The notes beneath the pieces were generated by a model. It saw only the letters and a program-made list of their open reading frames with translations. It did not search any database and was not told where the DNA came from. Position numbers and translations under genes: made by a program. From Bacteroidia bacterium (GTDB lineage: Bacteria > Bacteroidota > Bacteroidia > Flavobacteriales > Schleiferiaceae), in assembly GCA_030424545.1 (NCBI GenBank), contig JAUHWL010000001.1, positions 1-64,000 on the forward strand: DNA of 64,000 bases. Direction: 5' to 3'. Positions 1 to 64,000 of the stretch are shown piece by piece. Numbering within the stretch: the stretch's first letter is position 1; every line of letters starts with the position of its first letter.

Positions 1-190
1 TAGATAGGCCAATATGCGGATGCGGCAGTACATCAAAATTTTCACGTTCGTTTAATTTTACAGGCCCCATGTGGTCTATATAAATAAAGGGCCCCACCAT
101 GCGCTTTTGGCGGAACGGCAACAAACGACCTACCATAAATTTACCAATGCTGGCGGCTCTTTCTTCTATAATCAGTTTGATGTTTGACAT
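1..190 (-). CDS. Pirin family protein, N-terminal part (runs off window)
   Basis: The minus strand reads an open frame of 63 codons from an ATG at 190 to the window edge. The translation begins MSNIKLIIEERAASIG, then has FIYIDHMGP and LPHPHIGL. In pirins the two histidines of the HPH motif are the first two ligands of the single iron in the N-terminal cupin, so this is the start of a pirin; the C-terminal cupin is outside the window. Pirins are cytosolic cupins, some with quercetinase or redox-sensing activity. It starts 18 bp after the stop of the small gene at 209-511 on the same strand, so the two are probably cotranscribed. Confidence 0.85.
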   Translation of the reverse strand, partial: MSNIKLIIEERAASIGKFMVGRLLPFRQKRMVGPFIYIDHMGPVKLNERENFDVLPHPHIGLS

Positions 191-208
191 GCTAGATGCA
201 GTTTCTTT

Positions 209-511
209 TTACCGTTTGTTTAGTTTTTTCACCAATTTGGCCGAAGCTGCATCAGCGTACATTCCATACGCATTTACCAATAGACCTTTTAATTCTCCGT
301 TGGTTGATGAAATGGCGTACAAAATGCTCTCGTTATCCACATCCGACATTTCTTGAAACCGATAGACTTTATCAATTTCAAATTCTTCAGGGTTGAGCTG
401 CGATTTGTTCTCAGTACATTCAATACAATCATTTTTAAGGTTGAAATTAAATGTATACCCTTCTTTTGTCAAGTCGTTTATCGCTTCCGATAAGGTGTTG
501 TATTTTCCCAT
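209..511 (-). CDS. Small conserved Bacteroidota protein, often mislabelled phosphoribosylpyrophosphate synthetase
   Basis: A 100-residue acidic soluble protein with no signal peptide. It has the features of a small conserved family known from many Bacteroidota: an opening LSEAINDLTKEGYTFNF, a C-x2-C pair (DCIECTE), YRFQEMSD, SILYAISS and LVNAYGMYAD. Members are often called phosphoribosylpyrophosphate synthetase in databases, but nothing here resembles the PRPP synthetase fold or its pyrophosphate-binding loop. The function is unknown. It lies directly upstream of the pirin gene on the same strand. Confidence 0.75.
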   Translation of the reverse strand: MGKYNTLSEAINDLTKEGYTFNFNLKNDCIECTENKSQLNPEEFEIDKVYRFQEMSDVDNESILYAISSTNGELKGLLVNAYGMYADAASAKLVKKLNKR

Positions 512-561
512 TTCGCTTTCTATTATCTATATTCATTATCCCTTTACAACAACAAACAGAT

Positions 562-2076
562 TTAACCCTTAGAAGGTTTCGGTGCCCATCTGTCAAAAGG
601 AGTCATATCAAAGCTGTTCACTTCATCCATGGTTAAGCCAAGAGCTTTTGCCACGCCTGCGCCATATTCTGGGTCGGCTTTAAAACAGTTTCTGATGTGG
701 CGAATCTGAATAAATTTTTCAGCCCCGCCTACTTGTGCCGCAGTATTGCTAAACAGTACATCGGCTTTGCCGTCTGCTTTAATTATGCGGAATAAATCAC
801 CCGGTTGGGTGAAATAATCTTCGTCATCATCTCTAAAATTATGCGCATACGCACTGCCATCTAATTCTAGTGGTGGCTCCTTCGCATGGGGCTGTTCTTG
901 CCATTGGCCATAACTATTTGGCTCATAATGTTTGGTGCCTCCATGATTCCCATCTACGCGCATGGCACCATCTCTAAGGTTTGTATGGTAGGGGCACGTG
1001 GGTTTGTTTACGGGAATTTGATGGTGGTTTACGCCCAATCTATAGCGCTGCGCATCGCCATAAGAAAACAATCTGCCTTGCAGCATTTTATCTGGCGAGA
1101 AGCCAATGCCGGGAACAATGTTGGTTGGGTTAAAGGCCGATTGTTCTACATCTTGGAAGTAGTTTTCTGCGTTTCTGTTCAGCTCAAATTCACCAACAGG
1201 AATTAGTGGGAAGTCTTTTTTATACCAAACTTTGGTCAAATCAAATGGATGAAAGCGGTAGGTTTTTGCCTGCTCTTCGGTCATGATTTGGACAAACATT
1301 TTCCACTTGGGAAAATCTTTATTTTCTATGGCATCAAAAAGATCGCGCTGCGATGATTCTCTGTCCTTGCCCACAAGTTTGGCCGCCTCGGCATCCGTCA
1401 GGTTTTCTATGCCTTGCTGACTTACAAAATGAAATTTTACCCAATGCCTAACATTTTCTTTGTTGATGAAACTAAAGGTATGACTACCAAAACCGTGCAT
1501 GTGTCGGTAGCCTCTTGGCAAACCACGATCGCTCATAGTTATGGTAACTTGGTGCAACGATTCGGGGAGCAACGTCCAGAAATCCCAGTTGTTGTTGGCA
1601 CTTCTCAAGTTGGTTTTTGGGTCGCGTTTTACTGCATGGTTCAGGTCTGGGAATTTCATCGGGTCGCGAAAGAAAAACACAGGCGTGTTGTTTCCAACCA
1701 AATCCCAAATACCTTCTTCGGTATAAAATTTCAGCGCAAAACCTCGGATGTCTCTTTCAGCATCGGCAGCGCCTCTTTCTCCGGCCACGGTAGAAAATCG
1801 GCTAAACATTTCTGTCTTCTTTCCAACTTCACTAAAAATTTTGGCTTTGGTATATTTCGAAATATCGTGCGTTACCGTAAATGTTCCGAAAGCGCCCGAA
1901 CCTTTGGCGTGCATGCGTCTTTCAGGAATAACTTCTCTATCAAAGTGCGCCATCTTTTCTAAAAACCAAGCATCTTGCATCAACATCGGGCCACGTGGAC
2001 CAACGGTTTGCACATTCTGATTGTCGCCAACCGGAGCTCCAGTTGTTCTCGTGAGTTTTGAATCCTTCTCTTTCAT
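562..2076 (-). CDS. katA: Catalase, haem-dependent, small-subunit type
   Basis: A 504-residue monofunctional catalase that converts hydrogen peroxide to water and oxygen. The distal histidine is H56 in [12 protein letters not shown], the distal asparagine lies in [11 protein letters not shown] (N129/N130), and the proximal haem-ligand tyrosine is Y339 in [14 protein letters not shown]. The length matches small-subunit clade 3 enzymes, and no signal peptide is present, so it is cytosolic. A YceI gene lies 107 bp upstream and an exported pirin beyond it, all on the minus strand, which suggests an oxidative-stress group. No clear TAnnTTTG box was found in the leader. Confidence 0.97.
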
Positions 2077-2183
2077 ACTTTATGTTTTTAAGATGATTTA
2101 TCTGACTTTAAGAAAAGCACATAATATAACTACTTTAAATAAGCTGTGTACATCCAAACTAATTTTTCATGAGCATTTCCTGC

Positions 2184-2705
2184 TTAAGACTGTTTGGTAA
2201 ACTGTACGTCCACTACCAATTTCACTTTGTCAGAAACCACAATGCTACCCGCTTCTGTAACGGCATTCCAGGTTAGGTTAAAGTCTTTTCTGCTAACTTC
2301 CCCTCTAATCTCAAAACCTGCTTTTGTTTGTCCATAAGGGTCTACAGCTATCCCGTTAAAATCTACATCTAAAGTCACTTCTTTGGTTACATCTCTAATC
2401 GTCAGATCACCAACCAATTTATCTCCATCAAAAGATTTTGAAACAAATTTCATTTCAGGATACTTCTCCGCATTGAAAAAGTCATCTGACTTTAAGTGGG
2501 TGTCTCTGTCTTTGTTTTTGGTATTGATAGAAGCTGTTTTAGCACTAAATTCTAAAACCCCACCCTTAAAGTCATCACCATTTGTTTTGGCAGTGGCCTT
2601 AAAATCTTCGAAGTGGCCGGTTACCGTTGAAATCATCATGTGCTTTACTTTAAAAGCAATTTCTGAATGTGTGTTGTCGATTGTCCAATTTGTGTTGTTA
2701 CTCAT
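2184..2705 (-). CDS. YceI family protein
   Basis: A 173-residue protein matching YceI, a lipocalin-like barrel that binds long isoprenoid chains. It opens NWTIDNTHSEIAFKVKHM and contains TVTGHFEDF, SINTKNKDRDTHLKSDDFF and GDLTIRDVTKEVTL, all standard for the family. It has no signal peptide, unlike E. coli YceI, so it is probably cytoplasmic. The exported pirin gene ends 35 bp upstream on the same strand, so the two could share a transcript. The precise role is unknown; family members are often linked to stress or to isoprenoid/quinone carriage. Confidence 0.9.
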   Translation of the reverse strand: MSNNTNWTIDNTHSEIAFKVKHMMISTVTGHFEDFKATAKTNGDDFKGGVLEFSAKTASINTKNKDRDTHLKSDDFFNAEKYPEMKFVSKSFDGDKLVGDLTIRDVTKEVTLDVDFNGIAVDPYGQTKAGFEIRGEVSRKDFNLTWNAVTEAGSIVVSDKVKLVVDVQFTKQS

Positions 2706-2740
2706 TTTTCTTTGATTTAATTATTAATAATTATTGAATT

Positions 2741-3628
2741 CTATAAGTTCATGGGTACTTCCATTAAAAGCACACGGGCATTCTCTGTGGCTTTTACAGA
2801 AATGGATTTTGTATCCCAAACTCCCATTCCGTCTCTTTTCGAAAGTTTTTCACCATCAATTTCTACTTCACCCTCAAGGATAAAAGCATATACGCCATTT
2901 CCTTCTTTTTTGATTTTGTATTCATCCCCTTTTCCTTTGGTGAATTTGCCTAGGTGAAACCAAGCATCTTGATTTATCCAAACGCCTTGATCGTTTTTGT
3001 TAGGAGAAAGCACTTGGTAAAACTCGTTTTCGGTTTCAATGTCTCTAATGGAAATTTGGTCATAACGTGGCGTTACATTTTTCGCTTTAGGGAATACCCA
3101 AATCTGTAGAAACTTCACTTCCTTGTCTTTGTTCTTGTTGTATTCCGAATGGGTAACACCGGTGCCGGCACTCATTACCTGTACATCACCTTCCTTTATT
3201 ACGGCCACATTCCCCATACTGTCTTTATGCTCCAAATCGCCCTCTAAGGGAATCGAAATGATCTCCATATTGTCGTGTGGATGTGTGCCAAAACCCATTC
3301 CTGCCTGCACGCTATCGTCATTCAATACGCGTAGTACACCAAAGTGCATCCTTTCTGGATTGTAATAATTGGCGAAGCTGAAGGTATGGTGCGAGTTTAA
3401 CCAGCCGTGATTGGCATGTCCTCTGCTTTCTGCTCTGTGAATTACTGTGTTCATAGTATGTATATTATTTTTTGGTAAACCAGCTGATGCTGGCAAGTGA
3501 TTAAATCCTACTTGTTGCATTAATGTGTCGTACGTGGATTTACTACTAGATGCTTTAAGTATTTGTGGAGCAATAGCGCCAAACACACCCGTTAATAGAG
3601 CACTCTTGATAAACTTCTTACGATCCAT
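2741..3628 (-). CDS. Pirin family protein with an export leader
   Basis: The preferred start is the ATG at 3628; an in-frame ATG at 3655 adds only nine unlikely residues. The first 25 residues, MDRKKFIKSALLTGVFGA followed by a hydrophobic end, look like a Tat or Sec leader with an RK instead of RR pair. The remainder is a two-cupin pirin of YhhW type, with HRAESRGHANHGWL, iron ligands in GTHPHDN and GTGVTHSEYN, and a C-terminal cupin. Known pirins are cytosolic, so an exported form is unusual. It lies between an AraC-type regulator and the YceI gene, all on the same strand. Confidence 0.87.
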   Translation of the reverse strand: MDRKKFIKSALLTGVFGAIAPQILKASSSKSTYDTLMQQVGFNHLPASAGLPKNNIHTMNTVIHRAESRGHANHGWLNSHHTFSFANYYNPERMHFGVLRVLNDDSVQAGMGFGTHPHDNMEIISIPLEGDLEHKDSMGNVAVIKEGDVQVMSAGTGVTHSEYNKNKDKEVKFLQIWVFPKAKNVTPRYDQISIRDIETENEFYQVLSPNKNDQGVWINQDAWFHLGKFTKGKGDEYKIKKEGNGVYAFILEGEVEIDGEKLSKRDGMGVWDTKSISVKATENARVLLMEVPMNL

Positions 3629-3725
3629 ATACTTTGCTTTTTTATTACAGTACAAAGATGGGGCGGTGCAGAAAACTGTGGAATATGAAAAGGGGGGCTA
3701 AGCGTATGAAAATCCGATGTTTAAG

Positions 3726-4607
3726 CTAAACCTTAGATTCTATCTCGTTTTTCTTGAAGTGCAAAGGCGATAGTTGCGTATGTTTTTTGAAGAAGGCGCT
3801 AAAGTTTGCGGGCTCATTAAAACCCAATTCATAGGCAATTTCTTTTGTTGAGCTATCCGAAAAATAGAGGAGCCTCTTTGCTTCGGTTATGATTCTTGCC
3901 TGGATATAGTCTTTGGCTGTTGTGCCAATTTTAGCCTTCACAGTTCGGTTCAGGTGATCAGGGGTGATGTAAAGTCCATCTGCATAAAACTTGGTAGAGT
4001 GCTCTTTCTTATAATTGTTGTTTACGGCTTTTTTAAAGGCTCTTATCAGGTTGTCGCCCGTAGTGTCTACATCCGATTCTATTGGGTTGATTGAACAAAT
4101 ATTGTTGCACTCAATAAGTAGGAGCTTCAAAAAGGAGCCGATAGATAGGCTCTTCATTTTCACATCGCTATGGAACAGTTTGAAAATTTGATTGGCAAAA
4201 TTCTCTATAGCTTCAAATTGTTCCTTTACGGGCAATAGGGGCGGGCTTTGTCCATAATTTTGAAAGAGGTTTAAACTATCAATAAACGAGATGGGGATAA
4301 AATTTTCTACCAAAAACTGGTTGGAAAATGTCATGACAAAACCGATGGACTTCTCCGATTCTATCACTTGATGTACTTGTCCCGGGGCTACAAAGAAAAT
4401 CTGTTTGTCGGCCAGTTCGTAGGTGTTGAAGTCTATTTTGTGCTGCCCTTTTGCCTTGTTGATAATCAAAACAGTATAGAAGTTGTGCCGATGTGGTTCG
4501 TCCACCTGCCCGTTTCGCTTCGTATAAATATCCTCCATTTTAGATATTTCAAAACTTGCGTCCTGATTTTCGGCATTTACCTTTTGATATGTTTTGACTA
4601 TGCTCAT
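3726..4607 (-). CDS. AraC family transcriptional regulator with cupin sensor domain
   Basis: A 293-residue regulator. Residues 1-120 form an AraC-type cupin sensor (DEPHRHNFYTVLIINKAKG, FFVAPGQVHQV), and about residues 190-290 are the double helix-turn-helix domain, ending ELGFNEPANFSAFFKKH. The ligand cannot be predicted. It is upstream of the exported pirin gene on the same strand, with a gap of about 100 bp to the preferred pirin start. Control of the pirin-YceI-catalase group is therefore a reasonable inference but is not shown by any site I could identify. Confidence 0.92.
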   Translation of the reverse strand: MSIVKTYQKVNAENQDASFEISKMEDIYTKRNGQVDEPHRHNFYTVLIINKAKGQHKIDFNTYELADKQIFFVAPGQVHQVIESEKSIGFVMTFSNQFLVENFIPISFIDSLNLFQNYGQSPPLLPVKEQFEAIENFANQIFKLFHSDVKMKSLSIGSFLKLLLIECNNICSINPIESDVDTTGDNLIRAFKKAVNNNYKKEHSTKFYADGLYITPDHLNRTVKAKIGTTAKDYIQARIITEAKRLLYFSDSSTKEIAYELGFNEPANFSAFFKKHTQLSPLHFKKNEIESKV

Positions 4608-4746
4608 TGATAATGATCGTAACTCAGCTTCTTTTTTATTGAAATTTATTCCTAGCAGAAAGAAGTGACGTTCAATTTATTGTAATGCTTGCGATTAGGC
4701 GCTCTTAAACAGCAGTTCAAAAAACAATGAAATCAGCATGTTTCCA

Positions 4747-5853
4747 TTACTTCTCAACACTCTTTGGCAATTTTTCGCCACCTTTTATTACCAGCGTGCG
4801 ATAAGGGAACGGAATCTCAATCCCTTCTGCATCAAAACGCTTTTTTATTGTTTCAAACACGTCTCGTTTTAGCTGAATAGATTTGCCGTAGGTTTCTGCC
4901 CACGCCCATGCACGCAACTTTACCGAAGATTCGGCAAATTCAATGAGAGAAACCCTAATCATAGGTGCCCCTTCTTGTTTTTCTTCTTTTGTCCGGTTAT
5001 CTAAGATTAGAGGATGTTGCTCGCACTCTTCGCGCAAAATCTTTTTTGCCAGATCTACATCACTGTCATAAGAAATACCAACCTCAACATACTCGCAACA
5101 TTTTTCTTCATCCAAGTTAAAGTTTACCAACCGTTCTTTATTAATAATGGCGTTTGGAATGATAACCCTTCTGTTTTGCCAAGTCCTTATAACCGTATGA
5201 CGCAACGTAATATCGGTAACTTCGCCCCCAATGGTATTGTCTATGGCAACCACATCACCAACGCGAAAAGGCTTGAAGGCGATGATAAACATTCCCCCGA
5301 TGACATTAGAAAGTGCTTCTTGAGAAGAAATACCGATAACCAGCGCAATAACACCCGCACCTCCTAGAGCCGTTTGCGCAACTCCGTGTAACGAAGGGAA
5401 AGCAAGTAAACCCAAGAGCACGCCTGTAATGTACACGCTACTTACAACAACATACCTTAGGAACTTTAAATTCGTAGGGTCTTCGTGCTCATGAATTCTC
5501 TTATTAATATGGTGTTTAAACCATAAATTAAGCGCGGCCGCAAAGATGATGGTAAGCACCGTTAGCACGCCCAAATACAACACGAGCTTAAAGTTGTCAT
5601 TCAATAAACTGTATTTACCCTCATCAACAAATATGAAGCTGATTGCAATTAATCCAAGAACAACCCAAAGAATAGTGAGTAGCTTCTGTGCAATATTAAA
5701 TGATGGTGACAAATCATGCGCCCACTTTTCTCTGCTTTTCTTAAGCAGGCGTTTGCTTAAGAAACGTGTAAATAAAACAAGTAAAACCACCACTAGAACT
5801 ACTAGGGCGGTATACTTAAAATTGGAAATATGTGAATTAAAATACTCCTCCAT
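4747..5853 (-). CDS. MscS family mechanosensitive ion channel
   Basis: A 368-residue inner-membrane channel with hydrophobic segments near residues 14-33, 58-80, 90-112 and 132-155. These are followed by the glycine/alanine-rich pore helix (TALGGAGVIALVIGISSQEA) and the MscS signature SNVIGGMFIIAFKPFRVGD. The C-terminal part is the soluble vestibule. It should act as a safety valve that opens under membrane tension during osmotic downshock. It has more transmembrane segments than E. coli MscS (286 residues). The next gene on this strand starts at 6926, in a separate unit. Confidence 0.93.
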   Translation of the reverse strand: MEEYFNSHISNFKYTALVVLVVVLLVLFTRFLSKRLLKKSREKWAHDLSPSFNIAQKLLTILWVVLGLIAISFIFVDEGKYSLLNDNFKLVLYLGVLTVLTIIFAAALNLWFKHHINKRIHEHEDPTNLKFLRYVVVSSVYITGVLLGLLAFPSLHGVAQTALGGAGVIALVIGISSQEALSNVIGGMFIIAFKPFRVGDVVAIDNTIGGEVTDITLRHTVIRTWQNRRVIIPNAIINKERLVNFNLDEEKCCEYVEVGISYDSDVDLAKKILREECEQHPLILDNRTKEEKQEGAPMIRVSLIEFAESSVKLRAWAWAETYGKSIQLKRDVFETIKKRFDAEGIEIPFPYRTLVIKGGEKLPKSVEK

Positions 5854-5906
5854 AATCTTATTGTCTTACTCGGTTAAGTTAAGGCAATAGACGATATATT
5901 CATATG

Positions 5907-6926
5907 CTACATTTCGGCATTTTTCAGTTTCCAAATTGCTCCATTCTTGGTTGTGAATTTTTCCAAAATTTCTTTGCTCGCAAGTTCATTCAATACCTTT
6001 TCACTTTCGGCTCTTGGTGTTCCAGAGAGTTCAGAAAACTCTTTTGCGGTAAGCGTTGGGTAAATGGCAAAAAGCGCTTCCCATGTTTTGCTGTACTCGC
6101 TTTTGTGGGCAACTTGATTGAGTTTTAGAATGGCCATTTCATAAAAAGCGTAGGGTCTTGCGCCATACACCATTTCACGGTTTCCTGCTTCGTCTAAAAA
6201 GAACATAGTCGGGAATCCTCTTACGCCTAATTCTCTGCCTAATTTCAAGTCTTCTTCAAACTTGATTTTTGCGGGGCCTTCAAAATCGGTTTTCAGCTGC
6301 GTAACATCTAGCCCAACGGCTTTTGCAGCGATAGCCATATTTTCCCATTTCGCAATGTTTTTCTTTTGTAGAAAAACCATTTCGCGCATCTCGCGCATAA
6401 ACAAAATGGCTTTTTCTTCATCTTGCATTTGTGCCGCTTTAAAAGCGATAGAAGGCGGATACGAAGATTCTAACGGATCTTCCAACCACAAGTCACCATC
6501 AATGGGCATGTCGTAGTGAATGCTCACTTCGTCCCAATGCGAGGCTACGTCTGAGGGCTTGCTAATGCCACCACTGTTATAACTCCAATTTGGCAAAAGG
6601 CCGCCCATTCTGTATTCAATATCAACGGCATCGCCATATTCTAATTTTAGTTTACGCAACTGCGGCTCAATGCCCCAGCACGAAGAACAAATAGGGTCTG
6701 TGTAATAAATAACACGCACCTTTTTCTGGTCTGATGTAATTGTGTTTTGCGCGGTTGAATCTTTTGTTCCCTCAGCTGTTTCGCACATTCCAGTTTCTAT
6801 ATCGCATAGTAGCGGATTGCTTTGTGTTGTTTCGGTATTCATATTTTTTGTTTTTGATTGTCCTTGGCAAGCCGTGATGCTAACCAAAGAGATGAGTACT
6901 GTTATAATCTTTAATTCAATTTTCAT
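5907..6926 (-). CDS. DsbA/FrnE-like thioredoxin-fold lipoprotein
   Basis: The lipobox is SITAC with lipidation at C20, so the protein is membrane-anchored outside the cytoplasm. After a linker of about 45 residues it shows a thioredoxin-like domain of the DsbA/FrnE/SpxH type, with the redox pair C80-S-S-C83 in YYTDPICSSCWGIEP, a helical insertion, and the cis-proline region GVRGFPTMFF. The final 75 residues resemble a small winged helix (TLTAKEFSELSG) known at the end of SpxH-like proteins. It follows the NTF2-like gene with a 4-bp gap and lies opposite an HxlR regulator, which suggests a thiol-stress module. The lipobox is surprising because SpxH homologues are cytosolic adaptors. Confidence 0.85.
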   Translation of the reverse strand: MKIELKIITVLISLVSITACQGQSKTKNMNTETTQSNPLLCDIETGMCETAEGTKDSTAQNTITSDQKKVRVIYYTDPICSSCWGIEPQLRKLKLEYGDAVDIEYRMGGLLPNWSYNSGGISKPSDVASHWDEVSIHYDMPIDGDLWLEDPLESSYPPSIAFKAAQMQDEEKAILFMREMREMVFLQKKNIAKWENMAIAAKAVGLDVTQLKTDFEGPAKIKFEEDLKLGRELGVRGFPTMFFLDEAGNREMVYGARPYAFYEMAILKLNQVAHKSEYSKTWEALFAIYPTLTAKEFSELSGTPRAESEKVLNELASKEILEKFTTKNGAIWKLKNAEM

Positions 6927-6930
6927 AATG

Positions 6931-7314
6931 CTATTCCTTTACTTCTTCCGAAGTGGCAAACTCCTCCATTTTTATGATCAAATCGTTTTCAACGGTGTAA
7001 ATCTGCACCCATTTTTGCTTGAGTTCGCGGCCCGATCTTTTTACTTTTTGGTGTTCTCTGCCCAACACAACTACCGTATTTCCTTCTACAACATATTGCA
7101 ATGGTTCAAAGTTTATTATTTCGGTTCTTTCAATAATATTGGTCATAAAAGCGCGCACACCTTCTTTCTTTTCAAAAGTTCCAGCCGGGATAATTTGCGT
7201 GCCGTGGTAAATCCATACGGTATCTTCAGAAACCGTTGCCACAAATTTTTCTACATCGCCACTGCTAAAGGCGGCAAACATTTTTTCGACTACTGCTTTT
7301 GCTGAATTTTTCAT
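6931..7314 (-). CDS. NTF2-like (SnoaL/ketosteroid isomerase-like) protein
   Basis: A compact single-domain cone-fold protein of about 127 residues. It opens MKNSAKAVVEKMFAAFSSGD and contains VSEDTVWIYHG and KVQIYTVENDLI-like strands. I chose the ATG at 7314; an upstream in-frame ATG at 7347 adds eleven residues but lies too close to the predicted promoter. NTF2-like proteins bind small hydrophobic ligands or act as isomerases, and this one cannot be assigned a substrate. It is the first gene of a two-gene unit with the DsbA-like lipoprotein and is divergent from the HxlR regulator gene. Confidence 0.8.
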   Translation of the reverse strand: MKNSAKAVVEKMFAAFSSGDVEKFVATVSEDTVWIYHGTQIIPAGTFEKKEGVRAFMTNIIERTEIINFEPLQYVVEGNTVVVLGREHQKVKRSGRELKQKWVQIYTVENDLIIKMEEFATSEEVKE

Positions 7315-7360
7315 TGCACCGATTTTTACTTTTAAATACGATGACAAACCTAAGGTTAAC

Positions 7361-7368
7361 CAAATGTA
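7361..7368 (-). promoter_or_regulatory. Predicted -7 box for the NTF2-like/DsbA-like unit
   Basis: The minus strand reads TACATTTG, a perfect match to the Bacteroidota TAnnTTTG element, about 47 bp upstream of the chosen start at 7314. No convincing TTG -33 element is visible at the usual distance. It overlaps the divergent box for the HxlR gene by two bases, so the two promoters are back to back. Confidence 0.5.
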
Positions 7369-7374
7369 TATTTG
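7367..7374 (+). promoter_or_regulatory. Predicted -7 box for the HxlR regulator gene
   Basis: TATATTTG on the plus strand matches the TAnnTTTG consensus. Transcription would begin near 7380, leaving a leader of about 80 bases that contains the palindrome at 7397-7416. No clear -33 TTG element is present at the usual spacing. Confidence 0.5.
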
Positions 7375-7396
7375 CCATGCATTTCCTTTTAGGAAT

Positions 7397-7416
7397 TAGT
7401 TTCCTCCAAGAAACTA
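7397..7416. promoter_or_regulatory. Candidate HxlR operator: perfect 7+7 bp inverted repeat
   Basis: The arms TAGTTTC and GAAACTA flank the 6-base spacer CTCCAA. The arms are perfect complements. The site lies in the divergent region between the HxlR gene and the NTF2-like/DsbA-like unit, downstream of the predicted HxlR start site and upstream of the predicted divergent promoter. A winged-helix dimer such as HxlR would bind a site of this size. Assignment to this regulator is an inference from position. Confidence 0.5.
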
Positions 7417-7463
7417 CCTTCTGGCTCACTTGATAGGAGGCGCCTCATTTAAATAATAAATAG

Positions 7464-7826
7464 ATGAAAAAGAAAGCCATTGTAAACGACACAGCTGTTT
7501 GCCAAGTGCGCATGCAAGCCATTAGCGACACCATGAGTGTTTTATCAGGCAAATGGAAGTTCCATATTTTGGGAACACTTATAGAAGGAAACAAATTGGG
7601 TTTTATGGATTTACTGAGGGAAATAAACGGCATCGGCACCAAAATGCTCTCTAAAGAACTGCAAGATTTAGAAATAAATGGCTTGGTTAGCCGCACTGTA
7701 ATGAACACCAAACCGATTACCGTTAAATATGCAATTACAGAAAATGGTGCAACGCTTGCCCCTGTTATTGATGAACTTGCCAAATGGGGTGTAGCATACA
7801 GGCAATCTGTTGTTGGTACCGAATAG
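7464..7826 (+). CDS. HxlR family winged-helix regulator
   Basis: A 120-residue MarR-like HxlR/YodB regulator. It shows SDTMSVLSGKWKFHILGTL, the recognition region IGTKMLSKELQDLEINGLV and the wing followed by TENGATLAPVIDELAKWG. It contains a single cysteine, C13, in the N-terminal stretch where YodB and HypR carry their thiol sensor, so redox or electrophile sensing is plausible. It is divergent from the NTF2-like/DsbA-like genes and convergent with the SDR gene at 7865. The start ATG at 7464 follows an A-rich leader typical of Bacteroidota. Confidence 0.92.
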   Translation: MKKKAIVNDTAVCQVRMQAISDTMSVLSGKWKFHILGTLIEGNKLGFMDLLREINGIGTKMLSKELQDLEINGLVSRTVMNTKPITVKYAITENGATLAPVIDELAKWGVAYRQSVVGTE

Positions 7827-7864
7827 TATTCGTGCTGTTTTCTGCGTATTTGCACGATTGCTTT

Positions 7865-8647
7865 TTACTTCAGAAACTTCGTTTGCTTTCTTATTATATA
7901 CAGAACCCACTGCGGAGTTAGCATTGCAAAAAACAGCATCAACTTGGTAATGAAACCAGGAACAACAACGGCTTTGTTGTTAAACAATCCGCGCAGGCCT
8001 TGGCGTGCTACTTTTTCGGCACTCATCATAATGCCCAATTTTTTGCCGAGGGCTACATTAACAACATTGGCATCATACAAATTGGTGGCGGTAGCGCCCG
8101 GGCAAAGGCAGGTTACGTGAATGCCGTACATTTTTAGTTCGGTCCGGAGGCTGCGCGAAAAACTTTTTATGTACGATTTTGTGGCTCCGTAATAACCAAT
8201 TCCGGGAAAATCTTTAAAGGCCGAGATAGAAGAATTGTTGAGGATAAAGCCTTTTTTTCGCGCGCGCATTTCCTTACCAAAAAACGAGCACAGCAGCGAT
8301 GAAGTGAGCACATGCAGCAAAATTTTTGCTTCGGCTTTTGCTAAATCGGCTTCAATAATTTGTCCGAAAAAGAAGAAACCCGCATTGTTTACCAGCACTT
8401 CTACTTCTAAATTTTGTTGTTTGCAAAAGTCGAAAACATCGTAAGCCGCATTGTTTTGGGCCAGGTTGATGCACAAAACTTCTACGCGAATTTTATACTC
8501 CGCGGCAAGTTCTACTTTTAGGTTCTGTAATTCTTTTTCCTGATTGCTCACCAAAACAAGCGCATAGCCGCGCGCAGCCAAGTGTTTCGCAATTTCGAGC
8601 CCAATGCCCGAAGAGCTTCCGGTAACCAGTGCAAATTTTTCATTCAT
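7865..8647 (-). CDS. Short-chain dehydrogenase/reductase
   Basis: A 260-residue classical SDR with the NAD(P)-binding motif TGSSSGIG at residues 9-16, the NNAG motif, and the catalytic pair in GIGYYGATKSY (YxxxK) preceded by a serine in NNSSISAF. The last 30 residues are hydrophobic (TKLMLFFAMLTPQWVLYII), suggesting membrane association. Substrate is unknown. The start overlaps the end of the Old Yellow Enzyme gene by 8 bp on the same strand, so the two are translationally coupled and may act in one reductive pathway. Confidence 0.9.
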   Translation of the reverse strand: MNEKFALVTGSSSGIGLEIAKHLAARGYALVLVSNQEKELQNLKVELAAEYKIRVEVLCINLAQNNAAYDVFDFCKQQNLEVEVLVNNAGFFFFGQIIEADLAKAEAKILLHVLTSSLLCSFFGKEMRARKKGFILNNSSISAFKDFPGIGYYGATKSYIKSFSRSLRTELKMYGIHVTCLCPGATATNLYDANVVNVALGKKLGIMMSAEKVARQGLRGLFNNKAVVVPGFITKLMLFFAMLTPQWVLYIIRKQTKFLK

Positions 8648-9860
8648 GGTTTAGGGCGGCTACTTTTTGTTTTAGATTTTCGGGGAGATTGTTTTCGTGC
8701 AAATGACAGGTCATGGAGTCGCTGTAAATTTTGGCCACGCAATAATTGCAAATGGTACAGCCCGATTTTTCAATCACTTCGTTTTGCAAATCGTTTACAA
8801 AGTTGGGGTTTTCTATCAGCGCCCGCGCAATGGCAATCCACTCAAAACCGCGTTCCATGGCAGTTTTTATGGTTTTCATGCTGTTCATTCCGCCAACCAA
8901 AATTACCGGAATATTTATTTTTTGTTGAATTTTTTCTGCTTCCTCCATAAAAAATCCTTCGGTAAACCTAACCGAAGGCACTAATTGTTTGCCTACCAGT
9001 TTTACAAAAATCTTCTTCCAGCTTTGGCGAATAAAATGCGCCATAATGTTGATGGGCATTTTGCCGCGCATCACAAACATAGGGGCGCGGCTCACAAATC
9101 CACCGCTTACCACAATGGCATCTGCCCCACATTGCGCAATTTCTTGTGCGGTTTTTATGCCTTCTTCTTTAGTGATGCCGCTTTCGAATCCGTCCCAACA
9201 ATTCATTTTTACAATGAGCGCCATATGTGCGGGCAAAACTTCGCGCACTGCCGACAGCATTTCTACCATAAAACGTTTGCGGTTTTCAAAGCTGCCGCCA
9301 TAGTTGTCTTTTCGTTTGTTGGTGAATGGCGATAAAAATTGGCTGATTAAATAACCATGTCCGGCATGCACCTCAACGGCATCAAAGCCACTTTCGGCTG
9401 CAATGCGCACGGCATTTTTAAAATCGTTTTTTACGATTTCAATATCCTCCCTATTCATTCCCCGCGGAAAAGTTGGTCCGTACCAGTTGATTCCAGTGCT
9501 TGGCGCAATAGGCCGAACTCCCGTTAAAGCGCCATTTGCCATGTTGCCGCAATGGCCAATTTGTACCGAAATGGCAGCGCCTTCGGCATGCACAGTAGCT
9601 GTTAGTTTTTTTAAATCGCCCACAATTTCGTCTCGCAACCAAAGCTGGTGTGGGAAAGCCAAACCACTTTTACTAATAGACGCATAGGCCACGGTGGTCA
9701 TGCCAACACCCCCTTTTGCCACCCCAGTATGATAGTTTATGAGTGCCTCCGTCACGGTATGGCCATCGCCCATTCCTTCAAAAGCGGCCGCGCGAATACT
9801 CCTGTTGCGAAGCAAAAGCGGTCCTAATTTGCCTTCGGTAAAAAATTTAGAGTGGTTCAT
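8640..9860 (-). CDS. NADH:flavin oxidoreductase, Old Yellow Enzyme family
   Basis: The preferred start is the ATG at 9860 (MNHSKFFTEGKLGPLLLRNR); an in-frame ATG at 9890 adds ten residues. The FMN-binding TIM barrel shows AVEVHAGHGYLISQFLSP, with the catalytic HxxH-type residues, and NRKRFMVEMLSAVRE, followed by VILVGGMNS and GFEWIAIARALIENP. A C-terminal cysteine cluster (GCTICNYC) resembles the 4Fe-4S site of 2,4-dienoyl-CoA-reductase-like members, but the C-terminal NADH domain is missing. At about 406 residues it is in the range of single-barrel family members. It overlaps the downstream SDR gene by 8 bp. Confidence 0.92.
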   Translation of the reverse strand: MNHSKFFTEGKLGPLLLRNRSIRAAAFEGMGDGHTVTEALINYHTGVAKGGVGMTTVAYASISKSGLAFPHQLWLRDEIVGDLKKLTATVHAEGAAISVQIGHCGNMANGALTGVRPIAPSTGINWYGPTFPRGMNREDIEIVKNDFKNAVRIAAESGFDAVEVHAGHGYLISQFLSPFTNKRKDNYGGSFENRKRFMVEMLSAVREVLPAHMALIVKMNCWDGFESGITKEEGIKTAQEIAQCGADAIVVSGGFVSRAPMFVMRGKMPINIMAHFIRQSWKKIFVKLVGKQLVPSVRFTEGFFMEEAEKIQQKINIPVILVGGMNSMKTIKTAMERGFEWIAIARALIENPNFVNDLQNEVIEKSGCTICNYCVAKIYSDSMTCHLHENNLPENLKQKVAALNHE

Positions 9861-10077
9861 ATGTTTGTTAGAATGCAGCTGTAGCAGCAATTTCTTTTTA
9901 ATCGCATAATTCGAGATTGATTTAAAAAATGCACCATGACTTTAAAACAATATAGAAACACTTAAAACTATAGAAGCCGCGTTATAACCATCAAATTTAA
10001 AATCAAAATTTACCCTTACGCCAACTCATACTTTGGATGAATAGTAATTTGATACAAGATCAATTCGTGTAAGTTTT

Positions 10078-11358
10078 TTAAAAATTCTCATTCAAGCGTA
10101 AAAACAACCCAGTAGTACCGTAGTGACCCCAACCGTAATCTATGCCAATATTGGTACGTGCTCTTTTGCTAATGTTAAATCTTAACCCCAAACCATAGCC
10201 TGGCTCTAAATAATCAAACAGCCCAATGCCGTTCTCGCCACCGCTTGCGGTAGTAAAATTGGCGTAAGCAATGGCTCCAATTAGTTTTGCGTTGTTGCTA
10301 GAACCCCAAATATGCTTTCGATATTCTACTCCAGCAAACACCAAATTAGTCCCACGAAATCGCCCTTGTGCATACGGTTCGCTAGATTTTGCATATTGAT
10401 CCCAAGCCGATGCTGGTAAATTCATGTAGGGCAAATTGCCTGAAGTAGTAAAGTTTCCAAATGCCCAAAAAGCTAAAATATTGTTGCTTTTTTCATCAAA
10501 ACTGTTGTATTGGCGGTACTCTAACCACAATTGTGTAGATGATTGATCGCTGCCAATAAATGTTGGGTTTACTTTAAAAGACGCAAATGCGTATCTCCCT
10601 TTGTGGGGATTGTTGATGTTATCACGCGTATCTAAGAGCACGTTTGCTGAAAGGCCAACCAAAGTACTTTTTGTTTGACTAAAACCATTATAAATATTAT
10701 ACGCGTAGTATGGCGTAATTACCGAACTATCGGGCTGATTAGGGTTTTGATAAAGCAGCTGATCATCAATATTATTGAATAAATCTAGGTGAACACCCAA
10801 CCCAGCATAAAGCTGTTTATCATGAATTTTTCGTAAAAACGTTTGATAAAACCGAAAAAACTCAAACGTCATCATATCGGCCTCACTCGTACCGTTGTAA
10901 TCTTTATCATCAAACGTAAAGCCGCTATCTGCCATACGTGCGCTTTGTGGCCCTGTGCCTAAACCCCAAGTGGGTTGGCTAGAATTTAAAAAACGCCAAT
11001 CACCCATCAATATCCAGGTATTATTGGCTGTAAAAGCAGTTGACTTTAATGTAACTATGGTTTGTTTTTTTGTGGTAAAAGCCAAGCCAAACAATGCAGA
11101 AGAAAGTTTTGTTGTGCTTGGTTCTCCCAAGTATGAGCTGGCTGCAGCACCCACACCATAGATAAACCCAAAAGCCGGATTAGCGCCTAACACCGGCACA
11201 GGAGAAAAATATAAATCTCCCTTTTTTGGATCAACTTCTTTTTTAAGCGCTTTCGCCTCCTTTTTTTTTGCCTTTTCATCAGACTTTGAATCTGTTTGTG
11301 CGAAAACTACGCTTGGTAGAAAAAGTACTATTGCAATGAGAAAAAAACGCCTGAACAT
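10078..11358 (-). CDS. Outer-membrane beta-barrel protein, BamA/TamA (D15)-like
   Basis: A Sec signal peptide (MFRRFFLIAIVLFLPSVVFAQ) is followed by a lysine/glutamate-rich linker and then about 370 residues of alternating amphipathic strands. The features SANVLLDTRDNINNPHKGRYA and FRGTNLVFAGVEYRKHIWG are characteristic of Omp85/D15 barrels, and the last strand ends LFLRLNENF with a terminal aromatic. No POTRA domains are present, so it is a barrel-only member. It is the last gene of a three-gene run, 2 bp after the preceding stop, and probably shares transcript with the haaO unit further upstream. Confidence 0.85.
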   Translation of the reverse strand: MFRRFFLIAIVLFLPSVVFAQTDSKSDEKAKKKEAKALKKEVDPKKGDLYFSPVPVLGANPAFGFIYGVGAAASSYLGEPSTTKLSSALFGLAFTTKKQTIVTLKSTAFTANNTWILMGDWRFLNSSQPTWGLGTGPQSARMADSGFTFDDKDYNGTSEADMMTFEFFRFYQTFLRKIHDKQLYAGLGVHLDLFNNIDDQLLYQNPNQPDSSVITPYYAYNIYNGFSQTKSTLVGLSANVLLDTRDNINNPHKGRYAFASFKVNPTFIGSDQSSTQLWLEYRQYNSFDEKSNNILAFWAFGNFTTSGNLPYMNLPASAWDQYAKSSEPYAQGRFRGTNLVFAGVEYRKHIWGSSNNAKLIGAIAYANFTTASGGENGIGLFDYLEPGYGLGLRFNISKRARTNIGIDYGWGHYGTTGLFLRLNENF

Positions 11359-11360
11359 AT

Positions 11361-12317
11361 CTATTTGCTTGTTTCTGTATTGGACTCAGTTTCTTCTTCT
11401 ACGGGCACCATCTCTACAACCTGATACATGTTTTGGCCATTCTGAACAAAAGGCAAAAAGTAAGTGCCATTGTAAAACACATACTTTTCTTGGCCTACTT
11501 CTACTTCTTCTGCACCATCCGGAATGTGTGTTACCAAAGCACCATCTGGAGAGGGTATTACAGTATAACCTGTATTGCTCTTTTTATAGAAAATACCGCC
11601 ATAGTAGTAATAATCCTTTTCATTTAAAGTAATTTTTTCGCGTTTCTCTGGGATTGTTTGCACGGTGGTACCCATTTCTGGGTTAGTTACTGTATAGCCT
11701 TTACTACTTTCTACATAATAAACTCCCTGGTCATAATAATAAGATTGATTGTTGGCAGAAACAATAACAGCTGTGGTTGCCATAACAGCTACATAAAAAC
11801 CTACAGGATGCCACATAGGGCCATAGTAATAAGGCTGGTACGGATGATAATGATAAGGGTGATACCCATGATATCCGTTATAATAATTGTTATGATGATA
11901 ATTGTTTACCTGCACATTCCGGTTCACATTCACGTTTACATTATTGTTTTTAATGTTCACGTTGTTATTATGTCCATTATTTGGCCGGTTATTGTTCTGC
12001 ACGTTGCCAGATTTGTTTGGGCGATTTCCAGCTGGAGACACATTGTTGTTTTTCGGCATAACATTGCTTGGCCTAGTGGCTGGCTTGCTGGCTTGTGGCC
12101 TATTTGTAGTTCCTTTAGATGGCGAGGTTGCCGGACGAGTTTTTGCGCGTTGTGCACCACCGTTTACTGTACCTCTATTTCCAAAATTCTGGCTAGCGGC
12201 TCCTCCGCCTCTACCACCTCTGCCTCCACCATGTGGCATGCGTTGGGCATTTGCTTCTGCATAAACAAAAAATAGAATGGTAAAAATTACGAAATACTTC
12301 ATTGTACCTGTTTTCAT
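11361..12317 (-). CDS. Secreted low-complexity protein, DUF6515-like
   Basis: A signal peptide (MKYFVIFTILFFVYAEANAQ) precedes about 110 residues rich in Gly, Asn and Arg, then a His/Tyr-rich stretch, then a hydrophobic segment (FYVAVMATTAVIVSA). The C-terminal part holds three repeats of the form YYYxxGxYY followed by a GYTV-type strand, as in DUF6515 proteins. Start could be 12317 or the ATG at 12302. It lies between a DUF2092 lipoprotein gene and an outer-membrane barrel gene with gaps of 2-4 bp. A role in the cell surface is likely but no activity can be assigned. Confidence 0.78.
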   Translation of the reverse strand: MKTGTMKYFVIFTILFFVYAEANAQRMPHGGGRGGRGGGAASQNFGNRGTVNGGAQRAKTRPATSPSKGTTNRPQASKPATRPSNVMPKNNNVSPAGNRPNKSGNVQNNNRPNNGHNNNVNIKNNNVNVNVNRNVQVNNYHHNNYYNGYHGYHPYHYHPYQPYYYGPMWHPVGFYVAVMATTAVIVSANNQSYYYDQGVYYVESSKGYTVTNPEMGTTVQTIPEKREKITLNEKDYYYYGGIFYKKSNTGYTVIPSPDGALVTHIPDGAEEVEVGQEKYVFYNGTYFLPFVQNGQNMYQVVEMVPVEEETESNTETSK

Positions 12318-12321
12318 GTGC

Positions 12322-13056
12322 CTAGTCTCTTTTAAAAATTACGCCTTTTTTTGCTCCAACTGGTGGAGAAAACTTAAACATTTCCTCGGCTAATTTTGGA
12401 TTTAATTGCCAATCTTGATAAAACGAAATATACTTTTCTCCCATCCTTGTTCCTCTATAGTAAAGCTCTAACTGAACGGGAAGGTTGGTGCTTTCGTCAA
12501 CAAATATTGTAGCACTTAAATTTGGGTTTACCGCATTTACACCAATGCAGCTTATGCCATTCACATCTATTGCACCTAAATAGAAAATAGAGTCAAAATG
12601 GGCAATCATATCATCTGTTAACGTTGGGTAAAAAACATCTGCTGCCGCAAAATCTATTTTAAATCTTTTGTGCAATGAATCTATCATGGTTAGTGTTGTA
12701 GAAGGGGCGGGAGTAGCATCATACATGTTTTCATCAAACCTAAAAACAGATAGCGTATCGCCATCAAACCAATACCCCCTGCGCACATCATCATACGTTG
12801 TGTAGATATACAAATTGTTGTTACCACGTAAATAAACATCACTTTGTCTCAAATGGTCAATGGTTCCACCATCTACGTTTTCGGTGCTTTCATTTACCAT
12901 TCGCAAACTCACAGAAGTTAGGTTGCCAATTGTTTCGGTTGTTTTGTCAAGGGCATCAATAGCTTCTTTTTCTAAATACTTGTTTGATGAACGGCTGCAA
13001 CCAAAAAGCAGGAGTGCCAGCGTTGTAGCGCAAATTAGCGCGGTTTTATGCATCAT
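12322..13056 (-). CDS. DUF2092-type periplasmic lipoprotein
   Basis: The lipobox is LLLFGC in a 20-residue signal. The mature part resembles DUF2092, a fold related to LolA/LolB-type outer-membrane lipoprotein carriers. It shows GNNNLYIYTTYDDVRRGYWFDG, a middle region ending FDSIFYLGAIDVNGISC, and STNLPVQLELYYRG. It is the first of a tight three-gene run with the DUF6515-like and barrel genes and begins 37 bp after the lipoprotein gene at 13094. Function unknown. Confidence 0.8.
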   Translation of the reverse strand: MMHKTALICATTLALLLFGCSRSSNKYLEKEAIDALDKTTETIGNLTSVSLRMVNESTENVDGGTIDHLRQSDVYLRGNNNLYIYTTYDDVRRGYWFDGDTLSVFRFDENMYDATPAPSTTLTMIDSLHKRFKIDFAAADVFYPTLTDDMIAHFDSIFYLGAIDVNGISCIGVNAVNPNLSATIFVDESTNLPVQLELYYRGTRMGEKYISFYQDWQLNPKLAEEMFKFSPPVGAKKGVIFKRD

Positions 13057-13093
13057 GATTTAATAATTTTCCGTTTACAGAATTTTTCACTCT

Positions 13094-13552
13094 TTAATTA
13101 AGAAACTTTTGTACGTCTTTAAACGCATATTTCATGGCATTTTCAGCCTCTTTCTCTTCTTTACCACTACCAAAAGCACATGCTTTTTTTATGCATTTTT
13201 CTCTATGAAAAAAATAGGTGCAACTTTTTAAAGTATCTCCAAGTAATACTTTGGTATGGGTGTAATAGAGTGCTTTGTTATGAGAGTAATAATGATCGTC
13301 TATCCATAAAGTATCCGCTTTTTCTGCTCGTATTAACACCCGCCTCAGATCCCCTTCCTTATCAATAAATCCTGTGTAATACATGTTGTAAGGTCCTTTA
13401 TTGTTTACAACTACATTTCGATCTTGGTGAGTAAAGCTTGGACTTAATTTTTTCAATTCCATAGCTTTTTTATAGGTTGATGCCGTATCTCTGCATCCTA
13501 TAAATAATTGCGCAAATAGCACAAATAATACTATGGATTTTAATTTATACAA
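13094..13552 (-). CDS. Hypothetical lipoprotein downstream of haaO
   Basis: The lipobox is QLFIGC with lipidation at about C20. The rest (about 130 residues) contains NNKGPYNMYYTGFIDKEGD and two cysteines in YFFHREKCIKKAC. I do not recognise the family. Its start codon lies within the last codons of haaO (8-bp overlap, same strand), so it is translationally coupled to a catabolic gene. This is odd for an envelope protein and may only reflect readthrough in compact Bacteroidota operons. Confidence 0.7.
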   Translation of the reverse strand: MYKLKSIVLFVLFAQLFIGCRDTASTYKKAMELKKLSPSFTHQDRNVVVNNKGPYNMYYTGFIDKEGDLRRVLIRAEKADTLWIDDHYYSHNKALYYTHTKVLLGDTLKSCTYFFHREKCIKKACAFGSGKEEKEAENAMKYAFKDVQKFLN

Positions 13553-14075
13553 ACCTCGGATCTACTTCCATTTCGTGGCCGCAATTTTTGCAGGTGCGTA
13601 AATCTTGGTTGGCATAAAATTCTTTAAAACGGGGCAAAAAATCGGTTTCTATATTTTTTAACTCAAAACGGGTATCGTGCAATTTGGTGTTGCACTTGTC
13701 GCAAAACCACATCAGGCCATCTTTAAAACCGCGGCCTTCGCGCACGCGTTCTACCACCAAGCCGATGCTGCCTTCGCTGCGGCCAGGGCTGTGAGGCGTG
13801 TTAGCGGGACATAAAAACATATCGCCCGGCCCTAAATGGATGTCACGCGCTTTGCCGTCTTCCTGAATTTTCACGGTAATATTTCCTTCCAACTGATAAA
13901 ACCACTCTTCGGTTTCGTTGTAATGGTAGTCTTTGCGCGCATTTGGGCCAGCCACCACCATCACAATATAATCGTCACTTTCGGGATATAAATTTTTATT
14001 GGCTACCGGAGGTTTTAAAAGGTGTCGGTTTTCGTCTAGCCATTTCTGAAAATTAAAGGGAGGAGCAATTGCCAT
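13545..14075 (-). CDS. haaO: 3-hydroxyanthranilate 3,4-dioxygenase
   Basis: A 176-residue cupin that opens the ring of 3-hydroxyanthranilate to 2-amino-3-carboxymuconate semialdehyde, a step of tryptophan breakdown through kynurenine. The iron ligands H51, E57 and H95 and substrate residues R47, R99 and E110 are present at the positions known from the Cupriavidus enzyme. The C-terminal rubredoxin-like site has C125/C128 and C162/C165. It is divergent from the SDR gene at 14146, and the 2-aminomuconate semialdehyde dehydrogenase gene is 2.2 kb away. The decarboxylase and deaminase of the pathway are not in the window. Confidence 0.96.
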   Translation of the reverse strand: MAIAPPFNFQKWLDENRHLLKPPVANKNLYPESDDYIVMVVAGPNARKDYHYNETEEWFYQLEGNITVKIQEDGKARDIHLGPGDMFLCPANTPHSPGRSEGSIGLVVERVREGRGFKDGLMWFCDKCNTKLHDTRFELKNIETDFLPRFKEFYANQDLRTCKNCGHEMEVDPRFV

Positions 14076-14145
14076 ATCAAGGAGTATTAAATTCTACTTC
14101 AAAGAAACAAAAAACTCAACACCCAAAAACCTTACTTTCGCGATT

Positions 14146-14934
14146 ATGGACATGAATTTACACGGAAAAACGGCTTTGGTATGCGGTAGCAGCCAAGGCA
14201 TAGGTTTGGCCAGCGCACAAGCGATGGCACAGCTTGGCGCAAATATTATTTTATTGGCCAGAAATAAAGAAAAATTAGCCGCAGCGGTACAAACATTACC
14301 GGCAAGCGGAGATCAAAAACACACATATCTGGTAGCCGATTTCGGCAAAACCGATGAAGTAAAAGCAGAGGTGAGCAGCTATTTACAAGGCGATAAAACC
14401 ATTCACATTTTGGTAAATAATACGGGTGGACCTCCGGGCGGGCCCATTACCGAAGCCACCGGAGCTGCCTTTTTAGTTGCGTATGAAAATCATTTAATCA
14501 ACAACCAAAACTTGGCACAATTGGTTTTTCCAGGAATGAAAGCTGCCGGATTCGGACGCATCATCAACATCATTTCTACCAGCGTAAAAATTCCGCTTAC
14601 CGGACTTGGCGTAAGCAACACCGTGCGCGGTGCTGTGGGCAATTGGAGCAAAACTTGGGCGAACGAAGTTGGCCAATTTAACATAACCGTAAACAACGTG
14701 TTGCCGGGCGCCACAGAAACCGAGCGTTTGGTGAGCATCATTGCCAACAAAGCCGCAAAAACCGGCAAAACAGAAAAAGAAATTGCCGCGCAAATGGCCG
14801 GCCAAGTGCCCATGCAGCGCTTCGCCAAACCCGAAGAAGTAGCCAATGCCGTGGCATTTTTAGCCAGCCCCGCAGCAAGCTACATCAACGGAATAAATAT
14901 TCCTGTAGATGGTGGGCGGACGGGGAATTTATAG
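14146..14934 (+). CDS. SDR-family protein lacking the canonical catalytic Tyr and Lys
   Basis: A 262-residue SDR-fold protein. The nucleotide motif is CGSSQGIG at residues 13-20, and the NNAG position reads NNTGGP. At the YxxxK position the sequence is S157-N-T-V-R161, so neither the catalytic tyrosine nor the lysine is present. This matches a known group of BKR-like SDRs that lack the tetrad, so it may bind a nucleotide without being a classical reductase. The ATG at 14152 is a second possible start. Its upstream box TACTTTCG is one mismatch from the TAnnTTTG consensus. It is divergent from haaO and probably belongs to the same catabolic region. Confidence 0.85.
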   Translation: MDMNLHGKTALVCGSSQGIGLASAQAMAQLGANIILLARNKEKLAAAVQTLPASGDQKHTYLVADFGKTDEVKAEVSSYLQGDKTIHILVNNTGGPPGGPITEATGAAFLVAYENHLINNQNLAQLVFPGMKAAGFGRIINIISTSVKIPLTGLGVSNTVRGAVGNWSKTWANEVGQFNITVNNVLPGATETERLVSIIANKAAKTGKTEKEIAAQMAGQVPMQRFAKPEEVANAVAFLASPAASYINGINIPVDGGRTGNL

Positions 14935-14964
14935 CGATTAACTTTCCGCCAAGAGAGCAGCGTT

Positions 14965-15010
14965 CCCCTTCAATAGAAGGGGTGCCACGCCCTAGCGTAG
15001 TGGGGTAGTT
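14965..15010. repeat. GC-rich intergenic repeat, copy D (hairpin with CCCCTTC/GAAGGGG arms)
   Basis: A hairpin with arms at 14965-14971 and 14976-14982, followed by GTGCCACGCCCTAGCG and TGGGGTAG. It lies just after the SDR stop and bounds the left side of the lipoprotein/toxin-antitoxin island. It is related in style to the other GC-rich copies but is not identical to them. Confidence 0.6.
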
Positions 15011-15028
15011 AGCAAAACTGTTTAGCGT

Positions 15029-15499
15029 ATGAACTCAAAATTAATCGTCTTCTCGTTTTTATTTATTTTTCTCATTTCATCATGTGCTAGTCACAAAAGG
15101 AAAAAGTATGAACGCATTAGAATGAGCGAAGGCCAAAGAATAAGCAAATGCTTGCAACATTGGGAATACGCTGACATCTATAAAAAAGAGTTTCATATTA
15201 CGGTTTTGAGTTACTATTCGAGAAGGGTTTACGGATCAACCTCAACTGCCAACTTTTTAATTGGCGTTACTGAATCTGGCGATACGCTAGGCTTTTTAGA
15301 CAAATATTACGCAGCTCCGCTAGAGAAAAATGATCGTGTTTTAATCGTTGATGGCGATTGGGGAAATGATGAAAAAGAAGATAGAATATTTCAATCTTCA
15401 AATTTTTATTACATTTCTTCCTTTCCTGAGAAAAATGATTTTCTCTGTTCAGTAAATATTGTTTTACGTGGCAGAATACTTTTTAAGTTAGATAATTAG
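15029..15499 (+). CDS. Hypothetical lipoprotein
   Basis: A signal with lipobox ISSC (about C19) precedes about 137 residues. It contains YYSRRVYGSTSTANFLIGVT and LIVDGDWGNDEK. I do not recognise the family. It lies in a small region between the SDR and the toxin-antitoxin genes that is bounded by GC-rich repeats at 14965-15010 and 16244-16285. A hairpin with a T run follows it. Nothing links it functionally to the kynurenine genes. Confidence 0.65.
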   Translation: MNSKLIVFSFLFIFLISSCASHKRKKYERIRMSEGQRISKCLQHWEYADIYKKEFHITVLSYYSRRVYGSTSTANFLIGVTESGDTLGFLDKYYAAPLEKNDRVLIVDGDWGNDEKEDRIFQSSNFYYISSFPEKNDFLCSVNIVLRGRILFKLDN

Positions 15500-15521
15500 G
15501 ATTTTACTTGCGTGCTTTTGC

Positions 15522-15549
15522 AATGCGTGTCCGCAAGGACGCATTTTTT
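15522..15549 (+). terminator. Candidate intrinsic terminator after the lipoprotein gene
   Basis: A hairpin with arms AATGCG..TCC and GGACGCATT (a 2-nt bulge on the left side) and loop GCAA, followed by TTTTTT. It lies 22 bp after the lipoprotein stop and immediately upstream of the yefM promoter, separating the two units. Confidence 0.55.
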
Positions 15550-15556
15550 ATATTTG
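15549..15556 (+). promoter_or_regulatory. Predicted -7 box of the yefM-yoeB promoter
   Basis: TATATTTG matches TAnnTTTG and lies about 31 bp before the yefM ATG at 15587. It overlaps the palindrome at 15555-15571 at its last base pair, as expected for autoregulation by the antitoxin. Confidence 0.6.
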
Positions 15557-15571
15557 TACCAAATCGGTACA
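15555..15571. promoter_or_regulatory. Candidate YefM operator, palindrome TGTACC-N5-GGTACA
   Basis: A perfect inverted repeat of six bases per arm separated by AAATC. The known E. coli yefM-yoeB operator uses TGTACA-type palindromic cores, so TGTACC/GGTACA fits an antitoxin operator. It covers the expected transcription start. Confidence 0.6.
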
Positions 15572-15586
15572 CATATAATCAGCAAC

Positions 15587-15838
15587 ATGTTAATCATCAG
15601 CAGTAAAGAATTTAGAGATCACCAAAGAGAATACTTTGATAGAGTAGACAATGGCGAGCACATTATTGTACAGCGCGGCAAAGACAAAGCGTATGCGTTA
15701 ACGCCAATCAGCGAAGATGATATTTACTTTAACGCGGAGATGGTAAAAAAGTTAAAGCAGAGTTTGGTAGAAGTTCAAAGAGGAGAAGTTACGCGCATTT
15801 CAACACCAAAAGAAATTAGCGATTTATTGGGAATATGA
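15587..15838 (+). CDS. yefM: Antitoxin of the YefM/Phd family
   Basis: The preferred start is the ATG at 15587 (MLIISSKEFRDHQREYFD), because the -7 box lies upstream of it; the longer open frame begins inside the terminator. The protein has the YefM features ISSKEFR, FDRVDNGEHIIVQRG and a C-terminal region (EVTRISTPKEISDLLGI) that would wrap YoeB. It acts as an antitoxin and as an autorepressor with the toxin. It overlaps the toxin gene through ATGA at 15835-15838. A palindrome that fits YefM binding lies upstream. Confidence 0.92.
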   Translation: MLIISSKEFRDHQREYFDRVDNGEHIIVQRGKDKAYALTPISEDDIYFNAEMVKKLKQSLVEVQRGEVTRISTPKEISDLLGI

Positions 15839-16113
15839 GCTACGAACTTGTTTTCTCAAAAACAGCCATGGCCGATATTGCCAAACACAAAAAATCTGGC
15901 GACAAGCCCACGCTAAAGAAAATAGAGCAACTTTTAATCGAGTTGATGGTACACCCAACCACAGGAACGGGTCAGCCAGAATTATTAAAACACAATTTAG
16001 CCGGTTTGTATTCGCATAGAATCAACAGAAAACATCGCTTGGTATATTCTATTAGCCAACAAACAATTACGGTGCACGTACTTGGCGCTTTGTCGCATTA
16101 TGGAGAGAAGTAG
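15835..16113 (+). CDS. yoeB: YoeB-type mRNA-interferase toxin
   Basis: A 92-residue RelE-superfamily toxin of the Txe/YoeB branch. Features are HPTTGTGQPELLKHNLAGLYSH and NRKHRLVY. By alignment, catalytic residues of E. coli YoeB (E46, R65, H83, Y84) correspond to E49, R68, H88 and Y89, all present, so the toxin looks intact. It cleaves mRNA at the ribosome. It overlaps yefM by 4 bp. The pair lies in an island between the SDR and aldehyde dehydrogenase genes. Confidence 0.94.
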   Translation: MSYELVFSKTAMADIAKHKKSGDKPTLKKIEQLLIELMVHPTTGTGQPELLKHNLAGLYSHRINRKHRLVYSISQQTITVHVLGALSHYGEK

Positions 16114-16243
16114 TATTTTTAAAACGCTAAATTTTGGATCGAGAAAAATGGAATAATGTTTCATTGTTTTTCTTTTCATGAAAAGTTGTAATCAGTTTAC
16201 TCAAGTCCTTCTATATTTGAAAACATAATTTAAAAACCCGTGC

Positions 16244-16285
16244 GTCTCCCCTCTCCCATAAGGAGAGGGGGCTAGGGGGTGAGGT
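16244..16285. repeat. GC-rich intergenic repeat, copy E (9-bp hairpin before the aldehyde dehydrogenase gene)
   Basis: Arms CCCCTCTCC (16248-16256) and GGAGAGGGG (16262-16270) with a 5-nt loop, followed by GCTAGGGGGTGAGG. It ends 6 bp before the ATG at 16292, so it would form part of the mRNA leader. This is one half-unit of the repeat family seen in full at 26173 and 26668. Confidence 0.75.
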
Positions 16286-16291
16286 TAAAAC

Positions 16292-17731
16292 ATGAAAATT
16301 AAAAACTACATAAACGGCAAACTGGTCGATCCACAATCGGGTAAACATTTAGACATTATAAACCCCGCAACGGGCAAAGTGTATGGCACCATTCCAGATA
16401 GCGATGCCCGCGATGTGGCGCTCGCAACGGAAGCCGCCAAAGCAGCATTTCCGGAGTGGAGCAAAACTTCGGCAGCTGAGCGATCGCGCATTATGCTGAA
16501 AGTTTCTGATTTAATTGGCGAGAATTTAGACCGTTTTGCCTTGGCCGAAAGCACCGATAATGGCAAACCTGTTTGGTTGGCCAAGTCGGTAGATATTCCT
16601 CGCGCACGCGATAATTTTGCTTTTTACGCCACCGCCATTTTGCACGAAAGCAGCGAAACACACAGCATGGGCGAAGTAGGTTTTAACTACACCTTGCGCC
16701 AGCCCATTGGCGTGGCAGGGTGCATCAGCCCATGGAATTTACCCTTGTATTTATTTACCTGGAAAATTGCTCCGGCCCTGGCCAGCGGAAATACCGTGGT
16801 GGCAAAACCATCAGAAATTACGCCAGCAACGGCCTTTTTGTTATCAGAATTATGCATTGAAGCGGGCATGCCTGCGGGTGTTTTAAACATCGTTCACGGC
16901 TTGGGACAAAAAGTTGGCGCGGCCATTTCTGAGCATCCAGACATCCCAATGATTAGCTTTACGGGCGGCACACAAACGGGTGCTACCATTGCCAGAGTTG
17001 CGGCTCCGATGTTTAAAAAACTAAGTTTAGAACTGGGCGGTAAAAACCCAAACATCATTTTTGCCGATTGCGATTTTGATGATATGTTGAAAACCACCGT
17101 GCGTTCATCTTTCGCTAACCAAGGGCAAATTTGCTTGTGCGGCAGCCGCATTTTTGTAGAGCGCCCCATCTACGAGAAATTTAAAAATGCCTTTGTAGAA
17201 CGCGTTAGCGCCATGAAAGTGGGCGCCCCCACCGATGAAAAAACCAAAGTGGGTGCCGTGGTTTCTGAACCGCACATGGAAAAAGTTTTGAGCTATGTGC
17301 GGCTTGCCAAAGAAGAGGGCGGCACTGTTTTGTGCGGTGGCGAGCGCGTAATTTTAGACGGAGAATTTAAAGACGGATTCTACATTAGCCCAACAATTAT
17401 TGAAGGACTAGATTATAATTGCCGCACCAACCAAGAAGAAATTTTTGGCCCTGTGGTAACTATCACCCCGTTTGATACCGAAGAAGAAGTTTTGATGATG
17501 GCCAACAGTACCAAATACGGATTGGCCGCCACCATGTGGACGAGCAATTTAAAACGCGCCCATCGCATGGCTAACAATTTGCACATGGGCATTGTGTGGA
17601 TTAACTGCTGGTTGCTGCGCGATTTACGCACGCCATTTGGTGGTGTTAAAGAAAGTGGTGTTGGACGCGAAGGCGGTTTTGAGGCGCTCAACTTCTTTAC
17701 AGAACCTAAAAATGTTTGCGTAAAATTGTAA
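16292..17731 (+). CDS. 2-aminomuconate 6-semialdehyde dehydrogenase
   Basis: A 479-residue aldehyde dehydrogenase. N149 (SPWNLPL), general base E247 (LELGG) and catalytic C281 (NQGQICLCGSR) are present. The C-terminal stretch NCWLLRDLRTPFGGVKESGVGREGG is typical of the ALDH8-like enzymes that oxidise 2-aminomuconate semialdehyde to 2-aminomuconate. The nearby haaO gene supports this substrate; 2-hydroxymuconate semialdehyde is the main alternative. The expected partners, ACMS decarboxylase and aminomuconate deaminase, are not in this window. A GC-rich hairpin sits 6 bp upstream of the start. Confidence 0.88.
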   Translation: MKIKNYINGKLVDPQSGKHLDIINPATGKVYGTIPDSDARDVALATEAAKAAFPEWSKTSAAERSRIMLKVSDLIGENLDRFALAESTDNGKPVWLAKSVDIPRARDNFAFYATAILHESSETHSMGEVGFNYTLRQPIGVAGCISPWNLPLYLFTWKIAPALASGNTVVAKPSEITPATAFLLSELCIEAGMPAGVLNIVHGLGQKVGAAISEHPDIPMISFTGGTQTGATIARVAAPMFKKLSLELGGKNPNIIFADCDFDDMLKTTVRSSFANQGQICLCGSRIFVERPIYEKFKNAFVERVSAMKVGAPTDEKTKVGAVVSEPHMEKVLSYVRLAKEEGGTVLCGGERVILDGEFKDGFYISPTIIEGLDYNCRTNQEEIFGPVVTITPFDTEEEVLMMANSTKYGLAATMWTSNLKRAHRMANNLHMGIVWINCWLLRDLRTPFGGVKESGVGREGGFEALNFFTEPKNVCVKL

Positions 17732-17773
17732 TACCTTATTTATAAAAAAAAACTGATTTCTAAATTAGTACAA

Positions 17774-18658
17774 ATGGGAATTCATAAATTAGATCTAAAA
17801 CCAATAGATGTAGTTGAAGATATTACCAAACAAGAATTTACAGAAAAATATTTACGCCCTGGAATTCCTGTAAAATTTAAAAACTACACCCATAAATGGC
17901 CAGCATTACAGCGCTGGACATACGATTATTTTAGCGAAAAACTAGGCCAAGAAACGGTAAAATTATACGGACGATGGAAGGACAATGAGCCCACCCGTAT
18001 AGAAATGCCCCCCGTTAAAGAAGCTCCTTTTAAAGAGTACTTAGAACTTGTTAAAAGCAATACTCCTTCAGACTTACGCATATTTTTATTTAACCCTTTT
18101 AAGGCCGACAAAAGTTTATTGGATGATTTTTGGTTTCCTGATATTACGGACGGATACTTAAAAGATTTTCCGTTTATGTTTTTTGGTGCGGCTGGTAGCG
18201 ATGTGCGACTTCATTATGATATTGACCTTAGTAATGTATTTATCAGCCAGTTTGGAGGCACAAAAAGAATTGCCCTTTTTGATCAGGATCAAACTAAATA
18301 TTTATACAAAATACCCTTCACAACTCACAGCGCAGCCGATTTAATGAATCCGGATTTTGATGAGTTTCCCGCCTTGAAGTTTGCAAAAGGATACATTACA
18401 GATTTAGAACCTGGAGAAACACTTTTTATGCCTTCGGGTATTTGGCATTATATTCAATACCTAGATGGTAGTTTTTCGTTAAGTCTTCGCAGCGTATCAG
18501 AAAATAATTTAGACAAGCTTAAAGGAGCTTACAATGTAATTGTTGTACGCAAGCTAGATGAGTATTTAAACAAGTTTTATGGTCAAAAATGGGGTGACTA
18601 TAAACTAAAAACTGCAATAAAACGTACCAACGAAATCATTTCGAAACAACAGGAATAA
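17774..18658 (+). CDS. JmjC/cupin-8 type Fe(II)/2-oxoglutarate oxygenase-like protein
   Basis: A 294-residue cytosolic protein with a cupin_8 fold. The iron triad is H147-x-D149 (RLHYDID) with H225 (GIWHYIQYL), and PVKFKNYTHKWPALQRW at the N-terminus is typical of factor-inhibiting-HIF-like hydroxylases. It could hydroxylate a protein or small-molecule substrate using 2-oxoglutarate; the substrate is unknown. It starts 42 bp after the aldehyde dehydrogenase and ends in a strong terminator, so it is the last gene of that unit. Confidence 0.88.
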   Translation: MGIHKLDLKPIDVVEDITKQEFTEKYLRPGIPVKFKNYTHKWPALQRWTYDYFSEKLGQETVKLYGRWKDNEPTRIEMPPVKEAPFKEYLELVKSNTPSDLRIFLFNPFKADKSLLDDFWFPDITDGYLKDFPFMFFGAAGSDVRLHYDIDLSNVFISQFGGTKRIALFDQDQTKYLYKIPFTTHSAADLMNPDFDEFPALKFAKGYITDLEPGETLFMPSGIWHYIQYLDGSFSLSLRSVSENNLDKLKGAYNVIVVRKLDEYLNKFYGQKWGDYKLKTAIKRTNEIISKQQE

Positions 18659-18690
18659 AAAAAGCCCAAACATAAATTTGGGCTTTTCTT
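18658..18690 (+). terminator. Intrinsic terminator after the cupin oxygenase gene
   Basis: Hairpin arms AAAAGCCCAAA and TTTGGGCTTTT around CATAAA, directly after the stop. It has a GC core and a T run and is a clear rho-independent terminator. Confidence 0.85.
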
Positions 18691-18956
18691 CACTCACGTT
18701 TTAGTTTTTATGTGACGCGTTATAAGAACGACCGCTTAACACTAACTACCAACTAGAAACGCGAGCAGTTTGTAACACGTCATTATAAAGACGTAAACTT
18801 TCACAAAAAGGTGCCTGGCACTTCGTTAATTAATTGTTAAGTCAAATGGCAAAGCGTTAAATATTGCATCTAGCGCAGCATTGATAACTTTTACCTCATT
18901 CATCATTCAATTTTTTTTCAATAAAATTCTTGCACGAATTAAGTATGATATTTATA
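18691..18956. other. Gene-free stretch before the tRNA
   Basis: I see no coding frame here. The only structured element is an 11-base palindrome, GTGCC-T-GGCAC, near 18810-18820. The last part, from 18915, is AT-rich and leads into the tRNA promoter. Confidence 0.5.
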
Positions 18957-18964
18957 TATATTTG
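18957..18964 (+). promoter_or_regulatory. Predicted -7 box of the tRNA promoter
   Basis: TATATTTG matches TAnnTTTG and lies 10 bp upstream of the tRNA. A TTG at 18930-18932 is 24 bp upstream, at the long end of the accepted -33 spacing. Confidence 0.6.
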
Positions 18965-18969
18965 CGGCC

Positions 18970-19049
<80 letters not shown>

Positions 19050-19086
19050 AAAAAAAGGGATGCAGATTATTGCGTCCCTTTTTTGT
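19050..19086 (+). terminator. Intrinsic terminator after tRNA-Ala
   Basis: A hairpin with arms AAAAAAGGGATGCA and TGCGTCCCTTTTTT (one G-T pair) around GATTAT, ending in T residues. It also sits just beyond the end of the convergent gene at 19105 and may serve both strands. Confidence 0.8.
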
Positions 19087-19104
19087 TATTACGTGGTTTT
19101 CTTG

Positions 19105-21162
19105 CTATTCTACCATAAACTTGCCTTGGGCTATATTTTCATCAGAACTATTGCTTAGAAGCTCAAAAAAGTAAGCTCCGCTGTTTAGCTCTTTTATGTC
19201 TAATTCCATACGACTACCATTAGCAGAATACGGCACTTTTACACGTTGCCCTTGCAAATTATAAACACGAATGACAATATCATTTGGAGACACAGATTCT
19301 GGTAAATCTAAAAAGGCAACTCCTGAGGCCGGATTAGGATATATAAAAGAATTAAAATCTAGAAATGCTTCTTCAATTCCAATATTAGATATGGTAACAT
19401 CTTTGCAAACCGTATGGCTGCCTAAATAATTCGTTGCCGTTAAACACACCGAGTAAGTCCCGTTAGCACTGTAAGTATAAGACGGGTTTTGCAAGATACT
19501 TGTGTCACTTGCAACTGTTGTATCGCCAAAATCCCAGAACCAACTTGTTGGGGTGTTGGTAGATAAGTCGGTAAACGAAATTGTAGGTGCCAAACTCTTA
19601 TCTATGCTAAAATTGGCCACTGGCGATGGTGCAGCTGTTACATTCATCCCAATTAAAAAGTCCTCCGTAAGCTTTGCTCTATATTCTGCCCAAATAGTCC
19701 CAAGAACTTCAAAACTTCTTGCTGATATTGGTTTCGTTAAATCTCTAGATAATTGAATTCCGTCTCCCCCCATGTACCAAAGAATATATACTCCGCCACT
19801 GGTAATATTAACCGTACTATTGGTGGCAACCGTATTGTACAGCCCAACACTTACACTAGATGGTGCAACGTAAACTGAGTCTAGTAAATTTCCAGGCCCA
19901 TTGTTAGGTCCACTATCATCATAAATCATGGCACTAAAACCAACAGGGGTAACTAAATTGTTTGCACCAATGTGAAACCGGGTAGAATTAACCGTTACTG
20001 GATAAACTGGGGGCTGAATATAAACGGCTATTCCTCCGTTACCACCATTCCAGCTAAGCCCAGTGCCATCGGGCACTCCATCGCTATAGTCTAACCAATA
20101 TTGTTGTTGAGATACATCTACCGAAATTATTTTTTGTGTTTTTCTATTGTTTACTTGAACCAAGTCTCCAGTTATACCTTGTGTGCGTGTGGCAAATGTG
20201 TATACACTTGCAAATTGTGCAAAAAATGAGTTTGAAAAAGTAAACGTTGTGTCTTGGCCAGGAGTAAGGTTAGCCACCGAAGCAATTCCGTTACTTAGTG
20301 GGTTTTGACCAGAATACACTGTGTCTGTTACGGTAAACGAACTTATATTTTGGTTTCCGAAATTTTTAACATTGGCTTTTAAGCTTATCGCGTTGTTTGA
20401 CGTTGGTATAAAATACCCTCCATTTTTTTCGTTGTTATTCCAATTTACTCCGCCATCAGTAACTGCATAGGTAACTACTGTTGGGTAATAAAATTTAATG
20501 GTAGAAAGGTTTGCAGGAACAACATCTATTGCTGCGGCTAACCCCAGAGCACCCGTGTTATTTTCAATTCCTGTTACACAATCAACAGGTACCGTTGCCG
20601 TGCCAGCACTCATGCTTTTATAGTTAAAGGTGATAGATTTATCTACACTACTAAGAATAATTTGAAATGAATTACTCCCGCTAAACCCGGGGCTAACTAC
20701 CCAGTATGGCACGTTTTCGTAGCTAACAACCAGGCTATCATTTGTTGCATAATACCAACATGTTCCGGGATTGTTTGTACCTGCAAAATTTAAATCGCTC
20801 ATGTGCGCTGCTATCCAATCGTTTCCTCCCCCTGGGAGTGGCACAGATGGTGGAAATGCTGCAGACATATTAGATCCATTTAGGGTAATATACCCATTGC
20901 TACCTATCCATAATTGGGTTACTGGGTACCAATAAAATTGATAACCCGCAGGCAAGATGTAAGGACCAACTACATTGTCGTCTCCTAATCCTTCTACCTC
21001 AATACCTTTAGTTGTTATATCTACCCATGAATATACGGGCGGGTTAGAAGTATGGGCACTGCTTTTCCAGGTATAACCATATGCATCCGGCCCTCCTGAA
21101 GTCTGGGACCATGCGAACAATGAGCCAAAGAATAATGTGCAAATAAGTAGTACTTTTTTCAT
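19105..21162 (-). CDS. Secreted T9SS protein with a PKD domain
   Basis: A 685-residue exported protein. A Sec signal (MKKVLLICTLFFGSLFAWSQ) is followed by a large beta-rich domain with an immunoglobulin-like region. A PKD domain follows near residues 510-590 (WFWDFGDTTVASDTS, YTYSANGTYSVCLTATN). The C-terminal ~75 residues are a type-A T9SS sorting domain (FIYPNPASGVAFLDLP, VYNLQGQRV, GAYFFELL). It would be secreted through the type IX system and attached to the surface. No enzymatic motif is visible. It is convergent with tRNA-Ala. Confidence 0.87.
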   Translation of the reverse strand: MKKVLLICTLFFGSLFAWSQTSGGPDAYGYTWKSSAHTSNPPVYSWVDITTKGIEVEGLGDDNVVGPYILPAGYQFYWYPVTQLWIGSNGYITLNGSNMSAAFPPSVPLPGGGNDWIAAHMSDLNFAGTNNPGTCWYYATNDSLVVSYENVPYWVVSPGFSGSNSFQIILSSVDKSITFNYKSMSAGTATVPVDCVTGIENNTGALGLAAAIDVVPANLSTIKFYYPTVVTYAVTDGGVNWNNNEKNGGYFIPTSNNAISLKANVKNFGNQNISSFTVTDTVYSGQNPLSNGIASVANLTPGQDTTFTFSNSFFAQFASVYTFATRTQGITGDLVQVNNRKTQKIISVDVSQQQYWLDYSDGVPDGTGLSWNGGNGGIAVYIQPPVYPVTVNSTRFHIGANNLVTPVGFSAMIYDDSGPNNGPGNLLDSVYVAPSSVSVGLYNTVATNSTVNITSGGVYILWYMGGDGIQLSRDLTKPISARSFEVLGTIWAEYRAKLTEDFLIGMNVTAAPSPVANFSIDKSLAPTISFTDLSTNTPTSWFWDFGDTTVASDTSILQNPSYTYSANGTYSVCLTATNYLGSHTVCKDVTISNIGIEEAFLDFNSFIYPNPASGVAFLDLPESVSPNDIVIRVYNLQGQRVKVPYSANGSRMELDIKELNSGAYFFELLSNSSDENIAQGKFMVE

Positions 21163-21272
21163 GAGAATGTTTTTAGTAGAAGTGTTATTAAGCGTTGTCC
21201 TAAAATAAAAAAATATCCGTTGCTTTTTTAGCTTCTCATTCCCAATATTTTAAGTTTTACTCTAGAGGATTA

Positions 21273-22067
21273 TTATACTTCTTTAACAAACTTTAAAATT
21301 GTTTCCAAACACACCTTTTTATCTTCTATATGTCCCATATGTCCATTTTCAGTTATAAGGTATCGGCTTACGTTTGGTGCTCCTAGTTGCAATTTCATCT
21401 TTTCTATTGGTAATGCTGTATCGCGCTTGCCGCATATGATTAAGGTTTTGAAGGGAGCAAAATGCAGTAAGGCTTCTCTGTCGCTTCTAGCCATCATTCC
21501 TGCAACTGCAGCCAATATTCCTTGTTTACTCATTTTTAAGGCATCTTGCTTAATGGCATTTACCTCTTTTCTATATAGGGCCAAGCTCTTCGGGCGAAAG
21601 AGCAATGGAATAGACGTGCGCACATAACTTTTATGATCTTTCTTGATTAGCTCCATAGCACGCTGGCGCTGCACTTTTTTTTCAGGGCTATCGGCAAAGC
21701 TTGTAGAATAAAACAAGCCAAGACCAAGAATATTATCTGGAAAAAAATCGGCAAAGGCAAGTGCTACATAACCGCCCATACTATGCCCTAGCATGATGTA
21801 TTTTCTTAGTTTTAAATAGTCAAGTACTGCTTTCACAGATTCGGCCATTTCTTCCATAGTATGCACATAGGCCAAGTTTTGTGTTTTGCCATGCCCAAAA
21901 AGGTCTATGCAAACCACCCTATACTTTTTAGACAGTACAGAATTATAATCATCCCACATGGTGAGGTTTTCTAAAAATCCGTGCAACAGCACAATGGTGC
22001 GGCCTTTTCCAGAATCGGTAAAATGAATGTCTAGATTTTTATATTGGCAGTAAGGCATTACGTACAA
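21273..22067 (-). CDS. Alpha/beta hydrolase
   Basis: A 264-residue soluble alpha/beta hydrolase. The oxyanion region is LLHGFLENLTMWD, the nucleophile is the serine of GHSMGGYVAL, the acid lies in ICGKRDTALP and the catalytic histidine in NGHMGHIED. Substrate is unknown; the fold suggests an ester or C-C bond hydrolase. A start three residues in (MPYCQYKN) is also possible. It is divergent from the aspartylglucosaminidase gene, with about 70 bp between them. Confidence 0.9.
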   Translation of the reverse strand: MYVMPYCQYKNLDIHFTDSGKGRTIVLLHGFLENLTMWDDYNSVLSKKYRVVCIDLFGHGKTQNLAYVHTMEEMAESVKAVLDYLKLRKYIMLGHSMGGYVALAFADFFPDNILGLGLFYSTSFADSPEKKVQRQRAMELIKKDHKSYVRTSIPLLFRPKSLALYRKEVNAIKQDALKMSKQGILAAVAGMMARSDREALLHFAPFKTLIICGKRDTALPIEKMKLQLGAPNVSRYLITENGHMGHIEDKKVCLETILKFVKEV

Positions 22068-22138
22068 AGTTGAAAAGCAAATATCTAACTTGTGACTTTA
22101 AAACTGAGCACAAAAACATCTAAAATTATTATCAGAAA

Positions 22139-23128
22139 ATGGGTTCTAGAAGAGACTTTATAAAACTTAGCGCCATGGCTACTGGCAGCTTAATGGTGCC
22201 GAATATACTTCATGCTAATCATCGTGCCTTAACTAAAACCAACAACCTTGCAAAAAAACCCATTGTAATATCTACTTGGAACCATGGATTAAAAGCCAAT
22301 AAAGTAGCTTGGGATATACTTAAAAATGGAGGGAGTGCTTTAGACGCAGCAGAACTTGGCGTGCGCATTGTAGAAAGTGATCCTAATAACATGAGTGTTG
22401 GCATTGGCGGAAGACCGGACAGGGATGGAACTGTTTCTTTAGATGCATGCATTATGGACCACCAAAGCAATTGTGGTGCTGTGGCCTATTTGCAACACAT
22501 AGAAAACCCCATAAGTGTTGCTAGAAAAGTAATGGAAAAAACGCCACATGTTATGCTAGCTGGCGATGGGGCTTTACAATTTGCGCTAGAAAACGGGTTC
22601 AAAAAAACCAACCTATTAACCAAGGAAGCAGTAAGAGAGTGGAAAGAATGGCTAAAACAATCTGAATATAAACCCAAAATAAATGTAGAAAACCACGATA
22701 CCATTGGTATGTTAACTTTAGATGCCGAAGGAAATTTAGCAGGTTCCTGCACCACCAGTGGTATGGCCTATAAATTACCCGGCCGTGTTGGAGACTCTCC
22801 AATAATTGGTGCCGGCCTTTTTGTTGATGGCGATGTTGGCGCGGCTTGTGCCACAGGTGTGGGCGAAGCTGTGATACGCATTGCTGGAAGCAGCATAATT
22901 GTGGAACTTATGCGAAGTGGTGCAACCCCACAAGAAGCTTGTGATGAAGGGGTAAACCGCATTATTAAAAAGCATAAAAATTTAAATAATTTACAAGTTG
23001 GGTTTTTAGCCTTAGACAAGGCGGGCAATGTTGGCGCAAGCAGCGTGTTTGCCGGTTTTGATTATGCCATACACACAAGCAATAAAGAAGAGTTGATAGA
23101 AGCTACGTTCCAGAAGCAATGGGAATAA
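22139..23128 (+). CDS. N4-(beta-N-acetylglucosaminyl)-L-asparaginase (aspartylglucosaminidase)
   Basis: A 329-residue Ntn-hydrolase that cuts the GlcNAc-asparagine bond, the last step of N-glycan removal. An N-terminal Tat-type leader (MGSRRDFIKLSAMATGSL) predicts periplasmic location. The autocatalytic cleavage site is D187-T188 (ENHDTIGM), giving T188 as nucleophile. GGRPDRDGTVSLDA and GSCTTSGMAYKLPGRVGDSP are standard family motifs. It is the first gene of a plus-strand unit with GH20 hexosaminidase, CutC and GH2 beta-mannosidase, supporting a role on glycoprotein glycans. Confidence 0.95.
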   Translation: MGSRRDFIKLSAMATGSLMVPNILHANHRALTKTNNLAKKPIVISTWNHGLKANKVAWDILKNGGSALDAAELGVRIVESDPNNMSVGIGGRPDRDGTVSLDACIMDHQSNCGAVAYLQHIENPISVARKVMEKTPHVMLAGDGALQFALENGFKKTNLLTKEAVREWKEWLKQSEYKPKINVENHDTIGMLTLDAEGNLAGSCTTSGMAYKLPGRVGDSPIIGAGLFVDGDVGAACATGVGEAVIRIAGSSIIVELMRSGATPQEACDEGVNRIIKKHKNLNNLQVGFLALDKAGNVGASSVFAGFDYAIHTSNKEELIEATFQKQWE

Positions 23129-23195
23129 AATCAACATCTTTGTACCTAGTTCACAAAATGCGCAAATTTTAACTTCCGAATTCCAAAAACATCTT

Positions 23196-25406
23196 ATGAA
23201 AAAGATCATTCTCTTCTCAACTTTACTTTTTTCTTTAGCTGTAAATGCGCAACAAATAGCAATTGTTCCACAGCCAAACAGTATAGAACTGCAGAATGGT
23301 TCTTTTGAAATAAACAATCAAACAAAAATAGTTTACGAGCCCAGTACAGAAAACAATGCTATACGTTTAAGGGCATACTTCATCAATGAATTGCAACTTA
23401 ACCTTACATTGGTTGTTGCCTCTGAAGAAACCGATAACCAAGACAACACCATTTTTTTAACTGAAAACAAAAATCTAAATCTAGGCGAAGAAGGCTATAC
23501 ACTTACAATTTCTCCATCAAACATACTAATCAGTTCTTCTCATAAAAAAGGGAGCTACTGGGCCATACAAAGTTTGCATCAGCTTTGGTTAACAAGTGCC
23601 AATTCAACCTCTTTACCTGCCTTACATATTGTAGATGCTCCTATGTTTAAGCATCGCGGTTTACTTCTAGATTGTAGCCGTCATATGTTTCCTGTCTCAA
23701 CTATAAAAAAACATATCGATTTACTTTCTTATTACAAAATGAACGTGCTGCACTGGCACCTTACGGACGATCAAGGATGGCGCATCGAAATAGAAAAATA
23801 CCCAAATCTTACAGAAATAGGTGCTAGCCGTTTGCGCAAAGACGGTAAAACTTACAGCGGCCATTACTCTAAAAACCAAATTAAAGAAGTGGTAGAATAT
23901 GCGGCATCTAAAAATATCACCATAATACCCGAAATAGAGATGCCCGGGCACGCACAAGCGGCCATTGCCTCATACCCCTATTTATCTTGCACGGGAGAGC
24001 AGGTACAAGTACCCAATGATTGGGGTGTTTTTAAAGAGATTTATTGTGCCGGAAACGATAGCGTCTTTAGCTTTTTAGAAGATGTTCTAACAGAAGTTAT
24101 GCAAATGTTTCCTTCCACATATATACATATTGGAGGAGATGAAGTGCCTAAATATAGATGGGAAAATTGCAACAAATGCCAAAAAAGAATGGCCGATGAA
24201 AACCTAGAAAACGAAGAGCAGCTACAGAGCTACTTTATAAAACGCATTGAAGCTTTTCTAGAAAAAAACAATCGTAAAATTATTGGTTGGGATGAGATTC
24301 TAGAAGGGGGAATTTCGGCAAATGCAAGCGTACAAAGTTGGCGCGGAATGGAATATGGCAGCGAAGCTGCAGCATCTAAACACAACGTAATCATGTCGCC
24401 TACAAGTCATTGTTATTTAGATTACGATTTAAGTGCCATTGATTTAGAAACCGTTTATCAGTTTAATCCTATTCCAGAAAACCTAAATAAATCTCATTAT
24501 AAATATATTTTGGGCGCAGAAGTAAATATGTGGACAGAGCATGTGCCTACAAAACGCATTTTAGACAATAAAATTTACCCCAGAATGATTGCCATGGCAG
24601 AGGTTTTATGGACCCAACCAGAAAGCAAGTCTTATGATGATTTTTATGCTAGACTGCAGGAGCAATACCCTGTTCTTACACGTATGGAAGTTGATTACGG
24701 CCTTGAAGCCGACCCAGTACGTGTTGAAACAAAGTGTACGGAGGAGGGAATTTTTGTGGTTTTACAACCTGGAGTAAAAAACTTAGATCTCTTTTATAGC
24801 TATGATGAAGCCGACCAAACAAAATACACTTCGCCCTTCATGCTTACAAAGAGTGGCAATTTAAAAGTTGTTGCTAAAAAAAATAATCAGAACTACGGAG
24901 AACCTTTTAAAACCAAATTGGTGCATCACCTTGCCAGCGGCAAACCCGTAGAATACAAAACCATGTATAGCAAATACTATCCAGCTTCTGGTAAAATGGC
25001 GCTAACAGATGGGCAAACAGGTGCAATTAATTTTAGAGATAAAAACTGGCAGGCTTTTGAAAAAGAAAATGCAGAAATCATTATTAATTTAGGCGATGAA
25101 ATAGAGGTGAAAACCATAAGCGCTACCTTTTTACAATACAATAACGCCTGGATTTTTCTGCCAACAGAAATTGAAATATACACCAGCTTAGATGGAGAAA
25201 ACTGGACAGTGTTTGGCAAAGCACAACCCGATGTTTCACCTCAAAAAAGAGGAGAATTCACTAAAGAATTTTGGTGGGGAATTTCTCCGTACATAGCAGC
25301 AAGATTCATTCGTTTTACCGCAAAAAACATCGGCACAGTTCCAGAATGGCACGAAGCAGCAGGCAGCGATGCCTGGCTCTTTTTGGATGAAATTATTGTA
25401 GAATAA
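23196..25406 (+). CDS. GH20 beta-N-acetylhexosaminidase with a C-terminal discoidin-like module
   Basis: A 736-residue exported enzyme (signal MKKIILFSTLLFSLAVNAQ). An N-terminal GH20b domain is followed by the catalytic barrel, with LHWHLTDDQGWRIEIEKYP, IPEIEMPGHAQAA, and the catalytic pair D315-E316 in GGDEVPKYRW. It removes terminal GlcNAc or GalNAc by substrate-assisted catalysis. The last ~200 residues form a chitobiase-like plus discoidin-like module, close in sequence to the C-terminus of the GH92 enzyme at 37161. It follows the aspartylglucosaminidase gene by 67 bp and precedes cutC. Confidence 0.95.
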   Translation: MKKIILFSTLLFSLAVNAQQIAIVPQPNSIELQNGSFEINNQTKIVYEPSTENNAIRLRAYFINELQLNLTLVVASEETDNQDNTIFLTENKNLNLGEEGYTLTISPSNILISSSHKKGSYWAIQSLHQLWLTSANSTSLPALHIVDAPMFKHRGLLLDCSRHMFPVSTIKKHIDLLSYYKMNVLHWHLTDDQGWRIEIEKYPNLTEIGASRLRKDGKTYSGHYSKNQIKEVVEYAASKNITIIPEIEMPGHAQAAIASYPYLSCTGEQVQVPNDWGVFKEIYCAGNDSVFSFLEDVLTEVMQMFPSTYIHIGGDEVPKYRWENCNKCQKRMADENLENEEQLQSYFIKRIEAFLEKNNRKIIGWDEILEGGISANASVQSWRGMEYGSEAAASKHNVIMSPTSHCYLDYDLSAIDLETVYQFNPIPENLNKSHYKYILGAEVNMWTEHVPTKRILDNKIYPRMIAMAEVLWTQPESKSYDDFYARLQEQYPVLTRMEVDYGLEADPVRVETKCTEEGIFVVLQPGVKNLDLFYSYDEADQTKYTSPFMLTKSGNLKVVAKKNNQNYGEPFKTKLVHHLASGKPVEYKTMYSKYYPASGKMALTDGQTGAINFRDKNWQAFEKENAEIIINLGDEIEVKTISATFLQYNNAWIFLPTEIEIYTSLDGENWTVFGKAQPDVSPQKRGEFTKEFWWGISPYIAARFIRFTAKNIGTVPEWHEAAGSDAWLFLDEIIVE

Positions 25407-25407
25407 A

Positions 25408-25447
25408 AGTGGATCACAAAGAGCGCAATGACATTGCGAAACTCTGC
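25408..25447. repeat. AT/GC mixed CGCAAAG-type repeat, copy 1
   Basis: The stretch contains GGATCACAAAGAGCGCAATG and GCGAAACTCTGCGAA, the same vocabulary (cacaaag, gcgcaa, gcgaaa) seen at 40091, 47699 and 48872. It is degenerate and lies between GH20 and cutC. Support is by eye only. Confidence 0.35.
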
Positions 25448-25463
25448 GAAATACCCTATACAT

Positions 25464-26156
25464 ATGAAACTTGAAGCCTGCATAGAAACGCTTGCCGAAG
25501 CCAGAGTTGCCACCAAACACCATATCAACCGTGTTGAACTTTGCTCTGCTTTAGATTTGGGAGGGCTAACACCAACTTCAACCTTAATTAGTGCTTGTGC
25601 AGAAGTGATTGAAGTTCATGCAATGATTCGTCCGCGACCAGGGAACTTTGTGTACAACACCGAAGAAATGGCGCTGATGCTCACAGAGATTGCAGCCGCA
25701 AAAGAGGCTGGCGCAACAGGCGTGGTTTTCGGTTGCCTCACGCATGATTCTAAAATAGACTTTGCCATGGCGCAACATATTGTTTTAGCAGCACAAAAAT
25801 TAAACTTAAAAATCACCTTTCATCGCGCTTTTGATTTTCTTGAAGACCAAGAAGCAGGCTTAAAATTGCTTATCGATTTAGGAGTTGACCGTGTGCTTAC
25901 TTCCGGTGGAAAACCAACCGCCATAGAAGGCATTAAAAACATACAGAAGTTGGTTGAAATTGCAGAAGATAACATAGAAATAATGGCTGGAAGTGGCGTA
26001 AATGCTCACAATATCATAACGCTTAAAAATATAGATATACACGCGGCTCATTTTTCAATCCGCAAGAAAACAGGGGAAGTTTTGCCTTTGGGTATGGGCG
26101 AGAATTATGAAGTGGATGTCGAAAAAATGAATAAGATTTTGGAATTGTTGAAATGA
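25464..26156 (+). CDS. cutC: CutC family protein
   Basis: The preferred start is the ATG at 25464 (MKLEACIETLAEARVA). The TIM-barrel CutC family shows NRVELCSALDLGGLTPT, MIRPRPGNFVY, FHRAFDF, LTSGGKPTA and IMAGSGVN, all present here. CutC was named for copper handling, but its biochemical activity is not well established. In this operon, between GH20 and beta-mannosidase on the same strand, it could act on a glycan product. That is inference from context. Confidence 0.95.
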   Translation: MKLEACIETLAEARVATKHHINRVELCSALDLGGLTPTSTLISACAEVIEVHAMIRPRPGNFVYNTEEMALMLTEIAAAKEAGATGVVFGCLTHDSKIDFAMAQHIVLAAQKLNLKITFHRAFDFLEDQEAGLKLLIDLGVDRVLTSGGKPTAIEGIKNIQKLVEIAEDNIEIMAGSGVNAHNIITLKNIDIHAAHFSIRKKTGEVLPLGMGENYEVDVEKMNKILELLK

Positions 26157-26172
26157 AAAAAATTGGACTGGA

Positions 26173-26243
26173 CACACCCCTAACCCCGCTCAAGAGGGGA
26201 AGGCACGCGCGTAATTCCCCTCCTCGGAGGGGCAGGGGTGGGT
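26173..26243. repeat. GC-rich intergenic repeat, copy A (complete palindromic pair)
   Basis: Two inverted half-units, one beginning ACACACCCCTAACCCC and the other ending GGGGCAGGGGTGGGT, flank a short middle containing GGCACGCGCG. Each half has its own CCCC/GGGG hairpin, so the whole element is a double-hairpin palindrome. It lies between cutC and the DUF559 gene and bounds the left side of the DUF559 cassette. Confidence 0.8.
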
Positions 26244-26272
26244 TTTTACACGTGAACTAAAACTTCATAATA

Positions 26273-26653
26273 ATGCAAGACAATCGCAGAAAAATCATTC
26301 CATACAACCCTCGGTTAAAAGAGTTTGCGAGACAGCTCAGAAATAATTTAACCAAGGGCGAGATTTATCTTTGGTTGCAGTTGAAAGGCAAACAAATGCG
26401 CGGCTATGATTTTCATCGGCAAAAGCCAATCGATGAATTCATAGTCGATTTTTTCTGTCATGAATTAATGTTAGCCATAGAAGTGGATGGATATTCGCAC
26501 ACAATTCCAGAAGTGATTGACAAGGATGAAATTAAGGATAGAAGACTGCGAGAATTAGGCGTTTTTGCTATGCATATTGATGATGTAGAAATCTTCGAAA
26601 ACCTACCAAATGTGCTTCTTCAAATTGAAAAATATATCGATGATTATGAATAG
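26273..26653 (+). CDS. DUF559 domain protein, Vsr-like PD-(D/E)xK endonuclease
   Basis: A 126-residue single-domain protein. It shows the DUF559 core: LTKGEIYLWLQLKGKQM, FHRQKPIDEFIVDFF and LMLAIEVDGYSH. The D of VDFF and the E-x-D of IEVDG fit the metal-binding residues of Vsr/PD-(D/E)xK nucleases, so it looks intact. Activity in this family is not well defined. It has GC-rich repeats on both sides and interrupts an otherwise functional operon for N-glycan enzymes, which looks like a later insertion. Confidence 0.9.
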   Translation: MQDNRRKIIPYNPRLKEFARQLRNNLTKGEIYLWLQLKGKQMRGYDFHRQKPIDEFIVDFFCHELMLAIEVDGYSHTIPEVIDKDEIKDRRLRELGVFAMHIDDVEIFENLPNVLLQIEKYIDDYE

Positions 26654-26667
26654 GGAAACAATTTGTA

Positions 26668-26750
26668 ACACACCTCTGGCCCTCAGCCTCAGGCGGAGGG
26701 GAAGGCAAGCGCAGTTTCTCCTCTTGAGAGGGGATAAAGGCGTGTGTTTT
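26668..26750. repeat. GC-rich intergenic repeat, copy B (complete palindromic pair)
   Basis: Left half ACACACCTCTGGCCCTC with its own hairpin, then a middle GGCAAGCGCAGTTTC, then a right half with arms CTCTTGAGAG ending AAAGGCGTGTGT. The outer ACACAC/GTGTGT ends are inverted. It ends 3 bp before the beta-mannosidase ATG at 26754 and bounds the right side of the DUF559 cassette. Confidence 0.8.
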
Positions 26751-26753
26751 AAG

Positions 26754-28730
26754 ATGCTATTTTTCTTTCTATCGTTGTCTCTTTCCGCCCAATCAACCTC
26801 CACCTCCATCTCCCAAAACTGGCAATTCCGCCAAATAGGCACAAAAACGTGGCATCCCGCCACCGTGCCCGGCACAGTGCACACAGATCTTTTTGCAAAC
26901 AACCTCATTGGCGACCCGTTTAAAGACAACAACGAAATTGCGCAGCAATGGATTGAAAACGTAAACTGGGAATACAAAACCCGTTTTGATGTCAGCGAAG
27001 AGCAATTTCCGTTTAAACACCACGAATTGTATTTTAAAGGATTAGACACCTATGCTGAGGTTTTTCTGAATGGCGAAAAAATCCTTTCGGCCAACAACAT
27101 GTTTCGCAGCTGGCGGGTAGACGTTTCTGAACTTTTAAAGGCCGAAGAAAACGAGCTGCACATCGTGTTTACATCGCCCATTTTAAAGAACGATTCTGTG
27201 GCTAAAAACTATGTAAAACTGCCGGGCGGCAGCGATACCACAGAATTTCCGGTGGCGCCTTTTACCCGCAAAGCCGCCTACCATTTTGGCTGGGATTTCG
27301 CCCCACGCTTCGTAACCAGCGGCATTTGGAAAGATGTGGTTTTAGAAAGTTGGGATGAAATTGTTTTGCGCGATGTGGTGCATTCTATGATTTCGATTAA
27401 CGATACCGAGGCGGTTGTTAAATCAACGCTAAACGTAGAATCTGCGGTTGATGCAAACCTCAATTTTCTCGTCAACGGGCAAGTGTTTCACCACACTTTT
27501 ACTTCAGGAAAGAACAATCCATCGGTTCATTTTAAAATTAAAAACCCAAAACGTTGGTGGCCCAATGGCAGTGGCGAGCAGCATTTATATACCATCGAAA
27601 CCAAGCTAATTGATCCCGGAACTTATGACAAATATTTTCAAACGGATGTTCAGAAAATAGGGCTGCGCACCATCGAGTTGATCAATGAACCCGACAGCAT
27701 TGGCACTTCGTTTTATTTTAAGGTAAACGGGAAACCGATCTTTATGAAAGGCGCCAATTATGTGCCGCAAGATGTTTTTCTGCCGCGTGTACAAGATTCT
27801 CAATACGTGCATTTGTTAACGTTGGCGCGCGATGCAGGAATGAATATGCTGCGCGTTTGGGGCGGTGGTGTGTACGAAAAAGATATTTTTTACAACCTCT
27901 GCGATGAATACGGCATTCTGGTTTGGCAAGATTTTATGTTCGCCAATACGATGTATCCTAGCGACTCCGCATTTCGAGAAAATGTAACTCTTGAAGCAGC
28001 TGAGCAAATTGCACGACTAAGAAAGCACCCGAGCCTAGCACTATACTGCGGCAACAACGAAATTGAAGTCGCTTGGAAAAACTGGGGTTGGCAAAAGCAA
28101 TACGGCTATTCAATTCAAGATTCTTCAAGGCTTTGGGAAAATTATCATGACCTTTTTAGTATAGAATTACGCGCCTTAGTCGCTGTTATAGACGGGTACA
28201 CAACATACGTATCCACCTCCCCGCAAAGCAATTGGGGCACGCCAAAAAACTTTAATCACGGCAGTATGCACTATTGGGGCGTTTGGCATGGCAATGACGA
28301 TTTTAATGGCTTTAACCAAAACGTGGGTCGTTTTATGGTAGAATGGGGTTTTCAGAGTTACCCAGATTATAATTTGCTAGCCAATTACATTTCGCCAAAC
28401 CAGCTTTCGCTAGATTCTGAAGTGATGCAAAACCGACAGAAAAGCTATGTGGGCAACGACAAGATTTCAGAGTTCCTGAGTCAGTACGCCTTGTATGGCG
28501 GAAGCGCTTCAAATCTATCATTCAAAGATTTCGTGTACAATTCGCAATGGGTGCAAGCGTTGGGTTACGAGCAGGCTCTAAAAGCGCATTTGGCCAAACA
28601 ACCGCATTGCATGGGCACGCTTTTATGGCAGCTCAACGACTGCTGGCCCGGCCCAAGTTGGAGCATCATCAATTACAATGGCCAGCCGAAAAAGGCGTAT
28701 GAAAAAGTGATGCGTTTATATAAACCGTAA
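26754..28730 (+). CDS. GH2 beta-mannosidase (short form lacking the C-terminal domains)
   Basis: The ATG at 26754 is preferred because it starts a clean signal peptide (MLFFFLSLSLSAQ) directly after repeat B; the longer open frame reads through the repeat. Features are VPGTVHTDLFAN, FRSWRVDVS and FGWDFAPRF, with acid/base E436 (CGNNEIEVAW) and nucleophile E530 (MVEWGFQSY). It hydrolyses the beta-mannose of the N-glycan core. The 658 residues end just after the catalytic barrel, about 150-190 short of typical family members, and the next gene starts 27 bp later, so the C-terminal beta-sandwich domains are absent. No frameshift was seen. Confidence 0.93.
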   Translation: MLFFFLSLSLSAQSTSTSISQNWQFRQIGTKTWHPATVPGTVHTDLFANNLIGDPFKDNNEIAQQWIENVNWEYKTRFDVSEEQFPFKHHELYFKGLDTYAEVFLNGEKILSANNMFRSWRVDVSELLKAEENELHIVFTSPILKNDSVAKNYVKLPGGSDTTEFPVAPFTRKAAYHFGWDFAPRFVTSGIWKDVVLESWDEIVLRDVVHSMISINDTEAVVKSTLNVESAVDANLNFLVNGQVFHHTFTSGKNNPSVHFKIKNPKRWWPNGSGEQHLYTIETKLIDPGTYDKYFQTDVQKIGLRTIELINEPDSIGTSFYFKVNGKPIFMKGANYVPQDVFLPRVQDSQYVHLLTLARDAGMNMLRVWGGGVYEKDIFYNLCDEYGILVWQDFMFANTMYPSDSAFRENVTLEAAEQIARLRKHPSLALYCGNNEIEVAWKNWGWQKQYGYSIQDSSRLWENYHDLFSIELRALVAVIDGYTTYVSTSPQSNWGTPKNFNHGSMHYWGVWHGNDDFNGFNQNVGRFMVEWGFQSYPDYNLLANYISPNQLSLDSEVMQNRQKSYVGNDKISEFLSQYALYGGSASNLSFKDFVYNSQWVQALGYEQALKAHLAKQPHCMGTLLWQLNDCWPGPSWSIINYNGQPKKAYEKVMRLYKP

Positions 28731-28757
28731 ATTGAAAACGATTAAAATTTTTGAATT

Positions 28758-29093
28758 ATGAAAAAATATATGGTATTGTATCACGCGCCAGCGGATGCTT
28801 TTGACGGCATGGCAGACATGACTGATGAACAAAAAATGGAGGGCATGAAACCTTGGATGGAATGGCAAGCCAAAGTGGGCGATGCTCTAATTGATTTTGG
28901 CTCGCCTTTAATGATGGGCCGCGCAATAGCGCCCGATGGCAGCCACGAGCCCAGCAAAAAAGAAGTCGCTGGGTATTCCATCATTCAAACTGGCAGCATA
29001 GACGAAGCTCAAGATTTGTTAAAAGACCATCCGCATTTAGCATGGACGGGTGGATGCAGAATTGAAGTGCACGAAATGGCACCGATGATGTAA
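28758..29093 (+). CDS. YCII-related domain protein
   Basis: A 111-residue cytosolic protein of the YciI/YCII type. It has YMVLYHAP at the start, LIDFGSPLMMGRA, GYSIIQTGSIDEAQDLLKDHPH and a C-terminal histidine and glutamate (IEVHEMAP). The fold is ferredoxin-like, and the family often binds small ligands. Function unknown. It follows the beta-mannosidase by 27 bp and is the last gene before a strong bidirectional terminator. Confidence 0.87.
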   Translation: MKKYMVLYHAPADAFDGMADMTDEQKMEGMKPWMEWQAKVGDALIDFGSPLMMGRAIAPDGSHEPSKKEVAGYSIIQTGSIDEAQDLLKDHPHLAWTGGCRIEVHEMAPMM

Positions 29094-29096
29094 AAT

Positions 29097-29129
29097 AAAA
29101 ATAGCCACGCTTTTTGCGTGGCTATTTTT
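29097..29129. terminator. Bidirectional intrinsic terminator
   Basis: A 14-bp perfect stem (left arm ending ATAGCCACGC, right arm beginning GCGTGGCTAT) with loop TTTTT, with A and T runs on both sides. It sits between the YCII gene and the convergent NYN gene whose stop is inside the right arm. Confidence 0.92.
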
Positions 29130-29856
29130 ATTTGTTTTTTACGCGAACATATATCAACTTTATCCGTGGGTTTGGGCCTTCGCGCTGTTCAATTTCTATT
29201 GACTTTATCGACTTAATTAATGGCGTTAATTTTTGAAAACCGTAATTCCGAGCGTCAAAATTGGGTTGTTTTTTAACAAGTAAACCGCCCACATCTCCAA
29301 GAAATGCCCAGCCATCATCATCAGCCACATCTTCTATAGTACTCGCTATAAAGCGAATGTCTTTGGCAGTGATTTTATCAAAATTGGCCTTTTGCGCGCT
29401 TTTTGCACCTGTTGGACTTTCTTCTTCTTTGTGTAGAATCTCGATGTAAATAAACTTATCGCAGGCAACGATAAATGGGTTTGGCGTTTTCTTTTCGCCA
29501 ATGCCGTACACTACTTTTCCGGCTTCGCGGAGGCGGGTGGCGAGTTTTGTGAAATCGCTATCGCTGCTTACCAAACAAAAGCCTTGCACTTTTTCGGAAT
29601 ACAAAATGTCCATGGCATCTATAATCATGGCCGAATCAGTGGCGTTTTTGCCTTGAGTATATGCATATTGCTGAATTGGCGTGATGGCATTTTCGAGCAA
29701 CACATTTTTCCATTTGCTGAGGCTGGGATTGGTCCAATCGCCATAAATACGCTTGATGGTGGGGTTGCCGTATTTGGCAATTTCTTCCATCATTTCTTTT
29801 ACGTAATTGGAGGGTATGTTGTCGCCATCAATCAGGACAGCTAAATTTGGATTCAT
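29128..29856 (-). CDS. NYN domain (PIN-like) ribonuclease with C-terminal OST-HTH/LOTUS domain
   Basis: A 242-residue protein. The N-terminal ~140 residues are a NYN/LabA-like PIN nuclease fold with acidic residues in LIDGDN (D10, D12), NATDSAMIIDAMD and VSSDSDFTKLA. Residues ~165-240 match an OST-HTH (LOTUS) domain (GWAFLGDVGGLL, FDARNYGFQKLTPLI). It could cleave or bind RNA; the target is unknown. It is convergent with the YCII gene. An AT-rich hairpin lies upstream, between it and the RND operon end. Confidence 0.9.
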   Translation of the reverse strand: MNPNLAVLIDGDNIPSNYVKEMMEEIAKYGNPTIKRIYGDWTNPSLSKWKNVLLENAITPIQQYAYTQGKNATDSAMIIDAMDILYSEKVQGFCLVSSDSDFTKLATRLREAGKVVYGIGEKKTPNPFIVACDKFIYIEILHKEEESPTGAKSAQKANFDKITAKDIRFIASTIEDVADDDGWAFLGDVGGLLVKKQPNFDARNYGFQKLTPLIKSIKSIEIEQREGPNPRIKLIYVRVKNK

Positions 29857-29890
29857 GTGTTTCTAATTTTTTTGAAAAGGTACTACAATA

Positions 29891-29932
29891 TTGCAAATAC
29901 CCTTTTTTACAGAGAAAAAAGAGTATTTGCAA
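29891..29932 (-). terminator. Strong AT-rich stem-loop between the RND operon and the NYN gene
   Basis: An 18-bp stem with one mismatch. The arms begin TTGCAAATAC and end GTATTTGCAA, with a 6-base loop ACAGAG. It follows the RND operon stop on the minus strand and could terminate it, but no T run follows on that strand. It may therefore act as a 3' stabiliser or structured leader for the NYN gene. Confidence 0.5.
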
Positions 29933-29945
29933 ATTCAATATACTT

Positions 29946-31382
29946 CTAGTTAGTCCAACCTCCGCCAAGAGCCTTGTACATATTTACAAATGCATTCATT
30001 TGGCGCTCTTTGGTTTCTATCAACTCAAATTTAGATTCTAGGGCATCGCGTTGCGTTAATAAAACCTCCATATAATCTGCTCTCGCAGAAGTAAAAAGGC
30101 CGTTTGCAATCTTCACCGCTTCATTTAATGCATCAACTTCTTGCAATTTAAGGTCGTAGCTTTTTTCTAAGTTACTCATCATATTTACCTGATTAAGCAC
30201 TTCAACATACGCGTTTAAAATCGTCTGTTCATAATTATAAACGGCCTGTAATTGACGAGCACTGGCGCTTAAATACCCAGCCTTAATGCCACTTCTATTA
30301 ATAAGTGGCGCGCTTAATTCTCCAACAATTGAATATAAAAGTGCCTCGGGCGTTTTTATAAAATAGGCAGGGTTAATGCCTTGCAAACCAACGCCTGCAG
30401 AAATACTTAACGATGGATAAAATTTAGCCTTGGCCACTTTTACATCTAGTTTTGCAGCGGCTAGTTCATATTCAGCTTCTTTAATATCTGGGCGGTTTTG
30501 CAATAGCTGAGCAGGCACACCGGCATACAATTGCTGCGGCACCAACTGAATAAACGCGTCTGAATTGCGCTCGATGTGTTGCGGATACCTTCCCAATAAA
30601 AAATTGATTCGGTTTTCTACTTCAACAATGTTTTGCTCTATGCTGAATTGTAAACCTTTGGTGTTCAAAACTTGCGCTTCGAATCTCCGAACGGCAAGCT
30701 CAGTAACACGAGCCGCTTCTTTTTGCTGCTTTACAATTTTTAGCGCGTTGCTCTGAATCTCAATATTCTTGCGAGTTATTGCCAATTCATTGTCTAAAGC
30801 CAAGAGCTCGTAGTATGAGTTAGCAATTTCAGAAACCAAATGTGTAATCATAAAATTCTTGCCTTCGATGCTTGACAAATATCTATTTACGGCAGATCGC
30901 TTTGCATTGTGCAGCTTGCCCCAAACGTCAATTTCCCATGTAGCATAGGCTCCAAGCTGGTAATCTTGCAAGGGTTCTGGGTTTTCTTCGCCCGGAATAA
31001 TCTCAATGTTCTTTTCGAGCGCGCCCTGCGGAGTATAACGCCCCGGCTTGTTTACGCCTGCAGCACCACCAATACCAACCGATGGTAAATACTCGCCTTT
31101 TTTAGCCCTTATTTCATTGCGCTGTATTTCAATTTCTTGAAGGGTGATGTTCAACTCTTGGTTGTGACTTAAAGCGGTATCAATCAATGCGTTTAAATAT
31201 GGGTCTTTAAAAAATTGGCGCCATTGAATTAATGCAGAATTGATCGTGTCTTTTGAATCAACAAAAGACTCCGGAACCGATTTATTGGCTTCTCGTGCAA
31301 CTTTTACTGTTGGAACGCAGGCTGTAAAAAAGACTGCAAAAATTGCTAAAACGAAGTATTTGCTACTATTTCTAATTTTCAT
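29946..31382 (-). CDS. RND efflux outer-membrane factor (TolC/OprM-like lipoprotein)
   Basis: A 478-residue lipoprotein with lipobox FFTAC. It has the OprM/NodT architecture: WRQFFKDPYLNALIDTAL at the start, long alpha-helical coiled segments containing AARVTELAVRRFEAQVLN, the repeated LLQNRPDIKEAEYELAAAKLDVKVAKAKFYPSL, and RADYMEVLLTQRDALESK near the end. It forms the outer-membrane channel of a tripartite pump. It is the last gene of the minus-strand operon after the RND permease, with a gap of 10 bp. Confidence 0.96.
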   Translation of the reverse strand: MKIRNSSKYFVLAIFAVFFTACVPTVKVAREANKSVPESFVDSKDTINSALIQWRQFFKDPYLNALIDTALSHNQELNITLQEIEIQRNEIRAKKGEYLPSVGIGGAAGVNKPGRYTPQGALEKNIEIIPGEENPEPLQDYQLGAYATWEIDVWGKLHNAKRSAVNRYLSSIEGKNFMITHLVSEIANSYYELLALDNELAITRKNIEIQSNALKIVKQQKEAARVTELAVRRFEAQVLNTKGLQFSIEQNIVEVENRINFLLGRYPQHIERNSDAFIQLVPQQLYAGVPAQLLQNRPDIKEAEYELAAAKLDVKVAKAKFYPSLSISAGVGLQGINPAYFIKTPEALLYSIVGELSAPLINRSGIKAGYLSASARQLQAVYNYEQTILNAYVEVLNQVNMMSNLEKSYDLKLQEVDALNEAVKIANGLFTSARADYMEVLLTQRDALESKFELIETKERQMNAFVNMYKALGGGWTN

Positions 31383-31392
31383 ATTGCCTCAG

Positions 31393-34300
31393 TTATTTGT
31401 CGGTTGGATCTTCATCAACTTCACTAAAATCTTTGTCGAAATGATCTTCTAAATCACTTTTCACCATGCTTACAAAACCTTCAGAAAGCGAGCCTTCTTC
31501 TTCGAACTTTATGAGCTTTTTACCATCGGCCAAAGAGCCAAAAATGTAGTAGAGGCCCGGCACAATAATTACCCCGAAAACGGTACCGAACAACATGCCG
31601 CCAAGTGCCGATGCACCAATAGTACGATTGCCAATAGCACCCGCACCATGCGCCATAATAAGCGGAATTAATCCGGCAATAAATGCAAACGATGTCATTA
31701 AAATTGGGCGGAAACGAACCTTTGCACCCTCTATGGCCGCATCTAAAATAGTCATGCCTTGCTGCCGTTTTTGCACGGCAAATTCTACAATTAACACCGC
31801 GTTTTTACCCAGCAAACCAACAAGCATAATTAGGCCGATTTGCGCGTAAATATCATTATCGAGCCCCATAATTTTGAGCAACATAAATGACCCGAAAACC
31901 CCAACCGGCAAAGAAAAAATAACCGACAGCGGTATGATGAAACTCTCGTACTGCGCGGCCAAAACGAAATACACAAAAATCAAGACAACAAGAAAAACAT
32001 ACAGCGATTCGTTGCCACGGTTCGATTCGTCATACGACAAACCCTCCCAAGCAATATCATACCCGTTTGGCAAGGTTTCTTTGGCCACTTCGTTGATGGC
32101 TTCTATGGCGTCTCCCGTTGTAAAACCTTTGGCCGGAAGTCCGCGAATTGCCGCAGAATTGTACATGTTAAAACGCGTAACTTCGTTGGGGCCTTGCGTT
32201 TTCTTTAAGGTCATAAATGATGAGTACGGTACCATTTTGCCATGATCGTTTTTAACGTACAGCTTTAAAACATCCGAAGGCAACCTTCTAAATTTTGGAT
32301 CTGATTGCACGTAAACTTTAAAGAATCGGCCAAATTTTATAAAGCCTTGCTCGTACGTGCTTCCAATTAAAATGTTTAGGTTTTCCATGGCTTTGCCAAT
32401 AGAAACGCCTTTTTGCATGGCCAAATCGTTGTTGATTTCTAACTCGTACTGCGGATAGTTGGCCGCAAAAAAGGTGAACAAACCTGTAAGCTCTGGTCGC
32501 TTAGCCAAATCATCTAAAAACTGTTTGTTTATTTTATCAAACTCTTGATAATTGGTTTGATTAGTTTGATCTAACAAACGCATAGAAAACCCACCCGATG
32601 AACCAAAACCCGGAATTGCTGGCGGCTCAAAAAACTCAACAATTGCCCCTAGGTTTCTAGATTTTGCCTCAAGCTCTTCCATAATTTCTTTTACAGTAAG
32701 TTCTCTTTCTGACCAAGGTTTTAGGTTGATTAAACACGTACCGGCATTAGATCCGCGGCCTTCGGTCATAATTTCGTATCCCGCCAAAGACGAAACAGAT
32801 TCTACTCCCTCTACCTCTTCACAAATTTTTTGCAAGGCCTGCGCAACTTTATTTGTACGCTCTAAGGTTGCACCGGGTGGCGTTTGTATAATGGCATAAA
32901 TGGTTCCTTGATCTTCGCTTGGAATAAAACCCGATGGCAAAATTTCGCTCTCGAAAACAATGCCTGCACCAAAGGCGAGCAAGATGAAAAACGTGAGCCA
33001 TCGTCTGCTTACAATGCGTTTCAATAAGGCAACATAACTTCCGGTAAGCTTATCAAACAATACATTAAACCCATCTAAAAACCGTGTTAACCAATTGCCT
33101 TTTTTGGCTTTGCCGTGATTGTTTTTTAGCAACATGGCGCACAAAACGGGCGTTAGCGTTAAGGCAATTATGGCCGAAATAACAATAGAACTTGCCATTG
33201 TTATGGAGAATTGGCGGTAAAACGTACCCACCGGACCCGACATAAACGAGATGGGTAAAAACACCGAAACCATAACCATGGTAATGGCAATGATGGCCCC
33301 GCTTATTTCGCCCATAACTTTTTTTACCGCTCTGTAGGGCGAAAGATGTTCTTCTTCCATTTTGGCATGCACTGCCTCTACCACTACAATAGCATCGTCT
33401 ACCACAATACCAATGGCCAACACAAGGGCAAATAAGGTTACTAGGTTGATGGAAAGCCCGAAAAACTGAATAACAAAAAAGGCCCCAATTAGCGAAACCG
33501 GTACGGCCAAGATGGGAATTAACGTTGAGCGCCAATCGCCTAAAAAAATGAATACAACAATGGCCACCAAAATAAAAGCATCTCTTAGGGTATGAATTAC
33601 TTGCTCTATAGAAGCATCTAAAAACTGCGATACATCGTAGCTGATTTTATAATCCATGCCCGGAGGAAATGACGCTTTCATAAGCTCTAACTTGTTTTTT
33701 ACCTCGGCAATTACATCGCTGGCATTGCTGCCATAATTCTGTTTTAAAACAATTGCTGCCGATGGATGCCCATCTAAATTTGAATAAATATCAAAAAACT
33801 CGCTGCCTAACTCGGCTTTGCCAATATCTTTTAGGTGGATGCTCTCTCCTTCTGAATTGGCTCTGATAATGATGTTTTCGTATTCTTCGGGTTTGTTAAA
33901 TCGGCCTTTGTAGGTTAAAACATACTCTAACGATTGTGCAGCAATACCCGAACTTTGGCCAATTCTACCGGGGCGGCCCACAATGCTTTGCTCGCCCAGC
34001 GCTTCCATCACCTCATCTATAGAAATATCGTACGCACGCATTCTATCTGGATTTAACCAAATGCGCATGGCATAGGTGCGGCTTCCTAAAATCTGAGATC
34101 GTGCAACGCCCTTTATACGGTTGATTTCGGGAATCATATTTACGTTGGCGTAGTTGTACAGAAACTTTTCGTCCATAGTTTCATCCTTGGCGTAAAGGTT
34201 TACATACATCAACATACTGGGTTGTATTGGGGTAATGATTACCCCTTCGCGCTGTACCAATTCTGGCAAAAGAGGCATCACTTGGTCTACCCTAGTTTTC

Positions 34301-34620
34301 ACCCGAATCACAGCTTGGTTGGGGTCGGTGCCGGGATCAAACACAATGTTGATGGTGGCCTCGCCAGCGCTTGTGGCATCGGTAGCCATGTAGCGCATGC
34401 CTTGCACTCCGTTAATAGAATTTTCTAGGGTGATTAGTGTAGATTTTACCAACACATCGGCACTAGAGCCCGGGTAGGCAATAAATATGCTAACGGTTGT
34501 GGGGGCAATTTGTGGGAATTGCGAAATTGGCAATTGCTTAATGGCCAACGTACCTACAAATACAATGATGATAGAAATCACGATTGCAAAAACAGGTCTG
34601 TGTATAAACTTGCTAAACAT
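31393..34620 (-). CDS. RND family multidrug efflux permease (HAE1, AcrB-like)
   Basis: A 1075-residue inner-membrane proton antiporter with twelve predicted membrane segments and two periplasmic porter loops. The proton-relay aspartates appear in LAIGIVVDDAIVVVEAVH and the essential lysine in VGLLGKNAVLIVEFAVQK. The N-terminal IHRPVFAIVISIIIVFVGTLA and IAPTTVSIFIAYPGSSADV are typical HAE1. It exports hydrophobic toxic compounds, but the substrate range is unknown. It sits 28 bp after the membrane-fusion gene and 10 bp before the outer-membrane factor gene. Confidence 0.98.
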   Translation of the reverse strand: MFSKFIHRPVFAIVISIIIVFVGTLAIKQLPISQFPQIAPTTVSIFIAYPGSSADVLVKSTLITLENSINGVQGMRYMATDATSAGEATINIVFDPGTDPNQAVIRVKTRVDQVMPLLPELVQREGVIITPIQPSMLMYVNLYAKDETMDEKFLYNYANVNMIPEINRIKGVARSQILGSRTYAMRIWLNPDRMRAYDISIDEVMEALGEQSIVGRPGRIGQSSGIAAQSLEYVLTYKGRFNKPEEYENIIIRANSEGESIHLKDIGKAELGSEFFDIYSNLDGHPSAAIVLKQNYGSNASDVIAEVKNKLELMKASFPPGMDYKISYDVSQFLDASIEQVIHTLRDAFILVAIVVFIFLGDWRSTLIPILAVPVSLIGAFFVIQFFGLSINLVTLFALVLAIGIVVDDAIVVVEAVHAKMEEEHLSPYRAVKKVMGEISGAIIAITMVMVSVFLPISFMSGPVGTFYRQFSITMASSIVISAIIALTLTPVLCAMLLKNNHGKAKKGNWLTRFLDGFNVLFDKLTGSYVALLKRIVSRRWLTFFILLAFGAGIVFESEILPSGFIPSEDQGTIYAIIQTPPGATLERTNKVAQALQKICEEVEGVESVSSLAGYEIMTEGRGSNAGTCLINLKPWSERELTVKEIMEELEAKSRNLGAIVEFFEPPAIPGFGSSGGFSMRLLDQTNQTNYQEFDKINKQFLDDLAKRPELTGLFTFFAANYPQYELEINNDLAMQKGVSIGKAMENLNILIGSTYEQGFIKFGRFFKVYVQSDPKFRRLPSDVLKLYVKNDHGKMVPYSSFMTLKKTQGPNEVTRFNMYNSAAIRGLPAKGFTTGDAIEAINEVAKETLPNGYDIAWEGLSYDESNRGNESLYVFLVVLIFVYFVLAAQYESFIIPLSVIFSLPVGVFGSFMLLKIMGLDNDIYAQIGLIMLVGLLGKNAVLIVEFAVQKRQQGMTILDAAIEGAKVRFRPILMTSFAFIAGLIPLIMAHGAGAIGNRTIGASALGGMLFGTVFGVIIVPGLYYIFGSLADGKKLIKFEEEGSLSEGFVSMVKSDLEDHFDKDFSEVDEDPTDK

Positions 34621-34648
34621 TTTTATAATTTTTTAGAATGATTGATGC

Positions 34649-35731
34649 TTACTCTGCGTACAACTCCAAATCGGAAATTGCTTTGGCAGGCTCTACAAAC
34701 TCAGTTTCTATTTTATCGTTTTCTCTAACCATTCGTAATCCGTCTAGCAGAATTTTATCTTGTGCTGTAAGCCCATCTGCTATGGCGTAGATGTGAGGCA
34801 ACTCCGCCAAAATTGAAATTTGCTTGGCGTGCACAACGTGATCATCGCCAATTACATACACGTATTTTTTATCAAGAATTTCGAAGGTGCATTTTTGCGG
34901 AATTAGCAACGCCTTTTCTAGCGGCACGCGAACAATTACGTTGCCGGTTTCGCCATGGCGCAAAAGTCCTTTGGGGTTCGGAAAAGTGGCCCGAAAAGCA
35001 ATATTTCCCGTTTCGTTGTTAAAGTCGGCTTCTATGGTTCTTACCTCTCCCGAAAACTCAAACGGCTTATTGTTGGCCATGAGCAAGTCTACTTGTAAGG
35101 GCTCTTCCGATTTTACTTCGGTTTGGTATTCTAAATATTCTGCTTCGGGCACGTTAAAGTACACCCACATTTCGCTGTTGTCTGATAAGCTTGTCAGCAG
35201 TTCGCCCTCGTCTATCAAACTTCCAAGGCGCACATGAAAACGGTCTATAAATCCATCAAAAGGTGCCCGAATTTCTGTGAACTTTAAATGCACGTTGGCC
35301 AAAGAAAGTTCAGCTTTTGCCTTGTCGAATTGAGCTTTTGCCATGGCCAATTCGTTTTGAGCCACAACGTTGCTATCTGCCAAGCGTTTTGTGTTTAAGT
35401 ATTCTATTTCGGCAAAATCTGCTTCGGCTTGTGCACGTTGTTGTTCGGCCTGATAAAGGTTTGGCATAATTTGAAAAAGCAGCTGTCCCTTTTTCACAAA
35501 CTGTCCTTCGTCTACATAAATGTTTTGCAGAAATCCGCGCTCTTGGGCACGAATATCAATATGTTGTATTGCGTGAATTTGACTCACATATTCTTTGGTA
35601 ATTGCAGTATCTAACTTAAGTGCGCTTGTAACAAAAAATGTAGATTCTTCTTCGTGATGTTCTATGTGAGAGTTGCAACTTGTGTGCACGATTAATGCGC
35701 CAAAAATTAGGATGATGGCTATTTTTTTCAT
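34649..35731 (-). CDS. RND efflux periplasmic adaptor (membrane fusion protein)
   Basis: A 360-residue adaptor with lipobox HTSC near residue 19. The lipoyl/barrel-sandwich domain shows IRAQERGFLQNIYVDEGQFVKKGQLLF, the hairpin domain includes QQRAQAEADFAEIEYLN and the second half-lipoyl motif is TEIRAPFDGFIDRF. It links permease and channel. It is the first gene of the RND operon. Two palindromes lie upstream, and no TetR or MarR gene is linked, unlike many RND operons. Confidence 0.95.
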   Translation of the reverse strand: MKKIAIILIFGALIVHTSCNSHIEHHEEESTFFVTSALKLDTAITKEYVSQIHAIQHIDIRAQERGFLQNIYVDEGQFVKKGQLLFQIMPNLYQAEQQRAQAEADFAEIEYLNTKRLADSNVVAQNELAMAKAQFDKAKAELSLANVHLKFTEIRAPFDGFIDRFHVRLGSLIDEGELLTSLSDNSEMWVYFNVPEAEYLEYQTEVKSEEPLQVDLLMANNKPFEFSGEVRTIEADFNNETGNIAFRATFPNPKGLLRHGETGNVIVRVPLEKALLIPQKCTFEILDKKYVYVIGDDHVVHAKQISILAELPHIYAIADGLTAQDKILLDGLRMVRENDKIETEFVEPAKAISDLELYAE

Positions 35732-35831
35732 AAAGCATTCGCCTTTACGGCTATTTTAAAATTGTAATAATTGTTGATGTGTTGAATAACACACGTGCCC
35801 TTTTGGAAAACAAAAACCAACAGACACGGGG

Positions 35832-35847
35832 CGCGCTAAACAGCGCG
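35832..35847. promoter_or_regulatory. Palindrome CGCGCT-N4-AGCGCG upstream of the RND operon
   Basis: A perfect 6+6 bp inverted repeat with spacer AAAC, about 100 bp upstream of the adaptor start. It could be a hairpin for the gene at 35891 or part of an operator. Confidence 0.35.
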
Positions 35848-35859
35848 TACAAGAGGTTC

Positions 35860-35880
35860 TAAGCTTTACCGTAAAGCTTA
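35860..35880. promoter_or_regulatory. Perfect 10+10 bp palindrome upstream of the RND operon
   Basis: The arms TAAGCTTTAC and GTAAAGCTTA flank a single C. It lies between the end of the hypothetical gene at 35891 and the RND operon. There is no T run on the minus strand after it, so it is either a weak terminator hairpin or an operator for an unlinked regulator. Confidence 0.45.
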
Positions 35881-35890
35881 TCGGGTAATT

Positions 35891-36307
35891 CTAAATTCTA
35901 AAAACTTGATATTCTATGCTTCTGTTTGGAGCGTGTACAGAAACAATTTGCCAACAAACGGGCTCGTTAATACTTGAAGGTTCGGCAATCTGTGTTGCCT
36001 GAAGAATATTCTGAGCAGCCGTGAAAAAAGCGCTAATCTCAAAATACGTTTTAGAAGAGTGGTTTGTTCCAACAATTTCGTCTTCTTCCGTTTCTATAGC
36101 CTCAATGCTATGCATGTTTTTAAGCCCGCTTTTTGCGGGTCTAAAAAGAAACATGGTGCCAACACTATTTTGACCCTGTTGGGCAACCTGAAAATTTAAA
36201 AAACAATTGTGACCAGCCACGTTAGAACTTGCGGCTAATGTTGAAACAAATCCTGCACAAAGCAGAATACAAATTGAAAATAAAAAAGTGAGTTTAAAAC
36301 TCTTCAT
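35891..36307 (-). CDS. Hypothetical exported protein
   Basis: The start at 36307 (MKSFKLTFLFSICILLC) is preferred over 36328, because a well-formed promoter at 36336-36365 would begin transcription near 36330, leaving about 20 bp of leader. The signal peptide is clear. The mature protein, about 110 residues, contains NVAGHNCFLNFQVAQQG and an acidic stretch EAIETEEDEIVG. No known domain is visible. It lies between the RND operon and a GH92-associated hypothetical gene. Confidence 0.65.
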   Translation of the reverse strand: MKSFKLTFLFSICILLCAGFVSTLAASSNVAGHNCFLNFQVAQQGQNSVGTMFLFRPAKSGLKNMHSIEAIETEEDEIVGTNHSSKTYFEISAFFTAAQNILQATQIAEPSSINEPVCWQIVSVHAPNRSIEYQVFRI

Positions 36308-36335
36308 TGCAATGACTTGGTTTTGCAAATTTCGG

Positions 36336-36365
36336 CAAATTTATATCAAGTTAATTGATTCACAA
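36336..36365 (-). promoter_or_regulatory. Predicted Bacteroidota promoter of the hypothetical gene at 35891
   Basis: On the minus strand a TTG -33 element (36363-36365) lies 19 bp from a TAAATTTG -7 box (36336-36343), an exact consensus arrangement. Transcription would start near 36330. This is the cleanest promoter in the window. Confidence 0.7.
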
Positions 36366-36488
36366 GTTTGTAAGGTTAAATATTATATATAAAATGAACA
36401 TTGGTCTCAGCATAAAACCGGGAGTTAAATTTGCTTTTCTTTAAGACCAAAACATAAATACTACGGTAGCAGAGAATTTAATTCCTTG

Positions 36489-37151
36489 CTATTCTATCCA
36501 ACCATTTTGTTGCAATTTCTCCACTCCGGAATCTGTCAAATTCAACTTGAGGGTTTGGTTATTTATTAAATGAAAAATTGCCTTATTATTTTTTAGGCGG
36601 ATACTTAAAATTTCATTTCTCCAAATTCTATGGGTTTGATACAGGCGCGCATTTAGTGGGATTAGATCAATTATTTCTTTCGTTGCGTTAATAGTGACAT
36701 CAATTTTTAGAGATTTAAATAAGCAGGTATTTGGTTTTAAGGTTTTGATTTTACCGTCAAAAGTAAGTGCCTCAAAAGAATTACTCTTCACTCTTTCTGT
36801 CAATCGGGAAATTCCTTTTTCTTCTAGAATGGTGATAAAGGATTTTTTATGAGTCAACAAAAAAGTGTAAGATTCGCCAGTGATTAGCATAACATCTATA
36901 AAATGCAACCACCGTTTGTGATATCCTTTTATTTCTGAAAAGCTAAATGAAACTGCGGCAATTTCAATTTCTTTCTTTTTTGTGATGAAATGAATTGAGT
37001 CATTAAAAATCAAAACTGTTCCGGTAATTTGTATATCGCACAAATTACAATTGGTGTATATGCGCAAAGCTCCTCGATTTGCAATAGTATCATTCGCAGC
37101 AAAAAGGTTTAAGCCAAAAACCAAACTAATTCCAAGAAATAGTAGTCGCAT
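36489..37151 (-). CDS. Hypothetical exported protein linked to GH92
   Basis: A 220-residue protein with a signal peptide (MRLLFLGISLVFGLNLFA). Residues 40-110 (GTVLIFNDSIHFITKKKEI, MLITGESYTFLLTHKKSFITIL) suggest one or two GRAM/PH-like beta barrels, and the end repeats this pattern (LKNNKAIFHLINNQTLKL). I do not recognise the family. It begins 9 bp after the GH92 stop on the same strand, so it is coupled to that gene and may be an accessory of the mannosidase. Confidence 0.65.
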   Translation of the reverse strand: MRLLFLGISLVFGLNLFAANDTIANRGALRIYTNCNLCDIQITGTVLIFNDSIHFITKKKEIEIAAVSFSFSEIKGYHKRWLHFIDVMLITGESYTFLLTHKKSFITILEEKGISRLTERVKSNSFEALTFDGKIKTLKPNTCLFKSLKIDVTINATKEIIDLIPLNARLYQTHRIWRNEILSIRLKNNKAIFHLINNQTLKLNLTDSGVEKLQQNGWIE

Positions 37152-37160
37152 AATTTGTTT

Positions 37161-40079
37161 TTACCTCACCTCAATCTCATCCACAAACAACCAACTTTTG
37201 TCACCCGCGCCCAAATGCCAATCGGGGCAAGGGCCGATGCTTTCGGCAAAAATTTTAATTTTTTCAATTGGAGCATTGTGATTGAATTTTATTCGCTCAA
37301 CCATAGCACCTTCAATTTTATCTAAATCTTTGCCCGGATAAAATTCATATCTAGAAATCACATCATAGGCTTCATATACATCAACGGTTACTTTTTGTGG
37401 AAACCAAATCCAACTTTTGATGTCTTGTAAAAATCCGATGGAAATTTCTGCGCCCTTTCTTCGCTCGCCCAAATCGAGTTCAGCTTCAAAATTTTGCCCT
37501 TGGTAGCCCTGCCAATTTCCGGTTCTAAAATCGGTTGTGCCGCGCTGGCGGTCTATTAGCGCGTCATCGCCACCGGCAGAATATTCGTTGGCATATTCAC
37601 TTTTTAGGGTGAGTTTTAATTTGTCGTCAATTTTGTAAAATTGCGTGAAAATGGTGTCGCTTGTGCGGCCATCGGGGTGTTTTGTAAAGGCCCAAATTTC
37701 TGTGTCTTTTTTTATGTTGAATGAAATCTTGCTTTGATTAAAAGTGAAATTCGTGTTATCGGTAAAACCAGCTCGCACAATGCAGTCTTTGCAAATTGAA
37801 TTCAGTCCAACCTCCAAAGAGTCTTTAAACGTGTTTTTTGAGGTGCTAAAAAATGGTGCTGGCACGAGTTTGTTTTGTACCCAGTCATGCATGAACAAAT
37901 ATTCTGGCAAGGCGCCCCAATTCTTATTGGGTTTTTCCGACATCGTAAATTCTAAGGTACCACCTTTCATGATGCTGTCGTGATACAAAAAATTGCTTTT
38001 GTAATTGCGTCCATTTAAGGTTGCACTTTGGATGTAGAAATTGCCTTTACTCCAATTCTTTGCTTTTACGGCAAACGTTTTGCCGTTTTCGAGGTTAATT
38101 GTTGCTTCTTCAAAAGTTGGGTTGCCTATATGATAAACAGGTGCCCCTGGAGTTATAGGATAAAAACCCATCGCGCTAAGCACATACCATGCGCTCATTT
38201 GCCCGCAATCTTCGTTGCCCGAAAGTCCATCTGGTTTTGTGCTATACAATTCCTCTTTTATTTGATGCACCAATTTTTGTGTCTTTTCTGGGCGAGCGCA
38301 ATAATTGTACAAGTACGCCATGTGGTGGCTCGGTTCGTTTCCGTGTGCGTATTGGCCAATCAGTCCGGTAATGTCGGCCTGCTCCCGACCGCTGGTTTCG
38401 GTGCTAGCGGCAAACAAATTGTCGAGATGTTTTTCGAGCCCTTCGGGTTGAAGCGCGGCCAACCCATAAACATCATGCGGTACAAAAAGCGAGTATTGCC
38501 ACGCGTTGGCTTCGGTGTAATTAAAATTTACTTCTTCGGGTTTAAATGGCGCAAACCAACCGTTGTTTACGCGTGCGCGGAAGAAGCCCGATTCCGGATC
38601 AAAGAGGTTTTTCCAGCTTTCGCTGCGCAGATAAAAAACCTGTGCCAACGAATCTTTGCCCATCGCCTCGGCCATGGTGGCGATGCACCAATCGTCATAG
38701 GCATATTCTAAGGTTTTGCTCACACTTTCGCTTTCATCACCCGCGCTGATGTAGCCATTTTTCTTGTAAAATTCCAGTCCAAAATGGTCTTGGTTGGCCG
38801 AAGTTACCATCGCTTCCAAAGCCAATTCTGCATCAAAATCGCGAATGCCTTTCATGTAGGCATCTACAATTACGGGCACACTGTGGTAGCCGATCATGCA
38901 ATTGGTTTCGTTTGCGGCCAATTCCCACACGGGCAGCAATCCGCCTTGCTGGTACTGGCGCAAAAATGTTTGAATAAAGGCGTTGGTTTTGTCTTGCTCA
39001 ATGATGGTGAACAGCGGGTGCGTGGCGCGAAAAGTATCCCACAAACTAAAAACGGTGTATTGATTTTTTCCTCCCTCGGTGTTGTGAATTTTCAAATCCA
39101 TGTCGCGGTAATCGCCATTTACATCGGTGTACAAATTGGGCGCAATCATGGTGTGGTACAACGAAGTGTAAAATTTTACTTTGTCGTCTTCATCGCCTTT
39201 CACCTCTATTTTGCCGAGTTGTTTGTTCCAGGCTTCGCGCGCATCGGCCTTTGTTTTTTCAAAATCCCAATGCGGTATTTCTGCTTCGAGATTTGCCTTT
39301 GCGTTTTCTATAGAAACGGCAGAAATTCCAACTTTGACTAGAAGTTCATCGAGGTTGTCATCAAACGTAAAACCGCTCACGCTATACTTTTTAGGGCCAT
39401 CTTTTTTGAGCTGTAATACTCGAACGGGCTGTGAAAACACGACATAAAAATAGATGTGCTGTTCGATGGCCCATGCTTTAGAAACGCGACTCCCACCATA
39501 TTCGGTATCAGAAAATTTTTCTAGCGAAGCAGAAATACGCATATCCCGATGTTCTAAATCTAAAACCACATATCGAGAGCCATCTTCGTTAAATTGATAT
39601 TTATGGAAACCGGCTCGCAAGGTGCTGGTGAGCGCGACATCAATATTGTAATCGGTTAAATAGCAGTTGTAAAAACCAGGCTCGGCCTGCTCGGTTTCTT
39701 TGTCAAAACGTGAAGCGTAACCTTGGTCAGCGCCTTTTTCGGCTCCATTGTTTAACAACAATTCCCCTGTCATGGGCATCAACAACACATCGCCATAATC
39801 GCTAACGCCCGTGCCGCTGAGGTGCGTATGGCTAAAACCATAAACCACCGAATCCGAATAATGATAGCCCGAACAGCCATCCCAACCATCCAACCGTGTA
39901 TCGGGGCTGAGTTGCACCATCCCGAAAGGCAGGGTTGCACCCGGAAATGTATGGCCATGGCCGCCCGTGCCGATGAATGGGCTTACGTATGAGGCTAGAT
40001 CATCGTTTTGGTTTTCTTCTTTTTTTACACATGCGAGTGCAAGGGTTGCTGCAAGGAAAATGGAAACGATATTTTTCAT
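37161..40079 (-). CDS. GH92 alpha-mannosidase lipoprotein with C-terminal discoidin-like module
   Basis: A 972-residue lipoprotein (lipobox LALAC). The GH92 core starts YVSPFIGTGGHGHTFPGA and shows FGMVQLSPDTR, HGNEPSHHMAYLYNY and NEDCGQMSAWYVLSAMGFYP, whose glutamate is the general acid in characterised GH92 enzymes. It removes alpha-linked mannose from N-glycans, most often alpha-1,2. The last ~200 residues match the GH20 C-terminal module (DWHLGAGDKSWLFVDEI). It is a surface or periplasmic enzyme. It is 9 bp from the hypothetical gene and about 10 kb from the other N-glycan genes. Confidence 0.95.
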   Translation of the reverse strand: MKNIVSIFLAATLALACVKKEENQNDDLASYVSPFIGTGGHGHTFPGATLPFGMVQLSPDTRLDGWDGCSGYHYSDSVVYGFSHTHLSGTGVSDYGDVLLMPMTGELLLNNGAEKGADQGYASRFDKETEQAEPGFYNCYLTDYNIDVALTSTLRAGFHKYQFNEDGSRYVVLDLEHRDMRISASLEKFSDTEYGGSRVSKAWAIEQHIYFYVVFSQPVRVLQLKKDGPKKYSVSGFTFDDNLDELLVKVGISAVSIENAKANLEAEIPHWDFEKTKADAREAWNKQLGKIEVKGDEDDKVKFYTSLYHTMIAPNLYTDVNGDYRDMDLKIHNTEGGKNQYTVFSLWDTFRATHPLFTIIEQDKTNAFIQTFLRQYQQGGLLPVWELAANETNCMIGYHSVPVIVDAYMKGIRDFDAELALEAMVTSANQDHFGLEFYKKNGYISAGDESESVSKTLEYAYDDWCIATMAEAMGKDSLAQVFYLRSESWKNLFDPESGFFRARVNNGWFAPFKPEEVNFNYTEANAWQYSLFVPHDVYGLAALQPEGLEKHLDNLFAASTETSGREQADITGLIGQYAHGNEPSHHMAYLYNYCARPEKTQKLVHQIKEELYSTKPDGLSGNEDCGQMSAWYVLSAMGFYPITPGAPVYHIGNPTFEEATINLENGKTFAVKAKNWSKGNFYIQSATLNGRNYKSNFLYHDSIMKGGTLEFTMSEKPNKNWGALPEYLFMHDWVQNKLVPAPFFSTSKNTFKDSLEVGLNSICKDCIVRAGFTDNTNFTFNQSKISFNIKKDTEIWAFTKHPDGRTSDTIFTQFYKIDDKLKLTLKSEYANEYSAGGDDALIDRQRGTTDFRTGNWQGYQGQNFEAELDLGERRKGAEISIGFLQDIKSWIWFPQKVTVDVYEAYDVISRYEFYPGKDLDKIEGAMVERIKFNHNAPIEKIKIFAESIGPCPDWHLGAGDKSWLFVDEIEVR

Positions 40080-40090
40080 TAAAATTGAGT

Positions 40091-40135
40091 TGTGACACTA
40101 AGAACGCTAAGGTGCGGAAAGATTTGGAAAGAACC
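40091..40135. repeat. CGCAAAG-type repeat, copy 2
   Basis: The stretch CACTAAGAACGCTAAGGTG and AAAGAACCGCAG has the same degenerate vocabulary as copies at 25408, 47699 and 48872. It lies upstream of the GH92 start. Support is by eye only. Confidence 0.3.
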
Positions 40136-40250
40136 GCAGAATTCAGGGCTTTACATGACTAAAATCACACAGCCTTACTAGGCCTGTTTTTGTATTTTTC
40201 GCCCCCTAACGACTGTTTACTAAAGTTGTTTTAAAAACCCTGAAGAAAAA

Positions 40251-41393
40251 TTGAACCCTATATTCTATTTAATAAACGGTGTGGCAAGTGCAAATGCGCT
40301 GTTGCTTTTTGTCCTGCTTTTTTTTAGAAAAAAGAATCCGCTTCCCAACAAATCACTGTCTATTACCATGCTGGTTTTGGCCATGTATTTTGCAAATAGT
40401 TTGTTGATGTTTGAGGGTATCACGGAAAAAGCTCCCGTTATTTTGTTTGTCGTTCAGATTGCAGCTGTATTATACGCGCCTGCCATTTCTATTTACGTTT
40501 TTGCATTATTAGGAAAACCGATGCGAAAGCTGATTCCAGTTTTTGTTGCATCATTCGTCATTGGCTTGATGCCCGTGTACTTTTGGTTTGAATTTTCACA
40601 ATGGGCAGCACCCTTAAAAATTAGTTTTTTCAGCGGATTGATTCATGGTCCATACCCCAGTGAAGTAACTACCTACAGCCTCGTTTTTTATAGTTTTCAG
40701 CAAGTGGTTTTTATTTTTCTCTTTGCAACGATTTTAAAAATTAAGAGAAAGGCGAAAGGTTATTATTCGGATTTTGATGTGAGTAAACTCAACTATCTGC
40801 ACCATTTAATGCTTATGTTGGTGATGCTCAACTTTCTAATTGTGCTCCTTTACAGCATCTTTGACATTCTTTTTGTTGAGTATGTTTTGCTGCCTCTCAT
40901 CGTGACCGCTATTTATACATTTATTGTTTTTTATGCGTTTAAGAACAACGCTATTTTTACTTCAGAGCAGTATAGAATTCACCTCAAAACGACCGATGCA
41001 TTTGAGTTGTTTTCACAGCAAAAGAAAGTCAAAACCGAAACATCTAGTTTAATAGATAAGACTCTTTTAGCAAAGGTATTGCACCAAGATAAGCTGCTTA
41101 AAGACCCCCATCTTACGGTGGGGAAATTGGCCTCGGCCATGAATTTACAGCCCGCACAATTGTCTAAGGCTATTAATGAAGAATTACAACTTTCCTTTTT
41201 CGATTTAGTTAATTCTGAGCGTATAAAAGAGGCAAAGAAAAGATTGGCCACCGACAGAAATTTCACCATAGAAGGTATTGGTTTTGACGTTGGGTTTAAC
41301 AGTCGAGCCTCTTTTTATAGAGCCTTTAAAAAGTACACAAACCAAACGCCAAGCGAGTATATAAAGGCTTTTACGCAAGTTGAGACAGATTAA
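40251..41393 (+). CDS. AraC-type regulator with seven-helix membrane sensor
   Basis: A 380-residue protein. The first ~225 residues contain about seven hydrophobic helices (NALLLFVLLFFRK, ITMLVLAMYFANSLLMF and others). The C-terminal ~100 residues are the AraC helix-turn-helix domain (LTVGKLASAMNLQPAQLSKAI, GFNSRASFYRAFKKYTNQTPSEY). Such membrane-bound AraC regulators are common in Bacteroidota. The translation starts at a TTG at 40251, since no in-frame ATG precedes the first helix. It is divergent from the GH92 gene and could regulate it. Confidence 0.88.
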   Translation: MNPIFYLINGVASANALLLFVLLFFRKKNPLPNKSLSITMLVLAMYFANSLLMFEGITEKAPVILFVVQIAAVLYAPAISIYVFALLGKPMRKLIPVFVASFVIGLMPVYFWFEFSQWAAPLKISFFSGLIHGPYPSEVTTYSLVFYSFQQVVFIFLFATILKIKRKAKGYYSDFDVSKLNYLHHLMLMLVMLNFLIVLLYSIFDILFVEYVLLPLIVTAIYTFIVFYAFKNNAIFTSEQYRIHLKTTDAFELFSQQKKVKTETSSLIDKTLLAKVLHQDKLLKDPHLTVGKLASAMNLQPAQLSKAINEELQLSFFDLVNSERIKEAKKRLATDRNFTIEGIGFDVGFNSRASFYRAFKKYTNQTPSEYIKAFTQVETD

Positions 41394-41633
41394 TTGGCAA
41401 GTTGAGACACATGTTTTGAACGAAATGAAGGCCGATCCTCGGGAGCCTGCTATTTTCACCGCATCAAAACCGCTCTACGAAGCAATTATCGTAGTTGTGC
41501 TGTTTTCAACAATTAGGAAAGGTAAGGGCGCGGCCTAACCAACTATATTAAGGCGCCTCTTCAAACCAAGAAGCCAAACTGCCTTTTTTGATTGTTGACA
41601 GCATTTCGGGTTAATTCTAAGAAAAAATGTGCC
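41394..41633. other. Intergenic stretch with a short direct repeat
   Basis: No gene was seen. A 13-base direct repeat GCAAGTTGAGACA occurs at 41375-41387 (inside the end of the AraC gene) and 41397-41409, 22 bp apart. A small hairpin with arms CTACGA and TCGTAG lies at about 41476-41495. Confidence 0.5.
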
Positions 41634-42872
41634 ATGAAAAAAAGCTGTTTACTCCTGTTAACTCTTATCAACTGTTCTGTCTTGAGCGCTCAAAAGGCCT
41701 TTATTGGTGGCGGAAATAGTTCTTTTATTCCAGTCGCCAATTATCAAGATTTCGCGTTCAGCCACAAGTTCTTTGGTGGCCATTCTGGCAAAGTTACTTA
41801 CGCAGTAAACTCAAGTAACGGAAGCTTTGTTTATTTTGATACCTACGATGTATTTACAGGCAACCGCAAAATCCACAAAATTGATGCGGCCTCTGAAACT
41901 TATGTAGCCAATATGCCTTTTCATCGCTACATAAATGATTTAGAGATTTCTGATGACGATGCATTTCTATTCTTCCATTCTTCTAACGCAATTTATAAAG
42001 TAAGCACAAGTACAATGCAGTTGGTAGATAGCATGATGTTAGGCTATAACTGTGGCGCGATTGAAGTGTACGATAACAACACCGTTTTTTTTAATGGATT
42101 GTATTATACCTGCAAAGTAGATTTTAACACACATAATGTGGTAGATTCTGTTGCCAACACCATTTCTAATACAGACATGGTTTTTAATGCAGATAAATCT
42201 AAAATCTATGGCACGCACGATATTTCCAACTCGCTTATTTGTCTCAGCGTAAACCCTCTTTCTGTGGATACTACTTTTGATATGAGCGGATTGACCGGCA
42301 AAGCGAGCGATGTTTTCTTTCAGGATTCAACAACTACACTTTATGTGTATGGTAATGGCATCAACGGCAGTGATGGCATGGTTCGGGCGATAAACCCAAA
42401 TAACTACAGCACAATTGCAGACATTTCTCTGCCTGCGGTTACGGGTACAGGTAAATTTGCTCGAAGTCCTGATAATAAGCTTTGGGTTCCTGGTGCCATT
42501 GGAAGCTCAATTGCCGCGATAGACTTAAATCAAAACACACTCGACACGGTTTTTTCTACCATAGGGTTTTCTAATTTTTACGGGCCATATACAGTTGCTT
42601 TTTCGCCTCAACTACTCGGTATTGGTGTGCCAGAATATGAGACGAATCTTTGCAAGGTTTATCCAAACCCATCGGCCGGGCTACTTACTATTTCTGCTGA
42701 AAGAAATGTAAGCCAAGTAGTTGTGTATACAATTACTGGGCAAGAGGTGTTTAGAAAAAGCACCAATAATCGCACAGAAACTATCCATTTGGAGCAAGTA
42801 TCAGGCACGTATATTTTGTCCTTAGAATTCGAAGATGGACAACACTATCGTCAAATAATTCAAGTTCAATAA
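41634..42872 (+). CDS. Secreted T9SS protein with beta-propeller-like repeats
   Basis: The start at 41634 (MKKSCLLLLTLINCSVLSAQ) is preferred as it gives a clean signal peptide; the open frame begins 42 bp earlier. The mature part of about 330 residues has repeating NDLEISDDDAFLFFHSS-like strands, typical of YVTN-type propellers. The C-terminal T9SS sorting domain contains VYPNPSAGLLTISAE and YTITGQEVF. It would be secreted and surface-attached. The partner gene at 42885 starts 12 bp later. Confidence 0.85.
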   Translation: MKKSCLLLLTLINCSVLSAQKAFIGGGNSSFIPVANYQDFAFSHKFFGGHSGKVTYAVNSSNGSFVYFDTYDVFTGNRKIHKIDAASETYVANMPFHRYINDLEISDDDAFLFFHSSNAIYKVSTSTMQLVDSMMLGYNCGAIEVYDNNTVFFNGLYYTCKVDFNTHNVVDSVANTISNTDMVFNADKSKIYGTHDISNSLICLSVNPLSVDTTFDMSGLTGKASDVFFQDSTTTLYVYGNGINGSDGMVRAINPNNYSTIADISLPAVTGTGKFARSPDNKLWVPGAIGSSIAAIDLNQNTLDTVFSTIGFSNFYGPYTVAFSPQLLGIGVPEYETNLCKVYPNPSAGLLTISAERNVSQVVVYTITGQEVFRKSTNNRTETIHLEQVSGTYILSLEFEDGQHYRQIIQVQ

Positions 42873-42884
42873 ATCTTATTCGTT

Positions 42885-43847
42885 GTGAAAAAAGTAATCG
42901 TATTCAGTATAACAGTTTATACCTTGTTTATTTCTCAAGCTGTTTCGCAGCCCATTATTGATAAGCTTTACGACTTCCAACCGGGCAAAATTTACAGTTA
43001 TGTAAAAATTCCTACAGGAACTATTCTCGACACAAATATTTTGCCCAGTTATGGCGCTAATTTGGTTTGGAATTTAGATTCTCTACCATGGGAAAGTAGT
43101 ATTCAGGGCGACTCGATTTTATCTTATGCGCAATCGGCTAAACCAACATCAATCCCAGGGTGTACCTTTGTTTATAAAGAGTACACAGGCTTTCAACAGT
43201 TTTACAGAAAGAGTAACGATACCCTTTTTTACATGGGAAACGCCTCATCAAGCAGTCCCTTTTCGCCCAATGCCATTACCGTAATTTACCCAACTGTTTA
43301 CCAACAGAATGGTTATAGTTTTTCAAACTATCAAACAAACGTGCCTTGGAATGATGTGTGGACTTACTCGGGCAGATACAATGCTTACGGTACTGTAAAG
43401 CTAGTGGGAGGAACGTATTCCGATGTTGCGTTGTACATTATTAAAGGCGGCAAAACGGGCCAACAATACATAGATTATATGTGGGTGCGACAAGGAGAGG
43501 TTGACCCGCTAGTTCGAATTCAATTCAAAAAGACAAACAGCAATTTTACTGTTCAGTTTGCATACGGATTAGCCTCGGCAGTATTAGGTGATAAGGAAGA
43601 GCATGCCGAGTATACAGCCAGTATTTATCCAAACCCTTCTCAAGGACAGATTGCAATTGGCATAGAACCAAATGCGCAAAACATTATCATTAAACAAATC
43701 GATTTTTCTGGAAGAGTTTTAGCCGAAAGAAATTACGCGTACGGAGGAGAACTGTTTTTTAAACTAAACGGCAAGCCAGGAATATATTTTATAGAAATTA
43801 CTACGGACGGAAATCGACCACAAACTATTAAGGTTGTAAAGGAATAG
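42885..43847 (+). CDS. Secreted T9SS protein
   Basis: A 320-residue protein with a signal peptide (MKKVIVFSITVYTLFISQAVSQ) and a C-terminal T9SS sorting domain (IYPNPSQGQIAIGI, NGKPGIYFIEIT). The region in between (NDTLFYMGNASSS, NDVWTYSGRYNAYG) is beta-rich and unassigned. It starts at GTG at 42885 and lies 12 bp after the previous T9SS gene, so the two are a pair. It ends 9 bp before the convergent MFS gene. Confidence 0.83.
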   Translation: MKKVIVFSITVYTLFISQAVSQPIIDKLYDFQPGKIYSYVKIPTGTILDTNILPSYGANLVWNLDSLPWESSIQGDSILSYAQSAKPTSIPGCTFVYKEYTGFQQFYRKSNDTLFYMGNASSSSPFSPNAITVIYPTVYQQNGYSFSNYQTNVPWNDVWTYSGRYNAYGTVKLVGGTYSDVALYIIKGGKTGQQYIDYMWVRQGEVDPLVRIQFKKTNSNFTVQFAYGLASAVLGDKEEHAEYTASIYPNPSQGQIAIGIEPNAQNIIIKQIDFSGRVLAERNYAYGGELFFKLNGKPGIYFIEITTDGNRPQTIKVVKE

Positions 43848-43856
43848 ATGCCTAAC

Positions 43857-45257
43857 TTATTTGCGCGAACGCCACCACCCAAACCACATCAAATACAAAT
43901 ACAGTAAAATGGGCACCAAATAGCTGGCGCGGATGCCGAAATGATCGGCAACCAAACCTTGCAAGGGCGGAATAAAAGCGCCACCCACAATGGCCATTAC
44001 CAAAAGTGCTGAGCCTTGGCTGGTGTATTTCCCCAGGCCTTTTATTGACAGCGTAAAAATGTTGCTCCACATAATCGAGTTAAAAAGCCCCGTGGCAATA
44101 ATGGCCCAAAAGGCGATGTTGCCGGTTGATAAAAGTGACAAACCAATGAGGCCAATAATTACACCCGCAAAGAGCGTTAAGGTTTTGGCCGAGCTGTTTT
44201 TGCCGAATAAAAATCCAAAATAGTTGAGACTTAAAAACACCAAAAACAAAGCGATTTCTTCGAAAGGTAAAAACTCAAAATGAAAGGTTCCGTTGGTTTC
44301 TTTTAAACTTGTGGCGATATAAATAAACCCAAAAGCCACCAAACTGATCACGGGCATGAGCGCCTTTTTAACGCCTTCAGATTTGGCATTGCTCAGCGAA
44401 AGCGCCCCCAGCAAACGACCAATCATGAGGCCGCCCCAGTAATACGCTAAAAATTTGTTGCCCGTTAATTCATCTAAACCGAGTACGTGTTCATCGGCAA
44501 AATACAGCACCAGCCAACTGCCAATGGCCACCTCGGCACCCACATAGCAAAAAATAGCCACAATGCCGAAACGCAGATTTTTAAAAGACAAAACCTTTAG
44601 CCCTTTTTCAACGGTTTCTTCGTTTTTAAAGCTGGGCATGTTAGAAAATTTGGTCAGCGCGGCAAGCGCGAAAAACACGAAGCCGTACGCCAAATACGTT
44701 TTTCCTACCGATGCAGGACTGCGCATGCCATCAGAAAAAATAGAGTAAATAAGAATGGCGCCCACAATGGGGCCGAGGGTTGTGCCGAGTGAGTTTAAGC
44801 CTTGCGCCAAATTCAGTCTGCTGGCGGCCGATTTTTCATCGCCCATAATGGCGGCATACGGGTTGGCGGCAATTTGTAGCAACGTAACGCCCGTGGCCAA
44901 CACAAAAAGCGCCACCAAAAAGAAGGCGTAAGATTGCGCTTGCCCGGCCGGATAAAAAAGCACGCATCCCACGCCCATTACGGTTAATCCGAGTACCATG
45001 CCATTTTTATAACCTATTTTATTAATAGGGTCGCCCGAAGAACTAGACACCAAAAAGTAGAGCAACGAAACCACAAAGAAGGCGCCAAAAAACGAAAACT
45101 GCACCAGCCCGCTTTGGAAATTGGAGAGCGCAAAAACATCGCGAAACGTGTTGATGAGCACATCATTCATCACGGTGATAAATCCCCACATAAAAAATAA
45201 TGATGTGAGGAGCGAGAAAGAAAGGCGGTAGTTTTTCAAAAAGACGGTTTTTAGCAA
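43857..45257 (-). CDS. Sugar MFS transporter (FucP/GlcP/NagP-like)
   Basis: A 466-residue permease with twelve membrane segments. MWGFITVMNDVLINTFRDVF, GLVQFSFFGAFF, ANPYAAIMGDEKSAASRLNLAQGLNSLGTTLGP and GGAFIPPLQGLVAD are the signatures of the fucose/glucose/galactose/N-acetylglucosamine H+ symporters. The substrate is not fixed by the motifs, but context with N-glycan enzymes makes a monosaccharide such as GlcNAc plausible. It is convergent with the T9SS pair and downstream of the formimidoylglutamase gene, with a GC-rich repeat between them. Confidence 0.92.
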   Translation of the reverse strand: MLKTVFLKNYRLSFSLLTSLFFMWGFITVMNDVLINTFRDVFALSNFQSGLVQFSFFGAFFVVSLLYFLVSSSSGDPINKIGYKNGMVLGLTVMGVGCVLFYPAGQAQSYAFFLVALFVLATGVTLLQIAANPYAAIMGDEKSAASRLNLAQGLNSLGTTLGPIVGAILIYSIFSDGMRSPASVGKTYLAYGFVFFALAALTKFSNMPSFKNEETVEKGLKVLSFKNLRFGIVAIFCYVGAEVAIGSWLVLYFADEHVLGLDELTGNKFLAYYWGGLMIGRLLGALSLSNAKSEGVKKALMPVISLVAFGFIYIATSLKETNGTFHFEFLPFEEIALFLVFLSLNYFGFLFGKNSSAKTLTLFAGVIIGLIGLSLLSTGNIAFWAIIATGLFNSIMWSNIFTLSIKGLGKYTSQGSALLVMAIVGGAFIPPLQGLVADHFGIRASYLVPILLYLYLMWFGWWRSRK

Positions 45258-45329
45258 AAGGCTAAAAATAGGTTTTATCTTTTATCGCTCTTGATTGTGA
45301 ATTGAGTTTAAAGTAAGCTTGTTTTTTCG

Positions 45330-45366
45330 TGCAGTTTTCCCCTTTGGAGGGGGTTAGGGGGAGGAT
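45330..45366. repeat. GC-rich intergenic repeat, copy G (half-unit)
   Basis: CGTGCAGTTTTCCCC followed by a short loop and GAGGGGGTTAGGGGG. It lies between the MFS gene and formimidoylglutamase genes. It resembles the right half of copies B and F, including the GCAGTTT middle. Confidence 0.7.
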
Positions 45367-45372
45367 TAAGCG

Positions 45373-46392
45373 TTATCCTTTCCGCACAAAATCGCTCACT
45401 AAATAGCTTAGTAATTTTCCTACCGCCATCATTTCGTCTGCGTTTTGCGGATCTGGTGCAGCTTCGCAAATGTGTAGGTAGGTAGCGTTTTTGTTCTGAC
45501 TAAAAACATGCACTAACCTACGTGCTGTTTGAGGCGTAAACCCAGACGGGGTTAATGCACTGCTTGGTACCATTTCTATGGCATCACAATCTATTTCTAA
45601 ACCATAATTGTCGGTGGCAACAAAAGCTAACGCCAGCGTAGCCTCGGTCATAACTTTTTTAGATCTGCGTATACGCATTTCTTCAAACGTGTTATAGCGT
45701 ATGCGGTCTTTATGTGCCGAGATAAAATTCAGGTTGGTTTGTAATGTATAGTTTTCGTGCAGCCCAAAACAGAAGTACTTATCCAAATAGTTTTCTTCAA
45801 ACGCATATAAAAAACCATTGCCGCTGTGGCGATATCCTGTTGGGCGTAAATCTGTGTGTGCATCAATATTTAAAGCATTTATAGGTTTGCCCAATGCTTC
45901 TGAACAGCCTTTGAGAATACCATACGCATTGTTATGCCCTCCACCAATAACAATGGGCGTTTTACCTAACTCAACAATTTTGCGTACCACAGTGCTAAGC
46001 ACATCATCTATGGTAGAAATTATACTATGCAAATCTTTCGGGTCGGTTTGAGGAGAAATATGCGCTCGGGCAATTTCGTCTGCAAAACCCAAGTGGCCTA
46101 AAAGCGCTAGTTGGCTCCCCTTGTTAAACTGATTGTCTTGCTGATTGAGTATAGTTTTTAAGGCCGCCTGCCAGGCTGTATCAGCACCCGGTCTCCCTCT
46201 GTTTGCGCGTATACCCACATCTTCTGGCACACCCAGAATTACATAGCGGCAATCCATGTCAGCCAACTGTTCATACCAAGGTTTTTTAAGCGTAAAAAAC
46301 ATCATGGTATCGCCAAACTTTCGTTCTCCTTTTTGGCTAAAAAAAAGATGATTTACTGTTTGTTGTGTATAAAGCTTTAAGTGGGTTTCCAT
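45373..46392 (-). CDS. Formimidoylglutamase-type ureohydrolase (arginase family)
   Basis: A 339-residue protein of the ureohydrolase fold. Manganese-site motifs are VIGGGHNNAYG, NIDAHTDLR and EIDCDAIEMVPSSA. The middle one and the IDCDA form fit formimidoylglutamase (HutG-like) rather than arginase. It splits formimidoyl-glutamate, a step of histidine degradation; no other hut genes are nearby, so the substrate is tentative. The predicted promoter is at 46436. Confidence 0.83.
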   Translation of the reverse strand: METHLKLYTQQTVNHLFFSQKGERKFGDTMMFFTLKKPWYEQLADMDCRYVILGVPEDVGIRANRGRPGADTAWQAALKTILNQQDNQFNKGSQLALLGHLGFADEIARAHISPQTDPKDLHSIISTIDDVLSTVVRKIVELGKTPIVIGGGHNNAYGILKGCSEALGKPINALNIDAHTDLRPTGYRHSGNGFLYAFEENYLDKYFCFGLHENYTLQTNLNFISAHKDRIRYNTFEEMRIRRSKKVMTEATLALAFVATDNYGLEIDCDAIEMVPSSALTPSGFTPQTARRLVHVFSQNKNATYLHICEAAPDPQNADEMMAVGKLLSYLVSDFVRKG

Positions 46393-46435
46393 TTGTTTTG
46401 TCTAGAGTTGCTGGTAACATTTTATATATATGGCG

Positions 46436-46443
46436 CAAATGTA
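46436..46443 (-). promoter_or_regulatory. Predicted -7 box of the formimidoylglutamase gene
   Basis: TACATTTG on the minus strand matches TAnnTTTG about 44 bp before the start. A TTG 12 bp further upstream is closer than usual, so the -33 element is uncertain. Confidence 0.4.
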
Positions 46444-46561
46444 AAGTGAATTAAACAAGCGAAGAATAGTTAGTATTTAGGTAGATCATTAAAAATAAAA
46501 AAGCCTAAATAATACGGTATTACTTTACTTTGTTAAATCCTAAAATTTTGACACCAAATCC

Positions 46562-47176
46562 ATGGAAGACAAAAAAGCCCAAAACCTCTATAGCTTAGAC
46601 CGAATAAAAGGACTAAGCGATGGAACAATAGCGATTGCGCTAACACTGCTTGTTTTAGCCATAGACATTCCAGAAAATCATGATTTTACCCAAGAAGGAT
46701 TGACGCTTTTTCTGAAGAAACTAGAACCTAGCTTTGTTGCATACTTCTCCAGTTTTGTGCTCATAGCCATTTATTGGATGCAACAGCACTCCATTTTTAG
46801 ATTTTTAAAATACTCTAACCGAACTTTTGAGTGGATTAACATCATTTTTCTTTTTGCCATAACCTTGGCGCCTTTTATGTCTAAGATAAAAACCCTTTAC
46901 CGATATGATGCCAACATAGTGATGATGTTTGCCATAACCAACATATTTGCTGGCTTAGTGCTTTTTGGTATGTGGCAATATGTATTGGCTCATCCAGAAA
47001 TGCATGATGGTACAATTACCAGCCGGATGAAAACAAACATGAAAATTAGAACACTGCTTGTACCTTTTATCAGTTTAATTGCCATTCCTCTTGCTTTTAT
47101 AAATGTACACGTTGGCACCTATATATTTAGTTCTGTGCCCATCATATATATTGCGCTTATTCGTCTAGATAGGTAA
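46562..47176 (+). CDS. TMEM175/DUF1211 family membrane protein
   Basis: A 204-residue protein with about six hydrophobic helices. RIKGLSDGTIAIALTLL is the conserved segment of the TMEM175 potassium-channel family, with leucine replacing the usual phenylalanine of the FSDG motif. SYSSF-like (AYFSSFVLIAIYWMQQHSIF) and WINIIFLFAITLAPF also fit. It may form a potassium leak channel, which is an inference. It is divergent from formimidoylglutamase. Confidence 0.82.
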   Translation: MEDKKAQNLYSLDRIKGLSDGTIAIALTLLVLAIDIPENHDFTQEGLTLFLKKLEPSFVAYFSSFVLIAIYWMQQHSIFRFLKYSNRTFEWINIIFLFAITLAPFMSKIKTLYRYDANIVMMFAITNIFAGLVLFGMWQYVLAHPEMHDGTITSRMKTNMKIRTLLVPFISLIAIPLAFINVHVGTYIFSSVPIIYIALIRLDR

Positions 47177-47217
47177 GCTGGTTTGTTGATATTTGCCAAT
47201 TAAAATTGTAGTTATTC

Positions 47218-47556
47218 ATGTCAGAAACTCCAAACCCTTGTCCCAAATGCAATTCTATTTACGGTTATCCGAATGGCGCGTTATATATGTGCCCAGAATG
47301 TGGGCATGAGTGGAACCCAGATGCAGAAGAAGAACAAACCGGACCTGTTGTAAAAGATGCAAATGGCAACCCTCTTGCTGATGGCGACACTGTAATTGTG
47401 CTAAAAAACCTGCCTGTAAAAGGCGCTCCTCATCCCATAAAAGCAGGCACCAAAGTGAAGAACATAAGACTTACAGATGGCGACCATAATATAGATTGCA
47501 AAATAGACGGTTTTGGTTCTATGGCCTTAAAAAGTGAGTTTGTAAAAAAAGGCTGA
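47218..47556 (+). CDS. PhnA/YjdM family zinc-ribbon protein
   Basis: A 112-residue soluble protein. The N-terminal zinc ribbon has CPKC and CPEC pairs ([26 protein letters not shown]). The C-terminal PhnA domain shows [26 protein letters not shown] and GTKVKNIRL. Family members were named for phosphonate use but have an uncertain function. It follows the TMEM175 gene by 41 bp on the same strand. Confidence 0.92.
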
Positions 47557-47698
47557 TTGTTGATTGAGGCAATAGTGAATCGTTGCATTAGAACATCGCC
47601 TTCTTACTTTATTTAACTGTTTTGTGTGTAGGCAACATTATCCCAAAAATGCACGAAGTGATGGCGCTAAGTCTCTTCCTCTTAGCGTCTATTTTGAT

Positions 47699-47812
47699 TC
47701 CGCGAAGAAGTTTGTTTCACAGAGGAACAAAGAGGAAAATGCAGAGAATCGCGGAGGAAGTTTTATCGCAAAATGCGCAAAAAAAAACGCAAAGGTTTGA
47801 AAGCAAAAGAGC
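47699..47812. repeat. CGCAAAG-type repeat, copy 3
   Basis: A degenerate stretch with CACAGAGGAACAAAGAGG, CAGAGAATCGCGGAGG and ATGCGCAAAAAAAAACGCAAA. A short open frame across it reads like a spurious product of the repeat. It lies in the ~290-bp gap after the PhnA gene. Confidence 0.4.
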
Positions 47813-47842
47813 CGCTTTTTAGGCAGCCCCTTTCCCGTTTTA

Positions 47843-48331
47843 TTATGATTTTGTGCCTTGTTTTTTAAGTTGGTCATTGATAGTTCTCGACCAATTTTCA
47901 ATCGACTTTAGCTCTTCGCGAATCTGATTATTAGAGCCCGCAGCAAAGAAAGGCAGTTTTATTTCGATTCTATTTTTTGCGTTTCCCGTCAAACATAAAT
48001 CAAGTTGCTCTACGGTTTTATACTCACCATAAAACTTGCTGCTGTTCAAAACCTTACAGCTTTGTATTTCTGCCAGGTTTACAGATTCTACTAACACCGT
48101 GTTACCACTTTGTTTAACGTAAAAAACTAGATTCATACTATCGTCAATTCCAATGGCAAAATCACCAAAAAGCTCGTGCTTGCTCACATGTCCATTTTGT
48201 TGATGCGCTGCACTATGCAATAATTGCAGCATTTTCTTTTCTTTTTTCTTGCCGTTAAGTACCATTAATACAATAGGTAGAAAAACGAGCGATATAAAAA
48301 AAGCGCCTATGATGGCGGTTCCTAAATCCAT
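47843..48331 (-). CDS. Hypothetical single-pass membrane protein
   Basis: A 162-residue protein with an N-terminal hydrophobic helix (GTAIIGAFFISLVFLPIVLMVL) followed by a cytosolic region with GIDDSMNLVFYVKQSG and a charged end. It resembles small anchored proteins of unknown function. It is on the minus strand, 100 bp downstream of another hypothetical gene. No family was recognised. Confidence 0.6.
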   Translation of the reverse strand: MDLGTAIIGAFFISLVFLPIVLMVLNGKKKEKKMLQLLHSAAHQQNGHVSKHELFGDFAIGIDDSMNLVFYVKQSGNTVLVESVNLAEIQSCKVLNSSKFYGEYKTVEQLDLCLTGNAKNRIEIKLPFFAAGSNNQIREELKSIENWSRTINDQLKKQGTKS

Positions 48332-48430
48332 TAGTTAAAAATTAAAAAAAATTAGTAAATCGGCTCTCAGTGTTAAAGAGCCTGCTTTGAAGTACTTTTT
48401 TGCCCTCCGGCAAAATGAAAAAGCAGTTGT

Positions 48431-48799
48431 TTACCAAAAATAATGGAAGGGAAAAATGCAGTCTATCTTCTGGAAATTTATCAGAAGGTTTTTTGAGAAA
48501 ACAAGGTACTGTGATTGTTTTGCAACGAACAAAACCTCTAAAGCACGAGTGCCTATCCAAGGTTTTTCAAGCTCACTTTTAAACTCCTCAAAAGATACAT
48601 ATGCGCCATGGCTCACTGAAGTATTTACGGCAGTGTGCTGTAAAAGAAAAGAAGAAACCGTGGAGAAATAATCTTTTTGCTCTTGAGAAGTGTCACCTTC
48701 AACAGCAACATTGTGCGGTGCGATAGCCACAATGCTTATTGCAAAACAGTAAATAACTGTTAGCATCAATGCAGCAAAATATCGACCAGTGTTTTTCAC
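48431..48799 (-). CDS. Hypothetical protein with signal-like N-terminus
   Basis: A 122-residue open frame. Residues 1-30 (YFAALMLTVIYCFAISIVAIAPHNVAV) look like a signal peptide or anchor, followed by SQEQKDYFSTVSSFLLQHTA and a region ending FPFHYFW. Nothing is known about it. It is flanked by repeats and short overlapping frames, so I rate it lower than its neighbours. Confidence 0.5.
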   Translation of the reverse strand: MKNTGRYFAALMLTVIYCFAISIVAIAPHNVAVEGDTSQEQKDYFSTVSSFLLQHTAVNTSVSHGAYVSFEEFKSELEKPWIGTRALEVLFVAKQSQYLVFSKNLLINFQKIDCIFPFHYFW

Positions 48800-48871
48800 G
48801 ACACGAAGATACTACTGGGTAGAATATCTGTGTATTGGTACCAAAAATTATTTTTAGGCTGCCGCGGGTTG

Positions 48872-48946
48872 TATCGCAGCGTTTTGCGAAGAAAGCTCTA
48901 TCGCAAAGGATGCTGAGGAAACGAAGAGGTGCGCAAAGGCTTGAAC
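48872..48946. repeat. CGCAAAG-type repeat, copy 4
   Basis: A stretch with TATCGCAGCG, GCGAAGAAAG, TCGCAAAGGA and GTGCGCAAAGG. It shares the CGCAAAG vocabulary with copies at 25408, 40091 and 47699. Degenerate; seen by eye only. Confidence 0.35.
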
Positions 48947-49007
48947 GTGAAAAGTGTTTTTTATCCTTCGGTTGACACGCTTTGCAAAAGCGCGCCAGCG
49001 GGGCAAA

Positions 49008-49070
49008 AAACACACCCCTTTAATCCCCTCTTAAGAGGGGAAGTTACGCGCAGTTTCCCGCGCGCCTTTA
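49008..49070. repeat. GC-rich intergenic repeat, copy F
   Basis: Left half ACACACCCCTTTAATCCCC with arms CCCCTCTTAAGAGGGG, then a middle TTACGCGCAGTTTC that matches copy B. The right half is only partly preserved (CCGCGCGCCTTTATCCC). It lies between a hypothetical gene and the pepP gene. Confidence 0.7.
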
Positions 49071-49127
49071 TCCCTTATCCTTTAAAGAAAATCCTTCATC
49101 CTTTTATATCGCTCGTAAAGCAATTAT

Positions 49128-50420
49128 CTAATTATTCATCGCAGCCTCCACATCTTCAATCTCAATAGGAATGTGTTTTGTCAAGTTAATCAAACCGTTT
49201 TCAGTTACCACCAAATCGTCTTCCAAACGGATGCCTAGATTTTCTTCGGGGATGTAGATTCCGGGTTCGCAGGTAAACACCATGCCGGGCTCAATAACGC
49301 CTGTCCAAAGGCCAACATCGTGGGTGTCTAAACCAATGTAGTGGCTGGTGCCGTGCATAAAATACTTTTTGTAGGCGGGCCAATTAGGGTCTTGGTTGTC
49401 TACATCGCTTTGCGAAATTAATTTTAAGCCCAACAATTCTTGGGTCATAATTTCGCCCACTTGTTTGTGGTAATCTACCAAGTTATTGCCAGGAACTAAT
49501 AGTTTTTCTGAGGCTTTCTTTACACGTAAAACGGCACTGTAAATTTCTTTTTGGCGCTCGGTAAATTTCCCGTTTACAGGGAAGCAACGCGTAACATCGC
49601 AGCTGTAGTTAGCGTATTCGCAGCCAACATCAAACAATACTAAATCGCCATCTTTTAATTGGTCGTTGTTTTCTATGTAATGCAAAACGCAGGCGTTGTA
49701 GCCACCGCCAATAATGGGCGTGTAGGCAAATCCGCGACTGCGGTTGCGTAAAAATTCGTGCATGAATTCGGCTTCCAGCTCAAATTCCCAAACACCAGGT
49801 TTCATAAACTTCAACACGCGGTCATAGCCCTTTGTGGTGATATCGGCAGCAATTTGCATGGCCGCAATTTCATCTTTGGTTTTAATAGCGCGCACTTGGT
49901 GCATCAATGGTGCGGCACGCTGATAGGTATGTGCTGGGTAAGTTTCTTTACACCAGTTTACAAAACGGTCTTCGCGGGTTTGTACGGTGGTGTTGGCGCG
50001 TAAATGTTCGTTAGTATTGAGATATACATTTTCGGTGTGGCTCATCACCTCTTTAAAAATGCGTTCAAAATCGGTAAGCCAAAAAACATTCTTGATGCCA
50101 CTAACGTCAAACGCTTGCTGTTTGCTGAGTTTGGCTCCTTCCCAAACGGCAATATGGTCGTTGGTTTCTTTTAGGAAAAGCATTTCGCGGTGCTCTTCTT
50201 TGTACGCATCTGGGAAAATAACCAAGATGCTTTCTTCCTGGTCTACTCCGCTTAGCGCCAAAATATCGCCATGTTGTTTAAACGGCAAAGTGCTGTCAGC
50301 ACCTGTTGGGTAAATATCGTTGCTATTAAATACGGCCAATGATTTCGGCTTTAAAAGAGCTGTAAATTTTTCACGGTTGGTAATATAAATGTCTTTGGAA
50401 AGTTGATGATATCGAGCCAT
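49128..50420 (-). CDS. pepP: Xaa-Pro aminopeptidase
   Basis: A 430-residue M24 metallopeptidase that removes the first residue of peptides with proline in second place. An N-terminal aminopeptidase-P domain is followed by the pita-bread domain. Metal ligands are in FDVGCEYANYSCDVTR, MHGTSHYIGLDTHD, TCEPGIYIPEE and RLEDDLVV. It has no signal peptide and is cytosolic. It is divergent from the lipoprotein gene at 50572. Confidence 0.95.
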   Translation of the reverse strand: MARYHQLSKDIYITNREKFTALLKPKSLAVFNSNDIYPTGADSTLPFKQHGDILALSGVDQEESILVIFPDAYKEEHREMLFLKETNDHIAVWEGAKLSKQQAFDVSGIKNVFWLTDFERIFKEVMSHTENVYLNTNEHLRANTTVQTREDRFVNWCKETYPAHTYQRAAPLMHQVRAIKTKDEIAAMQIAADITTKGYDRVLKFMKPGVWEFELEAEFMHEFLRNRSRGFAYTPIIGGGYNACVLHYIENNDQLKDGDLVLFDVGCEYANYSCDVTRCFPVNGKFTERQKEIYSAVLRVKKASEKLLVPGNNLVDYHKQVGEIMTQELLGLKLISQSDVDNQDPNWPAYKKYFMHGTSHYIGLDTHDVGLWTGVIEPGMVFTCEPGIYIPEENLGIRLEDDLVVTENGLINLTKHIPIEIEDVEAAMNN

Positions 50421-50571
50421 TTTTTTGATTTAATTTTAGATTATTTAACGTAAATAACGGGTTACAATGCGCGTTTTTTTAAACTGCGCGTAAAGGTATT
50501 ATTCTAAAATTGATTGGCGAATTTTCACACTTTTATAACTCGGTTTTAATGATCGAAAAAATTTTAACTTA

Positions 50572-51078
50572 GTGTCAACCAACCAAAAATCAATTTTTAT
50601 AAAAACGATTAACATTATTTTCCTCTTCCTTGTAATGATTTCTTGTAGTAAAGAAAATAAATTAAATCAGCCCAAAAACATGACAATAACAGGAGTAAAA
50701 CTAACTAAGTTTCCGCCTACCAAACCAAATGGCAATCGTTGGGATTATTGGAACAACTCTCCTAGAGACCGTGCAGATTTGCAATTTGTTATTTCAACAA
50801 ATAATTCAGCAGCACTTTTTGTAAGTTCTATTATTGAAGATGCAAATGCAGCGAATATCCAAACATGGGGCAATTTGCATATTGTGATAGAAGAGCCCAA
50901 TCAAGAACATAAGTTGGTTTTTTATGACATTGATGATTTACCCGGCAATGGGTATGGCAATAAGGTTGGTGAAATTAAATTTACTCCATATACTTATACA
51001 CCAAATGAGCCTCCAACATTTTTAGCTATTGGCAACAATAAAATAGATTTATTAATAGATGTAGAGTACAACTGGTAG
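50572..51078 (+). CDS. Hypothetical lipoprotein
   Basis: A 168-residue lipoprotein with lipobox VMISC near residue 25. The mature part contains TITGVKLTKFPPTKPNGNRWDYW and NNKIDLLIDVEYNW. The end looks like a beta-sandwich of a type seen in many Bacteroidota lipoproteins, but I do not recognise the family. It starts at GTG at 50572. It lies upstream of sdhC with a gap of about 216 bp and is probably a separate unit. Confidence 0.65.
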   Translation: MSTNQKSIFIKTINIIFLFLVMISCSKENKLNQPKNMTITGVKLTKFPPTKPNGNRWDYWNNSPRDRADLQFVISTNNSAALFVSSIIEDANAANIQTWGNLHIVIEEPNQEHKLVFYDIDDLPGNGYGNKVGEIKFTPYTYTPNEPPTFLAIGNNKIDLLIDVEYNW

Positions 51079-51250
51079 GTAAATTCAAGGGTGATTGCTA
51101 TTGTGATGAATTGGCGTTAATGTTTGCAATGTCATTGATGAATGAACAAAACAACTGAACTATTCGTTTTTTTCATTAAGAATTTAAGGACACTTCTTTT
51201 TTAGAAACTGTCTAAATAACAAACATGTTAGCGGGCATTGAATTGAAGTT

Positions 51251-51258
51251 TATTTTTG
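51251..51258 (+). promoter_or_regulatory. Predicted -7 box of the sdhCAB operon
   Basis: TATTTTTG matches TAnnTTTG 36 bp before the sdhC start at 51295. No TTG is present at the usual -33 spacing, so the assignment is moderate. Confidence 0.45.
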
Positions 51259-51294
51259 TCGCTCTCTAATAAAAATATAACACAGCTAATACAT

Positions 51295-51969
51295 ATGGCT
51301 TCTATTTTTACCAAAACTTCCATAGCGCGAAAAGTTTCCATGGCGCTCTCGGCACTTTTTCTACTCATTTTTTTACTCCAACATTTTAGCATCAACTTAA
51401 TCTCAGTATTTAGTGCAGATGCGTTTAACGAGGTTAGTCATTTTATGGGCACCAACCCGCTTGTGCAATTTGTGATGCAGCCAATATTAATGTTTGCAGT
51501 GGTTTTTCATTTCGTAATGGGATTTGTGCTCGAAATTCAAAATAAAAAAGCGCGCCCACAGAAGTATGCATATTATAAAGGCAGCGCTAACGCTAGCTGG
51601 ATGAGCCGAAATATGGCCATTAGCGGTTTGTTTATATTAGGTTTCTTGGCCATCCATATGTGGGATTTTTGGTTTCCAGAAATGCAGTATAAATACATTG
51701 CCATGAACCCGGAAGACCCCACACGTTATTTTGGTGAGCTCCAACATAAGTTTGGTGATGTTTGGCGCGTATTAGTTTATTGCATCACTTTTGTGTTTTT
51801 AGGTTTGCACTTAATGCACGGTTTTCAATCGGCTTTCCAGAGCATGGGTGCCAACGGATCTCGATTTACACCCACCATCAAAACCATTGGTAAATGGTAC
51901 GCAATTGTAATACCAGCAGGTTTTATTTTCATCGCTTTGTTTCATGCATTAAACGGTGCAAATCACTAA
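51295..51969 (+). CDS. sdhC: Succinate dehydrogenase cytochrome b subunit
   Basis: The ATG at 51295 ([19 protein letters not shown]) is preferred to the TTG at 51256, which overlaps the -7 box. The protein has about 224 residues and five hydrophobic helices. Histidines in [23 protein letters not shown] and LHLMHGFQS are typical haem ligands of the Bacteroidota di-haem form (type B). It anchors SdhAB in the inner membrane and passes electrons to menaquinone. It is the first gene of sdhCAB. Confidence 0.94.
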
Positions 51970-51979
51970 AAAAAGTACT

Positions 51980-53992
51980 ATGAGTTTAGACGCTAAAATC
52001 CCCGCAGGGCCAATAGATAAAAAGTGGACCAACCACAAAAACAATATTAAACTGGTTAATCCCGCCAACAAACGTTCTATCGATATTATTGTGGTAGGAA
52101 CCGGTTTGGCTGGTGGATCTGCCGCTGCATCTCTTGCAGAAATGGGCTACAACGTAAAAGCATTTTGCTTTCAAGATAGCCCCAGACGTGCGCACAGTAT
52201 TGCCGCACAAGGTGGTATAAATGCCGCTAAAAATTACCAAAACGATGGCGATAGCACCTACCGTCTATTTTACGATACCGTAAAAGGTGGCGATTATCGT
52301 TCGCGCGAAGCCAACGTTTATCGCTTAGCCGAAGTATCGGCTAGCATTATTGACCAATGTGTGGCGCAAGGGGTTCCTTTTGCCCGCGAATATGGCGGAA
52401 TGCTTGACAACCGTTCTTTTGGTGGGGTGCAAGTTTCGCGTACATTTTACGCTAAAGGACAAACAGGGCAGCAATTGCTTTTAGGTGCGTATAGCGCCAT
52501 GAGCCGCCAAATTGGTAAAGGAAAAATTACCATGTACAACCGTCATGAAATGATGGACTTGGTAAAAGTTGATGGCAAAGCCCGCGGAATTATTGCCCGT
52601 AACTTAATTACTGGCGAGATTGAAAGACACAGCGCGCATGCCGTTGTTATTGCCTCTGGCGGATACGGAAACGTATTTTTCTTGTCGACCAACGCCATGG
52701 GGTCCAACACAAGTGCAGCTTGGAAAGTGCACAAAAAAGGTGCGTATTTCGCCAACCCGTGTTACACACAAATTCACCCAACTTGTATTCCCGTTTCAGG
52801 CGATCATCAGTCTAAATTGACATTGATGAGCGAGTCGCTTAGAAATGACGGACGCATTTGGGTGCCCAAGAAAAAAGAAGACGCAGAAGCCATTCGCGCT
52901 GGAAAATTGAAACCCACGCAACTGGCCGAAGAAGACAGAGATTATTATTTAGAGCGCAGGTATCCGGCCTTCGGAAACTTGGTGCCACGTGATGTTGCCA
53001 GCCGTGCAGCAAAAGAAAGATGTGATGCCGGCTTTGGTGTAAACGCTACGGGCGAAGCCGTATATCTTGATTTTGCCTCGGCAATACAACGCTACGGAAA
53101 AGAACAAGCTTTGGTGCATGGCCACGATTCCAACGACAAAGCATTGGTTACCAAATTGGGTAAAGAGGTAATCAAATCGAAATACGGAAACTTATTCCAG
53201 ATGTACGAGAAAATTGTAGATCAGAATCCGTACGAAACCCCCATGATGATCTACCCAGCGGTGCACTACACCATGGGCGGCATTTGGGTAGATTACAACT
53301 TAATGACCACCATCCCCGGTTGTTATGCTGCTGGCGAAGCCAACTTCTCAGACCACGGAGCCAACCGTTTGGGTGCTTCTGCGTTGATGCAAGGTTTGGC
53401 AGATGGCTACTTTGTATTGCCATACACCATTGGCGATTACTTGGCAGACGACATTCGCACCGGAGAAATCTCAACAGATTTGCCCGAGTTTGAAGCGGCC
53501 GAAAAAGAAGTAAAAGACCGTTTGGCTTTCTTCATCAACAACAAAGGAACCAAGTCTGTAGATTATTTCCACAAGCGCTTAGGAAAAGTAATGTGGAATA
53601 AAGTAGGTATGGCGCGTAACGCAAAAGGACTTTCAGAAGCCATTGTAGAAATTCGTGAAATTCGTGATGAATTCTGGAAAGACGTGCGCGTACCAGGTGA
53701 GTTAAATGAATTTAACCAAGAACTTGAAAAAGCCAGCCGATTAGCAGATTTCTTAGAACTGGGCGAGCTATTCGCAATGGACGCACTACAACGAAATGAA
53801 TCTTGTGGCGGACACTTTAGAGAAGAGTCTGTAGAAACCAGCGGAGAGCAAGAAGGCGAAGCAAAACGCGATGACGCAAACTTTGCGTTTGTTGCGGCTT
53901 GGGAATACACCGGCAACATTGCAGAGTCTAAAATGCATAAAGAAGAATTGAAGTTTGAAAATATTGAGTTGAAGCAGAGAAGCTATAAGTAG
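51980..53992 (+). CDS. sdhA: Succinate dehydrogenase flavoprotein subunit
   Basis: The ATG at 51980 ([10 protein letters not shown]) is preferred; a GTG 24 bp earlier overlaps sdhC. The FAD-binding motif is [21 protein letters not shown] and the covalent-FAD histidine lies in [15 protein letters not shown]. The active-site region [16 protein letters not shown] and the cap and C-terminal domains are present at about 670 residues. It oxidises succinate to fumarate. The gene starts 10 bp after sdhC. A four-helix-bundle gene separates it from sdhB. Confidence 0.97.
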
Positions 53993-54000
53993 GGGAAAAA

Positions 54001-54031
54001 GTTATAGGTTATAAGTTACTGGTTATAGGTT
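54001..54031. repeat. AT-rich repeats at the left edge of the 54-kb cassette
   Basis: GTTATAGGTT occurs at 54001-54010 and again within 54021-54031 (GGTTATAGGTT). The same element, inverted, recurs at the right edge (54476-54524), giving degenerate terminal inverted repeats around the four-helix-bundle gene. Confidence 0.6.
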
Positions 54032-54058
54032 GAATGTGATAAGTAAAAAGTTAAAAGA

Positions 54059-54439
54059 ATGGCTGGCGTAAGATCATTTGAAGAATTAGAATGCTGGAAA
54101 GCAGCGAGAGAATTAAGGGTTTTTGCATCGAGAAAGGTGATTGAAAATTTCCCTTCAGATGAGCGGTACGCGTTGACAAGCCAACTAAGACGTTCTTCCA
54201 GATCTGTTTCAGATAATATTGCTGAAGGGTATGGACGGTTTCATTTTCAAGAAAACATTCAATTTTGCCGTATTGCAAGAGGAAGTTTGCACGAAAGTTT
54301 AAACCAAGTAATTACAGCCGAGGAAGAAGAATATATAGATGAAAATGTTGTGTTAGAATACCGCATCATTTTTAAAAAAACGGAAGCGATTTTGAACGGA
54401 TACATTAATTATTTAGCAGGAGCCAAAAGCGAAGGTTAA
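54059..54439 (+). CDS. Four-helix-bundle protein (S23/IVS-encoded family)
   Basis: A 126-residue helical protein of the family encoded in 23S rRNA intervening sequences and also found in intergenic positions. It opens VRSFEELECWKAARELRVF and contains LTSQLRRSSRSVSDNIAEGYGRF and ARGSLHESLNQVITAEEE. The family resembles the Avd accessory of diversity-generating retroelements, but there is no reverse transcriptase here. Function is unknown. It sits between sdhA and sdhB, flanked by AT-rich inverted repeats. Confidence 0.92.
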   Translation: MAGVRSFEELECWKAARELRVFASRKVIENFPSDERYALTSQLRRSSRSVSDNIAEGYGRFHFQENIQFCRIARGSLHESLNQVITAEEEEYIDENVVLEYRIIFKKTEAILNGYINYLAGAKSEG

Positions 54440-54475
54440 CCATTTTTAAAACGAAACAAAATAACTTTTAACTAT

Positions 54476-54524
54476 AACGTATAACCCACAACGTATAACC
54501 TACAACGTATAACATATAACGTTC
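54476..54524. repeat. 14-bp tandem repeat (about 3.3 copies)
   Basis: Units AACGTATAACCCAC (54476-54489), AACGTATAACCTAC (54490-54503) and AACGTATAACATAT (54504-54517), followed by AACGTTC. They bound the right side of the four-helix-bundle cassette, 6 bp before the sdhB start. Confidence 0.9.
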
Positions 54525-54530
54525 AAAGAC

Positions 54531-55280
54531 ATGAATCTTACACTAAAAATCTGGCGCCAAAAAAATAAACAAGACAAAGGTAGAATGGAAACTTATCCCG
54601 TTTCTAATATTTCTGGCGATATGTCTTTTTTAGAAATGCTTGACGTATTAAACGAGCAGCTCATTAATGATGGCAAAGAGCCCGTAGCTTTTGACCATGA
54701 TTGTCGCGAAGGAATTTGTGGCATGTGCTCGTTGTTTATCAATGGCGAAGCACACGGACCTGGACGTGAAATTACCACCTGCCAGTTGCACATGCGTAGC
54801 TTTAAAGATGGCGATACCATTCACATTGAACCTTGGCGCGCGGCAGCATTTCCCGTAGTAAAAGATTTGGTTACCGACCGCAGCGCGTTAGATAGAATTA
54901 TGAATGCCGGTGGATTTGTTTCTGTAAATACTTCAGGAAACACCATTGATGCCAACACCATCCCTGTGCCCAAAGCAGATGCCGATAAAGCATTTGATGC
55001 CGCCACATGCATTGGCTGTGGAGCTTGTGTAGCTACGTGTAAAAACGCTTCGGCTATGTTGTTTACATCAGCCAAAGTAAGCCAGTTGGCACTATTGCCG
55101 CAAGGTAAAGTAGAGGCCCATGACCGTGTTTTAAACATGGTGCACCAAATGGATTTAGAAGGTTTTGGTAACTGTACCAACACTGGTGCATGTGAGGTTG
55201 AATGCCCTAAAGGAATTAGCTTAGAAAATATAGCTCGTATGAACCGCGAGTATTTAAGCGCAAGTGTAACTGGGGAGTAA
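54531..55280 (+). CDS. sdhB: Succinate dehydrogenase iron-sulfur subunit
   Basis: A 249-residue subunit carrying three iron-sulfur clusters. The 2Fe-2S cluster uses C58, C63, C66 and C84 ([15 protein letters not shown]). The 4Fe-4S cluster has C160, C163 and C166, and the 3Fe-4S cluster has C170 with cysteines around 215-225 ([12 protein letters not shown]). It passes electrons from SdhA to the cytochrome b. It is separated from sdhA by about 540 bp containing the four-helix-bundle cassette. A strong terminator follows. Confidence 0.97.
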
Positions 55281-55301
55281 AACACCGTTTACTTAAGATA
55301 T

Positions 55302-55337
55302 AAGCCCACTTAGAATTGCTTCTAAGTGGGCTTTTTT
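55302..55337 (+). terminator. Intrinsic terminator after sdhB
   Basis: A 13-bp perfect stem with arms AAGCCCACTTAGA and TCTAAGTGGGCTT, loop ATTGCT and a T run. It ends the sdhCAB unit. Confidence 0.93.
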
Positions 55338-55509
55338 ATGTTCTCATCATGCATTATTGCATTTAGCCTTGCTGGTAATTTCCTAAACAAGTAATCTTTT
55401 TTAAATAAATTTTACTAGTCGCTTAAGATTGATTCATTCATATTGGCGATAATCCGTACGATTTGTACGGGCGTAAATTAAACGTATCATAAATCCCCAC
55501 AATTCAAGT
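55338..55509 (+). ncRNA. Candidate unannotated small RNA region between two terminators
   Basis: This stretch lies between the sdhB terminator (55302-55337) and a second terminator at 55510-55543 with no gene in between. It includes a hairpin CCGTAC-GATTT-GTACGG at 55454-55470. The boundary of a transcript and its promoter are not clear; no good TAnnTTTG box was found. The region is 172 bp and may instead be a leader or decayed gene. Confidence 0.3.
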
Positions 55510-55543
55510 AACGGAATAGCAAGCATGGTTATTCCGTTTTTTT
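55510..55543 (+). terminator. Second intrinsic terminator, about 80 bp before the barrel lipoprotein
   Basis: Arms AACGGAATA (55510-55518) and TATTCCGTT (55530-55538) followed by TTTTT. It has no annotated gene on its 5' side, which makes it evidence for a hidden transcript or a leader attenuator. Confidence 0.75.
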
Positions 55544-55620
55544 AAAGCTTTTGGTGCATCTAGCTTTGCGAAGTAATATGTAACCGATACAATTTATTAA
55601 TTGAACCTAAATCAACCATC

Positions 55621-56295
55621 ATGAAAAAACCAATTAAAATAAGTTCTTTATTATGGACCATATTCATGTCCATTTGCGTAATCTCATTAATGAGCTCTTG
55701 TGCCATGCCGGTAAACACAAATTACGAAAGCGCAAGATCATTAAAAAAGAATCAGTTAGAAGCGGCAGCAAGTTACACCGCCTACGGAAATTTGGGCGAG
55801 CCCGCGCAAAACAACATGGGTGTACGTGTGGGGTACGGTATTACCGATAAGTTTGATGTAAAAATCACCTATGAAAATGCTACAACAGTAAACTCAGGTT
55901 CCGATTTCATCGAACAATATAAAATGAACTATGTATCCGTTTCTCCCAAATGGACCTTTATAAAAAATGTCCTTGCGCTTAAAATACCTGTTAACATGTA
56001 TTCTATGAAATACCAAGACGGAGACCAAGAATCTCTGTTTAACATCTCTCCTACCCTTCTCGCAACCTGGCCCGTTTCTCAACAGTTTGAAGTTGGTATG
56101 AGTGTTACCTATCAATCTGGTGTACCTGGGTACCAAAGCATTTTTAGCACAGGCATAGGCATGGGAATTAGCAAAAACCTAGATCGTTGGGCCATCAGGC
56201 CAGAAATTGGGTATAGTGTAGACTTAGAATATAGCGATCACAAATATGTAAACTTTGGCATCGGCTTTACCTACAATTTTGATTTGAATAAATAG
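55621..56295 (+). CDS. Beta-barrel outer-membrane lipoprotein-like protein
   Basis: A 224-residue protein. The lipobox SLMSSC follows a signal of about 26 residues. The mature part shows alternating strands (GVRVGYGITDKFDVKITYEN, YVSVSPKWTF, YVNFGIGFTYNF), typical of small outer-membrane barrels, with a phenylalanine near the C-terminus. A lipidated barrel is unusual; the cysteine may be outside a true lipobox. Function unknown. Confidence 0.75.
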   Translation: MKKPIKISSLLWTIFMSICVISLMSSCAMPVNTNYESARSLKKNQLEAAASYTAYGNLGEPAQNNMGVRVGYGITDKFDVKITYENATTVNSGSDFIEQYKMNYVSVSPKWTFIKNVLALKIPVNMYSMKYQDGDQESLFNISPTLLATWPVSQQFEVGMSVTYQSGVPGYQSIFSTGIGMGISKNLDRWAIRPEIGYSVDLEYSDHKYVNFGIGFTYNFDLNK

Positions 56296-56330
56296 CCCTT
56301 TACCAAACCATAACCTACAAAGCCCCTTTT

Positions 56331-56377
56331 AAAATCCTGTTCAAAAAAAATTCGTTTGGGCAGGATTTTTTATTTTT
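56331..56377 (+). terminator. Intrinsic terminator after the barrel gene
   Basis: Arms AAAATCCTG and CAGGATTTT around an A-rich loop, followed by T residues. It lies 36 bp after the stop of the barrel gene. Confidence 0.7.
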
Positions 56378-56450
56378 AATTCTATGCATTTCTTTGAGGC
56401 AAATTTCTGTAGAAACCGTACACTTATACCCTTAAAAACACAATGTAAAA

Positions 56451-57602
56451 ATGCAATTCCCTGGTTCTATTTCAAGTAAATTTCCGCAATTAGGTACAAC
56501 CATTTTTACTAAAATGAGTGCACTTGCTCAACAACATAATGCAATAAACCTTTCGCAGGGTTTCCCAGATTTTCCGGTAAACCAATATTTAATAGACCGT
56601 GTACATGCGCACATGAGCAACGGCTCTAATCAATATGCGCCTATGGGCGGGGCACCAACGTTGGTACACGCCATTGCCAAAAAAGTGCGCACTTATTTGG
56701 GGGTAGATTACAACCCTGCTACAGAAATAACAGTTACGGCCGGAGGAACACAAGCCTTAGCTAGCGCTATTGCAGCAACCATTCGCGAAGGCGATGAAGT
56801 AATCATCTTTACACCTGCATACGATAGTTATGTGCCCGTAGTAGAACTACATGGCGGCATACCCGTTTACGTTAAATTAAAGCACCCCGATTACCATATA
56901 GATTGGGATGAAGTAAAAGTGATGATTAACCGCAAAACGCGCATGATCATTATAAACACACCACACAACCCTACAGGAGCTGTTTTGGCGCAAGCCGATT
57001 TAATACAACTGGCAAAGTTGGTTGAAAAAAGCAATATTTTAATTCTGAGCGATGAAGTGTATGAACACATTACATTCGACCAGAACCCTCATTATTCTGT
57101 AGCCAGCCACCCCATTTTGGCCGAGCGTAGTTTTGTGGTGTCTAGTTTCGGAAAAAGCTTGCACGCCACAGGCTGGAAGTTAGGCTACATTTTAGCGCCC
57201 GAAAATTTAATGACTGAGTTTAGAAAAGTGCACCAATATGATGTGTTTAGTTGCAACGCCCCCTTACAATTGGCCATTGCCGATTTTATGCAACACGAAG
57301 GCGTTTTTGATATTGCCCCAATGTATCAGCAAAAGCGCGATTTCTTTTTGGCACAAATTGAAGGCTCAAAATTTAAACCCTTAAAATCTTCAGGCACCTA
57401 TTTTCAATTGCTCGATTACAGTGTAATTAGCCAAGAAGGCGATGTTGCATTTGCCGAGCGAATGACCACAGAATTTGGCGTGGCCGCCATCCCCGTTTCT
57501 GTTTTTTACAACACACCTACCGATCATAAAGTCCTTCGTTTTTGCTTCGCAAAGCAAGAAGAAACTCTGGCTAAAGCGGGTGAGGTTTTGCGGAAGTTGT
57601 AA
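56451..57602 (+). CDS. PLP-dependent aminotransferase (methionine/kynurenine aminotransferase-like)
   Basis: A 383-residue class-I aminotransferase. Features are NLSQGFPDFPVNQYL, MGGAPTLVHAIAKK, NTPHNPTGAVL, LILSDEVYEHITFD, and the PLP lysine K235 in SSFGKSLHATGWK. It resembles YbdL methionine aminotransferase and kynurenine aminotransferases; the motifs cannot separate them. Kynurenine-pathway genes lie 40 kb away, which is weak support. It is a single-gene unit after a terminator. Confidence 0.9.
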   Translation: MQFPGSISSKFPQLGTTIFTKMSALAQQHNAINLSQGFPDFPVNQYLIDRVHAHMSNGSNQYAPMGGAPTLVHAIAKKVRTYLGVDYNPATEITVTAGGTQALASAIAATIREGDEVIIFTPAYDSYVPVVELHGGIPVYVKLKHPDYHIDWDEVKVMINRKTRMIIINTPHNPTGAVLAQADLIQLAKLVEKSNILILSDEVYEHITFDQNPHYSVASHPILAERSFVVSSFGKSLHATGWKLGYILAPENLMTEFRKVHQYDVFSCNAPLQLAIADFMQHEGVFDIAPMYQQKRDFFLAQIEGSKFKPLKSSGTYFQLLDYSVISQEGDVAFAERMTTEFGVAAIPVSVFYNTPTDHKVLRFCFAKQEETLAKAGEVLRKL

Positions 57603-57735
57603 ACAAATCACCACGTTTATCTACCGCATTTGCTCAGTTGGTCAAACGACTAACTCGGTTTAGAAAATAGGGGATTTGGGCTCACTCAAGCAAAAAATTT
57701 AATTTACATGGATTCCTGATTTTTAAAAATAAACC

Positions 57736-58572
57736 ATGAAAAAACATTTCCTGATTTTGATGCTATTCGCGCAGCTTGTTGCTTTTTCGCAATCAAAATA
57801 TGCCGAGTATAACTCTCTAATTTTACAATTTGGTAAAGCCGAAAATTTTGAGGATGCAGAAAAAACGTTTGCGAAAATCAAGCAGTTTTCTTGCCCGGTA
57901 GCATATTATCCAACTTTAGCCCTTTGGGCAATTAACGATGGAAACAGAGAAGAAGCGTTGCGCTATTTAGCCGATGCCATGCGTTTTGGCTACAGCGTTA
58001 CCGAAATGGAAACCAGCCACCCCAATGAGTATAAACGTTTTACCGAGCTTTCAATCGATAGTATTTCTGCCCACATTAGAAACTCTAAAACCATAGCTTT
58101 TGATTGGCAAGCCTACATTCAGCTTAACAGTATTTTTAATGGCTTTAGCGCAAACCGCACACTTGCACATGTAGATTCTAACGCACGTAAACTTGTTATT
58201 CCGCTACGCACATTAATGTATAGCTATATGCGCAAACACGGTTTTCCAAGCGATTGCCAAGTAGGTTTCGGTATGAGCAATAGCACCAAACAATGCATTT
58301 TAACTACCAGTAGGTTTTTGTTAGATTTTGAATTTAACGAGCTAGATAAAATGCTGCAAATGGCGTTAGACAATTATCAAATAACCTTAGATTATTATGC
58401 CTTTATTGTAGATTATTACTTGTTCTGCAATGGCGAAACCAGCCGATATGGCTCATTAAAAAAAGTAGATAGCCAAGGCTATAAAACATACGTAAAAGAA
58501 AACCTTGTAGAAATTAACACACAACGCAAAAACCTCGGCTTGCCCGAATTAACTAAGCGTGACGCTTATTAA
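57736..58572 (+). CDS. Hypothetical exported protein
   Basis: A 278-residue protein with a signal peptide (MKKHFLILMLFAQLVAFSQ). The first part has a tetratricopeptide-like helical look (FEDAEKTFAKIKQFSC, REEALRYLADAMRFGY). The remainder (DFEFNELDKMLQMALDNYQ) is helical and unassigned. It is convergent with the lipoprotein gene at 58569; their stop codons overlap in four bases. Confidence 0.68.
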   Translation: MKKHFLILMLFAQLVAFSQSKYAEYNSLILQFGKAENFEDAEKTFAKIKQFSCPVAYYPTLALWAINDGNREEALRYLADAMRFGYSVTEMETSHPNEYKRFTELSIDSISAHIRNSKTIAFDWQAYIQLNSIFNGFSANRTLAHVDSNARKLVIPLRTLMYSYMRKHGFPSDCQVGFGMSNSTKQCILTTSRFLLDFEFNELDKMLQMALDNYQITLDYYAFIVDYYLFCNGETSRYGSLKKVDSQGYKTYVKENLVEINTQRKNLGLPELTKRDAY

Positions 58573-59078
58573 ATAAAATAGTTTTTATACTCTGCTAAAT
58601 GGGCTTTTAAATCAGCTAAGGCTTCTTTAGATGCAGAAACATCATCGCCTTCTAACGTTTTGCTATACTCAAATATTGGCACCAAAAAATCGTGTAATTC
58701 ATCATGCGCAGCGCCTTTCATTGTACATTGGGCAAAAATGCCGTCCATGGTCGTATTAATTCCTTGGGCAAGCATGTTGTAGTTCACTGCGTCTTCCGGC
58801 AATTGCATTTCTTCATATTGTGCAATTTGTGCAATCATCTTATTTACGCCAGAAGTTGTTTCTTCATTTGCCATCCACTTTTTACCATTATTTAATTGGA
58901 GTTCTCCTTTTATATTGGTAAAGCTTGCATCGGCTTCGGAAGCTGAATTTTCTGCCGGAACATTTTCTTTTGTGTTTTCGGTTTCATGAATAGGCACTTC
59001 TATATCATCGCTTTCGCAGCTAATAAAAAGTGTAGTTGCAAAAAGAAAAATAGCAAGGTTTTTCAAATTATAATTCAT
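58569..59078 (-). CDS. Hypothetical lipoprotein
   Basis: The start at 59078 (MNYNLKNLAIFLFATTLF) is preferred over 59105. The lipobox is LFISC. The mature part is acidic, with a helix-rich end (SASKEALADLKAHLAEYKNYF) and GKKWMANEETTSGVNKMIAQI, and may form a helical bundle. Function unknown. Its stop overlaps the stop of the convergent gene at 57736. Confidence 0.7.
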   Translation of the reverse strand: MNYNLKNLAIFLFATTLFISCESDDIEVPIHETENTKENVPAENSASEADASFTNIKGELQLNNGKKWMANEETTSGVNKMIAQIAQYEEMQLPEDAVNYNMLAQGINTTMDGIFAQCTMKGAAHDELHDFLVPIFEYSKTLEGDDVSASKEALADLKAHLAEYKNYFI

Positions 59079-59164
59079 GGCGTAAAAGTTTGTTTTTAAG
59101 AACAATCAAAAGTAATCATGTAAAGTAATTCTTAATAGAAAAACCCCAAATATTTTCTCGAGAT

Positions 59165-60865
59165 TTATCGGGCAATAACAAAACGCTCACTTTTATTTTC
59201 TATGCGTATTACATACAATCCAGATGGCAATTCAGAAATATCAAGAGTGTTTAAATCATTTCCATCTAGCTTAAATTCCAAAACTTTGCGTCCATCATAA
59301 CTATAAATTTCGCCACTCGTGTTTCTAATCTGGGTTGATGAAATACTTAGCTTGTTTTTTGCTGGGTTTGGAAATAATTTGAAGTCTTTGATAATGGCAT
59401 TTTCTTCTACTCCAACTAACCTGCTGCCGCTGCACACTGGCACACTATCTACATATGCATTTATCTTTTTTGCCATACTATATGCCGCGTCAATGCTGTT
59501 AGAAGTTGTTGTGTCCCATGCGTAATAAAAAGCCAACTTAAATTGCACTTCTTCACCCACATTAAAAACTTCTCTGTTACCTAAACCTAAAATATCTCTT
59601 TTGTCATGAAGACTCCAAGGACTTTGGAACCAATTAGCCGGTGAAACTGGTGCAAATGCGCCACTGGTATCAAAGCTGTTTCCTGGATATATGTACCTTG
59701 AAGGATCACCCATTCCACTAGGCACAAAACCATCTCCATTAGCTGTATCTAAATAGCCACTCGGGTTATCAATAAGTAGCGGAGAACCGTCTCGCCAAAA
59801 ACTAGTCATGTAATTCCTGAACTCCGAAACTTGGGCTGGGTTTCCAGTAACAGAGTTGCTCGTGTTATTGTATTGCATAGAATTAGAAAGCTTCCAATAT
59901 TCTATCCTATTATTAGCCACATCAATGGGTTGGCAAACTCCATTGGCATCGCGCACGCCATCAAGGCATCCGTCTTTATCATTATCAATACCATCTAATT
60001 TATTGGTAGCAATTCCGTTTAAAACCACAACACCTGTAGCTGGAGGGTTCAAGCCAAAGCCCAACAGTCCTTGATCTAAACTATCTGAATTGTAACAATA
60101 CATTGTGTTTTGATCTACAAACGTTCCCGAAATATCATCCGCTGCATTTCCTAAATCAAAATCAATTTCAAAGGCTGCATTAAAATCTAAAAAATTATGA
60201 CGCTTGTTCCGGATTGTGTAATTCACAAACATAACAGAATCTAAAAACGTGTTTTGTTTATAGCCGTAAACCAAGCCCAATACTTCTACCCCAAGCGGGG
60301 TGCTGTTTGTTAGGAAATGAGTTGTGTCATCATTAAACATAAAAAAGACAGCTTGATCTCCTGGGAAGCATGGATAATCTCCGTCTGCTGCCGGATTATA
60401 AGCACCATTACCGTTCACATCAACAAAAGGAGCCAAGTAAAAAGATTCGGCAAAAGCAGTGTTGCCGTGGGCTGGCCAGGAGCTTATTGGGGCGGGAACA
60501 GCATTTCCATAATACCCAGCTACAAAACTGTCTACCATGGTTTTGTTTATTTTCCATACATGATTATACATGCTAAATGATGCAGGGTTACTGCTAATAG
60601 GACCACAATTCCATTCAGCATTATGAAACCTATATGTTTGAAAAGATCCAGATAGTTGTTGATTAGAATCTAAGGCACTCATCCAAAGCCCTACACCAAA
60701 CACAAAACTTTTTCCGGTAGAGTTTTCCGTTACTTGTTGATAATGTCCTTTAGAATCAATTTTTAGTTTTAGTTGATTAACATTAAAAGAATCTACATTT
60801 AAAACTTGTGCAGTTAAATGAAGAACTAAAAAGAAAATAAAGGCGGTAAGGATGGTTTTAGACAT
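59165..60865 (-). CDS. Secreted T9SS protein
   Basis: A 566-residue exported protein with a short signal (MSKTILTAFIFFLVLHLTAQ). It has a large region with FVDVNGNGAYNPAADGDYPCFPGD, calcium-binding-like loops (NDKDGCLDG) and no assigned enzyme motif. The C-terminal T9SS domain shows LFPNPAKNKLSISST and SYDGRKVL. It would be secreted to the surface. It is preceded on the same strand by two barrel-like paralogues. Confidence 0.85.
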   Translation of the reverse strand: MSKTILTAFIFFLVLHLTAQVLNVDSFNVNQLKLKIDSKGHYQQVTENSTGKSFVFGVGLWMSALDSNQQLSGSFQTYRFHNAEWNCGPISSNPASFSMYNHVWKINKTMVDSFVAGYYGNAVPAPISSWPAHGNTAFAESFYLAPFVDVNGNGAYNPAADGDYPCFPGDQAVFFMFNDDTTHFLTNSTPLGVEVLGLVYGYKQNTFLDSVMFVNYTIRNKRHNFLDFNAAFEIDFDLGNAADDISGTFVDQNTMYCYNSDSLDQGLLGFGLNPPATGVVVLNGIATNKLDGIDNDKDGCLDGVRDANGVCQPIDVANNRIEYWKLSNSMQYNNTSNSVTGNPAQVSEFRNYMTSFWRDGSPLLIDNPSGYLDTANGDGFVPSGMGDPSRYIYPGNSFDTSGAFAPVSPANWFQSPWSLHDKRDILGLGNREVFNVGEEVQFKLAFYYAWDTTTSNSIDAAYSMAKKINAYVDSVPVCSGSRLVGVEENAIIKDFKLFPNPAKNKLSISSTQIRNTSGEIYSYDGRKVLEFKLDGNDLNTLDISELPSGLYVIRIENKSERFVIAR

Positions 60866-60960
60866 GCTGTAGGTTTTTAATTTTGACTTGCGAATGCTAA
60901 AAGGTTGCCTCTATATTATTTAAGAAATAGGCGTGTGAAGTATGCTTGCTAATAAAAGAA

Positions 60961-61863
60961 TTAATGCAAGAAATACGTAAACCCGAGTTGCAAGCTATAC
61001 AGATTGGGTTGATGATAATCGCTGATATCATCAGTTAAACTAGAAGAATAGTTGTAATACGATAGTACTAGAAACAATTGAGAATAGTTTGTAATTGCAT
61101 ACTGATATTTTAAAAACATACTAAAACGTTTTTCCCAAACCTCATTATAAAATGCGTTCAATTCTTCACTTCCGTATTTACCTTCCCAACTCTCGGTAGA
61201 CCATGATCCATAAAACTGTAAAAAACTTTTAGGGTTGATATCATAACTAAATAAACCCGAAAATTTAAACCCGTTCGAAAAAATAGCAGGGGTAAGAGAA
61301 TAGGTTGAATCTATTAATGAGAAATAGCTAGTTTGCTCAGTATTTGAACGTTGAAACCATTCTATACCGGGATAAAAGCTAAACTTTTTAGATATTTTAA
61401 TGGCACCCAAGTAATTAAAATAATACTTGTTTAGGCTAGAGCTATACGGGTAAACACTTAAATGCGCAAAATAAATCGATGGTAAGTTATAATCGCCTTG
61501 CGAAGGAGAAACAAAACCTGCACCAATTACCGTTGCATTATATACCCCCGAATTGTTGTGTATTTGGTAGCCGGCATCCAGCGTTATATCGTCAAAAACC
61601 TCAAAATTACTTTGGTTATTAGATGCTGGCAAATGCACACCAATTTTAAATTTCTTAATTCCCCAAGTTCCTTTAAATCCAGCTTGCCAAGTGTCTAAGC
61701 CCTGTACGCCTTCTTGTTTGGATAAAAAATTAAGTCCCGCATACGCTTCTACAAACGTGTAAATCTGTGTAGGATCTGAGGCTTTAATTATCGCGTTCGC
61801 AGAATCTTGCGCGCGACTAAGCAATGTGCTCAAGCACAAAATTAACAAGGGCAAATGTTTCAT
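60961..61863 (-). CDS. Outer-membrane barrel-like protein, paralogue 1
   Basis: A 300-residue protein with a signal (MKHLPLLILCLSTLLSRAQ). The start of the mature part, KASDPTQIYTFVEAYAGL, and FYPGIEWFQRSNTE are shared with the gene at 61930. Alternating strands and a final LQLGFTYFLH indicate a beta barrel. Function unknown. It is 67 bp downstream of its paralogue on the same strand, a tandem duplication. Confidence 0.78.
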   Translation of the reverse strand: MKHLPLLILCLSTLLSRAQDSANAIIKASDPTQIYTFVEAYAGLNFLSKQEGVQGLDTWQAGFKGTWGIKKFKIGVHLPASNNQSNFEVFDDITLDAGYQIHNNSGVYNATVIGAGFVSPSQGDYNLPSIYFAHLSVYPYSSSLNKYYFNYLGAIKISKKFSFYPGIEWFQRSNTEQTSYFSLIDSTYSLTPAIFSNGFKFSGLFSYDINPKSFLQFYGSWSTESWEGKYGSEELNAFYNEVWEKRFSMFLKYQYAITNYSQLFLVLSYYNYSSSLTDDISDYHQPNLYSLQLGFTYFLH

Positions 61864-61929
61864 TTATAAGACAGTTTTGTGGTACCAAGATAGAACGATT
61901 TGCCTTGTTTTTTAGTACAACAAAACGCG

Positions 61930-62829
61930 CTAGTGCAGGTAATAAATAACACCAAGCTGCAGGCCAATGAGCGAGGGGTAAACGCAATACTGGCTTTCTT
62001 CTTGCAGATTAAAAGAATAATTTTTGTACAGCAAGTTTACATAGCCTTGCGCATGTACACCAAACGCATGCTGATACTTTACATTTATGTTGAATCTTTT
62101 CTGGCTTATGCCGTTGTAAAAACCGTCTAGCTCTGTAGATGCACCGTTCTCCCCGTTCCAGTTTTCAAAAGACCAAGCGGCATAAAGTTGAACAAAGTTT
62201 TTGGCGTTAAAATCATAACTCACAGTGCCCGAAAACTTCAACCCATTTGTGTAGATATCAGAGTTGCCGTAGGTTGAGTCTCTAACATACCCAACGTTAA
62301 ATTTTGTATTAGACCGTTTAAACCACTCCACGCCAGGATAAAACGCTAGTTTATCTGAAAACTTGATTGCGCCTACATAATTAACATGAAACGTGTTGAA
62401 ACAAGATCTGTTTGCGAAAGCGGTTTGGCATTTGTCATCATCATAAATTGCAAAGAAATTATCCTCGGCACCAAAACTATAACCCACATTAATTACGGTT
62501 GAATTATAAAAACCCGAGTTGTTGTGAAGCTGATAGCCGGCATCAACAGCTACATCGTCTAAACCCCACGTTTCCCTACTAACATTAGATGTTGGAAGCA
62601 AAACACCAATTCTAAACCTTTTAATTCCCCAGTTACCCCGAAAGCCTGTTTCCAAAACAGCAGTGCCCAATCCGTGCTCCCAAGAACCAGCCACGTGGTA
62701 CCCGCCAAACCCTTCTACAGACGTGTAAATCTGTGTGGGATCGCTGGCCTTCATTTTCAAAAAATCTGCATTTTGGGAGAATACAGAAAATGACAACAGC
62801 AATGCGACAAGTGAATAAGCTATTTTCAT
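61930..62829 (-). CDS. Outer-membrane barrel-like protein, paralogue 2
   Basis: A 299-residue protein with a signal (MKIAYSLVALLLSFSVFSQ). It shares KASDPTQIYTSVEGFGGY, NWGIKRFRIGV and FYPGVEWFKRSNT with the neighbour at 60961, and ends LQLGVIYYLH. Overall identity is moderate but clear along the whole length. Function unknown. The region upstream has a TATTTTCG box about one mismatch from the consensus. Confidence 0.78.
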   Translation of the reverse strand: MKIAYSLVALLLSFSVFSQNADFLKMKASDPTQIYTSVEGFGGYHVAGSWEHGLGTAVLETGFRGNWGIKRFRIGVLLPTSNVSRETWGLDDVAVDAGYQLHNNSGFYNSTVINVGYSFGAEDNFFAIYDDDKCQTAFANRSCFNTFHVNYVGAIKFSDKLAFYPGVEWFKRSNTKFNVGYVRDSTYGNSDIYTNGLKFSGTVSYDFNAKNFVQLYAAWSFENWNGENGASTELDGFYNGISQKRFNINVKYQHAFGVHAQGYVNLLYKNYSFNLQEESQYCVYPSLIGLQLGVIYYLH

Positions 62830-62964
62830 TTTTTATAAATTTTGAGCAAAACGAAAATAAGTCAATCCCATGAATAGGAAGAAGGATCATCATGTTTGGC
62901 TAACTAATTTCTAATTGCCAGGCCATTCTCATTGACTTATTAAAATATTGGCAGTATTACCGCA

Positions 62965-64000
62965 TCAATTCCTCTTCCGATAGCCTCTTACCGCCAGTAT
63001 GAGCATGGTCACTGCAAAAAGAGAAATTTTCACAAACTCCCATTGCATTTGGGCAAAGGTGCTGCCCTTGAGTAATACACTACGCAGCACTTTTATCAAG
63101 TATGCCACCGGGTTTACATAGGTTAGTTTTTGTGCCCAATCTGGCATGTTTTCAATTGGCGTGAAGAGGCCGCTCATTAAAATGAAGATGACGGTAACAA
63201 ACCAAGCCAAAAACATGGCTTGTTGTTGCGTGTCTGCAAAACCGCTTATCCACAAACCCATGCCCAAAACCACCAACATGTAAATGGACACGTAGCTGAA
63301 AAGTAAAATCAAACTCCCATTTACGGGGATGTTGAATATGAGGTAGCCTATAGTTAAACCAAATGCCATTTCAAACATGGCTATGACCCAAAAAGGAAGC
63401 AGCTTACCGATAAGAAAATGCACCTTGCTAATTGGCGTTACATTGATTTGTTCTATGGTGCCAATTTCTTTTTCGCGAACCACATTCATGGCCGATAAAA
63501 ACAAGCCGATCATGGTGACGAGTAAAGCAAGTATGCCCGGTACCATGAGGTTTTTATAGGCCATCTCGGGATTGAACCAATAGCGTTTTTCTACTTGAAT
63601 GGGCATGGTTAGTTGTTCCGGCAAGCCATTCCATTCTTGGCGAATTTCACTGCTAAAACTGTTGATGATGCCACTGGCATAACTAAATGACAAGGTTGCT
63701 GCCTGGCCGTCAATACTATTCACATCAAGCATAATTTGTGCACTTTTCTCCTTGGCCAAATCATGTTCAAAGCGGGGAGGAATGCGAATGAAAAGCGTTG
63801 CTTGATTCTCATCAAGTGCGCTCATGCCATCGTTAAAATTGGCCATCGCCCCTTTAAACTTGAAAAATGGAGAAGCCGCAAACTGATTCATTAGCCGCTC
63901 TGATGTTTGACTTTTGTCTGCATCGTAGACCACGTATGTGATGTTCTTCAGCTCAAAGTCTGCCGCAAATGTTAATACCACAAGCTGCACAATGGGCAGC
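62965..64000 (-). CDS. ABC-2 type permease (YhhJ-like), C-terminal part, runs off window
   Basis: The frame stays open to the window edge, reading LPIVQLVVLTFAADF upstream of 63990, so the N-terminal helix is outside. The protein has a large extracytoplasmic domain followed by several membrane segments and the ABC-2 features MNVVREKEIGTIEQINVTPIS, GLFTPIENMPDWAQKLTYVNPVAY. It is a permease of the YhhJ/YbhR drug-export type, normally with an ATPase partner that would lie beyond the window. Substrate unknown. Confidence 0.9.
   Translation of the reverse strand, partial: LPIVQLVVLTFAADFELKNITYVVYDADKSQTSERLMNQFAASPFFKFKGAMANFNDGMSALDENQATLFIRIPPRFEHDLAKEKSAQIMLDVNSIDGQAATLSFSYASGIINSFSSEIRQEWNGLPEQLTMPIQVEKRYWFNPEMAYKNLMVPGILALLVTMIGLFLSAMNVVREKEIGTIEQINVTPISKVHFLIGKLLPFWVIAMFEMAFGLTIGYLIFNIPVNGSLILLFSYVSIYMLVVLGMGLWISGFADTQQQAMFLAWFVTVIFILMSGLFTPIENMPDWAQKLTYVNPVAYLIKVLRSVLLKGSTFAQMQWEFVKISLFAVTMLILAVRGYRKRN

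Follow-up and report, generated by a model that had tools for sequence, protein, structure and literature searches.

The window analysed here is a stretch of 64,000 nucleotides from a Bacteroidia bacterium of the family Schleiferiaceae. In it, a short DUF559 gene lies between two GC-rich palindromic repeats, and this packet separates cutC from a beta-mannosidase gene while leaving both undamaged; reading of the sequence bore out the first-pass annotation on this arrangement. The features of the locus are as follows:

25464–26156, forward strand: cutC, the intact left neighbour; relatives have cutC and then the mannosidase gene directly.
26172–26245, no strand assigned: left repeat, assigned by sequence, fold and a triplex-type detector to two head-to-head PIT/BoxC-class units (third strand, loop, stem, loop, stem).
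26273–26653, forward strand: intact DUF559 gene (Pfam PF04480), 126 aa.
26668–26749, no strand assigned: right repeat, a more degenerate copy of the left one, ending 4 bp before the mannosidase ATG.
26754–28730, forward strand: beta-mannosidase gene, the intact right neighbour, with its ATG at 26754.

No transposase gene lies inside the unit. The mannosidase frame is free of stops through the right repeat (26610–26753), and its ORF, followed upstream, remains open as far as the end part of the DUF559 gene.

The window ORF scored 80.1 bits against the PF04480 profile (cut-off 20.6), which places it in DUF559, and the family's invariant E, D, E, D and H columns are all present in its protein. 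Compared by sequence, the DUF559 profile matched 3hrl, an endonuclease-like protein, and 3r3p, the homing endonuclease I-Bth0305I (4.5e-7). The AlphaFold model of the window protein (pLDDT 90.5) had 3hrl and 3r3p as its best matches, with Vsr (1vsr) lower. From these matches the window nuclease is predicted to be a Vsr-like PD-(D/E)XK enzyme related to I-Bth0305I. In a Caulobacter methyltransferase mutant, the DNA-damage response is due to the DUF559 protein VsrA (PMC12907096), which is consistent with DUF559 nuclease activity in cells. No Vsr-type cytosine methyltransferase gene adjoins the window gene, whose neighbours are instead cutC and the mannosidase gene.

The left repeat reads ACACACCCC-TAA-CCCCGCTC-AA-GAGGGG ... 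CCCCTC-CTCG-GAGGGG-CA-GGGGTGGG. Each unit is built of a pyrimidine third strand, a short loop, a pyrimidine arm, a loop and a purine arm, and two such units stand head-to-head. When folding was compared with shuffled sequences, the left repeat gave z scores of −2.5 on one strand and −4.5 on the other; the right repeat was less clear (−2.0 and −2.7). Between the left and right repeats, 30-nt arms match in inverted orientation (80%) and a stretch of 17 nt matches directly (94%). A plain terminator pair was considered for them and rejected. Half-copies of the repeat had also been reported at 16244, 45330 and 49008, and repeats do occur at these places:

16248–16285, no strand assigned: solo PIT unit of the GGGGGTGAGGT subtype, as beside another DUF559 gene of this genome (L001).
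45338–45366, no strand assigned: solo palindromic unit of another subtype.
About 49009–49040, no strand assigned: solo unit of the GGGGTGTG type, to which the window element also belongs.

They are single units of differing subtypes rather than half-copies, and only the third is of the GGGGTGTG type. Complete solo copies of that type were found elsewhere in the genome at two loci (L246 and L248).

Five DUF559 genes are present in this assembly. Reading of their flanks placed all five between G/C-run palindromes, each gene with a different subtype; the strict detector reported repeats beside L001, L002 and the window element and none beside L003 and L004, where the repeats are shorter or less regular. 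Among 56 genomes of the bacterial family, multiple matches to the window repeat type were confined to this genome (4) and G029 (5); the others had at most a single match, as did the reversed control. The DUF559 proteins L005 and L016, from this genome and G029 respectively, are sisters (57% identity, support 100/85). A k-mer comparison found no link between the window flanks and those of L016, the closest protein relative; the specific repeat pattern did link them. Outside this genome, the pattern CCCCTCN{2,14}GAGGGG gave small counts in the family, which alone are weak evidence. Across 72 loci, the correlation between protein identity and repeat similarity was weak (Spearman 0.26, permutation p ≤ 0.002, phylogeny ignored). 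Broken DUF559 genes in relatives, with a stop in L013 and a split frame in L024/L026, still have repeat-like palindromes alongside, as expected for decaying units.

The first-pass annotation had named frequent pairing of DUF559 genes with repeats on both sides, together with clean empty sites, as support for mobility, and presence of the gene at this operon position in all relatives as evidence against it. Empty sites were found for two elements of this genome. In the relative G021, the insert is missing and just a few bases separate cutC from the mannosidase gene; the order hexosaminidase, cutC, mannosidase is common to other relatives. Relatives lack the DUF559 gene at this position, and vertical inheritance at the cutC–mannosidase site was rejected. 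The other case is L002, which lies in frame inside the methionine synthase MetH: in a family search with the MetH protein, 28 relatives match to the left and right of the insert and have nothing notable in its place, the junction itself having been read in 14. Target-site duplications were not found; at the window unit, the empty-site relative is too diverged to read one.

Of the 198 genomes sampled from the phylum, 109 have DUF559. In 21 stretches from the family, the density of strict G/C-run hairpins was 3.57 per kb up to 200 bp from DUF559 domains and 0–0.12 per kb in bins covering distances of 0.2 to 10 kb; the layout is thus far beyond chance, and chance proximity of repeats and gene was rejected. 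At 80 named loci, drawn from Proteobacteria and other phyla, the density of purine/pyrimidine hairpins was 5.05 per kb within 150 bp, compared with about 0.05 per kb beyond 300 bp. Of 72 named loci, 57 had a hairpin no more than 300 bp away on one side or both, and 36 had one on each side (control windows, 5/144 and 0/144); this sample was drawn from a five-row alignment that includes YcjD and is biased towards YcjD-like proteins. With a more demanding detector, which required a third strand and a repeat within 250 bp of the gene, repeats stood on one side or both of 81 of 104 DUF559 genes and on both sides of 50 of 104, versus 10 of 328 and 0 of 328 controls. By set, the counts for at least one side and for both were 11 and 7 of 20 in the family, 20 and 14 of 24 in the phylum, and 50 and 29 of 60 among the named loci; about 22% of the DUF559 genes had no repeat by this detector. 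The expected association is therefore strong and specific. As for the ACACACCCC/GGGGTG repeat in particular, the prediction held for the class of repeat and not for its sequence, which varies, the ACACACCCC/GGGGTG type being only one subtype.

Repeat load was also related to DUF559 at the level of whole genomes. At least three copies of the pattern CCTCTCCN{1,12}GGAGAGG were present in 37 of the 84 genomes that match DUF559 strongly, versus 9 of the 114 that do not (Fisher p 4e-9), with copies beside DUF559 genes counted and genomes treated as independent of phylogeny; the reversed control of the pattern was near zero. Some genomes lacking DUF559 are rich in repeats (34 copies in G140), and some that bear DUF559 have few. 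A search of the open-access literature found no paper linking DUF559 to repeats; subscription papers and preprints were outside its scope, and the novelty of the pairing is provisional.

Other small-ORF families did not have this type of repeat. No PIT-type repeats were found at 29 loci of GxxExxY (PF13366) genes, which form a further family of small nucleases, or at 28 loci of 23S-IVP (PF05635) genes, and the CutC control gave one one-sided match in 26 loci. GxxExxY genes have a repeat of their own, CTCTGTG/CACAGAG (11 of 29 loci), with a density of 2.21 per kb close to the gene versus 0.14 per kb far from it; this repeat was near 1 of 104 DUF559 genes. It stands on one or both sides of GxxExxY genes (L205–L234; L212 in this genome), a parallel pairing of an ORF with its own repeat. 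The 23S-IVP gene of the window (54080–54397) has the AT-rich inverted repeats gttataggttataag and cgtataacctacaacgtataac on its two sides, and an inverted 11-mer was common to both flanks in 12 of 28 IVP loci (L277–L306) versus 0 of 28 controls.

The hairpins near DUF559 genes have a further strand. An adjacent mirror third strand, defined as at least 7 of 8 purine-motif triads, accompanied 158 of 190 of them (83%), versus 14% with shuffled flanks, which rules out generic hairpins; 142 of the 158 were perfect, and the third strand was nearly always on one side of the hairpin only. On sequence grounds, the repeats beside DUF559 genes can be given the intrastrand-triplex architecture of BoxC/PIT. 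To our knowledge, BoxC/PIT repeats, known since the 1990s, have been known only as orphan repeats without a mobility gene. BoxC, PIT and TMECO are names for one E. coli intrastrand-triplex motif, near which no mobility genes have been reported and whose loci are unstable; DUF559 is not mentioned in that account (PMC4666352). The likeness lies in a stem with purines alone in one arm and pyrimidines alone in the other, in the mirror third strand next to it and in the frequent head-to-head pairs. The letters differ: the window third strand is GGGGTGTG and that of E. coli is GGGTGAGGG, and the window repeats do not match the E. coli TMECO consensus. We place the window repeats in the BoxC/PIT class by architecture, the class being common to both and the sequence not.

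E. coli K-12 itself carries a DUF559 gene, ycjD. A degenerate BoxC unit overlaps the 3′ end of ycjD, and a further unit lies about 165 bp past that end. Of 5426 E. coli genomes, 3333 have the ycjD locus. In the genomes without it that were opened, the efflux operon eefRABCD (PMC12817139) follows fabI, and the ycjD-less locus was therefore rejected as a clean empty site. Presence or absence of BoxC varies between E. coli strains at three sites. At hrpB–mrcB (L235, L238), a BoxC pair of about 100 bp in K-12 is absent from strain KE50, with flanks that are nearly clean; the other two sites differ more widely and are not clean.

In addition to the MetH unit, in-frame DUF559 units were found in IleRS, LeuRS (two sites), RecG, HsdR and HsdM. 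Such units are frequently followed at once by a conserved motif, for example FTTRPDTIFG, TMPGWAGSSWYW, PHVLVMTATPIPRTL, VKGDVHDIGKN or GVIWHTQGSGKS. In a tree of 119 DUF559 proteins, which has few columns and many weak forks, grouping follows the host site for the units of MetH, LeuRS-a, RecG, IleRS and HsdM alike, and MetH units from different bacterial families fall together with support 99/88. The LeuRS-b units are not one group, and the HsdR units form two separate lineages, two of each being at the same HsdR site. At the site just before GVxWHTQGSGKS in HsdR, in-frame units of both lineages were seen (L006, L055, L257, L267). Recurrence at one site may also come from insertion-tolerant loops rather than from targeting. 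Pfam recognised no intein domain in the in-frame units and the window unit is intergenic, so neither fits the definition of an intron- or intein-borne endonuclease.

We favour, at a probability of roughly 0.65, the reading that the packet is a minimal homing-type mobile element of the form repeat, DUF559 gene, repeat, and that the solo repeats are its derivatives. The nuclease would nick or cut target DNA, and the unit would be copied into the break by recombination or repair in the manner of homing, with the folded repeats acting as its ends. Solo PIT/BoxC repeats would be derivatives lacking the nuclease, either mobilised in trans or remaining where the gene has been lost. Homing-type movement is placed first because the in-frame units group by host site. 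The same grouping fits less well with transposition of the REP/RAYT kind, in which the folded repeat would be the substrate and DUF559 a transposase excising and inserting repeats in cis and in trans, and not a homing enzyme by which its own gene is copied into intact alleles. That account is a serious competitor, if an unlikely one: it is favoured by the repeats found on both sides of 50 of 104 genes, by solo copies in the same genome, by the tracking of DUF559 subtype by repeat subtype in L005/L016 and by the E. coli BoxC presence/absence alleles, one of them nearly clean. Against this, two of the three E. coli alleles are not clean, and a PD-(D/E)XK fold is unlike that of any known single-strand transposase.

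Two further accounts give DUF559 no part in movement. Another enzyme, such as a Y1/RAYT transposase, might spread the repeats, with DUF559 as passive cargo caught between two of them. Y1_Tnp genes are indeed present, with three in this genome, located elsewhere than the window unit, and at least one in 20 of 56 family genomes. However, random passengers would vary, whereas PIT repeats are enriched at DUF559 and not at CutC, GxxExxY or IVP genes; each DUF559 gene of this genome has its own repeat subtype, and some DUF559-bearing genomes, for example G009 and G019, have no Y1 match. We consider such hitch-hiking improbable. Slightly less probable still is a house-keeping role, in which DUF559 would be a repair or structure-processing nuclease that controls unstable triplex repeats and for this reason lies near them. 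The Vsr-like fold, the Caulobacter DNA-damage response (PMC12907096) and the instability of BoxC loci (PMC4666352) all agree with such a role, but it leaves unexplained the in-frame repeat–DUF559–repeat units in MetH, LeuRS, IleRS, RecG and HsdR, as well as the empty sites, and it offers no reason for a repair gene to require a repeat on each side.

The favoured homing-type element resembles several known systems in part. With I-Bth0305I, of the EDxHD/Vsr-like homing type, it has in common the predicted catalytic fold, the sequence and recurrence at the same sites in conserved genes, but the DUF559 unit is outside any intron or recognised intein and is carried between PIT repeats. As in REP/RAYT systems, a nuclease gene is bounded by palindromic repeats that are also found solo in the genome. 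RAYT, however, is a Y1/HUH transposase, whereas DUF559 is of the PD-(D/E)XK type and its repeats are of triplex type, not simple hairpins. Vsr (1vsr) and Caulobacter VsrA, which has a DUF559 domain (PMC12907096), share the fold, but the window gene has no adjoining methyltransferase gene and its context is probably that of a mobile unit.

That DUF559 accompanies one class of repeat in widely differing bacteria, E. coli among them, suggests a tiny mobile element that has gone unrecognised. A wider proposal, which we hold tentatively and at somewhat less than even odds, is that these constitute a new class of mobile element, in which Vsr-like DUF559 nucleases recognise triplex-forming ends, move them in cis and in trans and are thereby the source of BoxC/PIT from E. 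coli to Bacteroidota. It may be one of several parallel systems of an ORF with its own repeat, such as GxxExxY with CTCTGTG and 23S-IVP with its own repeats. Pairing with DUF559 could explain the origin of the long-puzzling BoxC repeats, and if DUF559 does spread BoxC/PIT, the question is directly testable in E. coli K-12, which has both ycjD and BoxC. If true, the proposal would add a second nuclease fold to the few enzymes that spread small repeats, would account for foreign in-frame domains in essential genes such as MetH, LeuRS, IleRS and RecG, and would give a function to DUF559, a widespread family of unknown function.
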